Origin: Massospora cicadina
Lineage: Eukaryota > Entomophthoromycota > Entomophthoromycetes > Entomophthorales > Entomophthoraceae
Length of the DNA stretch: 64,000 nt
Assembly: GCA_022478985.1 (NCBI GenBank)
Contig: JAKSZP010008005.1
Coordinates: 120,838 to 184,837, forward strand
Direction of reading: 5' to 3'
This document shows, piece after piece, positions 1 to 64,000 of the stretch. The notes below the pieces were generated by a model. The model saw nothing but the letters and a program-made list of their open reading frames with translations, was not told the origin of the DNA and searched no databases. Both the position numbers and the translations under genes were made by a program. How positions within the stretch are numbered: position 1 is the stretch's first letter; every line of letters starts with the position of its first letter.

Positions 1-489
1 AATCAACCAAAAAATAAACCACTACTCAGCAAAAACCAGTTACGGAACTTACAACTGCCAAAAACTACCAACCCTTATCAAAAACCTATGAAAAAATCGA
101 ATTAAATGAATATGAAAATACCCAGCCAAATTGCTATATAAATATATTAGAAATATATGTTCTAGATCTTAAATAGAACTGATATTTAACTTTATATGAT
201 TATTTTAAATAATTACATATTAGCATTCTGTTCCCAAACTTTATAGAATACTTGTGCCAAGTTTGGTGATTTTTGGTTATTTGCTCGATATAAAGCATCC
301 GATATAAATAAATAAACAGAATGATAGTTTTATATTGAAAAGTTTGGCTAATTCTTGCTGATACCCAGTTTAGCACAGATTTGTTTTTGGGCTTTAAGTT
401 TACCTGATAAGTGTCTGAAATAGAGCTTGTAAGATTTGATTACAGACAGACAGAATTGACAGTGAGTTTAAGAAAAGTGTATAAAAATT

Positions 490-568
490 GATTATGCCAG
501 GATTCGAACAACTGACCTTTTATAGAGTTGAAGTTTAGAGCCAAAAGCTGAGCCGATTATGCTAGAGG
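490..568 (-). pseudogene. degenerate tRNA-like sequence
   Basis: Read on the minus strand this has a D-arm-like stretch (TAGCATAATCGG), a CTTTT/AAAAG pair that could be an anticodon stem around a 21-nt loop (long enough for a small intron), and a T-loop TTCGAAT. The acceptor ends do not pair and the T-stem is poor, so it is at best a decayed tRNA or tRNA-derived sequence. No isotype can be assigned. Confidence 0.25.
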
Positions 569-705
569 AGGTATTTTTAAAATCAATTGGACTTTTGATT
601 CAAAGTTTTGATTTAGATAAACTTGTTAAATACCCGAATGACCACTAACCACTTAACAAAACCATTTAAAATATCAAATCAGCTGAATATCAAACTGCTC
701 AGCTG

Positions 706-992
706 TAACAATATAGCGAATACCATCGAAGTATATATAGGATTTTCACTTGTTACATATAAAACTTTTTTATTTTACTATTAAAATAACATTTTTTAAG
801 ATTCATAAACCTTCTCAGGCATGCATACAACAACTCACCAGTTTCATCACAATTGGATGAATGGTATAGGAATGCATTCGGGACATACATACACACAGAC
901 AGACAGACATTCATTTTTATATATATATAAATAAACTCTCGACCATAACAATATAGCAAATACCATCAAAACCTATAGGATATTCATTTGTC
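706..992. repeat. 48-bp direct repeat spaced exactly 240 bp
   Basis: The sequence at 706-753 recurs at 946-992 with a few substitutions. The shared core is AACAATATAGC followed by AATACCATC, and both copies run on to a TATAGGAT-like end. The second copy ends about 20 bp before the tRNA-Arg gene. It may mark a local duplication; no transposon ends were recognised. Confidence 0.6.
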
Positions 993-1010
993 TTTTTATA
1001 ACTTTTTTAA

Positions 1011-1083
1011 GGAGCGTTGGCCTAATGGATAAGGCATCAGACTTCGGATCTGAGGATTGTGGGTTCGAATCCCATACGCTTCG
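1011..1083 (+). tRNA. tRNA-Arg (anticodon UCG)
   Basis: The 73-nt sequence folds into a full cloverleaf by eye. The acceptor GGAGCGT pairs with ACGCTTC (one G-U). The anticodon stem TCAGA/TCTGA encloses the loop CTTCGGA with T33 and anticodon TCG, which reads the Arg codon CGA. The T-arm is GTGGG-TTCGAAT-CCCAT, followed by discriminator G. There is no intron and no encoded CCA, as expected of a eukaryotic nuclear tRNA. The internal A and B boxes (B box GGTTCGAATCC) are intact. No strong T run follows directly, so the Pol III stop may be the TTCTTT-type tract just downstream. Confidence 0.93.
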
Positions 1084-1417
1084 AAAAAAAATTCTTTAGT
1101 ATAATTCTTCCTCAGTTTATATTAATTTGTAGAGGGTGAGATCGTCAATTCATCAGAATTAAACCATCTCTTTTTTTACCATTTATCCTAATTATTCATA
1201 TTTATCTGATATCCCTTTGACATCCCCAAATTTTTTTCTTTTGCCTTTTTTTCAATCAATTAGGTATAAAAGCCTGGCATCAATTCTCGATATGGTATAA
1301 AAATCTCTTATACCTTCAATGCCATTTTTATTTATCTGAATTATCACTGCCTCACAATTTAAAATATTCTGGGCCAAATGCCTCATTGTGACTGCCTGAC
1401 AATGAAGACCCATATGA

Positions 1418-2238
1418 TTGATAATCACAAAATCCAAAGTGATACCCAGATATCAGTATGATGAATTGGGGATTCCTAAGCTTTCACGACATTATGAACT
1501 CAATAACCTCTGTCTTCAGGATTCAATCATGGTAGATGAACTTTAGTTATAAGACAATTTATGACTGTGTTGGTATTGCCACCAAGCTCCTAACTGAGAT
1601 AATTAATAACGAGGTGGTCCATGGAGTTCCTAACATATTAGAATGATGCACATTAAAGTTTACAAAAAAATATTCTCTTTTTCTTTGGTTCTAAATTTTC
1701 CATTTCCCATTAATTGGTGCAGTATTGTCTTCAGGTTAGTCCAACTCAAAAAAATGATACCTTCTGTGACTTTGGCTATTTTCACTATTGCAGGTTTCCT
1801 TAAAATACTAGTTTCTGCTAGCAAGAAAGCAGAAATAAGACACCAGGTTAAATTCTATATTTATTTTTAAGAATGTCAATTATATCAAAAAATCTATACT
1901 TTACCTACTCCTATTATTAAATTATCTAGCAATATTTATATAAAAAATCAGACTCTTTTTTATAGAGATACCTAAACTGTACTGAAAAATGACAAAAATT
2001 AGTCCTAGTAGTTTCTTCTAGTACTGACTAATTTCCTAAAGATCCTCAATTACCCAAAACTTGTATCCCTTTATTGCCAAACTGATCTATTTGCTCACGG
2101 GTGCTTCTTATTAGGGTTGAGAAAGTTGTGATAAGTTATCTATTTCTTTTACAGGGTGAATTGCTGAGCAATTTGGAGAGACTTTTCTCAGTACGTGGGA
2201 CTTATAATCATCTTTCCAAGTGCGTTCAACTGTGTTAA
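1418..2238 (+). pseudogene. fragments of an unrecognised protein gene
   Basis: I do not recognise this gene. Four adjacent plus-strand stretches look coding rather than random: 1418-1543 (contains RYQYDELGIPKLSRHYELNN), 1545-1643 (YKTIYDCVGIATKLLTEII), about 1733-1846 (MIPSVTLAIFTIAGFLKILV then SASKKAEIRHQ) and 2155-2238 (GELLSNLERLFSVRGTYNHL, then a stop). The last two can be joined in phase by an intron at 1847-2154 (GTTAAA...TTTACAG). The first two are separated by a stop and a frameshift, so the gene looks decayed or my exon limits are wrong. It has a soluble, helix-rich look. No start codon or promoter could be chosen. Confidence 0.3.
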
Positions 2239-2296
2239 ACCTAGTAATTTTCTTAATCATAACTATACCTAAGCTTACTGGAGCCCCTATCCACCC
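2239..2296. other. short AT-rich spacer before X1
   Basis: This is noncoding sequence between the gene fragments and the left target-site duplication of X1. Nothing else was recognised. Confidence 0.4.
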
Positions 2297-2312
2297 CTTC
2301 TAGTATAATCAT

Positions 2313-4239
2313 TTTTTATTTATTTGAGGTAAGCTGACCAGGGAACAGACATTACCAAAACTAAAAATAAAACTATAAAAAACTAATGTAACTACTTGGT
2401 TCAGACAAAACAACCAGATGAGCGGAATGAGTGAAACACTTCAAAAAAAACAACTAACCAGATGGGCAGCAGAAACCACTTATCTCTCCATGGAAGAAGG
2501 GGAGGGGGATCAGGGGTTCATCTTCAGCAGCATCTTCTTCCTCCCATAGTAGAGTACATATCAAGGCAGACAGTAAGGGCTTTAGGGCATCTGTGGCATG
2601 TGGTTTAATATTGCTAATAATTGGTATTTCATGGAAATTTCCAGATAGGAAAATGGGTCTGATATATTTGGCTAAAGCTTTTTCAGCTTCAATGTGGGCA
2701 TTTGGGAGTTTAATGAACATGGTGATGTTGGTTCAGGTAATTTTAGCTTTTTGGTTCCATGCTATAGTTATCACATTCTGGATAGCATTGTTAGCATTTT
2801 TGTGTAACTGTTTCACTGTGATTTTACCCTTTTGAGCAAGCCTTTTGGGGATACCAGGAGGTGGAATTCCTCCTGTGAGAATTGCCACTAATTTGGTGAC
2901 AGCTTTATGAAGGGGCTGACAATCTGGTGTTGCAGCTGCTTTGACTGCAAGCTGATGATCACTGCAAAAATGATTCAGCATTTGGCTGTGGGGTATATAG
3001 TTAAGGGGAATTTGGAAGTCCCATTTTGCATTAACAAACTGCTCAATTTGCATAAATGGTTCTTCAATGAGAATACCTGATTTGTTAATTTCAGCCAATA
3101 ACTCCCATGGGTTTTGGTTGAATTAAATTGGGGAATAAGCATATGGTTGAGGTTTGTTTAATTCATTGAAGGAAGCATGTGATCAAACTGGATCCAATCT
3201 GATGCTTGATTGGAGGAATCATGCGTGGCATTGGGGTGAGGAGGAGGCTGATTGGTGGCTGCAGGTGCAGCTGCAGCTTCCAGTTTTGGGGGGAGGGGGA
3301 GGTAGGATTGTGCCTCATACTGGAACTTGTATGGGGTGGGTGGCAGATTGGAGGTCAGTGGAAAATTCCTCCAATCCATTGGAAGTAATAAGGAGGGGCA
3401 CTTGCGTTTTAAGTGGTCCAACATGAAACATGATGGACAATTCATCCACCTGACCTTGACATTGGCCCAAAACAGATGATCAGGTGCTGAATGAATAATT
3501 GTGCAAGGGGGAATTGACACGGCGATTTTACTAAATTCAGGGCTGATTGTGGCATATGCCCAAGGCCCAGCAAGTCATGTGGCCCCATTTGGGACCACAA
3601 ATTGTAAGACGGGGTTGGAGCCATAGGCTGCCAAATCGTTCATCAGCTCCTGGTGGAGCACTTCAGGGGGAGGTGGGTGGGAAAACCAGCAAACTGGACC
3701 ATTAAAGTGGCGTCCACTGGGAGTTGGGTCTGAGTTGTGGGAAGAGGGGTGCCTTGGAATACCAGGGGCACAGTTGCTGCAGTGGCAGCGTTGGCTTCAC
3801 AGGTGAAGCTGAGGTTGAAATACAACTTATAGGGGCAGAAATTTATGAATTTGGTGGGTGTCATCACCGCCTGTGCCATTTTGATAATGGCTTGGTCATG
3901 GTATGGGAAGAGTGTCTCATATTTGACCCTTAGGCCATAGCACATGTTGCTCCAGGGGAGCACCAAGGGGCAGTGAGGTACTGCTTGGGTACGAGCAAGG
4001 TGGGCGTCAAGATCCTTGGGAGGAACAAATTGTCCCATGGGTTTGGAATGACTGGGTGAGCCATTCCGAGCACATTTTCCTGCCAGATGGAAAACAGCAG
4101 GGGGAGTTTTGCCGCTGCCCCACACTGGAGCAGCTGGCAGAGAATCCAAGGACATCAGAGCAAAACTACAACGGGTGATAAAGATTTGCTTTATTAATTT
4201 GTGTAATTTTGCTCAGAAAGTTATGCTGAGCAGAAAGAG
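2313..4239 (-). mobile_element. X1: ORF1-only LINE-like retroposon, 1927 bp
   Basis: This is a complete copy flanked by a 16-bp target-site duplication (CTTCTAGTATAATCAT at 2297-2312 and 4240-4255). On the minus strand it ends in an A-rich tail, the mark of target-primed integration. It encodes one gag-like ORF and no endonuclease or RT. Its 3' end, just inside the tail, reads like that of LINE B (ACCAGGGAACAGACATTACC against ACCATGGGACGGACACTTCC on the plus strand). It has exactly the length of X2 (39290-41216), which indicates a defined family rather than random truncations. Confidence 0.85.
2454..4155 (-). pseudogene. X1 gag-like ORF1 protein, frameshifted
   Basis: The minus-strand start codon at 4155 (MSLDSLPAAPVWGSG) matches the start used by X2. 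The frame is broken into pieces at 4155-3643, 3520-3158, 3098-2733 and 2720-2454, each aligning by eye with X2. Pieces in order: an N-terminal region with LPWSNM and FPYHDQAIIKMAQ, a presumed RRM-like stretch near the first break, a CCHC zinc knuckle CPSCFMLDHLKRKC (spacing C-x2-C-x4-H-x4-C) near 3430, a Pro/Gln-rich linker, and an acidic C-terminus with LLWEEEDAAEDE. The role inferred from LINE ORF1 proteins is RNA binding and particle formation. No RT or endonuclease follows. Confidence 0.7.
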
Positions 4240-4255
4240 CTTCTAGTATAATCAT

Positions 4256-5068
4256 GATAATTATGAAACCTCTAAAGTAATCGTTCTCATATCTGCTATT
4301 ATTAGCACCAAATTAAACAACAATAGAAGCAGATTATATTTAAAGTTGCTTATTATAAATACAATCAAATGTAATATTTTACTAAAAACTTGAGATGTTT
4401 AGGTAAGACTTAAAAATCAATCTCCCAACCTCTTTGTAAAATGCAAATCTTAATTCTTAATTTGAGTCAGGGTTGTCATAGATCAAATTTCTTACTAAGA
4501 ATGATATTCTATATTTTCTCAATAAGCTATATTATGTAGCTTCTGCGTTCTTAAATTATAAACTTTCTAATTCTGAGCTTGAACTGGACTAAGGTAGATT
4601 TGGTGGCTCCTATAACAGTTTGTATTACATGTTTTGTGCCATCAATTGCTGAAAAAATCACTTCATTTTATAATTTGGTAATATTCTTAATAGATGGAGT
4701 CATTCAAAGAGGAAACTTACTTTCAATGGAGTAGTAATTTAGCCATCAATGACAGGAAAACCTAAAGGTATAAATGGGATCATCTGGGGTTGTATGAGTG
4801 AAATTAAGAGCATACTCTTTTTGACTGGTATATAAGGGGCGTCCTCTGATGCCATTGTTACCAGCTGTTAAATTATTTTGGAGTCCAGGTGGTATATAGT
4901 GGCCTCCATTTTAATGAATTTCATATTGTTTAAAGCCTATAAAAAGGCTTACGGGTTTTATAAAGTTATTTTGATCATTGGTCATGATAGAAGTTAAGTA
5001 AACTTTGTTCAGAATGAATATAATAATAGTGCCAGTATTGGTATTAAAGAAACTTGAAGCTTATGAAG
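4256..5068. other. AT-rich interval between X1 and element I
   Basis: I see no gene and no recognisable transposon. The sequence is AT-rich with many stops in all frames. Confidence 0.5.
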
Positions 5069-5079
5069 AGGCTTCTCAG

Positions 5080-5547
5080 CTTAACAGTTCTATTGAATAA
5101 CTTCAAAGTTCAAAAATGGGCTTGAAGATGTATACTAGCGGAGAGGTCAAAAAATGAAAAGATGTGGCGAAAATAGACTACTTTATTGAGTTAAAAAGCA
5201 TTGATATATAGGGTATGTGGTGACATGGTGCCTCAGGGACCTTCATGACCCAGTATGATCTTGATCTTGCACTGCCTTTTGAATCAACCGCCTGGTTGGC
5301 AACCTCATTGTTCCGCATCATGATTGTGACTGCAGTGGTGGGGGCCACGCCTCTTGAGATTTGGGAAGTGGGGATGGGATTCCTGAAGGCATCTCCATTG
5401 CTTATTGTGTGCATGATGCTTCCTGATCAGATCTCATATAGGTGCCTTCATGGTAAGGTTTCTTTCTACACTAGCTTAAGAGTCAACCTACTGAGGCTTG
5501 ATTTGGGAGTAGGAGTTTTGACTTGCTCATCATCTCAAATCCTGACA
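5080..5547 (-). repeat. Element I, left LTR (3' LTR)
   Basis: This sequence is repeated at 19411-19875 with many substitutions. The inner edge reads, on the minus strand, a purine tract (TTTTAAGGGGGCGT) directly before TGTCAGGATTTG, so it is the 3' LTR of a minus-strand element with its polypurine tract. The outer edge is less certain. AGGCT at 5069-5073 equals AGGCT at 19876-19880 and is a candidate TSD, which would put the outer edge at 5074. Confidence 0.75.
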
Positions 5548-5574
5548 ACGCCCCCTTAAAATCCTGTTGGAGGG

Positions 5575-6630
5575 TGTATAGGGCCAAAGGATTTGGCCAT
5601 GTACTCAATTTATCACTGTCCCCTGATTGAAATCAGCAATAAAGTACTCCAAGTTCATCTTATGAATGACCTCATAAGGTCCAGACCAAAGAACATCAAG
5701 CTTGTTCTGCAGACCTCTGGGTTGATGGTAATAAAAGAGAATGGTTTACCCAATTAAAAATTGGCAAGATGGTTTTCCTAGATTACATCGTGATGTTTCC
5801 CTTTCTGTGATAGTGACAATGCCTTGTGTGGCTAGGGCTTGAAGCTGGACAACTTTATTGGCTAAGGCCCTTATAGTTAAATTAGAGTTCTCAGGTGCAG
5901 AGGTATTGAGCAGGGGCTAAATGCTACTTGGTAACCAGGGAGCACATCCATATAGAGCTAGGAAGAGGGACAGCTTGATGATCCAATGGCAGCTTATTAT
6001 GTAAGAAAGCAAAGCGCTGGGTAGAAAATGATTCCAGTGAGTGAGGCCAGAGGCGGCAATCTTCCACAAAATAGAGATAAGGGTTCCATTAGCATGTTTC
6101 ACCGCCCTTTGGTCAATGGGTTTTAAGGGGTGAGGAAACTCTAATAAGTACCAAAAAATGAAGTAAGTTCTTGGACTACCTGTGAGGTATAAAAACCATT
6201 GTTTAAAAGTAAAGTTTATGGGCAGCCATGCTGGGTTAAAATGGATCAATCAAGAAAAAGAGCCATGGCTTTTGCAGTGACAGAAGGGACAGAAATCGTT
6301 TTTGACCCATTTGGTCAAATGGTCCATGACTAGGAGGATATACTATGGCCATGCAATCCGTTGAGAAGAAGAGCTACTACATTAAAGCTAGTGGCATTAA
6401 ACTGACTTAATGGGGCAACGAGTGAGTGCTGTTATTGGGGAAGGGTTCAATCTTGGGACCAGCATGCCATACAAGCTTCTAGGATCTCTTGGATGGTCTC
6501 TACCATTTGGTCCCAGTAACAACGGTTCTTTTAGCCACTCATGAGTCTTCTTCGCTGCCCTATGCCCCATGGTTGCATGTCCTTCTAAAATAACATCAGT
6601 TTGAGAAGAAGGATGAATGTAGGAAAGCAA
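5575..6630 (-). pseudogene. Element I integrase region, broken
   Basis: Minus-strand pieces read as a decayed Ty3/gypsy integrase. The 6630-6397 piece has the start of a zinc-binding domain (HATMGHRAAKKTHEWL). The 6249-5917 piece covers the end of the catalytic core, with VKHANGTLISILWK in the place of the usual motif around the catalytic Glu, and LYGCAPWLPSSI. Sequence down to about 5575 is a C-terminal tail; its RALANKVVQLQAL stretch resembles one in element VI. Many stops and frame changes make it non-functional. No chromodomain was found, unlike elements III-V. Confidence 0.6.
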
Positions 6631-6889
6631 TTCTTATTGACCCTATTATATAGCATTCCTTACTTGATCTGAGTGTCTTGGGTCATTTTTTGGAGTTCAG
6701 CTTAAAACTCAAGGATTTCTAACTCCCAGAATTCTGGCCATCTGATTAATTTTTATAGTCAGTCCTTCTATGGGGTCAAAGCAGCTGATACCAGCATCCT
6801 AGAAAAACTATCAGCATTCTGGTAAGTCACTCTGCGCAATGGTCAATAGTGAAATTGTAGCTCTGCAGCCTTAGAGCCCATCTGGCTAA

Positions 6890-7130
6890 TTAGCCATCCA
6901 GGTCTTTCATATGCTGCAGCCATTGGAGCGGTGGATAATCAGTGATAATGGTGAAGTGATTAATCGCTAATAAGACAGCCAGATATTCCCATTTGGTAAT
7001 GCTATATTTCCGTTCAGCCTTGCTCAAGGTCCTGCTGAAATAAGCTACTTGATAATTGATCTGATTTTCGTCATGATGGACCACAATGAAAACCAACGGT
7101 GATATCAATCACATCTAAGAATTGCAAGAA
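6890..7130 (-). pseudogene. Element I RNase H region, broken
   Basis: The 72-residue piece at 7108-6890 reads like a Ty3-type RNase H C-terminal half: YQVAYFSRTLSKAERKYSIT, then KWEYLAVLLAINHF and ITDYPPLQWL. It lies between RT and integrase as expected. The upstream half with the first catalytic Asp is disrupted, so no complete active site can be seen. Confidence 0.6.
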
Positions 7131-7389
7131 AGGTTAATCAAAAAGTGGATGAACTAAGAAGGGTTTAGTGCAAAGAGCTGTCCTCAATGTATTAAAACCT
7201 GTTCTTATTCAGGCCGCCATTCAAAAAGCACATTTATTGCAGAAGATAAAACAAGGGATCATCTAGGTAGGCAAACTGAGGGATGAACTGACAATAATAA
7301 ACCACCATGTCAAGTATTACCTGAATATCCCTTAGGCTCTGGGGTTCAACATCTCAATGGCATCAACTTTGTCCAGAATGGGCTGTATG

Positions 7390-8340
7390 CCATCCTTTGA
7401 AACTTTAAGTCTCATAAAATCCATTTATGACTGCAATAAGGAGCACTTTGAAGGTTTGAGCTTTATTAAAGCCTTCCAAGACAATAGAAGACTTTCTGGA
7501 GGTGTTCCACATGACCATTGAAACTTTAAGTCCCATAAACTCCATTTCTGACTGCAATAAGGAGCACTTTGAAGGTTTGAGCTTTATTAAAGCCTTCCAA
7601 TACAATAGAAGACTTTCTGGAGGTGTTCCACATAACCATTGAAGCTTTGGAAGAAATGTTGTTATCATCAATGTATATAAGGACACAGGATAGCTTCAAG
7701 TCCCCAAGGATCCCGTTAATGGCGCGTTAAAAGGTGGATGACGCGTTACAAAGGCCCTGGGGTATCCTTGTGGGTTTGAATAGCCCCTTGTCGGCTATGA
7801 GTGCACAATTGGATAAGTCTTTGGGGGCGATATCAACTTGCCAATATCCGCTAGCAAGATCCATTACAGAAAAGTATCTTGACCTGGCGAGCAAGTGGAG
7901 TGAGTCATAATTTGGGGCAAAGGATATCTATCTTTCTTTAAGCTGGAGTTGAGCCATCGGTAGACTATCACCACCCAATGGCTGCCATCCTTCTTTTGAA
8001 CCAACAGGAGGGGGAGGCCAAGGACTGCATGAAAGCACCAATAGTCTGGCTTTGAGTGTTGTTTGAGCTATACCGCCACCTGGGCTTCTTCAACCTTAAT
8101 TTTTCAATAAGGTTGGGACCAAAAGAGGGAGCTTCTCTAGTCTCCACATGATGTTGTACCCCACTAATTTTTTCAAAATTGTAGGTAGAGGCCAAAAAAG
8201 ATCTGAGTACTTATTTATTTGGGGAAGGTCGACTAGGGGACAAGCACTTCTGATATATGGGGATAAACTAATGAAAATTAAAATTATAAGACACCCTAGA
8301 GGGTTCACGGCCCCTTTTGTTGTTTTCTGGATTACCAAGT
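7390..8340 (-). pseudogene. Element I reverse transcriptase region, broken
   Basis: The minus strand from 8340 shows the lead-in to RT, then VVIVYRWLNSSLKKDRYPLP near 7980, a DLASGYWQV-like stretch near 7840, and the catalytic YIDD at 7664-7675. A 121-bp tandem duplication (7399-7640) lies just after the active site and shifts the frame. The segment stops abruptly at about 8397, where LINE A interrupts the element; the rest of element I resumes at about 15905. The protease expected upstream of RT was not recognised. Confidence 0.65.
7399..7640. repeat. 121-bp tandem duplication inside element I RT
   Basis: Unit 1 (7399-7519) and unit 2 (7520-7640) differ at only a handful of positions, and both start GAAACTTTAAGTC. 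The period is not a multiple of three, so the duplication itself breaks the RT frame. It encodes the segment directly downstream of the YIDD active site. Confidence 0.9.
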
Positions 8341-8396
8341 TTAGGACGGTAGGGAAGGGGGTTATGCTGGCTTATTCTTGGATGCAGCATGTGTGA

Positions 8397-9126
8397 AGGA
8401 AATGATCAACCTTTAGGAACCATACAGGGAACCATGTGTTGATTGTCCTTCTGTTATGGGGGTCATGTGTCCAAACAGCCATGCTTGGAAATGTTCCAAT
8501 ATATGGCTGTGGAAGCGATGGATGGCTTCTTGGATTTTAGGCGCTGCTCCTGAGAACAATTCCAATATTATTGTATGTATCGTCCATAGTGCTATTGTTA
8601 CTATTAACGCCCTGAGGGATGGGTGGATAGAAGAGTCCATGTTTATAGAGAACATGTTCCTTGCTAGGCTGAATGGTTGTCCGTTTTCTTGGCGGAATAA
8701 GAGCATGGCATCTTTCCATATAGCCACTGATGTTGGTCATTGTTCTAAACGGTGGGCTAAGCTTCCATACTGACCACATATTATACATGAGGTATGAGTG
8801 GCATTTGACCGTTCAGCTGTGCGGTATACTCTCCTCATGCACCTCCATACATGTGCTCTTATCCTTAGTTGGAGTAAAGGGTGGTGTGTGTAACTCCATA
8901 CTCTTCTTTGAGTCTCCAGGTTGTAGGGTATGTCCATATGGTCCAGGATATCTACCCTGGCTAGGGTACTTGGGTTTTTGCTTATTATATTGTCTGTGAT
9001 TATTTGGTCATTGATTTCCTGTCTGTGAGTTAGCCTTGGGCACCCTTGGTGACTGGTTTGGCCGTTTATGTGGATCCTCCATGTCACTCTTCTCATGGCT
9101 AGGAATATTTGTTTATAATGTAAAGT
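8397..9126 (-). mobile_element. LINE A, 3' part (interrupted by element II)
   Basis: This segment encodes the C-terminal end of a LINE ORF2. It aligns by eye with LINE B 31259-31960, for example SLRALIVTIALWTIHTIILE here against SLRALVVAIAMWTIHTIVLD in B. Element I sequence stops at about 8397 and the LINE starts without the 3' UTR seen in LINE B, so about 250 bp of its 3' end are missing. It continues on the far side of element II at 12248. Confidence 0.75.
8413..9120 (-). pseudogene. LINE A ORF2 C-terminal zinc-finger region
   Basis: The minus-strand pieces 9168-8737 and 8727-8413 carry CIICGQYGSLAHRLEQC, a C-x2-C-x7-H-x4-C pattern typical of the zinc-binding region found after RT in many LINE and plant RT proteins (zf-RVT type). 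A helix-rich C-terminus follows (FSLARNMFSINM, SLRALIVTIALWTIHT). A frameshift lies between the two pieces. The upstream end of the 9168 frame runs into the element II LTR and is not LINE sequence. Confidence 0.65.
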
Positions 9127-10308
9127 TGTCAAATTCTGTGGTTGACTCAAAAATAAACCCTTTGACAACCTACAGATTGGGCTGATTTTCCCACCTAATG
9201 CTTGAACTAATAATCTAATTAAAACCTAGTACAATAACATGGCTCAGGCCAATTATTGCTACGTGGATTTATTTATATTACTAAAGCTTGTGCCAAATAT
9301 CCCACACACATCTAAATTATCCTTCTCTGCAACTACTCGGCCAGGTTGATCAAATCAATGTTAATTTAATTAATTATTCTATTGGCAGCTTGGGACAAAT
9401 ACGTTTGCACAGTTGGGCCAATTATCTCTGCCCTAACCCGCAACAACTAGTCCCAATTATCAAAACACAATCAATTCATTTGTATATGAAATAATTTGGG
9501 GATGACCCAAAGTTATGGTTAAAAGTCCCATGGACAATTAAACAAACAAACAACATTATCAATTTTCCACCTGAGGGCGAAATTTGTATGTCAATATGCA
9601 TAATTGGCACAATAGCACTTACATGGACTGCCCAAAAGGGGTTACTTAAGACTATTGAGGAAGAGGCCTGCCGATGTTCCAATTAGGGGTGTGTCATTTT
9701 CTTCAATTGAGACCAAAATTTCATAGAAGGTGTATTTCGTCAGCAGTATGATGGAACTGAAATCCTGAAGATCTTAGAACAACTTTGCATGCTTTTATCG
9801 TAATTTTTGCACCTGAAATCCTCCCAATTTTGAGAATATTTTACCACCAATGAACCTAAGAAAAGGTTTCAGTCATAGGCTGAGCTGAGTGGCAAAATAG
9901 CTGTTGAAATTTTGTGCTGGATGTAGCCAGGAGATGCAATAGAGGTAAAAATACTGGCACCTGGCCTAATGACCATTATCAAATAATCTAGTCTTAAATA
10001 AAAGCTATTTTATTTTATCTTTGTTTCATTTGTATCTAAAGTCGCTTTTGGAGAGTGTCAGCAAGCTGGGACCTCAGGATCCCCAGCTTGCCAATTTGCC
10101 CGCCTTGGCTGAAGTTCCCAATTAAAAGGGGAAAATTAAATCCAAAATTGGCCAGAAAGGTTGGAGCCATTTTTGTATGCCTATTGCATTTTCAAACGGT
10201 TCTAAAACTGTAAGCAACTGGCCAAAGCAAGGATCCACTGGCCGAATTTCAGCCCAATTTACTGTGCAGTATTTAATTAATCAAGTGAGTGATCCTCAGA
10301 TTTTGACA
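9127..10308 (+). repeat. Element II 5' LTR (1182 bp)
   Basis: Starts TGTCAAATTCTGTGG and ends CAGATTTTGACA. It is over 90 percent identical by eye to 11069-12247. Many differences are C/T or G/A changes at CpG positions. Confidence 0.9.
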
Positions 10309-10310
10309 AT

Positions 10311-10322
10311 TGGTGCTCACTC
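10311..10322 (+). other. Element II primer binding site
   Basis: TGGTGCTCACTC lies two bases after the 5' LTR. TGG pairs with the CCA end of a tRNA. The same TGGTGCT start is found at the primer sites of elements I and VI. The tRNA was not identified. Confidence 0.65.
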
Positions 10323-10844
10323 AAAATCATTGACACTCTCCAAGATGAATTTATATGAACAATTTCTGGTAGATTCAGCCAGACAAGAAATCAACATTAT
10401 GATGGAAATTAACTCTGATTTGAGTGCCATCAGCTCCTGGATCTTATCATGGTGAGGGGAGCTAATGTGGAAACAAGCCTGATTTACCTAATCAGCCTTA
10501 AAAATATTGTTATAACGAGTAAATTGCATACCTTGACCAACATGGAGAAAACAACACATGTTAACAGAGAAGTTAGGGCCAATTATATATACAACTGTGT
10601 CCACATAAATTTATAAAAAAGGCTAATAAGCTGGCTAATCTAAAAAGGAAAAAAATAGAAAAAAAGAGAAAAAAATGTAATATTTAAAATATTAGCATTG
10701 CATAAAAATAAAATAAAGCATATATATATATATATAAAATAATAACAAAAAAGTATTTAACTGAAAAAATTAAAAAAATATTACTTAATAACTACTTTAG
10801 TTTGCACTTGTGGTGGGGAGAGGATCCTACACCAGAATTTTTGG

Positions 10845-11000
10845 CAGTTCAGGCCAAAATTAAAAATAAGAGGATTCCACTCCTGATTCATCAGCTGGTC
10901 AGGCCAAGCAGGATTAACTTAAGATTTGTCAGCTGGTCAGGCCAGTATTTTTAATAATGTGAACTCAACTCAAGATTTGTCACTGGCCAGGCCAAAATTA
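10845..11000. repeat. Degenerate tandem repeat around GGTCAGGCCA
   Basis: CAGGCCA recurs at about 10849, 10900, 10938 and 10994. Three copies are preceded by a TTGTCAGCTGG/TCAGCTGG-like stretch, and AAAATTAA or GGATTAAC follows. The spacing is irregular (about 40-56 bp). It lies just before the polypurine tract of element II. Confidence 0.55.
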
Positions 11001-11068
11001 ACTAAGACAATTATCAGTGAAGGTTAATTGAGAATCATAGGGCTTATGTTTGAGTCAAGTGGGGGATA

Positions 11069-12247
11069 TGTCAAATTCTGTGGTTGACTCAAAAATAAAC
11101 CCTTTGACAACCTACAGATTGGGCCAATTTTACCATCTAATGCTTGAACTAATACTCTAATTAAAATAGTACAATAACATGGCTTGGGCTGATTATTGCT
11201 ACATGGATTCAATTATATTACTAAAGCTCTTTCCAAATATCCACATGCATTTAAATTAACCTTCTCTGCAACTACTTGGCCAGGTTGATCAACTCAATGT
11301 CAATTTAATTAATTATTCTATTGGCAGCACAGGCCAAATACATTTGCTCAGTTGGGCCAATTATCTCTGCCCCCAACCCTCACAACTAGTCCCAATTATC
11401 AAAACATAATCAATTCATTTATATATGAAATAATTTGGGGATGACCCAAAGTTATGGTTAAAAGTCCCATGGACAATTAAACAAATGAACAATGTTATCA
11501 ATTTTCCACCTAAGGGCGAAATTTTCATGTTGATATGCGTAATCAGCACAATAGCACTTACGTGGACTGCCCAAAAGGGGTTACTTAAGACTATTGCAGA
11601 AGAGGCCTGCTGACGTCCCGATTAGGGGTGCGTCATTTTCTTCAAATGAGGCCAAAATTTCACAGAAGGTGTGTTTCATCAGCAGTATGACGAAACTGAA
11701 ATCCTGAAGATCTTAGGACAACTTTGCATTCTTTTATCACAATTTTTGTACCTGAAATCCTACCAATTTCAAGAGTGTTTTGCCACCAATGAACTTAAGA
11801 AAAGGTTGCAGTCATAGGCTGAGCTGAGTGGCAAACTAGCTGTTGAAATTTTGTGCTGGATGTAGCCAGGAGATGCTTTAGAGGTAAAAATACTGGCACC
11901 TGGCCTAATGACCATTATCAAATAATCTAGTCTTAAATAAAAGCTATTTTATTTTATCTTTGTTTCATTCATATTGAAAGTCACTTTTGGAGAGTGTCAG
12001 CAAGCTGGGATCTCAGGATCCCCAGCTTGCCAATTTGCCCGCCTTGGCTGAAGTTCCCAATTAAAAGGTGAAAATTAAATCCAAAATTGGCCAGAAAGGT
12101 TGGAGCCATTTTTGTATGCCTATTGCATTTTCAAACGGTTCTAAAACTGTAAGCAACTGGCCAAATCAAGGATCCACTGGCCAAATTTCAGCCCAATTTA
12201 CTGTGCAGAATTTAATTAATCAAGCGAGCAATACTCAAATTTTGACA
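11069..12247 (+). repeat. Element II 3' LTR (1179 bp)
   Basis: Starts TGTCAAATTCTGTGG and ends CAAATTTTGACA, directly after a purine-rich tract. It keeps more CpG dinucleotides than the 5' copy at several sites, for example GACGTCCCGATTAGG near 11612. Confidence 0.9.
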
Positions 12248-12815
12248 GCAGGAGTGCCATGTGGTCCTGCAGCTGTAGGATGGGATGCCAGATACTTAAT
12301 TAATATGTTTGAGTGATCTGGGTTTCTTAATTGGAGTGCCCGTGTGAAGTTATATCTAGATGTTCTGGCCCAGTGTGTATCTGGAAGATCTGGGCTAGTC
12401 ACCTGAGCTATCCAGGATCCTAGTATGTGGGTCGCTTGCTCTACATAATTGTTAAGCCCCATGCCTCCATTCCTTCTAGAGTCAAATAGGATTTCAAGGC
12501 GTACAGGGGGGTTGTGGTTGGACCAGAGCCATCATTGTAATAGGGCATGGATTGTGTTGAAGAAGGACGGTGAGAAAGCAATTGCATGGGCCATGAACCA
12601 TATGATTGATAGCATCATAGAGTTGGCTACCATGACCCTTCCTGTTAAACCTGTTTGGTGTCCATGTAAGGATGCAATGCGTTTTGTTATATTGTCTAGA
12701 AGTTGATTTTCCATCATGGAGTTGTCATAGCCTCCTGCTTCTAGCCATACCCCCAAGTGACGAACAGGACTAGCTGTTGGCTTAATGGTGAATGGAAGTT
12801 TCAGTGGGGTTGTTG

Positions 12816-13476
12816 CTAATTTTCGCCTCCTATGCCTGATAAGGAGTCTTGATGTTGTATTAGTTTGTTGGCCCTGGGTAGATGGCGCCCAATGGGTCTG
12901 ATATTTTCCCAGGAGTAAATTTCCGTTTTCTCAGTGTTAAGTGATGCGTTACTTATGTCTGAATAATCTTGAATTATCTTCTCAATTCTGTAAACATCCT
13001 GATTGTTGGATATGCCCACCACACAATCATCAGCGAAGGCCATCATTTTGACTGGTGGTTGGCCCTTGACGTTGATTCCCTTGAGAAGTGTGTTTGCATT
13101 CCAGATTAGAGGATCTAAGCTAAAATTGTAGAGTAAAGGGCTTAAGGGGTCTCCTTGTTTGAGTTCTCTCTGTGGGATGACTGGGTTGGTTAAGAAGCCT
13201 GCTCCCCACACAGCCATGGTAGCAGACTATGTGAAAAACATCACCCAGTCTATGAATCTATTTGGGAGCTTTATTTTTAAAACAGGTCCTAAGATAGGTC
13301 CAGTTCACCCTGTCATATGCCTTTTGTTGGTCTAAAAAGACAAGTGCTCCAGAGGTTTTAGATTGGCAGACATTTGCAATTGTGTGGATGTTATCCCATA
13401 TAGATCTTCTTAGAACAAATCCATATTGTGATGGGGATATCGCGTCAGTTGCAATTTCTTCTAGTCGTTTGGCCAT
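12816..13476 (-). pseudogene. LINE A reverse transcriptase
   Basis: The minus-strand pieces 13476-13258 and 13217-12816 contain RT motifs. Motif A region is ALVFLDQQKAYDRVNW, motif B is LKQGDPLSPLLYNFSLDPL, and motif C is MMAFADDCVVG with FADD at 13026-13037. These nearly copy LINE B. The pieces are in different frames and the connecting sequence has stops, so the enzyme is dead although the catalytic Asp pair survives. The RT tail continues to about 12250 before the element II insertion. Confidence 0.8.
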
Positions 13477-13613
13477 AATCTTTGTGAAAATTTTTGTATC
13501 TGTGTTGGTTAGGAAAATTGGGCGCCAGTTGGAAAGGTCTAGTCTGTCTCCTTTTTTGAAGAAAGTGAAAGTTTAGGCTTCTTTACCTCCAGGTAGGAGG
13601 CATGTTTCCATGA

Positions 13614-14990
13614 TCACTTATTCATTGAAGCTAGAAGAAAGTTAGAGATGTTAGAAAAGTATTCAATGTAAAATTCATAGGGAATCCCATCAGGTCCAGG
13701 GCATTTCCCTCTTGGTGCACCATTTACTACTTCCCATAACTCCTCACATGATATTAAGTTGATTAAGTTGTTATTTTGGGCTGTGGTGTCAATATTTGCA
13801 CTTCTAAGGAATTTTTCAATTTTTTCTAGTTCAACTGGCTCGGGTTTTACAATTTCATATAAGACCTGTGCACTTTGGTAGCGACTTCTTTGGGTGTTTC
13901 CACTATGGATTTGTCTGATTGATGGACCTGTGTGCAAGCTATCATATTTTTCTGGGCGTGGAATTGGCGGAAAAAGTAGCTCGAGCAAGTTTCTCTATCT
14001 CTTATGTTTTTACCTTTATATTGAACTCCAACTTGGTGTTGGTGTTCAAGGATCAGGGTGTTTAACCAAGAAGAAACCTCCACCCATTTGTGACCCCATC
14101 CAGGGCTGTACCCCATGATGGGACGTTGTTTTCTAGGTGGGTAATTTCTGCCAAGGTATGCTTGATAATGGCTGAAGCTGACCTGTTTCTTCTAAATGAT
14201 GTATGTTTGATTTTTGTTGGGTTGTTGATTTTTTAAAGCTTTTCCAGGTGTTTAGTGGGTCTGAGCAAAAATGTGTTCGAAAATCCAAGCTTGAGGATAT
14301 TTCCTCCATACAGGATTGAAATTCTGAGTTGGCTAAAATTTCTGAGCGTATTCTGCACCATCTGGGTGCTTGGGTACTTAGTTCCGCCGGTTTGTAGGAT
14401 ACTAAGACAAGCTGATGGTCAGAAAATTCGATTTTTTGTAGTTTTAAATTTTTGAATTTGGTGCGTAAAATTATTGGAGCAAGTATTAGATCTATCCTTG
14501 ACATAGAGACCAGTGTACCATTGTGTACATGTGGGCGTTTCATGTTTTATAGCAAGGGTAGCCTTTTTGGTAGTGGATCAAATAGTCCCAGGGTGGCCTT
14601 TAGTACGTGGAGTTCCACTTGCCCTTGTGGTATCTCTGTTGTGTATGGCCATTGGTCCATATCTGGGTTAATCCAGCAGTTCATGTATCCCATGATGAAA
14701 TTACTTGCTGGTAGATTTGTATTTGGCTGTTAAAAATTCTCCTTGGTCATGTGCACCATTTGGGCATACACACTGGCTATTGTGTGCACTTCAGTGTGCC
14801 ATGAGAAGGTTACGGCAAGTATGCAGCTGTCCAGGAACAAATTTTTATTGATAAATTTAAAGTTTTGGTTTTCACATACTATCACCCCACAGTGTTGCGA
14901 CCAAAACAATATTGTTGGGAGGAGATTTTTTACCCATGCCTCCTCCTCTTTTTGTGAACAGTGGGTTTCCTGCACCGCCAGGATATCCAC
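13614..14990 (-). pseudogene. LINE A APE-type endonuclease and linker to RT
   Basis: The 14990-14730 piece starts MDILAVQETHCSQKEEEAW, with the Glu of the metal-binding AVQE motif. The 14543-14133 piece has SRIDLILAP and EFSDHQLVLVSY, the conserved terminal SDH motif of APE-like nucleases. The 13988-13614 piece is the linker before RT, with GKCPGPDGIPYEFYIEYF. The enzyme class nicks target DNA for target-primed reverse transcription. Frameshifts between the pieces make this copy inactive. Confidence 0.75.
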
Positions 14991-15420
14991 AGGTGGGTTT
15001 CATAGATGACTCAACTTCATGGCCCAGGACATTAAGGTCTTGAGTCCCGCTATGTTCAGCATCCCTATCTCTACTGAGACGCCCAATGCGCCTCAGGAGC
15101 AGTTAGCAGGGCCCCAGCCCTACTCCCTCGCTCACATTGCTCTCCAATCCACCTCTTCTGCGGAGAGCATAGCCATGAGTAGGAGTTGGGGTGTAATATG
15201 CCCTTTTGTCACCGCTGTTTTTGCTCCTCTCTTGGCTTTGCTTGGTTTCAATTTATCATTGTGGTGCACTTGTGTGCTTTTATTGGCCGCATTATTTTCT
15301 TGTGCATTCTATTGTTGATTTTCCTTCCCAGTTGGGTTAAATTCTGCAGTTTTAGGGGGTGCGCTGAACCTCAGTTTTGCTGTATTCATTGCAAATCAGG
15401 TTCCGCCAAATTCAATCTGG

Positions 15421-15894
15421 TCAGATTGGGTGTTTAGTTTTCCATGGGATTTGATTAGTTTTTTGACTCAAATTCATCCATGTCTTCCTGGATCTGTTCC
15501 GGTGATATGGATGATTCCGCTGAGGCCTTTGCCTTGTCTGCGGCCATCTTGCGAGCTTGTTTGGCCAATTTTCATTTTTTGGGGAAATTGGGTCAATTAT
15601 TTTATATTGACCATGTTCTACCCAGTTGAAAGCTTGTGTTGTATCTGTGATTTTGGCGTACTCTGAGTCATCTTCACCCATTTCCTCCTCACAGAATTCC
15701 ACTTCTCTCAGGCCTTCTTTTATGGGGCAAGCGTGAATCTTGTGCTCAAAGGCCTGGCAGTGGTTGCATATGGGGTGCGCTTTCCACTGTTGCATGGAAC
15801 AGCTGGGATTTTTTCCCATCAATGAAAAGATCTGAGTACTCCCCCAATAATTCTTAAACCTGGCGCTGTTGTTCCCCAGTGAGCTCCTTTCCAC
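15421..15894 (-). pseudogene. LINE A ORF1, C-terminal half
   Basis: The 157-residue frame holds a CCHC zinc knuckle CNHCQAFEHKIHAC (C-x2-C-x4-H-x4-C) followed by PIKEG, as in LINE B (CTHCDTFSHKAHAC, PIKEG). A basic Arg/Gln-rich tail follows. The N-terminal part, including the RRM-like region, is missing because the copy breaks off at about 15900. Confidence 0.7.
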
Positions 15895-15981
15895 TACAAG
15901 TTTTGACTAGAGCCACTGACGGGGGTGTCTCCAACCCAAAATCTCTCATACTTCCAAAGCTATGGAAATCATTGATAACCT

Positions 15982-16284
15982 CTAATAGTAGAAGGCGAAC
16001 TTAATTGGTGGGACTATCAGGGCCACTACACTAGGTTTGTCAGTAAGGGTAGCCGCAAACACAGATATGGATTTGGCATAGGCAGGATCTAAAAATCCCG
16101 GACAGGTTAGGACATCTTTGAAATGTGGGTTATATAGACCCCAGATCTCTAGCATGTATCCAGAGGGGATGTTGACATGATCCTGGATGTTGACAATAAC
16201 TTGATACTTCAGAGGTATAGTGGTCAGTTTAGGTAGATAGATTGGCATACCTTCATGGCCATCAACTGCAGAAGGGGGAACCAT
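15982..16284 (-). pseudogene. Element I dUTPase-like segment
   Basis: A 100-residue minus-strand frame resembles dUTP pyrophosphatase in order and spacing. EGMPIYLP sits where DAGxDL occurs, followed by a hydrophobic strand (YQVIVNI), then IPSGYMLEIWG in place of the IPxGxxxxIxPRSG motif, and LTCPGFLDPAYAKSISVF matching GxIDxxYxGxIxV (motif 3). IVPPIKFAFYY sits in the place of KGxRIAQ. Known dUTPases hydrolyse dUTP and keep uracil out of DNA. The usual catalytic residues of motifs 1-2 are largely changed, so it is probably dead or not an enzyme. It lies between gag and the point where LINE A cuts pol. The assignment is by eye only. Confidence 0.45.
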
Positions 16285-16349
16285 AAGAAAGAGCCCCTCA
16301 CGTGATATGAGAGTTGATCAATTTAGCTCTCACTCTCTAATAGAAAAGT

Positions 16350-19345
16350 TCAATCCTTGACCTCCGTTTTGGGTTTACACAAGGTCTCAAAAATTATCAA
16401 AATCTTATGTTCTAGCAGGGATAGAAAACCTTTATTGTAATGTACTATTGCGGAGTAGGCTTGAAGAAACTTTCTAAGAAGTTTATAGCTTGGGTTATCT
16501 AGTGCATTATGGGGTTTCACGGTAAGCTTCCCAAAAGGACAGGTAAGGAAGAATAGGCCCCTATGGACAGTGTACACTGCAATCCAGCTGTGCTGTATTC
16601 TATGTAGTGCGGCAAGTCCAGAACAATCTTGATGCGTTTCATCAGTTTATATAGAATGTCATTCTTGGGAGATCTACTGTTGACGATGGTGTGTAATAGT
16701 ATTTTATGAACTCAAACAGCAACATGGGTAACCAAACTTCCTAACTGTGGAGGTAGCATGAGAAACATAGGAGATTTATCAGAAGAAGAGTAAGTAGTAT
16801 AAGTTTATTATTGACCTTATAAAAACTTCTCCAGATATGACAGATCCAGGTTTGTTCGATGTCTTGGATGATTCTTGAGGCGAGATAGGGTTGTCATCAT
16901 GAAGTGCCTCGTCCTTCATACTGACTATTCATTTCCCACAACCTCAGCAAGTCAATTCCAGCATGTAAAAACGCTGTGATAGAAGCCAATGCAGTAAGTG
17001 TATCAGATATTGAAATTCTTCTGGTTTTTGACAACATGGATTCAAGGATGGGCTAGAGGAGACAGAGGCGATGACCTTAGAATGTAAGGTCAATACAGGT
17101 ATTTAATCAAGCGCTTCCTTAATTTCCTGAATGTAAGTAAAACTATTCTTCTGCCTGATCATGTGCATCTGATCCCCATGATAAGACAATGCGGAAATGA
17201 CAGTAGTTATGGTTGGTCCAAGGTAATGAAGTTCATGGTTACCAAGGGCTGCGCTTGGGTGTTGAAATGGCTGGCAAACTCCACAAGGCTCTCTACTTTG
17301 TTCAGAAAAATACCTATGAACAATTGTTTTTTTGGCCAAGGCTTGGTTGCTGTAAAATCCTTGGACTAAGGTGGTATGTACCTGTTCCATGTATGGCATT
17401 CATAATATGTGGAGTCATAATCTCCTGTGGTGCTATTCAGGCAAAAGTGGATATGCTTCACTTTCTTCTGGTCAGTAGATTCTTTCATGGAACTCTCATA
17501 TGCATACATGGAAAAGGCAATACTTTCCTAGCTGTGGGAAGACCTCTCCAAAATAGGCTTAAAATTAGTTACAAGAGGATTAGAAAGGGTATTGACATCA
17601 GGTATTGGTGCAGACTCAGAATTTTGGTTTCACATAGTCATGGGGAGCCTACTGATTCAACTATCAACTTAGCCCCTTGAGGTCCTCTTGTATATAATTC
17701 CATAATCAGTTTATGTGGAAATGGAAGCCTTGTGAGCAACTTGTTCTTTAAGTGCTTGTCAGTGTGTTGAAGAAGCTGGCTTTCTAATTTTCAAGCGGGT
17801 GTTGAACCTTGGTAGGTTTGCTCAGGCTGAGAGAGATGAGACTATTGGTGAGCTTGGTGAAGGCGCTAAGATTATTCATTTAATATGATAAGGACTCAAT
17901 ATAGACCCTAGGTCAATAGAGACTCCATCTACTCAGAGCTTGCACCCTTGTGTAATGTTCAAGAAACTCCCAGTTACCAATTGCCATCTTTCCTTCAGTT
18001 TAAGACTAATCTTTTTGACGCCAAGAGAATGTCCAGCGCAAGGTTGTATCCCAAGATAATTGTTAGTGCTCGTGCAACTAAGCAATTAAACCTCTAAAAA
18101 TGGATATACCCCACGTTGCGCTACTGACAATAAACCCACCTATTTGCATAAGTATCTTACTTTATTCTAATTTAAACTAATGATGAAGTTAGGTTTATTT
18201 AATAATGTGACTAACAAAGGAACTTTATGATGCCTTGGGCTACTAAGTAGTATGTAGGTTACTTCAGAGACCCCAAAGGCGATGAGACCAGATTGGCTTT
18301 TGTACCTCAGCCAAGTGTGACATTAGAGTCACTAAAGCAATGCTAAGATTTAACAAGTGCATTTAAAGTAGGAGATATTCCTTTAGATAAGTAAATAAAC
18401 TAGATCACCATTAAAATGAGGCAACTCTCTTTAAACATGTGGTTGGTTTTGATGCAACGTTTGGAAACTTGGGTTATTTCGTGCATTACACCTTGGGCCA
18501 CATTACAGATCTGATCCCATGAGGCGTTGGTGGCTGCCAAAATGTCCTTTTTCCAGAGTCATCATGGTCTCCAGAACTAGGCACTGCGGGATCAGAGGGC
18601 CCCTGAGGCCCATGAGGATCTTCAGGCTCTTCACCCCCAGAGGTGAAGTCATGAGAGGCCAGTTCCTGGTAGTGCTGCTGAAGAGTCTGCACCAGGTCCT
18701 CAATTTGGTTATGGCGTTAATTATAGGAAGCCTCAAGGAGTTGTACATTCCAACGAAGCTGGTACTTGAGGTATCCCAAAGCTCTGCTATCCAACACTGA
18801 AAGTTGATTTTAAGCTTCATTGATTAATCGTCAGTTATCAAAAATGACTTTGTGATTATCATGGACAAAGGAGGAGGCCGCATTATAGAAATTGACAATG
18901 TGGGAGTGTAAGGTTTGTTTAAGCCCTAGTTGTTGGGAGAATTTGTGATGGTGCAACATGACTATATGTAAGAGGTGGTGGATGGCAGGATGAACGAAAT
19001 TTTAGAGGTTTCTCAGTTCCCAAATTCAATTCTCCAGCTGGTAGTTGGGCCAAGGTATATAGATTGCACATAGCAGAGGGCACCAAAGAAGCATGGGAGT
19101 GACTGAAGCGGACTCACACAGATTAGTTGCCATTTAGTAAACTATTGGATAATTTTGTCAAGGTTCTCATATTGTAGTTTGTCTTGATCACCATCAATGT
19201 AAGGTATATTAAACTGGAATGTGGACCAAAACTCCAAGTTATCAATCTGAATGGATGGTACTTCATATTGTAAGGGACTAATCCACTTTGTGATGCTTAT
19301 CAACCAATCAGCAGGCTGATTTTCTTGACTGTTATTAGTATACAT
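16350..19345 (-). pseudogene. Element I gag region, heavily broken
   Basis: This is the 5' internal part of element I on the minus strand. The first frame after the primer site (19345-19142, MYTNNSQENQPADWLISITK) is a plausible gag N-terminus. The 18820-18486 pieces include an acidic Gly/Pro-rich linker (GGEEPEDPHGPQGPSDP). Pieces at 17399-17103 and 16577-16350 have no recognisable motif. No zinc knuckle was found. The assignment as gag rests on position between LTR/primer site and pol. A 155-codon plus-strand frame at 17213-17680 is antisense to it. Confidence 0.45.
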
Positions 19346-19381
19346 TATTTATAAGAGATGTTTTCACTTGGACAGCTCGGA

Positions 19382-19400
19382 CCCCCTGTAGTGAGCACCA
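19382..19400 (-). other. Element I primer binding site
   Basis: On the minus strand the sequence TGGTGCTCACTACAGGGGG lies about ten bases inside the right LTR as drawn, or four bases if the LTR is extended to 19405. TGG would pair with a tRNA CCA end. The first eleven bases equal those of element II's site (TGGTGCTCACT). Confidence 0.6.
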
Positions 19401-19410
19401 CTTTTCTTAG

Positions 19411-19875
19411 TGTAACAATTCGCTTGACTGAAACCATGGTTCAAAAGTGGGATCAGAGATATAAACTAGTGGAGGTTTAAATAAAAGAAAAGATGGGACG
19501 AAAGTAGACTAATTCACTGAGTTATAAAGTGTAAATATATATAGGGCATGTGGGGATGTGGCAACTCAGGGACCTTTGTGTCCCTGTATGATCAGGATCT
19601 TTAACTGCCTTCTGGATTGGCTGCCTAATTGAGATCCTCATTGTTATGCATCGTCCTCATGATTGCAGTGGTTGGGGATGAACCTCTCAAGATTTGGGAA
19701 GCGGGGATATGAATCCATAAGACATCTCCATCAATTCTCATGCGCATGATGATTCTTTATTAAATCTTGTATCAGTTACTTCATGGTAAGGTTTCATTCA
19801 TGGTGGCTCAAGAGTTGACCTACTGAGGCTAAATTCAGGAGTAGGGATTTGACTCGCTCATCTCAAATCATGACA
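19411..19875 (-). repeat. Element I, right LTR (5' LTR)
   Basis: This is homologous to 5080-5547. Shared blocks include GGTTTC near the promoter-distal end and CTCATCTCAAATC-TGACA at the outer edge. It is followed by AGGCT (19876-19880), matching AGGCT before the left LTR. The divergence from its partner is large, so the insertion is old. Confidence 0.75.
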
Positions 19876-19880
19876 AGGCT

Positions 19881-22063
19881 TTTATGAGGTAAGAATTATC
19901 CCCTTTTAGTTGAGCGTATCTCAACACCCTTTTTTATGTTTATTTTCTTTAAAAGCTATTTTGATTTTACCATGAATCCCATTACCCCAAATACTAATTT
20001 TACATCTCCTTACTATACATTTTCTAAGGTTTAAAGACAAATGTCAATATTCACATAATTGTTCAAACACTGAAACTATGATAGATGATTGCATCTTGTA
20101 TTTGAACTTACATAAAACGTTTGTGTTTATATTAAGGAGAAGCAATCATGGTGTGCCCCATCATTTCTTTGCATCCCCATTATTCTAGTTACTTCATGAA
20201 TCCCTGTTAAATTTTGGGTCTGTTGCTGATCATTTCCAGAAATTAACTGCAAAGGTTTGTTTATGTGCACAATTCACGTTGCTTGATAGTATTAGATAAA
20301 TAGGTGAAAGTATTATGAAGACTATTATCTGTAGTTGAATAAATAAACCGAGTTAATTTGTATTCAACTCTAAACTTGTAATGATCTACAAAATACTGAT
20401 TATGTTGGCAATATAGGACTTCTTCCCTATCCCAGCTGAACTTAATACAATCTCAGATTAAGAGGAACCCACACTTAGTTCCCGTCACGCTGAGTCAGCA
20501 AAGATCTGCTGTATAAGGTCTGCTTCTCTTCTAAAGATATCTTATCCTTACTCTTATCCACACAAAAGAGACAAAATTTATTGTGCTATAACAATAATTA
20601 ACTGAAGATGAATAGAATTTAATAATGCTATTTGTGTTAGGAGAGTGTATGTAAGGCTCAAGTTACAGTAGAGGTGGGGAGTGAGGGCCCAACTTCTTCC
20701 TGCTATGAAACCCACCTCTGATATAAGGTTAGCAAAGTACCACCCATAAGGACAGTGCACAGAAATCTTCAAGAAAGGTGGTCACACATTTGGCTCAATC
20801 AGATCTGATAGAGGTTGGCAAAAAAGCTAAATATGTGCACATAAAATAAACAATTGGGTTTTTTTAAATAAACTAGATGACCAACAAGGAAAGTTGGTCT
20901 TGCAAAAACATACTTAACCACTGGGGGGCTTTCAATTGGCGGAAGTGGTTCTGAGCCTAGGCAAACCAATAGGCGCATGCTACTATCAGCCAGGGTCCTG
21001 TAACTCGAGATTGTCTGAACTTTAATTATAGATTCCAAATTAGCTCGTCCCAACTTCAAAATTTTTAAAAATGGAACAGGAAAAAAACCCTGTTCCTCAA
21101 ATTACTGTTATAAACTGTCAGAATTGACGATGTAGCTGGTGCGTTTTAAAGCCCCAGCTGTAATGCCAGGCTGAGCATCACGCAAATATCAAGGACCAAC
21201 CTAGGCATACCTTTCTTGTACCCAGAGTTGGTCCAGGGTATGTTCTAAGTCAGGAAGGCCTTGTAACATGATTTTTTGGCCTCCTGACGACCAGCCTTGT
21301 CCTTGCAATAAGTCCCCTCAATTATGTCATGTGGCCATGACAGTTTGCAGACTTAAAAATCTGCTTTTATTATTATAAAATGATAGGGAATTTGTAGAAG
21401 AATTCAGCGCCCAACTCCTCAGTTGGCGCCTCAGCCATGAAACAGCAGCTGTTGCCATTCAATTTCCCTGCAATTTCTCTTCCAGCGATGGCCTTCTCCA
21501 TCAGGCTAAGGATTCCTACGTTGGACATCCCATAGACCTGATAATGGAAAAGTCCAGAAAACATGTCCCTAACTTTCTGCTCAATCACAGTGAACCAACC
21601 ACATTTGGCTAGTGACCTGCTTAGGTAATGGAACTCTTTACCCATTATAGCGGGTCACAAACCAACTGATTTATTTGCTAGTTACAGATTGCATCACTTG
21701 CCTCACAACTGCTGATTAAATTCCCAATCAGTTGGTGATGAAACTTGACTGATACCAATCAATGCACCTAATAGCTAATCAACAATCAACTATCAAATGC
21801 CTTGATTTTGTTGGCAACTATTCCAATGAGATCTTAAGCATTTGCACGGGTTGATCCCTGATAAATATGGACCTGGAAAATTACCTAAAAATATGCAGAC
21901 ATCATAAAGCCAAAATCAAGATCAGTTAATATTCAATTTATTCGCTAGTGGGACTTATCACCTAGAAAACCAGCAGATAGCCTAGGAATCTGAAAAGTGG
22001 GCAAAAATCCCAACACTCCCTCTCTTTCCTCCTTAGCAAAAATTTAGGGAATATCCTGCAGCA
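19881..22063. other. AT-rich interval between element I and X3
   Basis: No gene is supported. A 90-codon minus-strand frame at 21645-21373 (MGKEFHYLSRSLAKCGWF) has no recognisable motif and no partner exon. A small inverted-repeat-bounded sequence lies at 21112-21346. Otherwise the DNA looks unique and noncoding. Confidence 0.45.
21112..21346. mobile_element. Possible MITE-like element, 235 bp
   Basis: AAACTGTCA at 21112-21120 is the exact reverse complement of TGACAGTTT at 21338-21346. Inside, GGACCAAC and GTTGGTCC form a second inverted pair. No convincing target duplication flanks it and no second copy was seen in the window, so the call is tentative. Confidence 0.25.
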
Positions 22064-22073
22064 TGAAAATGTA

Positions 22074-24013
22074 AATTTTAATTTTTTTTAAATTTTATTG
22101 AGGCACACCAACCAGGGGACAGGCATTACCAAATAAAAGTGAAAAAGCCTAAAACAAATAGGGTGACAAAACAAAAAGAAAATAAGGCCTCCACCCAGGC
22201 AGGGAGCGGAGTACACGGCTAGCCAACCATGGCAGAGGGGAGGGAGGGCCAGGCAGCTCTTCTTCAGGTGGATCTTGTATGGAAGATGCATATTGGTTGA
22301 AGAAGTGGACAATAGCAGAGAGCAAGGGCGTTGGGGCATTCCGTGGTGGGGTTGGAGGAGGGTGAGATAACGGTTACTTACCTCAAGGTCAGCTTGGAAG
22401 ACAGCCTCAACTAACTCTGCAACATGATGTCCAGCTTGGATGCGGGCATCTGGGAGTTGTCCAAGCTGGCGATATTTTTCCAGGAAATTTTAGAGGTTGG
22501 GTTGAATGATGATAGTTTTATAACATGCATGACAGCGTCATCAGCATCATTACACAATTTGGTAATTTCCTTTCATGCTACTTTGGGGAAATCAGGGGGA
22601 AGTTGATTGTGCTCAGCCCTTTATGAAATTGATCCATTAATTGTGCCACTGCTTTTTGGGGTTGGTAGCATGGGGGTGAGGCCACCAATGCTAAGGCAAG
22701 CTGGTGATCACTTTGAAATGAGATGGCATTGGGTTTAGGAGCATATCGTCTGAGTGAGAGGATTTTGTCAAAATCAGAGTTATAAAAATTCAGCCCAATC
22801 ATATTCATTCAGGCCTTCTTCATCAGATTCATCATCCTTATTTGTAACAATTTTACCTGTCTCACTACTCTCATCCAATAGGTCCTAAGGATTTTGGTTC
22901 ACAAGAATAGTGGATGTAAGTTTTAGTGGGTTGTAGTAGTCAAATGGGTTTCTTGGATGAGAATGGTGGTCCAAGCCTGACTCTGATTGGTCCATTTATG
23001 CTCAGGGCGGTGAGTGTGGTTGGAGGTTTTGGTGGGGGCTGACTTCCCACGTTGGCTCAATGTGTAAGAATCTTGGGTGGGAGGGGGCAATAAAACGCCC
23101 CATTCAGACGTTGCTGAAACAGGTTTAGAAATTGTGACTATTGAATTGGCATGGGGTAGGACCGTTTAGAGAGTGGTCAAGCTCAAAACAAAAGGGACAA
23201 ATTTTATCAACCGCTATTGACTTAGCAAAAATAAATGCTCCAGTGCCACTGCAATGTGAGCATGTGGGGGATTCGTTGGGTAATGGTAGAGTGAATTGAG
23301 ATTATGGTGTCAGTGGCTTGAAGGCAGCCAGGCACTTTGCACCAGAAGGAACAGTGAATACAAGGTTGGGCTGAGTGCCATAAGCCAAAAGTCCTGACAT
23401 CAACTAGTCATATAAATTTGGGAGATGTAAGGTAGGTTGGCAAATGACACCACTGGTGTGGTGTCATCAGGGAGATGAGTTTGGGTAGTGTGGCTGGGGG
23501 TATGTTTGTGAGAATTAGTGGAGTCAATGCCGCCACTGCAGTATCCTCCTCTGTTTGGAATACTATGTCAAAATAGCCCTTAAAGGTAAGAAATCTATAA
23601 AGACAGACAGCGCAAAGGCAGCAGTGATGAGTTTGATTATTTCTTTGTTGGCGTATGGGAATAAACGCCAATATTTGACACAGAGGCAAAATATGATAGT
23701 GGATCATGGTAGGGTAAGAGGATGGGGACAAGTCAGGTGGATATGCACAAGGTGAAGCGCTAAGTCCCAAGTGAGGGGCAAATCAGCTCAGTAGAGTTTG
23801 GTGGACTATTTGAGCCCATCCAAATTTGTTTTCCTGCAGGGCAGAAAACGCTGAGAGCGGATCACTGCTGCCCCACACTGGAGCAGCAGACAGAGGATCT
23901 GAGGACATCAACTGGAAAGCAGGACATGTTTAGATGGCAGTAGATAATTAAAACTTTTTTGTAAAATCACTCAAAAGTGAGATCAAGCGGAAAGAAGAGT
24001 TTTTGAAAAACCT
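22074..24013 (-). mobile_element. X3: diverged copy of the ORF1-only family
   Basis: It starts on the low side with the same 3' end as X1 and X2 (ACCAGGGGACAGGCATTACC, plus strand) next to an A-rich tail on the minus strand. It ends with the family's 5' end. The length (about 1940 bp) agrees with the 1927 bp of X1 and X2. GAAAATGTAA at 22064-22073 and GAAATGTAG at 24014-24022 look like a decayed TSD. The protein is in fragments (22808-22578, 23770-23408), so this is an older copy. Confidence 0.7.
22200..23910 (-). pseudogene. X3 gag-like ORF1, decayed
   Basis: The frames align piecewise with X1 and X2. For example, 23770-23408 covers the region before the zinc knuckle (TEEDTAVAALTPLILTNIPP parallels AATAATVPLVFQ), and 22808-22578 (QSDHQLALALVASPPCYQPQ) parallels CSDHQLAVKAAATPDCQPL in X1. 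The zinc knuckle is no longer intact. There are many stops. Confidence 0.5.
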
Positions 24014-24022
24014 AGAAATGTA

Positions 24023-25526
24023 GTCCCAATAGTTTTTTTACCCAAGGGTAATTGCTGCCTTCCACTGAAGCACTAGTTTCTTTAAATAGGCCAGTGCTCT
24101 CAATTGTAAGGTACTTTTCTCTTTTTTCACTTCTACTGTCAATATTTTACCCTTTTTGGTTAAGCCTTATGAAGCAAACCTTGACACTTCCCTTAAGACC
24201 AAGTCTCAAGAGTCTAGATCCTCATAGAATGATGTCCTATCCAAATTGAGATGAAGTCATTCCTATTTGTTTCTATCAGGTGCTTTGTAGCAACCATATT
24301 TTAATATTCTTTTATTTACTATTATGATTGATCTGATATCTCTCTCTTATTAGATATCAGAATATCAACTTTTATTTATAAAATTATTGACCCTAAAAAG
24401 GGTCCCAAAATATTCTAATGGAGAGATTTTAACTTCTATCTTATAATTAATTTAATTCATCCTGCAGTGCTAACCCACAAAGTGATCTACAAAGGCCTTC
24501 CTTCCCTGAAAATGGGCCAACCCAACATCTACCAAGTTTTAATAAATACACACTGTTTTGATTTTATTTTTCCACCATCAAAATCCTCTATGTTTAAATG
24601 ATTGACGTGCATCAGCAGCTTCCAGTAAAGTTCCTGCATAATTCAAGCTTTTCCCCACCATTTAAAAGGACTTTGAGCCATTGCTACTTCAGTTACTTAT
24701 CCACTGCTGTGGTTTTATGAAACCATGAGATTCAGACAAAAGCTGACTTAGTTCCTGGTTTTCACATAATAGGCATTTAATTATTATCTAAATATAGTAT
24801 GTATGTAGACCTCCATGTAATTCATCTTCTTTCCTCCCAAACTTTTATACAATTACAAGAATTTACTGCTTAATCTTCATGTTTCCTTGTTTTCTTTATG
24901 TATTTACCAAAAAGTGATTAGACTTACAGTAATTCCTGCTTCCACTCTAGTGCAGGTTTGTTCAATATAAGTTTATAACTTGTACTGGCTAGAAAAACTT
25001 CCAGTGTGGGTATTTGTCCTAAGGTTGACCCACCTTGAATACTTTTTATGTATCCACCAACTGGAAAACTCTACTCATTATATAATGTTCCAGTAACTGA
25101 AAGAGCACATGCCCTGAATGAAGACTATGTTTCCATTTGCCTCCAGTTATATCTATGGTTTAGAAATAAAGGAGCTGTCATGTCCCACAGTTACAAAAAT
25201 ATCCACATCTTATGCAGCATCTACTTGAAGTCACCTTGAAGAGTTGTTTTCAATTACTGTGGTCTTGTTTCCCAATGAAAGAATTAATAAACTTTACCTC
25301 TATTTGATTTCATTAATTTGCCCCCTTTTGTACAGTGCAAGGGCCTTTTGGTGGTGAAGCTACAGGGATAATACCAGAAGCAGTTTCACATTTGCCTAAC
25401 ATGGTAACAGCTGCATGATAATCTTCCTTTGTCCCAGCTACATCACAAGAACTGGAGTCACTTCAGCAGCTTTTGCAGAACCTCCACTCCAAATTGATTA
25501 ATGCTACTGTTCTTGACCCCCCAGGT
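24023..25526. other. AT-rich interval between X3 and element VI
   Basis: Two short plus-strand frames (24052-24249 and 25048-25239) have no recognised features. Nothing else is supported here. Confidence 0.4.
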
Positions 25527-25981
25527 TGTTGGGCCTCCAGGGAGGAATAATTGGTGGCACATCTATCTGTATGGGATGCTTTGCTCCTGTTTTAATAGAT
25601 AACCTCATGACTTGTTTTTAAGCTCTTAAATAAAACTTATAAACAAGAATTCTTATTAGTGATATGCAAAAAGGAATTTTATTTAGAGTAATCAAGCACT
25701 ATTTATAGTGCTTCAAATGTAAGTATATGAATAGGGATTTATGTATAAAGCATCATGGGAGAATCTGTAGGAAAGTCCTGGCTCCTGGGATAGGTGGGAG
25801 TATATAAAAGTGTGGATAGAGATTTGGTTAGCACTGAAATGTAAATATTCCCCAAATTTGGTATTCCAGTTGAATCCAAAATCTAATTTCAGCCTGGGAC
25901 ATTTGAAAATTGTGCCCTTCATATGACTATATCAGTCCTTCCTCTGGACAAGGATTTCACCCAATCCAGGAGAACTTGACA
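25527..25981 (-). repeat. Element VI left LTR (3' LTR)
   Basis: Starts TGTTGGGCCTCC and ends GAACTTGACA on the plus strand. It aligns with 28463-28951 through blocks such as GGTGGCACAT, CATGACTTGTTT and ATTTAGAGTAA-CAAGCACTA. Confidence 0.7.
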
Positions 25982-26876
25982 ACGCCCCTCCCAAGCCTTC
26001 TCGTCCTAGGGGAGTGCTGTGACCTGAGGTTGAGTGTGGGTAGACAGAGGCTCCTGCTTGAGGATGTACAGAGCCTTGTGCTTGATGCAGACCAGTGCTG
26101 GTGATGCCAGTTTGAGAGTTGTGGAAGTAGCAGTAGGCCTTGGATTGGCGCTCAGTGACCTTGGAGTTCTCATGTGTAAATTGTAGTTTGGGAAGCTTGA
26201 CAAACGGCCTGCCAAGGCCCTCATAGTTAGTTCAGATTGCTCTTTTAGCAGCTTTTTTTCCAGTTACTCAATCTGTAAGCTGCTGTTGGCTGGGAAATCT
26301 GATATTTCGAAAATTCATTTTAAGTCGCCGTTCACTTTAAAGGTAATTTGTCTTGGAGGTCCAATAACTCGTTTTGCAAGATTTTAATTGTGAGCATTTT
26401 GAACCGTCAGTAGCACAACCCAGATTTTCAATCCGCAGGCCGAATTCACAGCCTTCGTTCCTGAATGATTTAACTGAGGCCTTCAAACTCTGCCTCCATC
26501 TGTGCTATCCACTTTCCATCTCCAGCCATCTTGGCCATGTGCCTCGGACTCTTCAAAATACTGTGTTCATTCCATTTGCCATTCAAACCTAGCACCTGCG
26601 ATCACCTTATCTGCCAGAAGATCCAGGCGTCTGTTGTCAACAGTGGGTAGCATGGGCAAGTGACCCCACGAGCTTGGAAGGTGACCATGATGGTAGGGTG
26701 TGGCCCCCTAAATGTCTGATGTGCGCTCCTTCAGCGACGCTGAGCCACCATCTTGGGACTGAGGCGAGCGAATTCACACTCACAACTTGAAAAAGTCCTT
26801 GACAAGGTTTGAGAGGGAAATGTGAAGTGGGCCAAAAGGTTGGCATTAGTAGTGGAGGTAGTGTCAGCCAGTTCCC

Positions 26877-27207
26877 GAGCTTCACTTTTTCTTGACTCTT
26901 GTTTTTGGTGGATGGTGCTGGTCCCAAATCAGAGAGTTGGAACTGGGTAATCTAATTCCCTTTTTATTTTGTTGGTATTTGGCCCAATTTCAGGAGGGGC
27001 GCCATCAAAGTCAGAAAGGCATTGCAGGAAAGGAGTCATCAAGCTTCACTTTTTCAGGACTTCATTTTTGTTGGGATTGGCGTATCCCTAAACTGAGGTC
27101 AAACTGGCAATCTGGTGTTCTTATACTAGTAACATGTGGCTGGGTTTGATTCAGGAGGGGCGCCATCGAAGTTGAAGTGGCAGGATTGTTGGAAAAGAGT
27201 CATCAGT
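26877..27207. repeat. 165-bp tandem duplication in element VI
   Basis: Two degenerate units, about 26877-27041 and 27042-27207, both begin AGCTTCACTTTTTC and both contain TTCAGGAGGGGCGCCATC followed by AAGT, ending GAGTCATCA. Identity is moderate, so the duplication is old. The GGCGCC core is strictly kept. Confidence 0.65.
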
Positions 27208-28441
27208 GCTTTCTTCTCAATGGAGGCAAGAAAGACCCAGGTATTCTATACAAGTATTTAAACAAATTGCTGCACCGATTGCTTTTAGGGCTTCCACAAA
27301 AATTTCTGAGGTTTAAGTTACCTTCATTAAAAATGTAGAAACAATCTTTGGCTTGTTGGCCCAACTGATTGAATTCAACGTTCAGATGATGCCTATCCAA
27401 ATTTATGTTCACTAAATCAGATTGGAAAATGCATATCATTAAGGGAGAATTTAAATGGTCGCCTAAATAAAGGTTATCATTTGAGTACACTCATCAATCT
27501 GAGTTTTTTGAACTGTGTAATAAATTGAACTCATAGAGATTAGAGTTTCATTAGCCTCAATTAAATAAACCATTTTGTGGGGCACCTATAAAAAGAATGT
27601 TAGGAAATAAAGTTGTGATTTGGGAATTGTAATTGTAAATAGAATTCATGGTTAATTCTCCCTCAGAATGACTTGGAGTGAACAGATTTCATTTGATTGC
27701 AGAAGACAATAAGGAGGATCTGTGCATATATAATATCATCACCATCATCATCAAAAATCCCTACAATATAAGTCAAGACTTTTTCAAAAATAATGTAAGT
27801 TTGGTAGTTCCATCTGATCCTCAGAATAAATGATTAATTTTCTCTTGCAAAACCCTCTGCTCCAGGTTAGATCTTCTGGTTTTGGGTTTGGAAATATTTG
27901 AACTTCTTTTTGACATGACTGTTTTAGTTTTCTGAGAGGTTCCTTGACTTTAATGTGGTTATATTTTCTTTAAATTTATTTGAGGGGGACCTTTTGGTTC
28001 TTTGCCTGGTATTGGTCCAACTTGGTATGGTATTTTTGGCTCATCTTCATAAATTCTACATCTATAGCTAGCTCATAAATTGCAGGCTTAACTTTAGGAG
28101 TTGAGATTTGGTATAAAGAAAAGTTTGTTCAAAATTTGAGGTAGTTTGTTTCCTTGGCATGGTCTTCAATCAGAACACAATTTCTGTTGAAGCCCAAGTA
28201 AAGCTGTTTTCTCTTCAGATCTTTCTTTCCCTTAATTATCTTTTAAAGCTATAGGTAAGCCCAGCAGGCAAGTAATGAACTGTGTTGTTAAGCCATGATA
28301 GCCATTGACACAGTCAACTTGAGACTGTAAACTTTTTCCATCTCATTAGACCTTAGGTTTGAGTGCTTTTGGGAGAAAAAATGCTGCTTAGATAGTTACC
28401 ACTTTTCTATACATATATATTATTGGGGTGACTTGGTAATA

Positions 28442-28459
28442 TCCTGGTAGAAAGCACCA
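28442..28459 (-). other. Element VI primer binding site
   Basis: On the minus strand TGGTGCTTTCTACCAGGA lies three bases from the right LTR. The complement ends AAAGCACCA, as a tRNA acceptor end would. The first seven bases equal those at the primer sites of elements I and II. Confidence 0.6.
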
Positions 28460-28462
28460 TTT

Positions 28463-28951
28463 TGTCAGGCTCACCAGAGCAGCGCACTGGTGGCACATCC
28501 AACTGAAGGTGTTGAAGTTCACTCTTCATGGGTAACCTTATGACTTGTTTACTCCTAATAGAAACTTTACAACTTAATTATTAGTAATTGGCATAAAAAA
28601 GTGCTTTATTTAGAGTAACTAAGCACTATTTATAATGCTTGGAAATGAAAGGAAATAAGGAGGATTTTAAGGGTAGTCATGGGAACCATAGAAAGTCCTA
28701 ATACTGATATGGGAATAGATCAAGTGTGGATTAAGATTAGATATTAACAACTTAGAGATGCAATTTTTTTCAAAATTTGGGAGTAATTCAATTATTCCCA
28801 AAGCTTACATGTCTACAGAGAACATAGAATTGAACCCCCATTTCAATCTTATTAGGCCAGTTAAATATCGTGTTGTGACCATTCATATGAATGTGTTGAC
28901 CTTCTCCTGGACAAAGCCCTTTTACCCACCATATGTAATCCATAGCAGACA
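28463..28951 (-). repeat. Element VI right LTR (5' LTR)
   Basis: Starts TGTCAGGCTCACC and is homologous to 25527-25981. The outer edge is uncertain by a few bases because the end AGCAGACA only partly matches the partner's CTTGACA. Confidence 0.65.
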
Positions 28952-29039
28952 TATTTCTTGGGTAGGAATGGGGTGTCATGTCTGAAGGTGATATGGTTCT
29001 AAATTAATTGAAAGTCCAGAGGTGAGACAATTTCACCAG

Positions 29040-30166
29040 ACGAAGGCTTCCATCCATCATTAATCCCAGAGATTTTGATTGAGTGCAGATTTGAGCTTCA
29101 GAGAGATGTGTACATGATTGGGTAAATGAAGTGGGAGATTGTTTGGATTATTTTTGGAGTCCAACCTTGATCCTGATTGGCTGATTATGTTGAGCACTAT
29201 TAACATTTGCTGAAAATTTTTGCTGATTTTTTTGCTGCTCATCTTGAGTGGGTGGGGCATCCAAAGTCACTCACTTGAATGTTAAGCTGGGTGGCCTCAT
29301 GGGTGGGGGTTGGCAGTTTTGTACCAAAGGCTTTGAAAACCAGTTGACATGCCTTTTTGGAATGGTGTCACTCCATATGAGGGGGAAAACAGTGGTTGCT
29401 GTCATTTCTGGGAGTCCAAGTATAAGTATTCAAGGTAGATGGGATATACATATGGTGGGATGGTTAGGCTATGCTGCTGGTGGGTGGTAATGGTGGCCAT
29501 TGCCTGAGGTGCCACTAGTTGCTCAGCACCGTACAGGATAAGGAAGTGGATGATGGGTTGTTACAAGTGGACAACCCTGACATCAATTCTTCATAGAATG
29601 TTTGAGGGGAAAAGATGAAGGTTTTTCAAAAGTCACTGCATGCTGGGCGTGTGGTATCATTGTGTGAGGCGTGTATGGGTGAAAAAATGGGTGTGTTTTT
29701 ATACATTAAGGGCGCTGCTACTGCAGTGGCCAGCAACGTCTTCTGCGAAGAATCCAAAATCAATATAGCCCTCAGGTGAAGCCAATAAACCATTCTGCGG
29801 CAAAGTAAGTTGCCCGCTTGATAATCACTCGGTTATACATGGGAAGAGAAATCACATACTGGACGTATAAAAGTGAACAGCTAATTACCAGTAGCCTGGC
29901 AAAGTGGGATGGGTTGGGTTAAATGGACCTATGCTAGATGCAAAATGCTGTCTCTTTTTTATATTGCATCCAGCCAGTTGCATTTGGTGGGCTATATGAG
30001 CAAGTCCACATGCGTTTGCCTGCTGGGCGGCAAACACTATCAGAGGGACACCAAGTTCACTCAGGGCAGCAGCAAAAGGGATCTGAGACACAGAATTGGA
30101 AATTGGATACAGACAACAGTGAGTATGTTTAATTTTTTAAAATTACTCCACAGTTGATGTTGAGCG
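29040..30166 (-). mobile_element. X4: decayed, truncated X-family relative
   Basis: Several blocks match X1-X3 on the minus strand. They include the CTGCAGTGGCC stretch near 29719 (parallel to CTGCAGTGGCAGC in X1), the TTGATAATCACTCGGTTATACATGGG block near 29819 (parallel to TTGATAATGGCTTGG), and the 5' end TTGAGCGAAAAGAA near 30153. The family 3' end is missing. No usable frame remains. Confidence 0.45.
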
Positions 30167-30200
30167 AAAAGAATTTGATTTGGCAGAAAGTTATGCAGCC

Positions 30201-30251
30201 TTTTTTTTTTTTTTTTTTTTTTTGGGGAGAGTGACAGGCTTTCAGCCTGTC
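30201..30251. repeat. T23 tract followed by a perfect 8-bp hairpin
   Basis: Twenty-three consecutive T at 30201-30223, then GGGGAGAGT, then GACAGGCT-TTC-AGCCTGTC (30233-30251), a perfect inverted repeat with a 3-nt loop. It sits exactly at the 5' end of LINE fragment C. Confidence 0.85.
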
Positions 30252-30698
30252 TAGAAAAATCTTCGCCTTTTCCATGTTCTCCCCTATCCACCCTTTGCTC
30301 CACGCCTTAAGTGATGCACAGCACTATGGATGATCCACACTATTGTCCTGATACCTCTGGCACTCCCTACCCTCCATGAAGCTGTGCAATGATTACATTC
30401 CCACCTCACAGATCATTTCCAAGCCTGGTTGTTTGGCCAACTGCCATCCTGCCAACGCCTGTTAGCCATCCTGCGTTCCATCTTGGCTTTCATGGACCCC
30501 TTTCCTTCACTCATGTTCAGTTTGTCCCATCTCCCCTGACACTCCCCCTTCCTTCCACTGGCAGTCCTGCTGGCAACAGGAGTTATCTTCAGCTCTTCTG
30601 GGGTGCAGCTCACTTTTCTTGAGTTTGGTAGTTGGTAGTTGGTGCTTATCAGAAGTGTCCATTCCCTGGTCAGCCTTCCCTGAATAAAATTTAAATTT
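30224..30698 (+). mobile_element. LINE C: 5'-truncated LINE 3' fragment, plus strand
   Basis: The plus strand aligns with the 3' ends of LINE A and B. Near 30280 TCTATCCACCC parallels LINE A ORF2. Near 30575 GGCAACAGGAGTTATCTTCA parallels GGCAACAAGAGATAGCATCG in LINE B. CCCTGGTCAGCCTTCCCTGA precedes an AATAAAATTTAAATTT tail, as in LINE B. Only the last 470 bp of a LINE are present. It is opposite in orientation to LINE A and B. Confidence 0.7.
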
Positions 30699-31160
30699 GA
30701 TTATTCTTAAAATACTTTTTAATAAATTAATCAAATTTAGATTGATTTACATTCCTTAATTTAATAAGGTGAATTTTAAACTGGTTTTACACATATAAAT
30801 CATACTTAAAAATCCTAAAAATAAACAGTTTTTTATGTGACTACAAATTTTGAACAGAACCTCCATGCCAAATTTCCAATTTCTAGATTTTATAGTCTAT
30901 GAGAGTCCTAGATTAATAGTGACTTTTTATATATAGATAAACAAATAGGAATGCCAAATTTGATTATCAAAGAATAGGGTAAGTTAACTGCCATATGGTT
31001 CTAAGTGATTACATAGTTAAATAAATTAGCATAAAATTATTATAGCATAACTCTATACTGCATATTATTATAAGAAAGGCATTGCTGACTGGTTATCAAA
31101 AAGTATAATTACAGCTGGATGTCTTTCAAAACTTAGAATCTAATTCTATAATTTTTTTCA
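30699..31160. other. AT-rich spacer between LINE C and LINE B
   Basis: Very AT-rich with no open frames. I see nothing else in it. Confidence 0.5.
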
Positions 31161-31258
31161 TATAATCAATTAATTACTTTAAATTTAAATTTAAATTTAT
31201 TATGGGAAGGCCGACCATGGGACGGACACTTCCAAATATGACTCAGACGAGGCAAAAC

Positions 31259-31960
31259 TTAGTACCAGGAGTAACCCCAGAGAAGCGATGCTATCTCTTG
31301 TTGCCAGCGGAAACGCCACTTATGGGAAGGGGGAGGAACGTGTGTAGGGGACGTAGCCACTATTGAGCACGTGTGGAGGAAGGGGTCTGATTTGATGAAC
31401 CAGACTGGGAACCAGGAGAGACCAGCTGTCAGCGACGTGGTGGGAGATATCCAAACATCCACGCTTGAAAGTGATCCACCAATGAGACCGGAATCTGTGG
31501 ACAGCTTCAGGTGGGGAGGGTGGGGGATGGATCCGGCGATGGCATCCAAGACAATCGTGTGGATAGTCCACATGGCGATTGCAACCACCAGAGCACGAAG
31601 GGAGGGTGGGAGGGGGGAGGCCATTGATGAAGCAAACATATCTCTTGACAGACTGAAGGATGTGTTGGATCCTGGCCTAGCAGACGTTGGACTTCGCGCC
31701 ATATTACTTTAGAGGTGGGGCACTTCTCCAGGCGGTGAAACAGCGTTCCATACTGGCCACACACGACACAGGATGAGTGTAAAGCATTAGAGCGCTCAGT
31801 TGTACGGTACACCTGCCTCAGGCAGCGCTGGACACATGGGAGCAGACTTGAGGCTGCAACAGAGGATGGTGTGCATATTTCCAGATAGTCTTTTGGGTCT
31901 CAGTAGAATAAGGGATGTCCATCATGTCCAGGTAGTCCACCCCTGGATAGGACTTGGGGT
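31259..31960 (-). pseudogene. LINE B ORF2 C-terminal zinc-finger domain
   Basis: The frames 31812-31507 and 31702-31259 contain CVVCGQYGTLFHRLEKC (C-x2-C-x7-H-x4-C) followed by PTSKVIWREVQRLLGQ, the typical zf-RVT arrangement. A C-terminus with SLRALVVAIAMWTIHTIVLD follows. It is in a different frame from the RT body. A zinc-binding tail like this is thought to bind RNA or target DNA in LINE proteins. Confidence 0.75.
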
Positions 31961-32050
31961 CGAATGGGGATCACGCCATCATGGATGGGTAGCCCCTGTA
32001 CCTCTTGTGTGAACTGAGGAGAGGGGCGGCCTCTTTGGGTTGTATGTCCA

Positions 32051-33626
32051 CTAATACAAATTCTCCACCTGCGCTTCGCATGGAGAGTAGGATTCGTTTG
32101 TAGGGTTTTGGTCCCGTGAGGACCTGTGGCTGATGTGTGTGATGCGAGGTATTTCATCAGGGAGTGGGGTTTGATGGATTGTTGAGGCCCAAGGCTCGGG
32201 AGGAGTTGGAGCAGGCCGCGTGGGACCAGTGTTGGGATGGGAGTGTAGGAGCAGTGACAGCCGCAATCCAGGTGCCCAGGATCTTGGCGGCATGGGCTTT
32301 GAAGTCAAGTAGGCCCATGCCACCTGATGATGAGGGCCAAACATGACCTCTAGCCGTACAGGTGGAGGGCGGCCTGACCTAAAGCCAGCCTTGTAGCAAA
32401 GCATACAGGGATTTGAAGAAGCGTGGGGAGAAGGGATGGCGTGGGCTCCGAACCAGACTTTGGATAGGAGCATAGAGTTGGCAAGAACAACCCTGCCAGT
32501 GAGGGTAGTAGGGTGGGCTCTGAGAGAGGCTATTCGCTTCGTCACGTTGTCCAGTATATGGCACTCCATTACTGCTGACGCGTATCCACCTGCCTCCAAC
32601 CACACGCCCAGATGGCGTACCAGTCCTATGGTAGGTCGTGGCACAAAGGGGAGCACCAGTGGAGCGGTGTGTTTTGAGTTAGTAAGGCGTGGGACATGGG
32701 CGAGCAGATGGCCGGGTTGGGAACTACTTGCTGGGGCCCAGCAGTTCTGAAACCGACTAAGGAGGATGATTTCAGTTTTGGAGGCGTTCAGTGCCGCGTT
32801 GCTTACCCGGGAATATTCCTGGATGAGGGCTTCAAGCGCGCGTGCATCTTTGTTATTAGACACCCCCACCACGCAATCATCTGCAAATGCCATCATCTTG
32901 ACTGGGGTTTGGCCTGGCACATGGACCCCATTGAGTTGGGCATTCACATTTCGCAGTAGTGGGTCAAGGCTGAAGTTGTATAAGAGTGGGCTCAGGGGGT
33001 CCCCTTGTCGCAGGCCCCTTTGAGGATGGACTACTTCCGTTAGGAAACCTGGGCTGCGCACTGCCATTGTTGCAGATTCCGTGAGCAGCATCACCCAGTT
33101 AATGAAGCGGGGAGGTAGGCGGAATTTTGGAGGCAGGCCCTAAGGTATTCCCAGTTTACTCTATCATAGGCCTTTTGTTGGTCCAAGAATACAAGTGCCC
33201 CAGAGGCTGTGGACTGACACACATTAGCCACAGAGTGCACGTTATCCCAAATTGACCTTCTGGGGATGAAACTGAATTGTTCTGGGGAGATGGTGGCAGA
33301 TGCTACAGTCCCTAAATGGTTAGCCATGATTTTTGTTAAAATTTTGGTGTCTGTTTTTGTCAGAGAAATGGGGTGCCAGTTGGCTAAGTCTAGCCTATCC
33401 CCTTTCTTGAAGAGTGTGACCGTAAAGGCCTCATGTCCTCCTGGTAGGAGGCGCGTTTCCAACAGGCTTTGGTTGAGTGAGGCTAGCAGCAATGGGGATA
33501 TATATTTAAAATATTTTTTGTAGAACTCATATGGAATTCCATCTGGGCCTGGGCATTTTTGGTTTGGCGCACCGCGAATGGTAGTCCATAATTTGTTTAA
33601 GTAATTAAATTCATTATTTCTGGGTA
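32051..33626 (-). pseudogene. LINE B reverse transcriptase
   Basis: Two overlapping frames carry RT. 33492-33091 has FTVTLFKKGDRLDLANWHPI, RRSIWDNVHSVANVCQ and motif A ALVFLDQQKAYDRVNWEYLR. 33094-32051 (347 codons) has motif B GLRQGDPLSPLLYNFSLDPL and motif C MMAFADDCVVGVSN, with FADD at 32876-32887, then a long thumb and connection. All catalytic Asp are present. One frameshift sits near 33091. A GPDGIPYEFY-type lead-in is found at about 33500-33560. The enzyme copies LINE RNA at the nicked target site. Confidence 0.85.
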
Positions 33627-34947
33627 TCAGAAAATGGTGCAGATATGAGCTCTGTCAAGAAATTCTGCCATTTTGGCCAGCTGAATTGGTTCAGCTCGGT
33701 ATAACTCAGAGTAATATCTTTGCATTTTGATTGCCACTTCGGCCAGTGTGTCCACAATAGAATTATCCGATCTTCGCACCTGTGTGCAGGCCACGCTCTG
33801 GCGAGGTGCAAATTTTTTTTTGAAGAAGTATGCGGTGCACTTGTCACCTTTAGTGATGCGTGTGGCCCTGTATTGGACACAAACCTGATGTTTGTGTTGC
33901 CTTTCAAGTGCGTTGAGATGGGCAGCTGCCTCCGCCCACTTCTGGCCCCATGCAGAGCTATATCCTGAGGCTGGAATGTTGGACTCCAAGTGGGCCAATT
34001 CTGCCAGCGCACGCGATATAACTGCCAATGTGGCTTGTGAGCGTCTGGATGAGAGATGGCGATAGTGGTGGATGGTGTCATCTTTGAAAGTTGCCCATGT
34101 GGAAATGGGGTCCGCGCAAAACGGTGCAACAAACAATTTTGCCAAAGTTGCCTCTTCCACCCACATGGAAAATCCTGGCGATGCAAGCTCTGGGGGGCGG
34201 ATTTTGCACCAATGTGGGGCCTTTGCAACTGTGACGGGTAAGTGGTATGTTATTGAGACCAGTTGGTGGTTGGAGAATTCCATTTTCATTGTTTTGAAGT
34301 GGGAGATATGGGGTTGGAATTTTGCCGGTGCTAGAATAAGGTCAATGTGGGTCATGGACCTTAATTGGCCGTTGTGGATGTGGGGACGCATCATGTTTTT
34401 TAAGCAGTGGGGCATGTCATGGCAGCACATCCATTAACCCAAGGGTGGCTTTTAGAACGTGTAGTTCTATGTGACCCTGTGGGGCGTGGGGTGAGGGCAG
34501 CCACCGGTCCATTGGTGAGGTTAGCCAACAGTTCATGTCACCAATTAGGAAAGAATTGGGGGGTAGCGGGAGGGATTTGACCAACGAGAAAAATTTTTGA
34601 CGCTCTTGTGCACCATTTGGGGTGTAAATGTTGACAATTGTGTGTGCAACATCAGCCCACGAGAAGGTGACAACGTGCACTCGGCCATCTAGGAATGTTT
34701 CTGAAGATATAAATTTGAAAGAATTGTTATTCTGAATTAGCACCTCACAGTGCTTCGACCAAAAGGATAGGGATGGTAGGAGCATTGTTTTCCAAGCTTC
34801 CTCAGAACCTCGTGGACAGTGGGACTCCTGGATAGCCAGGATATCCACGGGTAAATTGTTTTGTAAAAAACTCAGTTTCCTAGCCCGGGATGGGGAGGCC
34901 TTGAGTCCGGCGATATTCAGCATCCCTAGAGTGAAGGTTTCCCCCAT
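33627..34947 (-). pseudogene. LINE B APE-type endonuclease and linker
   Basis: 34947-34417 starts MGETFTLGMLNIAGLKA and has VDILAIQESHC (metal-binding Glu) and FLIGDMNCW (GDxN). A frameshift near 34430 leads to 34430-33627 with THIDLILAP and FSNHQLVSITY, where the conserved SDH reads SNH, a damaging change. The linker contains CTAYFFKKKFAPRQSVA. ORF2 starts about 145 bp after the ORF1 stop. It nicks target DNA; the 18-bp TSD fits an APE-type staggered cut. Confidence 0.85.
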
Positions 34948-35092
34948 TGCACCTTAGGTGCGAGGGGTGGGCCCCCGGGCCCACCAGCCTCTTCCAGGTC
35001 CCCACGGGCTTTCACAGCAGCGCGGGTATTAGCAGCAACGCTATTAGGGTTTTTGTTAATTTTTGCAGAAAGAGTCGCATTGGCTTTGGCCT

Positions 35093-36369
35093 TCACTTTT
35101 TGTTTTCCCGACGTCGGACGAATTTTTTGTGGTGCGGATAGGTTCGGTGCACCGTCGAGTGGGGCAGAAAATTTTTTTCAGTTGGGATAGGTCCCAAGTC
35201 AGTTTTGACTGGGGCTTGGGTGCAGCGATTAAGTGAGATCAAATCTCCCATCAGATCCTCAGATTGAGTGGCCCGTTTGGCATGGGTCCCCCAATCTGAT
35301 TGGGTGATGGATTCCCGAGTCACTTCCACCGCGAAGGTCTCCATGTCCTCCTGGCGTTGTGAGTGTGGGATGGTGGTGGTGGCCTTGGCCACTTCCTTGG
35401 CCGCAGTCCTATGGGCCTGCTTGGCCTTCTTCCGCTCCTGCGGGGAGATGGGCTTTACCAATAGGTAGCAGCCTTGTGCTCCCCACGGGAAAGCCTCCTT
35501 GGTGCTTGCGGTTGGTTCATAGTGCGCCTCCCCGCTGGCCATGGCCGCTGAGGGGTGCTCTTGGAATGTGACGCCCTCTTTGATGGGGCATGCGTGCGCC
35601 TTATGGCTGAACGTGTCACAGTGGGTGCAAATGGGGGGCGCGCTGTCCACGGTTACCTGGAATGGGTGGGTGGTGTGCCCTGCGATATCAATAAAGGTGG
35701 AGTGCGGGATCTGGGTTAGGTCCTTCACGATCTCCTCAGTTGGGGTCAGAACTGCGATGGCTTTGCCAGTGCACAGGTGTGGCATCAGCGTGAAACGTTG
35801 CATTTCAAAAGATTGTATTTCGCCATATATGGCGAGAACATCTTTCAGGTGTTGCTCCAAAATGTCACGTTTTACCGTAGTAGGCAAAAAGTCAAACGTG
35901 AGGAAAATTTGGTTTGATTTTGTCCATCTGGTGCATTTAGTTTTGACGACCTGTTGCCCTTTGGGGAGGTCAACCACTATGTGCACCGCTGCAGCCTCGT
36001 CTGCTGCTTTTTTGTTTTTGAAACCTAGGTCCAGCCAACCGCATGACATGGAGTGAGGTGCCACATACACCGCAGTCAGGAAAATTTTGTGTACATTTTC
36101 ACAAAATTTTTCCCACAGGGCCGTTTTTTGGATGTCCAGATACACACGGACTCTGAATTCCACCGACAAAAGTGGCTGGAATGTGGCGTGTTGATATACT
36201 GGTTGCATCGTGCTTGCCACACAAGTATCTCCGGGGAAATTGTGACCGCCAGTTTATTTAGATTTTTTTCTATTCCACTGGATTCTCCGGGGCATTTTTG
36301 AACATTAGAGGCCGCGGGCCTTCCGCCTGCTCCTCCTCTTGCCTTGCTTGCATAACTGCTCCCAGACAT
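35093..36369 (-). pseudogene. LINE B ORF1 (RNA-binding gag-like protein)
   Basis: The ATG at 36369 (MSGSSYASKARGGAGGRP) begins about 93 bp inside the element's 5' end. The frame shifts near 36220 into a long frame to 35093; joined it would be about 420 residues. The core holds an RRM-like stretch (FDFLPTTVKRDILEQHLKDV) and a zinc knuckle CTHCDTFSHKAHAC (C-x2-C-x4-H-x4-C), followed by an Ala/Lys-rich basic tail. ORF1 proteins of this type coat LINE RNA. The RRM-like stretch and knuckle align with the X-family protein. Confidence 0.8.
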
Positions 36370-36480
36370 GGGCGCAGACTAATCCTCTCTATGAGATTAT
36401 CAAACTAGATTTAGTCTTGAATTGAATGGGTTGCAAAAGTGTTTGCAACGAGAAAGAAAAGTTATAATCAATTAATTACT

Positions 36481-37181
36481 GATAATTATCATATGTCATA
36501 TAATATGCTTAATAAAAATTAAATTAACAGATTTTATAACTAAACTCAAGTCTTTAATTGATTGAGGGAGCTACTATACTAAGATTTTTAGTGTTACAGA
36601 TGTGGAAAATGAAATTGAGACTGGCCTGAAAGTCAGGGTAAGCAAGCACCCAGAAAACAACCCAGATTACAGGACATTGCCATCCAAATGACTTGGTAGC
36701 CGGTAGTAAGAGAAGCAATTAGGCGAGTGGTGACTGGAAACAACTATCACCACCATTCCCATAATAAAAAAAACTGTGGCTGCAGCAGTGGCAGCAGATA
36801 CCACTGCAGTTTGCTCTTTGGGACTCACAGAGGGCCCTGGATGTGCTGAGTGCCACTGGGTATGAAGTGCACAATGAGGTCACAAAATCTCACCCAGAAG
36901 AGAGAAATGATCTCTAATACTAATGGGACTTCTTGATACCAGAGTGCATCCTCCAATGGAGGATATCCCTATAAGGCCACTCACTCAGTAGCTCTATTTG
37001 GTGAGGTAGGTAGCAGTGTCATAACAATAGCCACTAAGGCTTAGTCATTGTGCAACACTGGGAATATGGTTCTGGGTTTGGCAGTGACATAAAAAGGAAT
37101 AAATTTTATATCTAGAAAGCTTATCTAGAAAGGGATTTTTCATTGTTGAAAAACAAAAATATTGATATTTGACTGAGAACC
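36481..37181. other. Spacer between LINE B and element V
   Basis: AT-rich with no supported gene. A short GCAGCAGTGGCAGCAG-type stretch near 36783 is the only low-complexity feature. The last five bases before element V are ATACC, half of its TSD. Confidence 0.5.
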
Positions 37182-37186
37182 ATACC

Positions 37187-38825
37187 TGTCTCAGATTTGG
37201 CTGAGAAGAATTAGACTGGGTTCCCAATCAGGGTTCATGAGCGCCCAGTGGAGATCCCAGAATGCCATGGGCACAGTGGTCTTGGCGACTTGTTCAAGTG
37301 GGGTTTTATTGGAAACGTGAGGGAAGCAAAAGTTCAACAACGTACTAAAGGCCCCCAGAGAAAACCAAAATGGTTGCAATGGGGGCAACCGTGAGACTTT
37401 AGGGGCAACCCCCAAGGGCGGGGGAGGCAGGGAGGATGACAACTCCTCCAGAGTTTGCAGTTGCTGTTTTTTGGGTCTAAATAGATAAGATTGCGAGCAA
37501 ACAATGGACAGTACAAGGCCCGCCGTGTGATCACTGGTAAGAGCAGGAGGAGGATGGGGACTGCGCAGAGCATTGAGGCCAAGCTCTCCCTAGATGGGGA
37601 ACTCCATACCCCATGGGCGAGTAATGCCATTGGCCAATGGGTCAGGCAGGGGCTTCAACTCCGTGACAGTGGTGTAGGACCGCTCTGATGCTGTTCCAAT
37701 GGGGGAGCAGCTTCCACAAAGCCAACAGTGGAACGGACGGATGGATTTGCATTAGATGGATGCACAATAATGGATGAGGAAGCAGTTTTGTCATCAGGGG
37801 CGTGCTGGTTTATTATATTCATGATGCAGCGCTGGGTGGCAGGGTCAATTGATTGGATAATCCAGTTGGCGAGCATCAGAAGGAGGATCTGGGTGGCAGA
37901 GCGCTTCTTGGGATTGATTGGTGAAATTTTTAATATATAAAATAGGGCAGACGGAGGCTGCAACAAGCTGAGTGATGTTTATGAGGTTTATTGGGTGCAA
38001 CGCATGAGAGAGTAAAGAATAAATTGACAACAGCCCCTGGGCAGGGAATTTGTCTTGAAAATTAGAAAAATTGCTTAGGGGAAGTGTTACGGGATTGGTC
38101 ATTTGGGGGTTGGTGATGGGATCTGGTTGACTGGTGGGGGTGGGAGATGCTTAAGGTCCTGGAAAAAAATCAAAAAAAACTTTTATATTTTTTCCAACAT
38201 TTTTGGGCCCAAGCCAGGTTGACGGTGCCAATCTAGGCCCTGGCCACCTAAGTTAGCCTGCTCACATGATTCAAATCCCTTTAGGTGTCCTGGAGGGTGT
38301 GGCGGATGAGCTGAGTTATTTGGGATCTAGTCTGACATCTTGATTGGCCTATTTGCATGATCCAAAATTCCTGAATTTCTCCCAGAAACTTGAAGTGACT
38401 AATCTGAGTCATTCAATGCCTGGTCTGAGATCTGAATTGTGCCCCATTTTGATTTTTGGTGCCAGCCAGTCAAGACCAGCTCCCTCAGGCCAAATTTGCA
38501 TACTGGGCCCTGAGGTTGCCACAGGCAATTTCTTCCAAATTTTGGCATAATTCTCCTGTGGAGTGGGGGGTCCCAGGGGCCTGCCCATGACCCCTGGCTT
38601 GTATGAACTCTCTGCAGACCCCATCTATCAACCTCAACAGGGTTGAGGAGGGGGAAGAGGTGGGAACAGGGTTTTTGGGGGGAAGTGCGGTCACCAGTGC
38701 TCATCTACCACGTGCGCCAAGTCACTCAACTGCAACATAGGGTCCACTTTGGCCTTAGGGCCTTTTTTGTTCTGAAGGATTATCGCTCCCTATCCAGGAG
38801 TAGGGGCTGGTCTCCAGGACTTATA
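37187..38825 (-). repeat. Element V left LTR (3' LTR), uninterrupted
   Basis: The 1639-bp LTR starts TGTCTCAGATTTGGCTG and ends CAGGACTTATA (decayed from TTACA). It aligns over its whole length with the three pieces of the right LTR, at roughly 85 percent by eye. It preserves the empty target sites of IV (ATGAG, 37237-37241) and III (GCTGG, 38806-38810). Confidence 0.9.
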
Positions 38826-38930
38826 CTACCCTTTCCTTTTTCAACCGGGAGGATTCTCCCACCTGGGGCATGGACCAGGGAATAGTTTTTGTGCCTCTCT
38901 GGGAGCTTTATGACAAGGATGGCAGCAATA
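38485..38930 (-). pseudogene. Element V post-pol ORF reading into U3
   Basis: On the minus strand the frame runs AAILVIKLPERHKNYSLVHA, PGGRILPVEKGKGS (the last residues encoded by the purine tract), ISPGDQPLLLDRER, then after a frame break LQLSDLAHVVDEHW and, after another, VCREFIQARGHGQAPGTPH. The same peptides occur in the right LTR (53881-53546: LQLSDLAHMVDDHWVT). Elements IV and III have matching sequence at the same place. The function is unknown. It lies in U3, hence at the 3' end of the genomic RNA. Confidence 0.6.
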
Positions 38931-38949
38931 TTCTGGGGGGGACGGGGGC

Positions 38950-39135
38950 TGTTGGGTGAATGTGTGGAATTCCTCTACCAGATCCTTATAGTTTGCACAA
39001 TCATGTGCACTCACTTAGCTGTTCTCATATGAGGGGTAGCCTTTTCACGCGACCAGGTATTGAACAGATTGGTGGGGCCTCTGGGAAGCCAGGATAGCCT
39101 CCACCTCTGCTAACTGGGAGTCCCAATAGCAATGG
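38950..39135 (-). pseudogene. Element V chromodomain
   Basis: The minus-strand reading gives LAEVEAILASQRPHQSVQYL, VA(stop)KGYPSYENS(stop)VSAHD, NYKDLVEEFHTF. This is the chromodomain pattern xVExIL...xYLVxWKGY...SW, with both Trp positions turned to stops. Chromodomains at the integrase end bind histone marks and steer integration to heterochromatin. X2 and about 0.6 kb of unknown sequence separate it from integrase. Confidence 0.7.
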
Positions 39136-39289
39136 GATCTGGAGAGGTTGGCCTTTCCCCTTGAAGGGAGTTGTCGGACATTTGCCCTTCCAGCTGCAAA
39201 ATAAGAATTTGTTGGGTCAAAATCAGCTGAAAAGGGGAAATGCCAGCCATTTACAAGTTATCAATACTAATACAAACGATTTAAGTAAT

Positions 39290-41216
39290 TTTTATTTAGC
39301 CAAGGTAAGCTGGACAGGGGATGGACATTACCAAATCTCAAAGATCAAACAAAATAAATCCTCACCAAAACAAAACTAATAAACCGCACAAAATGAGCGG
39401 ACAACACACAAAATGAAAACACAACCAACCAGGTAGGACAGCGAGAACCGCTTATCCCATCATGGTGGAAGGGGAGGGGATATCAGGGGGCTCATCCTCG
39501 GCATTGTCTTCTCCCCAAAGCAGGACATGGGCTATGGCGGAGAGCAAGGGAATTGGGACATCAGCGGGATGAAGAGAAAAATCTTTGATGATTGGGGTGG
39601 CAGGAAGACAGTGGTTGAACATAAGACAGACAAAATAATTGGCCAAAGCTGTTTCAGCTTTCATGCGTGCATTGGGGAGCTTTACAAATGTGGTAATATT
39701 GGTGTGGGTAATCTTGGCTTTAATATTCCGTGATACTACTGCCACGTGCTGGAAGGCGTCATTGGCAGCTTTGTGAGATTTGATCAACATATTCTTTTGG
39801 AGAATATTGGAGGTGGAGAGGATAATGGGAGGAGGGCTTCCTCCTGCGAGCATCGCCTTTGATTTGACAAAAGCTTTTTAGAGAGGATGACAATTTGGCT
39901 TAGCCATTGCTTCAACAGCCAGCTGGTGGTCGCCGTTAAACATTTTGGCATTTTGCTGGGGGACAAATAAATGAGGGGGTAGCTTAGCGTCATGACCAGC
40001 ATACACAAACCTCTCAATTTGGAGAGTGGATTCTTTAATAATATTACTGGAATCATCAATTTCAGCCAATAGAACCCAAGGATTTTGGTTAAATTGAATT
40101 GGGGAGTTGGCATATGACTGAGGTTTGGTTGGTTCATTGGAGGACGCATGGGAGTGAACTGGGGTTCAAGCCAGTGCTTGATTGGAGAGAGCGTTTGTGG
40201 CACTAGGGCAAAAGAGGGCGGCTGATTGGTGGCTGCGGGCGTAGAAGCAGCAACAGGCTTTGAGGGAGGGGAAGGTAGGATCATACCCCATACTGAGACT
40301 GGCTTGGGGTGGCCGTTGGATTGTAAGCCAGTGGACGAAAATTAGAGCTGTTGGAGGAAGCTATGGAAGGGCACTTACATTTCAAGTAATCCAACTCAAA
40401 AAAGGATGGACAAATCGTCTTCCCGAACTTGATGCGGGCCCAGAATGGATGGTTATGGGCAGAAGGAATGACAGTGCAAGGGGGAATTGACAAGGCGATT
40501 TTACTAAATTTGGGGCTGAATGTGGCATATGCCCGAGACCCAGAGAGGCGTGTGGCCCCATTTGGGACCACAAATTGTAAGACGGGGTTGGAGCCATAGG
40601 CTGCCAAATCGTCCATCAGCTCCTGGCGGAGCACCTCAGGGAGAAGGTGGGTAGGCAAACCAGCGAGCTGAACTACCAAGGTGGTGTCCGCTGGGAGCCA
40701 GGTCCAAGTTGTTGGGAGAGGTGTATCCTGGAAGACCAGGGGCACTGTTGCTGCAGTGGCGGCATCAGCTTCACAGGTGAAGCCAAGATTGAAATACCCC
40801 TTATAGGGGAGAAAATCAACAAAACTAGTGGGAGTCATTACCACCTGAGCCATTTTGATAATGGCTTGGTCATGGTAAGGGAAAAGTTTCCCATAATTGA
40901 CCCCAAGGATGAAATGCATGTTGCTCCAGGGGAGCACCAGGGGGTAACGAGGCACAACTTGGGTGCAAGCGAGGTGGGTGTCAAAAACCTTGGGAGGAAC
41001 AAATTGTCCCAGGGGTTTGGTATGACTGGGCAAGCCAGTCCGAGAGCCTTTTCCTACTGGACAGAAAATGGTGGGGGGAGTTTCGCCACTGCCCCACACT
41101 GAAGCAGCCAGCTGGGAATCTGAGGACATCAGAGCTAAACTACGGCGGGTGAATAAAATTTGCTTTTTTCCATAAGATTTGCATAGAAAGTTACACCAAG
41201 AGGAAGGAGAAAAACA
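39290..41216 (-). mobile_element. X2: best-preserved ORF1-only retroposon, 1927 bp
   Basis: It is flanked by an exact 11-bp TSD (ATTTAAGTAAT at 39279-39289 and 41217-41227), with an A-rich tail on the minus strand. Same length and ends as X1. It carries only the gag-like ORF. It inserted into sequence lying between the integrase and chromodomain of element V. Confidence 0.92.
39452..41129 (-). pseudogene. X2 gag-like ORF1 protein
   Basis: The ATG at 41129 (MSSDSQLAASVWGSGETPP) opens a 282-codon frame to 40281, continued in other frames at 40284-39784 and 39853-39452, about 560 codons in all with two breaks. Visible parts: LVVQLAGLPTHLLPEVLRQE with LMDDLAAYG (RRM-like, parallel to FLPTTVKRDILEQHLKDVLA in LINE B ORF1), GSRAYATF, and a degraded knuckle CPSFFELDYLKCKC whose second Cys and His are lost compared with X1. 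A Ser/Pro-rich middle and acidic C-terminus (LLWGEDNAEDE) follow. There is no endonuclease or RT. Confidence 0.8.
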
Positions 41217-41227
41217 ATTTAAGTAAT

Positions 41228-41800
41228 ACTAACAATGATATCGGCCAAAAGACCCTGGCTAGATTCTCAGTGGAACCCCATAATTAAGGGTACCACCATT
41301 TCAAATGCTACACAGGCAATAAATACAAAATTGAGTAGTCAGATTACTCTGATCATGCGGTGGACCTTGGGCATCCATTGGAGGGTATTCACCCAATCAC
41401 AACCAGGTCCCTTCAAGCACTGACGCAGGGGCCACCCCCTTTTAAAGGCATGGAGGAGGTCCCCCAATGTTCAATATTTTTCTCAAATGAGGATTGGCTA
41501 AAATATATTAAGTCATTACCACATGGTTACGTCTTGCCCCAAAAAATGATACCCCATCCATTGTTCAGCCCAAGTGAAGCGAGTTTTCTGAGCTTCAATA
41601 GGCTGAATGCTCATATTTACCTATTAAGACTGCAACAAGCCATCTTGAACTTATTTCTAAATCCCTTCGCCCCTTGATACATTTTAAATACTGATTGGTC
41701 AGATATTGAGAGGGATTAGTCTTCTTACCAAAAGAACGCTACTAATAAAAACCTTTTAGAACTCAGTTTTTTATTAAAATTTTATTGTTAATTTAAATAA
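41228..41800. other. Unidentified insert inside element V
   Basis: The DNA between X2 and the recognisable integrase C-terminus does not resemble element V, III or IV pol. It ends on the high side with an AT-rich stretch (TTTTATTGTTAATTTAAATAA). It and about 39180-39278 may be halves of another insertion in which X2 landed. A 105-codon plus-strand frame (41360-41677) has no recognisable motif. Confidence 0.35.
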
Positions 41801-42720
41801 ACCTTTGAGGAATCCAGCGGCATGAGGCACCAGCGATCAAGACTAAGCTGGGTTCCTACAGGAGTTAAGAGGGAGGCATGGAAGACATTATGCTGCTTCC
41901 AGTGTGAGGGCACTTCTCAAATGGTAGGCCCCATTGCTCAAATCCTTCTCAACATCAAAGGGCCCTGAGCATTTGGCCACTAGCTTTCAGGTGGGAGCTT
42001 TTATGAGGAGGTTGAAGGTGTCCAGAATGACAAGGGAGCCAACTTCAATTTCATGTCCAGGGAGGCGCTTCCAATTAGCAAATTTCTTGTAGTCCTCAAT
42101 AGACTTTGTCAAATGTTCACAGACCAGGTTGTGTATATCGTGGAGTGAGCTTACATGGTCCTCAGCTGTGGGAACTGCTGAGGAGAGATGGGGACCAATT
42201 TTGAAGGAGGGGTTGTACCCCAGGGTGGCCTCAAAAGGGGAGAGATTGGTTGAGGAGCGAAGTGAAAATTTGTATGCAAACTGTGCAAGGGGAATATCCT
42301 TGGCCCAGGTGTCTTGCGAGGCCATTGCATAACAGCGCAGGTACTGCTACAGTACATGTTTCACCCGCTCAGTCTTCCCATCGGACTGGGGGGTGGTAGA
42401 TGGTGGATCTGCTGGGCTTAATGCTGAGAAAGGTTTACAACTCTTCCCAGAACCAGGCAGTGAACTGGGCCCCCTATCACTCACTATCTCTTTGGGGAGA
42501 CCAAACATGGCAAAGAAATGGTTGACAAACAAACTTACAGTCTCCACCACAGTAATAGCTGAGAGGCAGGAGATAAAGAGTGCAAACTTGATAATTTGGT
42601 CTACTTCTATTATAATAGCATCCAAGCCACAGGAGGGTGGGAGCTCCATGATGAAGTCCACTGAGACTGAGGCCCATGGGCCCTCAGCCTGCTACAGAGG
42701 GTTTAGCAACCCCTTCTTAA
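41800..42720 (-). pseudogene. Element V integrase
   Basis: 42661-42347 has MDFIMELPPSCGLDAIIIEV (the first catalytic Asp region) and FAMFGLPKEIVSDRGPS, with the second catalytic Asp in SDRG. 42325-41987 has WAKDIPLAQFAYKFSLRSST and FEATLGYNPSF, the end of the core and start of the C-terminal domain. The catalytic Glu region near 42350-42400 reads QSDGKTERVKHVL in another frame. The enzyme joins cDNA ends to target DNA. It is split by frameshifts. Confidence 0.8.
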
Positions 42721-43244
42721 CATAAAAATCAGACTTTTCTGGGCGCAGGTGACACAATGGTATATCCAGGTGGGATTATCCTTTTAGGACCCAGGCCAGT
42801 TGTAGGTTCTCTTGATGAGATCCGCACACTTCTTGATGCCAGGGTGACCAACCGTCGGGGAACATGAACCTCCTCAATAACACAGCTACGCAGTGAGGGG
42901 GGACCCAAACTCAATCATGAAACTATACTGTTCCATCCTGCAAAGTATACAGATCTCTCTTCCGAATCATAGACTCCAAGTCATCATAAAGCTCTATTCC
43001 TTCTGGGAAACAGGTTTGGGAAGTGAGAATGTGGAGGAGAAGTGGGGTGTCAGGGGCCAGGTCAGCGAAAGCTACTGTAGGGGGGGCAAGGAGAGGACTT
43101 TGGAGGGGGCATTATGGTAGTGAGATCTAGCAGGTCCTCCCCGCCATCTGGTGATAGGGAGGGGTTTTAGATGAGCATGTATGATAAAACATTCAGGGGG
43201 CCCTTTATAAATTCGTACTTGAAGTTAAACCCACATAGATTCTG

Positions 43245-43560
43245 TTAAGTGTGAGTTTGCCAGTGCACCAGCTTCTGGGGTTTGCGGTAGTAGAGCAGGG
43301 CCTTATGATCTGTAAAAACAATAATCTCATGCTGCTCACCCTGCATGAGGTATCGCCAGTGGGTGAGTGACCACGCCACTGCCACTAACTCCTTATTATT
43401 TATAGGCCATGCTTGCTCAGTTGAAGTGAACTTGTGGGAGAAATAAGCTACTGGATGTTCAACTCCTTCATGCTCCTGTGGCAACACAGCGCCCATTGCC
43501 GCTAACAATGCATCGCAAGCTACTATAAAGGGGCAACAGGTGTCAGCATGATGCATGACT
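43245..43560 (-). pseudogene. Element V RNase H
   Basis: The 103-codon frame starts MHHADTCCPFIVACDALLAA, where the usual TDAS reads CDAL. PVAYFSHKFTSTEQAWPINN, KELVAVAWSLTHWRYLMQG and FTDHKALLYYRKPQKLVHWQ follow. The catalytic Asp, Glu and second Asp positions are present. It is the best-preserved domain of element V and removes RNA from the RNA-DNA hybrid. Confidence 0.8.
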
Positions 43561-43937
43561 GGGGCTGTGAGTAAGACATCCTTATAGACTCAAAGGACTG
43601 CTGGCATTTGGGGGACCACTTGAAAGGAACATTCTCCCCTGGCGAGAGGGTGATGGGTGCCGCTAGTTAGGCGAGGGCTGGTGAGAACTTTTTTAAGAAA
43701 GTTACTGTGCCAAGGAAGCTGAAAAGTTGCTTTTGCGTAGTTGGGGTGGGCCATGACTGGATAGCCTCAAGCTTGCAGGGGGACTGCATAGCCATCCTTC
43801 AAGACAAGGTTGCCTAAGGATGTCACCTCGTTCCTTAAGAATTCACACTTGGAAGGTTTTATGAAGAGTCCTGCTTTGTGGAGGTCTTCCACCACAGTTT
43901 CTAGGTCCTTGGCATGTTGTTCTGGGGTGGAAATGAA

Positions 43938-44426
43938 TCAGAGTATCAAAATGTAGGCAACGGCACAAGAGAAGTGCAAATCCCTCAGCACATCATCAAT
44001 GAGGCCCTGGAAGGTGGCTGGGGCATTCTTTAGTACAAAAGGCATCACCCTAGTTTGAAAGAGGCCTTGGCGTGTGCATATAGCTGTAAGCCACTCCTTC
44101 CCCCTTGCCACCCTCATCTGATTGAAGGCAATCACCAGTTCCAACTTTGAAAAGATGTGGGACTTAGAAATAGCCTGGGTGATGGTCTGCTCCAAGGGCA
44201 GGGGGTATTGATTGGGGATAATAATGTTGTTGAGGTGGCCATAGTTGACACAAGGGCGCAGGGAGTCATCTAATTTCCTAGAAAAACCTATGGGGGAGAC
44301 GACGGGGGAAGATTTCTTAATGAGCCACTCCTTCTCTAACATCTCATCTAGCCAAATCCCCAAAGCCTTATCCTCTTCCTCAGTGTAGGGGTAAAGTGGG
44401 CAGGTGATTTTGACTAGTTTGACCAT
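43938..44426 (-). pseudogene. Element V reverse transcriptase, active site deleted
   Basis: The 162-codon frame shows IWLDEMLEKEWLIKKSSPVV, RPCVNYGHLNNIIIPNQYPL, FSKLELVIAFNQMRVARGKE and VMPFVLKNAPATFQGLIDDV, all typical Ty3/gypsy RT motifs. At the place of AYIDDILIL it reads AYILIL: the two catalytic Asp are missing through what looks like an in-frame 9-bp deletion (near 43951). A stop follows. The motif A Asp is also changed (KLELV for KLDL). Confidence 0.85.
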
Positions 44427-44777
44427 CAGCCAAAATGATAAATCATACTTGGATTGTAGGGGAAGCTTAGATACCAGAGAAATATTAAAGTTATCCTTGT
44501 AAGGGGCTAGAAAGGAAGGGAAGTCTGAAGGGAGGTCTACTGGAGCAGGGTCAGGAGGGGGATTGAGCTAATAGAGGTGGCCAGGGGAAGAGTTTCTAGC
44601 AGGGGAAACTCTCTGCTCAGCTTAATGTCTGTTATTAACAAGGAGTTACTCTTAGTATTGATACGGACCTACTGGCGGCGCCACCAGCCCACCCCCAGAA
44701 TTATAGGATTTATAAATCCTGTACTGCCAAGAAGTGGTCACATAACCTAAAGTCATGAACGGAAAGTGTAAGGGGCA

Positions 44778-45086
44778 TCAGATATGGTGGGACTTTAGAG
44801 TCTCCGATGAGGCGCCCAGGATAGACAAAGCTTCCTCCATCACCAGGTCCAGGGGACGTGCCACACTGAAATCAATAAAGTTACCCACCGCTCCCATGTT
44901 GAGGAGGGCTTGTATAGTGATCTCACATATCTCTGAGGGGAAGGAAACAGGAAACAGAAAGTAGGCTTGATTCTCTTTATTGAGTAGAGCGAGAGAGAGG
45001 GCATCAGTGGAAGGATCATGACCCATTATAAGAAGAGATTGCTTATGAGGTGAAAGGCTGGGTTGTTCCTGAGGTAAGAGAGTCAC
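44778..45086 (-). pseudogene. Element V aspartic protease, catalytic site lost
   Basis: The 102-codon frame contains ITIQALLNMGAVGNFIDFSV, where retroelement proteases read ALxDTGA. The catalytic Asp-Thr-Gly is Asn-Met-Gly (44892-44900). The downstream VARPLDLVMEE fits the family. It lies between the gag remnant and RT. Confidence 0.75.
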
Positions 45087-45160
45087 TTCCTCCTTGCCCC
45101 AAATAGGAAGGCGGGTGTTGATCTGTACACATGCTCCACCATCTTAAGGGGGAGTAGGGG

Positions 45161-46125
45161 TCAGCCAGGTGGACAATAATGAGGGCAGAGCAGTTTCTGA
45201 ACTCTGGGACCTATCAGGCCACCTTCCTGATCAAGGATAGGGATATGGGATGCTTCAGAAAGGGATTCCCCCAGAGGGGATTTACCCAAGGTGGACACAG
45301 AGGGAGGGCAAAGGGCCGCAGCCTGGGGGACACTTTCCTTGTCTGTGACCACTAGAAGAGGGGGAGGGGTGGTACGAGGTACCTCAAGAGCTGCAACAGC
45401 ACGCACATAGACATGGAAAGGTCTGGCCCCAATTGAGAAGGCCACTGAGAAAGCAATTTTTAACGACCCTGGGAGAGGGTCCTAGAATTCATGAGCAGCT
45501 GCGGTGGAGTCCGAGGCAGCATAGAGCAGAGATAGCAATTTCAGAGGGGATTGGCACAGTGGATCTAAAACCGCAAAGGCTTCAATCAGGGAGAGTAGAT
45601 TCATAAATTACTGCCCTAATGTAAAGAGATGGAGGAGGCATGCCAGTCTTAACTCTGGGGCCTAGACTGCTGATGTGACCAGCGCAAGCAAAGGGGTAGG
45701 GTTGCCAGATTTGGCTGCAGAATGGAGCACCCCTTAACCCAACAGCGGGAATCCCCTTCCAGGGCGTCAAGGAGAGCCACGCTCTGTTGGGCATCAGAGG
45801 GGGCAGGGATTTGCCGCCATTGGCAGTAAAGCGCACCTGGAGCTTCGCCAGGACACCCAGTACTTGGTCAGCCACCTCATTAGAAGGGATAGGGGGCCCC
45901 ATCCCTAACATGTTAACTGAGGGGGTGACACATGTTTCTGGGGCTTGGTGGGGTGAGGACCAGTTTATCAAAGTCTGTCAGCAATCTCAGATGAACAAGG
46001 CAGCAGACCAGCATGGAAAGACCAGGTCTCAGAGGGAGTGCACATTCAGAGTGAGTGCATAGGCCAAAGATTCACCAGTGCCAGCGAGGAGGGTGGAGAA
46101 GGCTGAGATAACAGGTCATTCATTA
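45161..46125 (-). pseudogene. Element V gag remnant
   Basis: The frames 45971-45582 (NEVADQVLGVLAKLQVRF) and 45445-45161 lie between the primer site and protease, the position of gag. CAGHISSLGP near 45680 may be a decayed zinc knuckle (CxxxGHxxxxC). Just inside the LTR (46126) a frame with MNDLLSQPSPPSSLALVNLW opens. No full gag can be read. Confidence 0.45.
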
Positions 46126-46180
46126 TGTCATGTATTTGGCTGATAATAATTAGACTGGGCTCCCAATCAGGGTGTGTAAG
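46126..46180 (-). repeat. Element V right LTR, first piece
   Basis: 55 bp matching the start of the left LTR (TTTGGCTGA-AATTAGACTGGG), ending at the insertion of element IV. The last five bases GTAAG are the TSD of IV. Confidence 0.85.
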
Positions 46181-46237
46181 TGTAAGTCCAGGGAACGTCC
46201 CCTTTTTGTGGACTAGGTGATTTTCCCATTCCCAAAT

Positions 46238-46926
46238 ATGAAGGGTCTGAAGAGGGCAGCTGTACCCCTTGTCACCCAAGGCGACCTCTCCCATGTGGTA
46301 GATGAGCGCTGGATAACAGTGCAACCTCTGAAGATTCCTTTCTTGGTTCCTGCGCTTGCCACTGCTGAACTAGTTCACCAAATTGAGGAAATCTGCGCCA
46401 AAATCATTGGTAACCATCTTCCTCACGAGTGGGAGGGACTTTACAAAACTGTTGGCGTTGAATCCTCAGAATCAAAGCCAAAATCGTCCAAATCTAATGG
46501 AAATAAAGTCTGACGGACAGAAACCCAATATTCAAAAAAAGACAAAAAGTGAATTATCAGCTGGAATTGCAGACAACATCAAGCCATTGAGTAGTACAAT
46601 TTCTGATGTCAAAGTCTCCTCAAAATCGCTGGGGATAATCCATGAGCAGAAACTCCAAGTTCAAAAATCAGGATTTGCGCCCAACGCAACTCACTTGGCC
46701 AAACAAATGCCCCAGCAACTGGGCACTGGAAGGTTGGCTATCCCAAACCCGTTTCCAACCGTTTGGTACTGCCCCTATGTGGGGTGGCCCTGGGGGATTC
46801 CCATTTCCCGTCAGGCCAGACACCATTGTGCCAACCAACATAAACATAGTTGAGCCTCAGTCCAGGCGTTCATGGAGAAACAATAGTGAATTGGCCTGCC
46901 TCCAAATCCTTCAATGTCAATTCTAA
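46238..46926 (+). pseudogene. Element IV U3-encoded ORF (5' LTR copy)
   Basis: The frame starts MKGLKRAAVPLVTQGDLSHV, then VDERWITVQPLKIPF, ATAELVHQIEEICAKIIG and NHLPHEWEGLYKTVG, and ends in a Ser/Lys-rich stretch before a stop at 46511. It continues in shifted frames (46383-46853 with LSAGIADNIKPLSSTISDV, then 46642-46926). The original protein would have been about 220-230 residues from this ATG, and longer when read from the internal region of the 3' copy. It ends before the predicted RNA start. No known family was recognised. The DLSHVVDERW motif recurs in elements III and V. Confidence 0.6.
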
Positions 46927-47020
46927 TTAAAACTTATACTCCCCCTCCCCCAAAAATTCGCCAGGTTAGGTTAAATTTTAGGGCCTCAATCCCTGCTTTG
47001 ACCCACTACTAATTGAACAC

Positions 47021-47063
47021 TATTTAATCAGTTGCATCGCACTGAGAAAATTTTTGGTCAATT
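47021..47063 (+). promoter_or_regulatory. Element IV TATA box and self-primer sequence
   Basis: TATTTAA (47021-47027) would place the RNA start near 47050. TTGGTCAATT at 47054-47063 is exactly complementary to AATTGACCAA at 47363-47372, directly after the LTR. In Tf1-type elements the first bases of the RNA fold back on the primer site in this way. Confidence 0.5.
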
Positions 47064-47361
47064 TTCTTTATTTATCTTTCCAATAAAACCCTTTACCCAA
47101 TTACAGTTTTTATGCTCAAAACTAAACCGCCCTTTCTGCCTATATTTCAACAACCCATGGGGCTCTTGGCCAAGTTTCCCTGGTACTTTGCTAGACTCTT
47201 ATACACAATTATGGCTCATTGGCACTAAATGGATAAATACCTTCCTGGTTCCATAACTTTCGTCCCAGCAGCAGTGCCAATGGCATTCAAGTTTGGCGTT
47301 TGGGTGATTTAGCACTTAAACTGGAAGGCTATTCTCAAAATAACTTGCTGTTTGCATGACA

Positions 47362-47374
47362 TAATTGACCAACC
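47362..47374 (+). other. Element IV putative self-priming site
   Basis: TAATTGACCAACC starts at the first base after the 5' LTR. It does not begin TGG, so tRNA CCA pairing is unlikely. Element III has TTAGTTGACCAACC at the same place. Confidence 0.5.
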
Positions 47375-47789
47375 AACATTCTTAACCATTTCCGCCTTTC
47401 TCATTTAGATGGGCGTAGCAATGGTCCATTTCTCTCAGATGAATAAGTTTGTGAAGAAATTTTACTATGGCCACAATATCTTAGTACCTCTAAAATTGTC
47501 CAATCACATCTTTAAATGAAATCTTCATGATAGGAGCCGCTGAGGTGTCTTTGGTGTCAAATCCCAGCTTTAAATCATTGTCTGAATCACATTCCATAGT
47601 TGCCACAGCCATCATGCCCATGTCAGTATATTTCTGGCATCTTGACTTATAAATTGTCTACTCCTGTTGCAAACCTAGTGGTTTCCCCCAATCCTAGTAC
47701 CATCTCTTCTGTATCTACAGACTCAACTATAGCTTCCAATAAAGAGAATTCGCCTAATTTTTATTACCCATGAATATAAGTATCAGAGC

Positions 47790-48000
47790 TCACCTCGTGT
47801 CCTATGAGGCCTTAGTGGACACTGGAGCAGTGGGGATTTTATGAGTGTAGAGCTAGCCAAACAATTGGATCTTGACTTGGACATAGGTCCTTTGATGATA
47901 GTTGCTTCATCAGCCTCCCAGACCCAATACCTAGTCTGACTGCCAGTATTTTTCTCGGTTCATCAGTTTAACTTTTGCGATTGGTTCTCTACAATGCCAA
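47790..48000 (+). pseudogene. Element IV protease fragment
   Basis: The reading ALVDTGAVGIL at about 47811-47843 has the catalytic Asp-Thr-Gly-Ala, followed by a stop and in another frame ELAKQLDLDLDIGP. The 430 bp between the LTR and here hold no recognisable gag, so gag is missing or lost. Confidence 0.6.
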
Positions 48001-48339
48001 ACTTGGTGTTTCCAAAATTTCTGGGGGTTGGAGGGTGGCACTGACAACATGTTAGAATTCATCTGGAGTCTGATATGTTATCATTTTCTAATGATCAAAC
48101 GGAGGGGAAATTTCCTATGGTTGATACCCATACAAAAACTTAAGGCCGCAGCTCCATCACTTCTCTCGTTTCCCCTGCAGGTCTTCTGTCAGTATTTCCT
48201 GAGGAATTTGTGCTATCAAAGTATCTTTGATTCTGAGAAGGCGGACCATCTCACACCCAACTAAATTTGATTTAGGATTCCAAACAAAAGTGCAGTTGGT
48301 GAATATCAACTGCCCCTTATATCATACACATCTTAGGAG

Positions 48340-49080
48340 GAGGTTTCTCTTAACACTTGGTTAGATGATATGCTTAAGAAAGGGTAGCTATTTAAAGAGA
48401 CATCACCATTTGCTTCTCCCATCGTTTTTGCCAAGAAGGCCGATGGTTCCCTCCATCCCTGTGTAGTTATGACACCTGAATAAAATTACAGTGCACGATC
48501 CCTACCCTTTACCCCTGGAGCAAACTATCAGTCAAGTGATTGCCAAGTCTTGTGTGTTCTCCAAGCTTGATCTTGTTGATGTTTTTAACCAAATTTTGGG
48601 TGATGGAAGGTCAATAATGGTTTACTAAAATCCAAACTGAGAGAGGTATTTTACCATTTCAGATAATGCCATTCATGTTAAAGAATGCACCAGCCACATT
48701 TCAAAGAATGATTGATAGTGTTCTGGGTGACCTCCAATTTTCTTGCACAGTTGCATATATTGATGACATATTGGTTCACTACCCAACTCCTGAACAACAT
48801 CAAAAGACTTGGAAGCGGTAGTGGCTGCTTTGCACAAGGCGGGCCTGTTTGTCAAACCTTCAAAATGCGAGTTTTATAAAGAGGAAGTTACCTTTCTAGG
48901 GAACCTTGTCTTAAAAGATGGTTATATGATTCCCCCAACAAGTTGGATGCCATCCGTGAATGGCCAACTCCAACAATTTAAAAACAATTATGGAGTTTTT
49001 GGGCACCATTATCTTCCTGAAGAAATTTTCCTCAGCTCTTTCCCAGTTAGACGCTCTGCTTCACCCCCTCATGGATAAAA
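48340..49080 (+). pseudogene. Element IV reverse transcriptase
   Basis: Readings in several frames include FASPIVFAKKADGSLHPCV, MPFMLKNAPATFQRMIDSVL and TVAYIDDILVH, with YIDD at 48756-48767. VAALHKAGLFVKPSKCEFYK and EVTFLGNLVLKDGYMIPP follow. These are canonical Ty3/gypsy RT motifs and the active site is intact, but stops and shifts are scattered. Confidence 0.8.
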
Positions 49081-49139
49081 TTCTCTATTTTTTTGGACAC
49101 CCAAGTGCCAGCAGGCGTTCAAGTCAATTAAAGAGTTTC

Positions 49140-49545
49140 TATCATTCCCCCCATCATAAAACACGCTGAACCCTCCAAACTGTATATTTTTGCATGTGAT
49201 GCTTCATCTGTTGCAGTGAGGGCTGTTCTGCTCCAGGAGCACAATGGAAAAGAACATCTGGTCACTTACTTTTCCTAGAAATTCTCCCCTACTGAGCAAT
49301 CCTGGACCATCTAAGGTAAGGGGTTGGCAGCAGTAGCATGGTCTTTGACTCATTGATGGTATCTCTACAAGGCGCTCGGCATGATTTAATGGTGCATATG
49401 GATCATCAAGCTCTTCAATATTTTTCCAAACCGCAGAAATTGGCACATAAGCAAGCTTGCACCTATCAGGATTTGTGTAGTTTCAATTTTAAATATAAAT
49501 TCGTGAAATGTGCATTAAACGTGCTCCCCAATTTCCTTAGCTGAA
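49140..49545 (+). pseudogene. Element IV RNase H
   Basis: The plus-strand reading gives FACDASSVAVRAVLLQEHNG, KEHLVTYFS(stop)KFSPTEQSW and AAVAWSLTHWWYLYKA. VHMDHQALQYFSKPQKLAHK appears in the 49338-49544 frame. Domain order and motifs match element V RNase H. In-frame stops make it inactive. Confidence 0.75.
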
Positions 49546-49559
49546 ACCCTGCTCATTGC

Positions 49560-50500
49560 CTCTTGGACTCAGGTGAAGCGGACCAGGTTACTGTGATTAC
49601 CACCACTCAAATTTTATCTATTGTACCTCCTATGGTCTGGTCAGTTGACTTAGCTCCTGATGCTCCTCTTATTTCATGGGCTTTATCAGCTCAAATGACC
49701 TGCACCAAAGGAGTAGAGTTATTAGATCAATTGTCCATTCATACTTACAAGCATTCCCTATATTCTTTGGTGGAGGGTCTCATTTATTTTCAGTTGCAGG
49801 TTTGGGTCCACCTCTCTTTAGAGCTGAGGTGTTTTGGGAGCATCACAACCCTCCCACAATTGGTCATCTGGTCAATAAGAAATGTACCAATTTGATTAAG
49901 CAGACTTACAATTGGGCAGATCTATCAAAAGAAGTACCAGCTTGGATTGCCAATTGCGTTACTTGTGCATGGGTTAAGCCAGATCGATCAGGAAGAAATG
50001 GTCTTCTTCATCCTTTACAACAGGCGGAGGGTCCATGGATATTGATGTTCATGGATTTTATTGTCAAACTTCCTTGTTCTAATGGGTTCACGGCGGTGAT
50101 AGTGGCAGTCAATTTTTTTACTAAATTTCCCTATTTATTCCATGCTCTTCCATGATTACATCAGAAGAAACTGCTAATCTCTTCATGATCCGTGTATTTT
50201 CTGTGTTTGGTCTCCCACAGGAGATCATCAGTGACTGTGGCTCCCAGTTTACAGTGCAGTTCTGGAATGAGCTCTTATTCATCTTGAAAAACTCCCTGCC
50301 ATTTTACAGCATATTATCCCCATTCAGATGGACAAACTGAGCGGGTTGACAAATCTTGAAACAGTAATTGTGCTGCAATGCTGTTTCCACACAGGATATC
50401 TGGGCAATGACCTCCCCCTCACTCAATTTTCCTATAACAATGAAATTCTCGCCTCCACGGGGTTTTCTCCCTATGAAGCGACGTTAGTGTATAATTCCTC
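49560..50500 (+). pseudogene. Element IV integrase
   Basis: The zinc-binding part lies near 49850 (HHNPPTIGHLVNKK, then CVTCAWVK). The core follows with MDFIVKLPCSNGFTAVIVAV (first Asp region changed) and FSVFGLPQEIISDCGSQFTV, holding the second Asp. The HSDGQTERVDKS-like Glu region is at about 50322-50360 across a frame break. Frameshifts at about 49700 and 50155. Confidence 0.75.
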
Positions 50501-50766
50501 ATTTTAATTCAGTCCCTGCCTGCATCTGAAGGGTCCCAGCTGCTGCAGATCATGATGAGCACATTTGGTCTACCCAGTCCTTAGCGCGGGAGAATCTCAC
50601 TAAAGCTATTGATGATTACAAGCGGCTTGCGGATCAAAAATGGCTTCCTGGACATGACATAGTGCTGGGTTCATATGTCATGCTTGATATGCGCCATTTG
50701 CAGATGCAGGTACCTTCCCAGAAGTTTGCAAGCAAGCATTCAGGTCCCCACTTGGTGGAGTAAGAC

Positions 50767-51087
50767 TTGGGCAATGGTGCTTTCTGGTTAAAGTTGCTAT
50801 CTCAATGGAAACAGCACCCCGTCTTCCATGTATCTCAGTTGTCCTCATTCAAGGGGACTGTCCCTGCGGATCCTGAGCCAATAGTATTTGAGGATTCAGA
50901 GGAAGTCAAGGCGGAAAGCTTTTTAGCATCCCACAAATCTTGGAGGTCAGTTCAGTATCTCGTCGCTTGGAAGGGCTATCTGGCCTATGAGAACAGTTGG
51001 GTCAAGGACTGTGATTGCGTAAACTGCATGGAACTGGGCGAGGCGTTTAATGAGTCCCATCCCAATGCTCTGCATCCACCTCCCTAA
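50767..51087 (+). pseudogene. Element IV integrase C-terminus and chromodomain
   Basis: The 106-codon frame reads HPVFHVSQLSSFKGTVP, then EVKAESFLASHKSWRSVQYL, VAWKGYLAYENSWVKDCD and MELGEAFNESH. This is a complete chromodomain pattern with YLVxWKGY and the second Trp. It stops at 51087; the next frame opens with ATG at 51105. Confidence 0.85.
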
Positions 51088-51104
51088 AGTAAGTTGCAAC
51101 TTTG

Positions 51105-51329
51105 ATGGCGATCGAGTTGCCCAAGGCGCACAAAAATGTAGCCCTTACACAGTTTCCCGATGGAGGTGCCCCTCCTTTGGCAAAAGGAAAGGGTAATGTA
51201 AGTCCAGAGGAATTTCCCCTTTGCATGGATTGGGCAATTTTCCCATTCCCAAATAAGAAGGGTCCAAAGAGGGCAGCTGTACCCCTCATCACCCAAGGCG
51301 ACCTCGCCCATGTGGTAGATGAGAGCTGA
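51105..51329 (+). pseudogene. Element IV post-pol ORF crossing into the 3' LTR
   Basis: The ATG at 51105 opens MAIELPKAHKNVALTQFPDG, GAPPLAKGKGN (the last residues encoded by the purine tract), VSPEEFPLCMDWAIFPF and AVPLITQGDLAHVVDES, then a stop that replaces the Trp of the 5' LTR copy. It begins 17 bases after the pol stop and runs without a break across the tract and LTR edge at 51197. Beyond the stop the homology with the 5' LTR copy continues. Position and layout are like nef or sag of retroviruses; homology to those is not implied. Confidence 0.65.
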
Positions 51330-52372
51330 GTAACTGCACTCCCTCTGAAGATTCCTTCCCCAGTTCCTATGCTTGCCTCTGCCAAACTAGTCCATGAATT
51401 GAGGAAGTCTATGCCAAAATCATTGGTATCTATCTTCCTCACAAGTGGGAGGGACTTTAAAAACTGTTGACAGCAAATCCTCAGAATCAAAGCCAAAATG
51501 TATAAATTCAATGGGAATAAAGTCTGATGAGAAAGAAAACCAATATTCAAAAAAAGACAACTAGTGACTTATTAGCTGGAATTGCAGACAACATCAAGCC
51601 ATTGAGTAGTACAATTGCTGATGTCAAAGTCCCCTCAAAATCATTGGGACAAGCTTTAATGAGCAGAAACCCCTAGTTCAAGAATTAAGATTTGCGCCTG
51701 ATGCAACTCACTTGGCCGAACAAATGCCCCAGTGACTGTGCATGGGTGGGTTTACCATCCTGAATCCATTTCCAACCAATTGGGACCGCCCTATGTGGGG
51801 TGGCCCTGGGGATTCCCATTGCCCATTAGGCCAGACGCCATTGCACCAACCAATGTAAACGTTGTTGAGCCTTGGTCCAGGCGTTCATGGATGAGCCAAT
51901 AGCAACTTGGCCTGCTGCTGAATCCTTCAATGTCAGTTATAATTAGAATTATCCTCCCCTCCCCCCAAAATTCGCCAAGTTAGGTCAAATTTTAGGGCCC
52001 AAATACCTGCTTTGACCCACTACCAATTGAACACTATTCAAGCAGTTGCATCGCAATGAGAAAACTGTTGGTCAATTTTCTTTATTTATCTTTTCAATAA
52101 ATCCCTTTACCCAATTCCAGTTTTTATGCCAAAAGTAAACCGCCCTTTTCGCCTATATTTCAACAACCCATGGGGCTCATGGCCAAGTTCCCTGGTACTT
52201 TTCTAGACTCTTATACACGATTATGGCTCATGGGCACTCAATGGCGAAATACCTTCCTGGTTCCATAACCGTCATCCCAGCAGCAGTGCCATTAGCATTC
52301 AGCTTTGGCGTTTGTGTGCTCCAGAACTTAAACTGGCAGGCCAGTCTAAAAATATTTTCTGTTTGCCTGATG
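51197..52372 (+). repeat. Element IV 3' LTR (1176 bp)
   Basis: Starts TGTAAGTCCAGAGG directly after the purine tract and ends TTTGCCTGATG, decayed from GACA. The primer-complement region reads GTTGGTCAATT here (about 52068), 11 bases complementary to the primer site. Confidence 0.9.
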
Positions 52373-53945
52373 GTGATCATCCAGTGGAGAGCCCAGAATG
52401 TCATGAGCACAGCGGTCCAGGCGACTTGTACAAGTGGGGTTTTATTGGGAACGTGAGGGAAGCAAAAGCTCAACAACATACCAAAGGCCCCAGAACAAAC
52501 TAAATGGTTGCAATGGGGGCAACTGTGAGCCTTTTGGGGCAACCCCAAGGGTGAGGGAGGCAGGAAGGATGACAACTAATCCAGGGTTTGCAGTTGCTGG
52601 CCTTTGGGTTTAAATGGATAAGATTGCGAGCAAACAAGGGGTGGCACAAGTCCCACCGTGTGATCACTGGTAAGAGCAGGGGGAGGTTGGGTTTGCGCAG
52701 AGCAATGAGGCCAAGCTCTCCCTGAACAGGGCACTCCAGATCCCACAGGTGAGTGAGGCCATTGGCCAATGGGTTAGGCAGGGGCCCTGACTCCGTAAAC
52801 AGTGAAGCAGGACCACTCTGATGCTGCTATAATGGGTAAGCAGCTTTCACAAAGCCAACAGTGAAATAGACGTATGGATTTGTTTTAGATGGATACACAA
52901 TAATGGATGAGGAAGCAGCTTTATCATCAGGGGCATGCTGGTTTAATATATTCATGATGCGGCACTAGGTGGCAGGGTCAATCAATTGGATTATCCAATT
53001 GGTGAGCATCAGAACGAGGATCTGGGTGGCAGCGCTCTTCTCTGGGTTGATTGGCAGAATCTTTATTGTAAAATAGGGTGGATGGAGGCTGCAACAAGCT
53101 GAGTGGTGTTTATGAGGTTTATTGGGTGCAAAGCACAAGAGAGTAAAAGAATGAACTGACAACAGCCACTAGGCAGGGTAGTTGTCTTAAAAATGGGAAA
53201 ATTTCTTGGGGGAAGTGTTATCAGATTGGTTATTTGAGGGTTGGCAATGGGATCTGGTTGGCTGTTGGGGTGGAGGGTGGGGATTCTCAAGGTCCTGGCA
53301 ATAATAAAAAAACTTTAATAAATTTTCACACATTTTTGGACCCAAGCCAGGTTGACAGTGCCAATCTGGGTCCTGGCCACCTAATTTAGCCTGCTCACAT
53401 GATTCAAATCCCTTTATTTGTCCTGGAGGGTGTGGCAGATGAGCTGAGTTACTTGAGATCTGGTATGACATCTTGATTGGTATATTTGCTTGATCTTAAC
53501 CTCCCAAATCTCTTTGGTACACCTGAGGTGACTGGTCTGAGTCATTCAATGCCTAGTCTGGTATCTGAATTTTGCCCCAATTTGATTTTTGGTGCCAGCC
53601 AGTTTAGACCGGCTCCCCCAGGCCAGAATTTGCAGACCAGGCCCCATGGTTGCCACAGGCAATTTATTCCAAATTTGGCATAATTCTCCTGGGAAGTGGG
53701 GGGTTCCAGGGGCCTGCCCATGGCCCCTGGCTTGCACAAACTCTCTGCAGACCCCTCTATCAACCTCAACAGGGTTGAGGAGGGGAAAAGAGGTTGTAAC
53801 AGGGTATCCTTGGGGAAGTATGGTCACCCAGTGATCATCTACCATGTGTGCCAAGTCACTTAACTGCAACAGGGGTTCCACTTAGGCCTAAGAGCCCCTT
53901 TATGTCCTGAAGGGGAATTGCTCCCTATCCAGGTGTAGGGGCTAG
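52373..53945 (-). repeat. Element V right LTR, second piece
   Basis: Matches 37237-38810 of the left LTR. It begins with GTGAT, the right TSD of IV, and ends with GCTAG, the left TSD of III. It contains the U3 coding region on the minus strand (53881-53546). Confidence 0.9.
53546..53881 (-). pseudogene. Element V U3-encoded ORF (right LTR copy)
   Basis: A 111-codon open frame reads PLLQLSDLAHMVDDHWVTIL, then VCREFVQARGHGQAPGTPH and GELCQIWNKLPVATM. It is uninterrupted here although the left LTR copy has two frame breaks in the same region. No known domain was recognised. Confidence 0.55.
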
Positions 53946-54793
53946 TGTCATGTTAAATAACATGATAGTGGGTACCAACCTCAAAGATAAGGCTGGGCAA
54001 CAGGAGGCCCAGGTGAAGCTTCAGGCCCTCCCTGATCTCAGGCACACAGTAGACCAACGCTGGGTACAAGCCAAATATGCCCAGGTTGGTACTAGTGAGG
54101 TGCCTAACGCCCAGCCCCTTGCATCAGCCCAGGCATTAAAACGGACGCTTTACTTAATTAATGCACAAAGTTCAATTTGGTTAGTTGAGGAACAGGGTTT
54201 TGTACCCGTTTCATCTATGAAATCGATGCATCTGGGTCAAATACAACTTCAATTGATTAATTGAGTGAAGCCAATGTCAGTTTATTCTACCATTTCATAT
54301 GGGAGTGTTTGCCTATTGGTAAATCGGTGCCTGAGACTAATTTGGCAGACCCCAAGTTACCCCAACGAAGTTTATATTTGATTTTCAGGACCAACATTCC
54401 TTGTTGTTAAACTTTTCCCAATAAACTTCCCCATTTTTCCTATTCTATTTTATATTATCTCTGACAATCCTATGCGCGGACCTCTTTGAGGAGGTCTCGC
54501 GCTACATTCACCATACCATTTTACATACAATATAGTTAGCCCCTAGGCACCATTGGTTCACCTAGGCTCCCTCCAACCTGGGATGCTTACCCCTTTCCCC
54601 TTTGTGCACCTTATCACTTTTGGTTGGGTATTTTTTTATAATGATCACACTCCTTTACTCAAGTTATTATTGCTACAGCACCCTCTTCTGGGCTCTAGTA
54701 CCTTTCGTATTAATGGCTAGTTCCCTGGCGTTAGACCTGTGCACCAAGCACTACTACTCTGGGAACAGGAGAGTTATAGACACTCTCCTTACA
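53946..54793 (+). repeat. Element III 5' LTR (848 bp)
   Basis: Starts TGTCATGTTAAAT and ends CTCTCCTTACA. A U3 ORF (53950-54264) precedes a TATA-like TTTATATTT near 54370. Confidence 0.93.
53950..54264 (+). CDS. Element III U3-encoded ORF (5' LTR copy)
   Basis: A 104-codon open frame begins at the fifth base of the LTR: MLNNMIVGTNLKDKAGQQEA, then LQALPDLRHTVDQRWVQ, SAQALKRTLYLINAQSSIW and GFVPVSSMKSMHLGQIQL. The 3' LTR copy is open over the same length and differs by a 3-base insertion that keeps frame. PDLRHTVDQRWV parallels the motif in IV and V. It ends about 100 bp before the TATA-like sequence, so it is confined to U3. In the provirus it would be expressed from the 3' copy. Confidence 0.55.
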   Translation: MLNNMIVGTNLKDKAGQQEAQVKLQALPDLRHTVDQRWVQAKYAQVGTSEVPNAQPLASAQALKRTLYLINAQSSIWLVEEQGFVPVSSMKSMHLGQIQLQLIN

Positions 54794-55229
54794 TTAGTTG
54801 ACCAACCTTTTAGTTTTATGTGCACAAACGTTTTCTGTGTGGGACTTTTCCAAAGTGCAAATGGTGGGTGCCAACTGTGGGCTTCAGCTGTGGTCAGCCG
54901 CACCACTGTTTCCTCTTTTTCCCGGGGGTTGGAGCATCTCAGCGTTGTTTTGGCTACCTCCAACTGTAAAGTACCCACTATTAATGCTTGTACCTGGTGG
55001 ATACAGACGCTTCTGGGTCCAAAAGTCGTGATTCCCTGACTTTCTGCTGAAATTTACATAATCAATTTAAAAAAACAGGATTTACTTCAGCAGCACGTTC
55101 TGACAATGCCAGCGGAATTGGCGCAGATGGGCCTGTGGTTATTGTCCTGAGATAACGTCAGGCATTCCGTTGCTGTTATGGGAATAGAGTCATTTTGCAT
55201 CTAAAAACGCGTTTTATAACAGAAACACT

Positions 55230-55538
55230 ATGTATACCTCTGAACCATATTTGCTCTCTCATGGCTCAGATCTGGAACCCATTCTTGTGTATGGAATCAC
55301 ACCAGAAAATCCCCTTTTGACCCCTTCCATGATTTGCAGCACTCAGGATTTTGAAAAGGAACTGTGTTTACAATATGAAAATGTTTATGCCCCTGCTGAA
55401 GATATGGTTAGATATGTGGCCTCAGTAGTAAGAGTGGCCAAGTATCCTTCTCCATTCTTTGATTCAAAATCATACCAGGGTGACATGTTAATGCCAGATG
55501 AAGAGTTTGGTGGTTATTTACTAAGCTTTCATCTTTAA
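55230..55538 (+). pseudogene. Element III gag-position ORF
   Basis: A 102-codon frame (MYTSEPYLLSHGSDLEPILV, ending GGYLLSFHL) lies between the 5' LTR and protease. No capsid or zinc-knuckle motif is visible. Only about 0.8 kb separate LTR and protease, short for a full gag, so part may be deleted. Confidence 0.35.
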
Positions 55539-55589
55539 ATAAAGACCATTACAGGTACTTTCTACTGACCGCTACACTTTCCTCCCCTT

Positions 55590-55860
55590 TAGGGAATTTA
55601 GCACCACTATTCTGGTGGATACTGGCGCCATGGAAAACTTTATGGACAAGAGCCTAGCTGACTATCTTGGGCTGAGTTACTTGCCAAGTGGTATGTTTAG
55701 AGGAGGTGCGTCCCAGTGTATTCCCACTCTGAAGATCATTGGGACAGTAGACTATCAGGTTGGAAGTACCACTTGTACAATCACTTCCTAGATATCAAAA
55801 ACCCCTTGTACCCTATCATCTTGGGTGTGGAGTGATGGAAGAAGTCTGACGTTAGAACCA
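55590..55860 (+). pseudogene. Element III aspartic protease
   Basis: FSTTILVDTGAMENFMDKSL carries the catalytic Asp-Thr-Gly-Ala (55612-55629), followed by LADYLGLSYLPSGMFRGGAS. An in-frame TAG (near 55789) and TGA (near 55835) break the link to RT. Confidence 0.75.
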
Positions 55861-55862
55861 AA

Positions 55863-56790
55863 TTGAAAGAGAATACCCTATCCCTAACTTTAAGGAATGG
55901 TCACATATTAGTTGTTCCTTTATCGGAGGAGAACGCCCAGAACGAATTGCCCCACTGGTTCCACCTTCACACTCTTAGACTTGCTTCTATGCTGAAGCCC
56001 AGCTTGGAGGTTCCCCTACCTTCTTGTTTGGAGGATTTGGAATTTTATTTTGATGTCACATCTGCTAACGCACTACCTGATCACTCTGAGTTTGATTGTG
56101 AGTTCAATCTCACTGTGGATCTGGTGAATATTTCTTCTCCCATTTACCCATTGACCATCCAGGAGGAAGAGGCGTTAGATTGTGGGTGAAGGAGCAGTTA
56201 GCCAAAGGCGCGATTTTCAGCGTACCTCCTCTGTATGCTCCCCACTTCTTTTTGTTGAGAAGGCTGATGATACTCTACGCCCATGCATAGACTATGGGAA
56301 CCTCAACAATGTCACTGTACCGGATCTACATCCCATCCCTTTAGATTCTCAAATTGCACGCTATGTGGAGAAGGCTAAGGTATTCTACAACCTGGATTTT
56401 CTCAATGCTTTAAATCAAATTTGGATTAAAAAAGGGCAAGAATGGTTAACCGCATTCCATACCAGAAAAGGGATTTTCCAGTTTTGGGTCATGCCCTTTG
56501 GGCTTAAGAATGCCCCTGCTATCTTTCAACGCCGCATTGATGCAGTGTTAGGGGATTTGTTAGGGGTATGCGCGGTAGCTTACATGGATGATATTCTGGT
56601 GTTTTCCCCTGATCATGAGTCTCTGCAGTACACCTTCAGCAAGTGGTGGAGAGTTTAAAGCCAGCCACTCTTACGCTGAAGATTGCAAGTGTGAATTTTT
56701 CAAGTCCCAGGTCACTTTTCTGGGCAACGTCATGTTTGACCAAGGACACATTATAACTCCAGACAAGTAAAAGGCTATTCGTGAGTGGCC
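55863..56790 (+). pseudogene. Element III reverse transcriptase
   Basis: The frames 55863-56189 and 56182-56658 overlap with a shift. The second holds LFVEKADDTLRPCIDYGNLN, FYNLDFLNALNQIWIKKGQE, VMPFGLKNAPAIFQRRIDAV and AYMDDILVFSPDHESL, with the YMDD site at 56581-56592. CKCEFFKSQVTFLGNVMFDQ follows after another shift. Both active-site Asp of YMDD and the motif A Asp are present. Confidence 0.88.
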
Positions 56791-56949
56791 CACCTTAACT
56801 CAGTCAAGGAATTGAGAAGCTTTTTGGGGATGTGTACGTTCCTCAAGAAGTTCACGCACAATCTCTCTCAGGTGGCAGCACTCTTATATAAGTCTAGTGG
56901 TGCCAAGGTGCTTCAGTGGTCCCCCATTTTGGAGGGTGCTTTCTAAGCA

Positions 56950-57370
56950 GTGAAGTGCACCCTATTGTCCACGTCTGTCCTTCACCATGTCAACCCTTCA
57001 AAAGAGTACATTGTGTCTACTGATGCCTCCAACTTTGCCATAGCGGCTACCTTGTTACAAGTAGGCAAAGATGGGTTAGAGCATCCGGTGGGATATTTTT
57101 CTAAGAAAATGTCTATGCCTGAGTTGAATTACGCCATTTATGATAAGGAGTTACTAGCAGTGGTGGAGGCGCTGACTTATTGGCGTCACCACTTTCATGG
57201 CTCCTCCAAAACTTTCCAGGTACGTACAGACCACCGTGCCTTGCTGTACTAACACGATCCTCATGTCCTAACCCCATGGCAGACCCATTGGCATGAGACC
57301 CTTTCCCAATTCGCATTCTCTTATGAGTTCACCAAGGGCAAGGATAATGGTTTAGCGGATGCTTTGAGTT
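56950..57370 (+). pseudogene. Element III RNase H
   Basis: 56950-57252 reads EYIVSTDASNFAIAATLLQV, PVGYFSKKMSMPELNYAIYD, KELLAVVEALTYWRHHFHG and VRTDHRALLY, then a stop. The catalytic residues (Asp in TDAS, Glu in KELLA, Asp in RTDHR) are present. Downstream, FTKGKDNGLADALS marks the RNase H end. Confidence 0.85.
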
Positions 57371-58477
57371 GCAACCCTGATTTAGCTCCTGATCCCAAGG
57401 AGGTAGAAATATATAACATACAGTTGATGATTCCGCCAAATAAGATTGTGTCCCAACTCTCCTCTTCCTCGTCCAACAGGCCAGCGCATGCACCTCAGGA
57501 AAATGTGGAGGAATATAGTATGTTCAGAAAGGTAGTCCTTTATCAGCCTCTATCAGCTGAATATACTATGGTACTTGCTAAGAGCATTTTGAATCAAGAG
57601 GATCTATCCAGGGGTTATCACGTGAAGGATGAGATGGTGTGGTTTCAGGGGCGCCTATGGGTTCCTGCTGGACCACTGCACCTGGAAATCATCCAGGACC
57701 ATCATGATGGGCTCACTGTTGGTCATCCTGTAAAAGCAAAGATCTTGGAGTTAATATGACGCACCTACTATTGGAAGGGCTTGTCTGCTCAGATGGGATG
57801 GTATTGTAAAGAGTGCTTGATCTGCCATCAAATGAAACCAAACTGCCAACCTATAGCGGGGTTGTTGAGCCAGTCCAAAAGGCTAAAGAGCCCCAGACTT
57901 CCCTATCAGTGGATTTCATTGTGTATCTTATCTGTCTCTGATGGTTATGATGCCATCATGGTGGTGATGGACCGTTTTGTGAAGTTCGCCCACTTTATTC
58001 TATGCAGAACTACAATATCCACATCTGAGATGGCTAGGCTCTTCGTCACTCATGTGTTTGCGCTTCATGGGGTTCCCAAGAGATTATCAGTGACTGGGGC
58101 CCCAGTAAACCTATGTCTTTTGGGAAGAGTTGTGTAAGACTCTTCAGATTCGCCCCTGCCGTTCAACTGCCTATCATTCCCAATCAGATGGGCATACTGA
58201 ACGAGTGAACCAGTGCTTGGAACAGTTCCTGCGGGGTTACACCGCCGCAGATCATCCAGATTGGGTTTCTTACCTTCCTATGGCTCAAATTAGCTACAAC
58301 ACACTTTGCATTCTTTTATCAGTTGCTCCCCTTTTTTTACCAACCATGGCAACCCTGACTTTAACATGGAGCCCAGCTGTGGATCTAAGGTTGAAGTGGT
58401 GGTGGACTTTGCCAAGACTATCAATAAGGTCCACCAGGGGTTTCCACAAGTTTGGAGGTGGCAATGCAAGTTTATAA
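57364..58477 (+). pseudogene. Element III integrase
   Basis: The zinc-binding domain has HHDGLTVGHPVKAKILELI and CKECLICHQMK (57700-57840). The core reads VSDGYDAIMVVMDRFVKFAH and FALHGVPKRLSVTGAP, where the second catalytic Asp (SDRG or SDWG) is lost. TAYHSQSDGHTERVNQCLEQ has the catalytic Glu. Stops at 57757 and 58135. The chain continues to SYLPMAQISYNT. Confidence 0.85.
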
Positions 58478-58622
58478 GGAGAATGCTGATGGTAAGCGCT
58501 GAGTGGGTCCAGCGTATAAGGAAGGGGATATCGTGATGCTTGATGCTTGTAACATCCCTATCAAGCAGCCATGAAAGAAGCTGGGACCAAAGAGGATTGG
58601 CCCTTACTGAGTTGTTGAAAAG

Positions 58623-59000
58623 GTGGGCCATGCCTCATACCAGTTAGATCTTCCTTCTTCATTTTGGATCTTCTCTGTCTTTCATGAGAGCAGATTGATG
58701 TTGTTTGAGGGCCCCCCACCAGAGACTCCTAAGGCCTATCTTGTGGATGGGGTGCCAGAGCGGGAAGTGGAAGAGATAGTAGACTCCCAGCATGTTAAGA
58801 GAAGACTTGAGCACCTGTTATCTTGAAAGGGCTTTGACACTGCAGAGAACAGTTGGGTCCCAGCGCATGACTGTGTGCATGCCTAAGATCTGATTGAAGC
58901 TTTCTATAAGCGTTTCCCCCAGGCCGCTGGATCTCAACCTAAACTGACTGTTGCTGCAATGAAGTTGGCCCAGCCCACAAGAATTTTTCCCCTAGCGCAA
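58623..59000 (+). pseudogene. Element III chromodomain and pol tail
   Basis: 58623-58826 reads SYQLDLPSSFWIFSVFHESR and VPEREVEEIVDSQHVKRRLE. After a stop, KGFDTAENSWVPAHDCVHA and DLIEAFYKRFP complete a chromodomain. The same frame runs on as LTVAAMKLAQPTRIFPLAQA, PGGG, stop, APPGGKGS into the 3' LTR. This tail parallels LVIKLPERHKN...PGG in V and AIELPKAHKN...DGG in IV. Confidence 0.75.
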
Positions 59001-59041
59001 GCCCCTGGAGGGGGTTGAGCCCCGCCAGGAGGAAAGGGTAG

Positions 59042-59893
59042 TGTCATGGTTAAATGAAATGATAGTGGGTACCAACCCCAAGAATAAGGCTGGGCAACAG
59101 GAGACTCAGAAGGTGAAGATTCAGGCCCTCCCTGATCTCAGGCACACAGTAGACCAACGCTGGGTACAATCTAAATATACCCAGGTTGGTACTAGTGAGG
59201 TGCCTATCGCCCAGCCCCTTTCATCAGCCCAGGCGTTAAAATGGACATTTTACTTAATTAATGCACAAAGTTCAATTTGGTTAGTTGAGGAACAGGGTTT
59301 TGTACCCGTTTCATCTATGAAATCGATGCATCTGGGTCAAATACAACTTCAATTGATTAATTGAGTGAAGCCAATGTCAGTTTATTCTACCATTTCATAT
59401 GGGAGTGTTTGCCTATTGGTAAATCGGTGCCTGAGACCACTTTGGCAGACCTCAAGTTACCCCAACGAAGTTTATATTTGATTTTCAGGACCAACATTCC
59501 TTGTTGTTAAACTTTTCCCAATAAACTTCCCCATTTTTCCTATTCTATTTTATATTATCTCTGACAATCCTGTGCGCGGACCTCTTTGAGGAGGTCTCGC
59601 GCTACATTCACCATACCATTTTACATACAATATAGTTAGCCCCTAGGCACCATTGGTTCACCCAGGCTCCCTCCAACCTGGGATGCTTACCCCTTTCCCC
59701 TTTGTGCACCTTATCACTTTTGGTTGGGTATTTTTTTATAATGATCACACTCCTTTACTCAAGTTATTATTGCTACAGCACCCTCTTCTGGGCTCTAGTA
59801 CCTTTTGTATTAACGGCTAGTTTCCTGGCGTTGGACCTGTGCACCAAGTACTACCACGCTGGAAACAGGAGAGTTATAGACACTCTCCTTACA
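59042..59893 (+). repeat. Element III 3' LTR (852 bp)
   Basis: Starts TGTCATGGTTAAATG after the purine tract and ends CTCTCCTTACA. About 35 differences from the 5' copy were counted roughly by eye. Confidence 0.93.
59059..59364 (+). CDS. Element III U3-encoded ORF (3' LTR copy)
   Basis: The frame MIVGTNPKNKAGQQETQKVK continues to QALPDLRHTVDQRWVQSKY and LGQIQLQLIN, then a stop. It is open upstream across the LTR edge to about 58996 (KPLEGVEPRQEERVVSWLNE), although that reading differs from the pol-tail frame. This is the copy that would lie at the 3' end of the genomic RNA. Confidence 0.5.
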   Translation: MIVGTNPKNKAGQQETQKVKIQALPDLRHTVDQRWVQSKYTQVGTSEVPIAQPLSSAQALKWTFYLINAQSSIWLVEEQGFVPVSSMKSMHLGQIQLQLIN

Positions 59894-59913
59894 GCTGGTC
59901 TCCAGGACTTACA
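59894..59913 (-). repeat. Element V right LTR, last piece
   Basis: GCTGGTCTCCAGGACTTACA matches the end of the left LTR at 38806-38825. It is followed by ATACT, the right TSD of element V. Confidence 0.9.
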
Positions 59914-60223
59914 ATACTAATGAGGAATGGATAGCTTAAGTCCTTGAGGCTGAGAATATATAGGAATACATAAATAAAGGTATTGCAATCCCAACTAATT
60001 TCAGTTGAATGAGATATCCTAACTAACCTGGCACCTATTTTTGACCTTCTGCTGACTAGCTGACTCTTGCTAAAATCTCACATCTAAATTTTACCTCCCA
60101 CTGCAATTCTGGTTAGCAGATCAGCAATGCTTTTTTTATCAGGTGACTTGTTATGCCTATGGCTAAGCTGCACAGGCATAATCCTATTGGGTATTGAAAG
60201 GATTTGTCACCCTTGATCCCACT

Positions 60224-60348
60224 GGAGTTAGACCTCTCAATTTATTTAGACTTTTTGCCCCTTTGGCGGAACCTCAAATTAACTCTGGAATTAGACCCCT
60301 TAATCTATTTAGATTTTTACCCTTTTGGTGGAACCCAAAATTATCACT
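60224..60348. repeat. 63-bp tandem repeat, two units
   Basis: Unit 1 starts at 60224 (GGAGTTAGACC), unit 2 at 60287 (GGAATTAGACC). Both read on through TTTATTTAGA / TCTATTTAGA, then TTTTGCCCC / TTTTACCC and GGCGGAACC / GGTGGAACC. The two are about 80 percent identical. Confidence 0.75.
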
Positions 60349-61287
60349 GAAGTAGGTGCTTGACACTTCTCTTATGGTGGCATCCTCTCAAGGCCACTAC
60401 CTCCACACACACTCTTATCTGCTGGAGCAGCTCTTATATGGTTAGATGAGGGGAAAGGGGGTAACCTTGAGGGGTACACTGACACCTACCTCTCATCCAA
60501 CACATGGTTTAAATCGCCCTAGGTTATGAGGGGGAAAGCTGGCTTCTTGGCCCCTTTATGGTGCAGAACAGAAACTCTGCAAAATTGAGGTGCAGGGGGT
60601 GCTCTCCCAGACTTATATCTAGTAACTATCATATACTGTCTTTAAAAGTGATTAGCCTAGGAATAGCATTTTATGATCATTTGAATATTAATGGATTAGT
60701 ACTAGCGTATGGCAAAAGAGATAACAAAATAATTTATTCATTTGGTTGGAAACTTTTAATACAATATATATTAAAAGTTGTTTGTCATAAAAATGATGAG
60801 CAATAGATCATGAGACATTATAAAATATCTGAAAAATCAAAGTATCTATACAGGATATAATAAAATTTATAGAATTTAGTTGAAGGTAAAAAATGATTCA
60901 AATTTTACCTTATGGTAAAAAACTTAAGTGCATGATATATGCCTTATGGCTGAAGGTTATTAGAAACTTTCTTAACATTTTATCTACTGTTATGATATAA
61001 TACTATCATTGTATTTTGTCATTTAACTTTTAAAAGAATAATACCTGTGATGGTTAGATTACTTAAGTAATGGTTGGATTAGCCTAACTAAAACTGTGTA
61101 TGACAGCAGGCAAGTAACTGGCAGATAGATTAGATTTTAATTGATTTAGATTAAATTAGGTAGCATTTTAGTTGTGGTGGTTTAGGAAATCATCTTATAA
61201 ATAAATCATTATAAATGTATGTTTATTTCAACACCTACTCCTAGACAATTTACCAATCTCAGATAAACTTAACATAAATATTCTATG

Positions 61288-61311
61288 ATATATATATATA
61301 TATATATATAA
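61288..61311. repeat. (TA)12 microsatellite
   Basis: An uninterrupted AT dinucleotide run of 24 bases. Confidence 0.95.
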
Positions 61312-61389
61312 TTGTTCAGTCAACTTGATTAGTTCAATATTTCAGGGATAAGGTTGGCAGTTTTTACTTATTTAGTTTTTATTATTTAG

Positions 61390-61630
61390 TTGATTTATCA
61401 GTCAATTATATGGTAAACTTTCAGATATCTATCTAAAATACCTCATTTTATTTACTTGATTGATTTAATTGGTCAATCTATAAGTAAATTTGCTGATTGC
61501 CATCTACAAAAATTTATTTTAGATCTAGTTGATTTAATTGGTCACTCTATGCTAAATTTACTGATCGTCATCTACAAAATTCATTTTAGATCTAGTTGAT
61601 TTTATTGGTCAACCTATGCAAAAACTATCC
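61390..61630. repeat. Tandem repeat of about 69 bp, 3.5 units
   Basis: Units start TTGATTTA/TTGATTTT at about 61390, 61460, 61529 and 61596 (spacings 70, 69, 67). Shared blocks are AATTGGTCA-TCTAT, TAAATTT-CTGAT and CATCTACAAAA-TT-ATTTTAGATCTAG. The first unit is the most diverged and the last is partial. Confidence 0.85.
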
Positions 61631-62860
61631 ACACTCAATCATTTAAGCTCGTCACGCTATGATCTCATACTTTGAACTTACCCCCCCAGCCATAGGACAT
61701 ATATTATGTCAAAACTACTATTAATTCTACATGCATTAAAGGTTCTGTTAGTTTCAGAATATGCTTCGCCTGCCTCAAGAAGCTTCTATAAAACTTTGAT
61801 CGAACACTTACTTAATCTATCAGGCCTTGATCCTTCATCGTCTAAATTTAGATTTCTACCTCTTTCATAATTTAAGAAGTTGTGAAACAGACTCCAAATC
61901 TGAAAGTTTATAATTAAATGTAAATTAAAAGATCATTATGAAATTATCACTGTTTATAAACAAGTTGGTATCTGACTAATATTTTAAAAAAGTAATTGTC
62001 ATATAGTTTAACATACTAGTTGCTCATTAAAAGAAAGGATAAAATATCCTTTTTTGGTAAGCTAGCTTGTTAGGAAATCATTGGAACAATTTGCAGCTGA
62101 AGCAAATGGGCAGCATTTGTTAAATTGAAACTGCAGGTTTCATTTAGACTATAAAAAGGAGAACTTAGCCCTAATCTGATACGATATCAATTGTGAAAAT
62201 TGGTTTTATTCGGAATAAAATTAATCTTGGCAATAGTTTTTGATTCAGATGGTTTCAAGCTGGAACGTATATCGTACCGTTGATTAGTAAGATTAAACTC
62301 TAAAAGTATCTGATAAGCACGCACATAGCAAATCAAATTATATCATCTGTAACATTACATCCGACTTCAGATTTGGCGTAATAATTTAAGCCTTAATCCG
62401 TCATGATTGATCTAGCCGCACTACACTTAAATAAAGGTTCTGCAAATCAAATAAAATCAATAGGCAACTTGCGCGTTAGAGAGTAATACTTATTAACAGT
62501 AATGTCGATTTACCTGCAACGAATCAAGTTAATGACGGATTGGAGAGTCTAAGAAGTTGCATGCATACGATCCACCCCTTAACTAGTCTCACCGTTTCAA
62601 GTGATATAATTTAAATGCAATTTAAGCTAGTTTGCTGCATTTGTGGCTTTCGAATGACGTAACCAAATTAAATGAATGAGGAGTTGGCTCGGAATAAGCT
62701 GACATGATTGTGGCATATGATTGGCTTATTTGTAATTATTGGCTAGTCTATGGAGCATGGAATTTAAGCGTAGACTTGGTTAGCTAGCGGTGTAGGTTTC
62801 AGGTGACAGGTTGCCAACCAATTGAATTTGAGTTACTAACAAAGCATTTCATCCTTGTGG

Positions 62861-62867
62861 TATAAAT
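62861..62867 (+). promoter_or_regulatory. TATA box of the right-end gene
   Basis: TATAAAT lies 37 bp upstream of the ATG at 62898. With a start 25-30 bp downstream the 5' leader would be under 15 nt, so the box may instead serve a further upstream start or the leader is very short. Confidence 0.45.
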
Positions 62868-62897
62868 CGGATTCGGTGCTTCCCTACACTCTACCTC

Positions 62898-63422
62898 ATG
62901 ACTGACAACTCAAATTTACAAGTCACTCAACCTATTGACATCAAAACCAAAACTGCCCTTGATAAATTCACATCCAAGGAGCCCGCTTTTAACTTGCTTT
63001 CCCTTTCCACATCGCCAACCTCCAGTAACGCTCAAAGTTTCCCCTCCTCATATTCTTCAAACTCCCAACTCGAGTTTAAAAATGCCCCTATCGCACGCCG
63101 AATGAGTCTAAACTTTTGTCCGAGCGCCTTTTCACGCCCCTTCTTCGGTGTTTCCGCTACCGGATCTGAACATTCGCACGAGGATGCGGTACCTCGTCGC
63201 ACCCGCACCCTGAGTGCTTCTAATGCTGATGCGTCACGACTTGCAGAGAAGTGGGGATTCGGCATTAAAGCGCCTTCCAACGATTCCTCCCTTGGCACCT
63301 TCTCACGCTTCTCTAAAGGAAAGCCTCGCCCAAATGCTATGGAGCAACTAGCTGAGGAATCCAAAGCGCGTCCCAGATCCCCCATGGGTGATATGATCCT
63401 TAAGGGCCAGTTCCTTGACTAG
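62898..63422 (+). CDS. Putative host gene: Ser-rich 174-residue protein of unknown function
   Basis: This is a single uninterrupted frame with ATG shortly after a TATA box. The GC content and even codon use are clearly unlike the AT-rich flanks. No transposon features. The N-terminal half (residues 1-75) is Ser/Thr/Pro-rich and probably disordered. An Arg-rich stretch (VPRRTRTLSASNADASRLAE) has a possible phosphosite pattern RTRTLS. KWGFGIKAP follows. The C-terminus is RPRSPMGDMILKGQFLD, ending in a short hydrophobic block that looks like a conserved tail motif. No signal peptide, membrane segment or known domain was recognised. A soluble regulatory protein is possible but this is a guess. 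It is the only intact non-transposon frame of this size in the window. Confidence 0.7.
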   Translation: MTDNSNLQVTQPIDIKTKTALDKFTSKEPAFNLLSLSTSPTSSNAQSFPSSYSSNSQLEFKNAPIARRMSLNFCPSAFSRPFFGVSATGSEHSHEDAVPRRTRTLSASNADASRLAEKWGFGIKAPSNDSSLGTFSRFSKGKPRPNAMEQLAEESKARPRSPMGDMILKGQFLD

Positions 63423-64000
63423 CGAAGGAAGTTTGGTATTTTTATCTGTACATATTTTTGGTCTCATTTCACGCTCTATATCTATTCAAACGTTTTTACG
63501 CCCAATCATCGCATGCACGGCATGAGCGCACTGCCCGCTTTTCGAGTTAGTTGAGTCTAACTTGTGGCATTTGCCTGCCTATTTATGCCGAATCACTCGC
63601 CTTATATTAAAATTTTTGGTATATACATTTTTATTCTATCTAGGTAGTTTGGATTTTATCTTTGCACGAGGTCCATGTAACCATACTTTTTTTAAACCAG
63701 GCTTATTATCGTGCTAATTTCACTGCAAAAACAATTTTGGTAGCGTTTGGACTTGTAAACCGTTTAAATTACAATTTCTCACCTGAAGCATACCAATCGC
63801 TCTTTACGGCCAAGATGGTTTCAACGATTAGTATGAGACTCCGAGGCTTCGATCACCTATTGATTGGTAAGAAAAGGAGTGATTTTGGGGCAATAGATAT
63901 CTAATATATAATTGATTTTAAATTTTTAGGTTAGAGGAATTTTCATCCATTTTAACACAAAAATTGATATCTAACATCAAATGGGTTTATATAAGTTTCA
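63423..64000. other. 3' flank of the right-end gene
   Basis: Downstream DNA becomes AT-rich again. An 80-codon frame at 63662-63904 begins at TTG, lacks an in-frame ATG start and has no recognisable features, although its reading (NFSPEAYQSLFTAKMVSTIS) is not obviously random. Nothing else was recognised. Confidence 0.35.

Follow-up and report, generated by a model that had tools for sequence, protein, structure and literature searches.

Lentiviral nef and MMTV sag are separate genes that have their own start and overlap the 3′ LTR. Among plant chromoviruses, the Gag-Pol frame of the CRM elements of group A is described, in the available text of two reports, as crossing the polypurine tract and ending inside the 3′ LTR (PMC3059260, PMC3605345). 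The accessible sections of the second report also describe Bingo1-4 and Bingo7 of Beta vulgaris, in which an ORF reaches into the 3′ LTR and, as in the non-CRM clades, the chromodomain precedes the tract (PMC3605345). The arrangement that we describe below is probably this extension into the 3′ LTR, already known from plant chromoviruses, found here in a fungus and with a distinct post-chromodomain tail.

The window that we analysed, a stretch of 64,000 nucleotides from Massospora cicadina, contains an element, IV, whose 5′ LTR (46181..47356, plus strand, starting TGTAAG) and 3′ LTR (51197..52367, plus strand) were delimited by self-blast and by inspection of the sequence. According to self-blast, the two LTRs are 85.0% identical over 1190 columns (46176-47359 versus 51193-52370), and element IV is therefore an old insertion. 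The end of pol, with a chromodomain, occupies 50908..51060 of the plus strand, as judged from the translation and from an excess of third-position diversity in the pol frame (codons starting at 50848+3k). The pol stop, TAA at 51085-51087, falls within a C/A homopolymer junction (51066..51092, plus strand) that was hypervariable among 40 aligned copies. Seventeen bases later, an ATG at 51105 opens a frame of 74 codons (51105-51326) that spans the polypurine tract AAAAGGAAAGGG (51182..51193, plus strand), which encodes KGKG, and the LTR edge (TG at 51197) before terminating at TGA (51327-51329). The first-pass annotation had reported both the 17-base gap and the unbroken passage through tract and LTR edge, and both were confirmed. 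We refer to 51096..51326 (plus strand), which contains this frame and consists of an internal part and the first 43 codons of U3, as the post-chromodomain tail of pol.

Homologous tails occur in two further elements of the window. The families are named IV (element IV), III (the minus-strand element) and V (the element at 53.9-59.9 kb), the last two numbers being swapped relative to those of the first-pass annotation. In the family III element, whose 3′ end lies near 38911-38815, the tail occupies 38636..38911 of the minus strand; it carries VIKLPERHKN, meets the LTR edge at about 38815 and, in a 30-row alignment, ends at a family-level stop at 38636. In the family V element, the internal tail (58871..59041, plus strand; AAMKL...) contains a variable G run (59010-59014) before the purine tract. 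From the LTR edge at 59042, a U3 frame containing DLRHTVDQRWV covers 59042..59480 (plus strand), as judged from a scan for stops and from third-position excess. The matching peptides of the first-pass annotation, namely VIKLPERHKN, AAMKLAQPTR and DLxHxVDxxW in U3, are thus present. Its GGKGS and DLRHTVDQRW of the family V element are present as well, but they lie in different frames, and the GGKGS register stops a few codons into U3.

The window holds other repeats. A fourth family, a relative of the 59-kb element, is represented by an LTR at 20841..21342 on the minus strand; the U3 of this LTR encodes LQGLPDLEHTLDQLWVQERYA, and the U3 peptide LPDLEHTLDQLWVQERYA is similar, in a broken frame. 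An LTR-length stretch between element IV and the 53.9-kb element (52374-53949) is 84.5% identical to the family III LTR (37238-38814) and looks like a solo LTR. Segments 12254-15115 and 32111-34975 are related copies (62% identical), the latter with matches to reverse transcriptase and endonuclease on the minus strand, which indicates LINE-like elements. The window further contains a 1.4-kb imperfect palindrome (30241-31657) with a 60% match to its own reverse complement, and a tandem duplication of 121 bp (7394-7635; 95% identical).

We searched the genome (1.47 Gb, 16,968 contigs) for copies and aligned 40 rows for family IV, comprising the window copy together with every one of the other 39 genomic places, and 30 rows each for families III and V. 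The elements have LTRs at both ends and a purine tract next to the 3′ one, and copies of families III and V encode an integrase followed by a C-terminal chromodomain; these features are those of Ty3/Gypsy chromoviruses. In a Pfam search, the translated copy L088 matched PF24626 (E 6.5e-15) and PF00385 (E 2.5e-12). PF00385 was also matched by L052 (E 3e-12), L050 (E 4.5e-11) and L090 (E 8.6e-13), and fell below the cut-off in L072. The chromodomain of family IV was judged by alignment; L015, the sole fragment of this family submitted to Pfam, begins downstream of the domain and had no match. Among six translated copies, none had a confident Pfam match in the tail.

The tail frame is protein-coding. 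In family IV, third-position diversity over 51105-51390 was 0.208, against 0.147 and 0.128 at the other positions (p = 0.0004; 40 rows), a pattern like that of the chromodomain, which served as control in the pol frame. Smaller pieces of this region gave p = 0.019 (51105-51190), p = 0.066 (U3 51198-51330 alone) and p = 0.011 (51331-51460), and short windows within U3 were often not significant. When U3 was considered by itself over longer stretches, each family had a third-position excess in one frame: p < 0.00005 in family III (184 columns), p = 0.006 in family IV (262 columns, 51198-51460) and p = 0.012 in family V (439 columns, 59042-59480). For the internal tail alone, the corresponding values were 0.13, 0.006 and 0.02. 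Mean levels of diversity are biased because the queries contained the tail and the rows are their best matches; the comparison among phases should not be.

Comparison between families led to the same frame. On columns common to most copies, the tails of families III and IV align without gaps. Net dN/dS, calculated as between-family less within-family divergence, was 0.22 in the tail frame (87 codons) and 0.93 and 1.41 in the other frames; for the U3 part it was 0.18 (51 codons) versus 1.01 and 1.41, all these corrected values being rough because synonymous sites are near saturation. The uncorrected net pN/pS was 0.53 for the tail (interval 0.39-0.72) and 0.50 for its U3 part (0.32-0.72), and 0.15 for the chromodomain control in the pol frame. 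For family V, 35 codons yielded a net pN/pS of 0.47 (0.29-0.73) against family III and 0.51 (0.27-0.86) against family IV; for the 18 U3 codons alone, the values were 0.52 (0.25-1.03) and 0.70 (0.29-1.54), respectively, with intervals that reach past 1. Overall, these data demonstrate that purifying selection acts on the tail frame both before and after the LTR edge, and that the frame is conserved between families. They also answer a concern raised in the first-pass annotation, which had proposed dN/dS as a check on whether the shared peptides merely reflect a nucleotide signal that is conserved near the purine tract and the start of U3. The tract and the LTR edge are conserved cis signals, and within-family diversity is low around them, though the copies had been selected with queries covering that stretch. 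Nevertheless, substitutions concentrate at synonymous sites in one frame only, including in U3 by itself, and protein similarity to an independent relative, P0002, extends over about 95 residues. We regard a nucleotide signal alone as an exceedingly improbable source of these peptides.

The 3′ limit of the frame in element IV is peculiar to few copies. At the position of its TGA, 30 of 40 rows have TGG and seven have a stop; 13 rows are open over 51096-51345, with neither a stop nor a net frame shift. A further coding tail in U3 is probable at 51330..51460 (plus strand), where there is third-position excess and most rows have TGG instead of TGA. Beyond 51460, no signal was detected in the tail phase of family IV; another phase, one of three tried, gave p = 0.02. 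The continuation of about 220 residues proposed in the first-pass annotation for the 5′ LTR copy is therefore confirmed only in part, the coding signal of this phase ending at about 51460. In family III, periodicity is absent beyond the stop at 38636. In family V, no stop in one frame was present in more than 25% of the 30 rows from 59042 to about 59340, where the scan ended. An antisense ORF of 167 codons (window 51047-51550, minus strand) overlaps the tail, and in 22 rows of family IV two antisense frames over the tail are also mostly free of common stops. This openness is probably a by-product of the composition of the coding frame.

In some copies, the tail is read continuously with pol. 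Without any editing of the sequence, 12 of the 40 family IV copies, 7 of 30 of family III and 3 of 30 of family V can be read from the end of the chromodomain beyond the LTR edge, for at most 97, 81 and 107 codons past it, respectively, and some of them for only a few. Individual copies read 97 (L015), 92 (L017), 81 (L052), 63 (L050) and 107 (L088) codons past the edge. The last of these has 444 stop-free codons that run from the integrase core through the chromodomain and the tract into U3. In decayed copies of all three families, then, the pol frame continues over the tract and the LTR edge. In family III, a single third-position phase extends from the chromodomain into U3; on columns common to most rows, no pol-frame stop between 39165 and 38636 occurs in more than 25% of rows, and 25 of 30 rows stop at 38636.

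To identify homologs, we searched with L088 and obtained 582 proteins. Among the best 120, 119 covered 36-68% of the query and one, P0002, covered 88%. P0002 is a single ORF of 578 aa on a single metagenomic contig of 4026 bases from ENA. It contains, in order, an integrase, a chromodomain, LLAIKLPKAHKNFAL, RGKG at the position of the tract, DLGHVLDERWV and 60 further residues. Over 95-97 columns, its tail is 44% identical to that of L015, 42% to L052, 43% to L050 and 33% to L088. The tail of P0002 is presumably located in an LTR as well. Against 5.8 billion proteins, within the limits set on sensitivity and length, the sole match to this tail was P0002 itself, and a scan of viral contigs with P0002 returned no match. 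AlphaFold, run on P0002 with an eight-row alignment, gave a mean pLDDT of 37, too low to be informative about the fold. A homolog search with the 3′ end of pol of the family V element at 59 kb, whose frame is broken in this copy, returned 142 candidates, none of them at E ≤ 0.001. The C-terminus of P0058, an M. cicadina protein, resembles the family V sequence at the end of pol and in the U3 peptide (93 identities in 158 columns, with 40 gaps); P0058 is a published gene model that fuses a WD40-repeat protein to family V pol/U3 sequence. Through this model, the U3 frame has already entered the annotation of the host.

The first-pass annotation had interpreted the frame of element IV as a gene of its own at the 3′ end of the genomic RNA, like nef or MMTV sag. 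An ATG of the 51105 type occurs in 38 of 40 rows of family IV; in family V, 28 of 30 rows have one, placed about a codon further downstream. In 22 of 40 family IV copies, the tail is not in frame with pol, as a separate gene would allow. However, the aligned codon is CTT, CTG or another non-Met codon in all 30 rows of family III and encodes Leu in P0002, and the homology among the families and P0002 begins upstream of the ATG. Nor does pol generally end before the tail: a pol-frame stop is present at the junction in five of the 40 family IV copies, one of them the window copy, and absent from 35. A TAA at the position of the window copy's stop recurs in three other copies, in the pol frame in one of them. 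Neither end of the ORF described in the first-pass annotation is therefore a shared feature, given these 35 copies and the frequent TGG at its terminator. The gene appears separate in the window copy because of a change in length of the C/A homopolymer and a TAA that is absent from most copies; chromodomain and tail are read without a break in some copies and in P0002. A separate accessory gene at the 3′ end, starting at an ATG of its own, is accordingly very unlikely.

The register of the tail relative to pol raises another possibility. In family IV, the tail is in frame with pol in 18 of 40 copies and displaced by +2 in 13 and by +1 in nine; in another family (30 rows), the register at the LTR edge matches that of pol in 12, with 10 and eight rows in the other two. 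In all three families, a homopolymer run of variable length, of C/A or C in two and of G in the third, lies at the junction of pol and tail or just before the tract. Such a run could act as a site of programmed slippage or as a contingency site, yielding two integrases, one that ends near the tract and one that carries the U3-encoded tail. Family V is suggestive in this respect: pol ends, for whatever reason, before the LTR edge in 20 of 30 copies and at the edge in seven, yet the U3 frame stays open with a codon-phase signal. If so, a hypermutable or recoding run would decide the end of integrase in several chromovirus families of an early-diverging fungal lineage, and a targeting module encoded partly in the promoter repeat would be switchable from copy to copy. 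Against this, the offsets fall in each of the three registers rather than following a single fixed shift, and P0002 requires no shift. Homopolymer indels are expected in nanopore R9 assemblies. The published assembly of M. cicadina was built from nanopore R9 and Illumina reads and, in the text available to us, comprises 1.488 Gb in 19,694 scaffolds with 41.13% GC and 92% transposable elements (PMC9584336). Nanopore homopolymer errors combined with decay also explain the family V data. We consider a recoding switch unlikely, if less so than a separate gene.

Together, the data make it very probable that the tail is a C-terminal extension of the Gag-Pol (integrase) frame of these Ty3/Gypsy chromoviruses that runs into U3. 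After the chromodomain, the predicted protein would continue with a proline/lysine-rich linker and a conserved block of ~35 codons (AIKLPxxHKN...APGG...); the frame would then cross the polypurine tract, encoding KGKG, and the LTR edge, and terminate about 60-100 codons inside U3. Judging from the reading frames, Gag-Pol may be translated through the tract into the U3 of the genomic RNA. The tail would remain on integrase, C-terminal to the chromodomain, and the two could together choose or engage target chromatin. Several observations sit less easily with an extension of pol. Only 18 of 40 copies have the tail in frame with pol, and the registers match in 12 of 30, against one third by chance. 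In family V, pol ends no later than the LTR edge with the two commonest lengths of the G run, and one of the three copies of 30 that pass it does so by two codons. The ATG is retained in most rows of two families, and two of the smaller tests are weak (U3 51198-51330, p = 0.066; family III internal tail, p = 0.13).

Like the CRM elements of group A, as far as these are described in the available text, the M. cicadina elements have a gag-pol frame that enters the 3′ LTR, so that U3 doubles as coding sequence. They differ in what that part encodes: in CRM it is the CR motif, or targeting domain, whereas here a Pfam chromodomain lies upstream of the tract, which sets these elements apart from group A, and U3 adds a further tail. 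The Bingo elements, as covered in the accessible sections, are closer in that their ORF extends into the 3′ LTR with the chromodomain upstream of the tract; the host kingdom differs, and the likeness is one of ORF arrangement. The overlap of coding sequence with the 3′ LTR is shared with nef and MMTV sag; unlike those genes, the present frame is continuous with pol, and the families do not share a conserved ATG. Plant LTR retrotransposon aORFs likewise provide coding capacity beyond the standard gag-pol domains; according to the available text, however, those are additional ORFs (PMC7264820), whereas the present case is an extension of pol. Our literature search yielded no fungal case of a gag-pol extension into an LTR, and none is reported in the accessible text of PMC3248453, PMC2864245 or PMC12477816; in the portion available of the last, the phrase 'extends into' concerns sex chromosomes and not an LTR arrangement.

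The U3 stretch of these abundant elements is protein-coding and selected, and their LTRs are therefore not purely regulatory DNA. Gene models and repeat libraries in which pol stops at the LTR edge drop a conserved segment. If the tail helps in the choice of integration site, it would be a testable candidate explanation for the expansion of these genomes.
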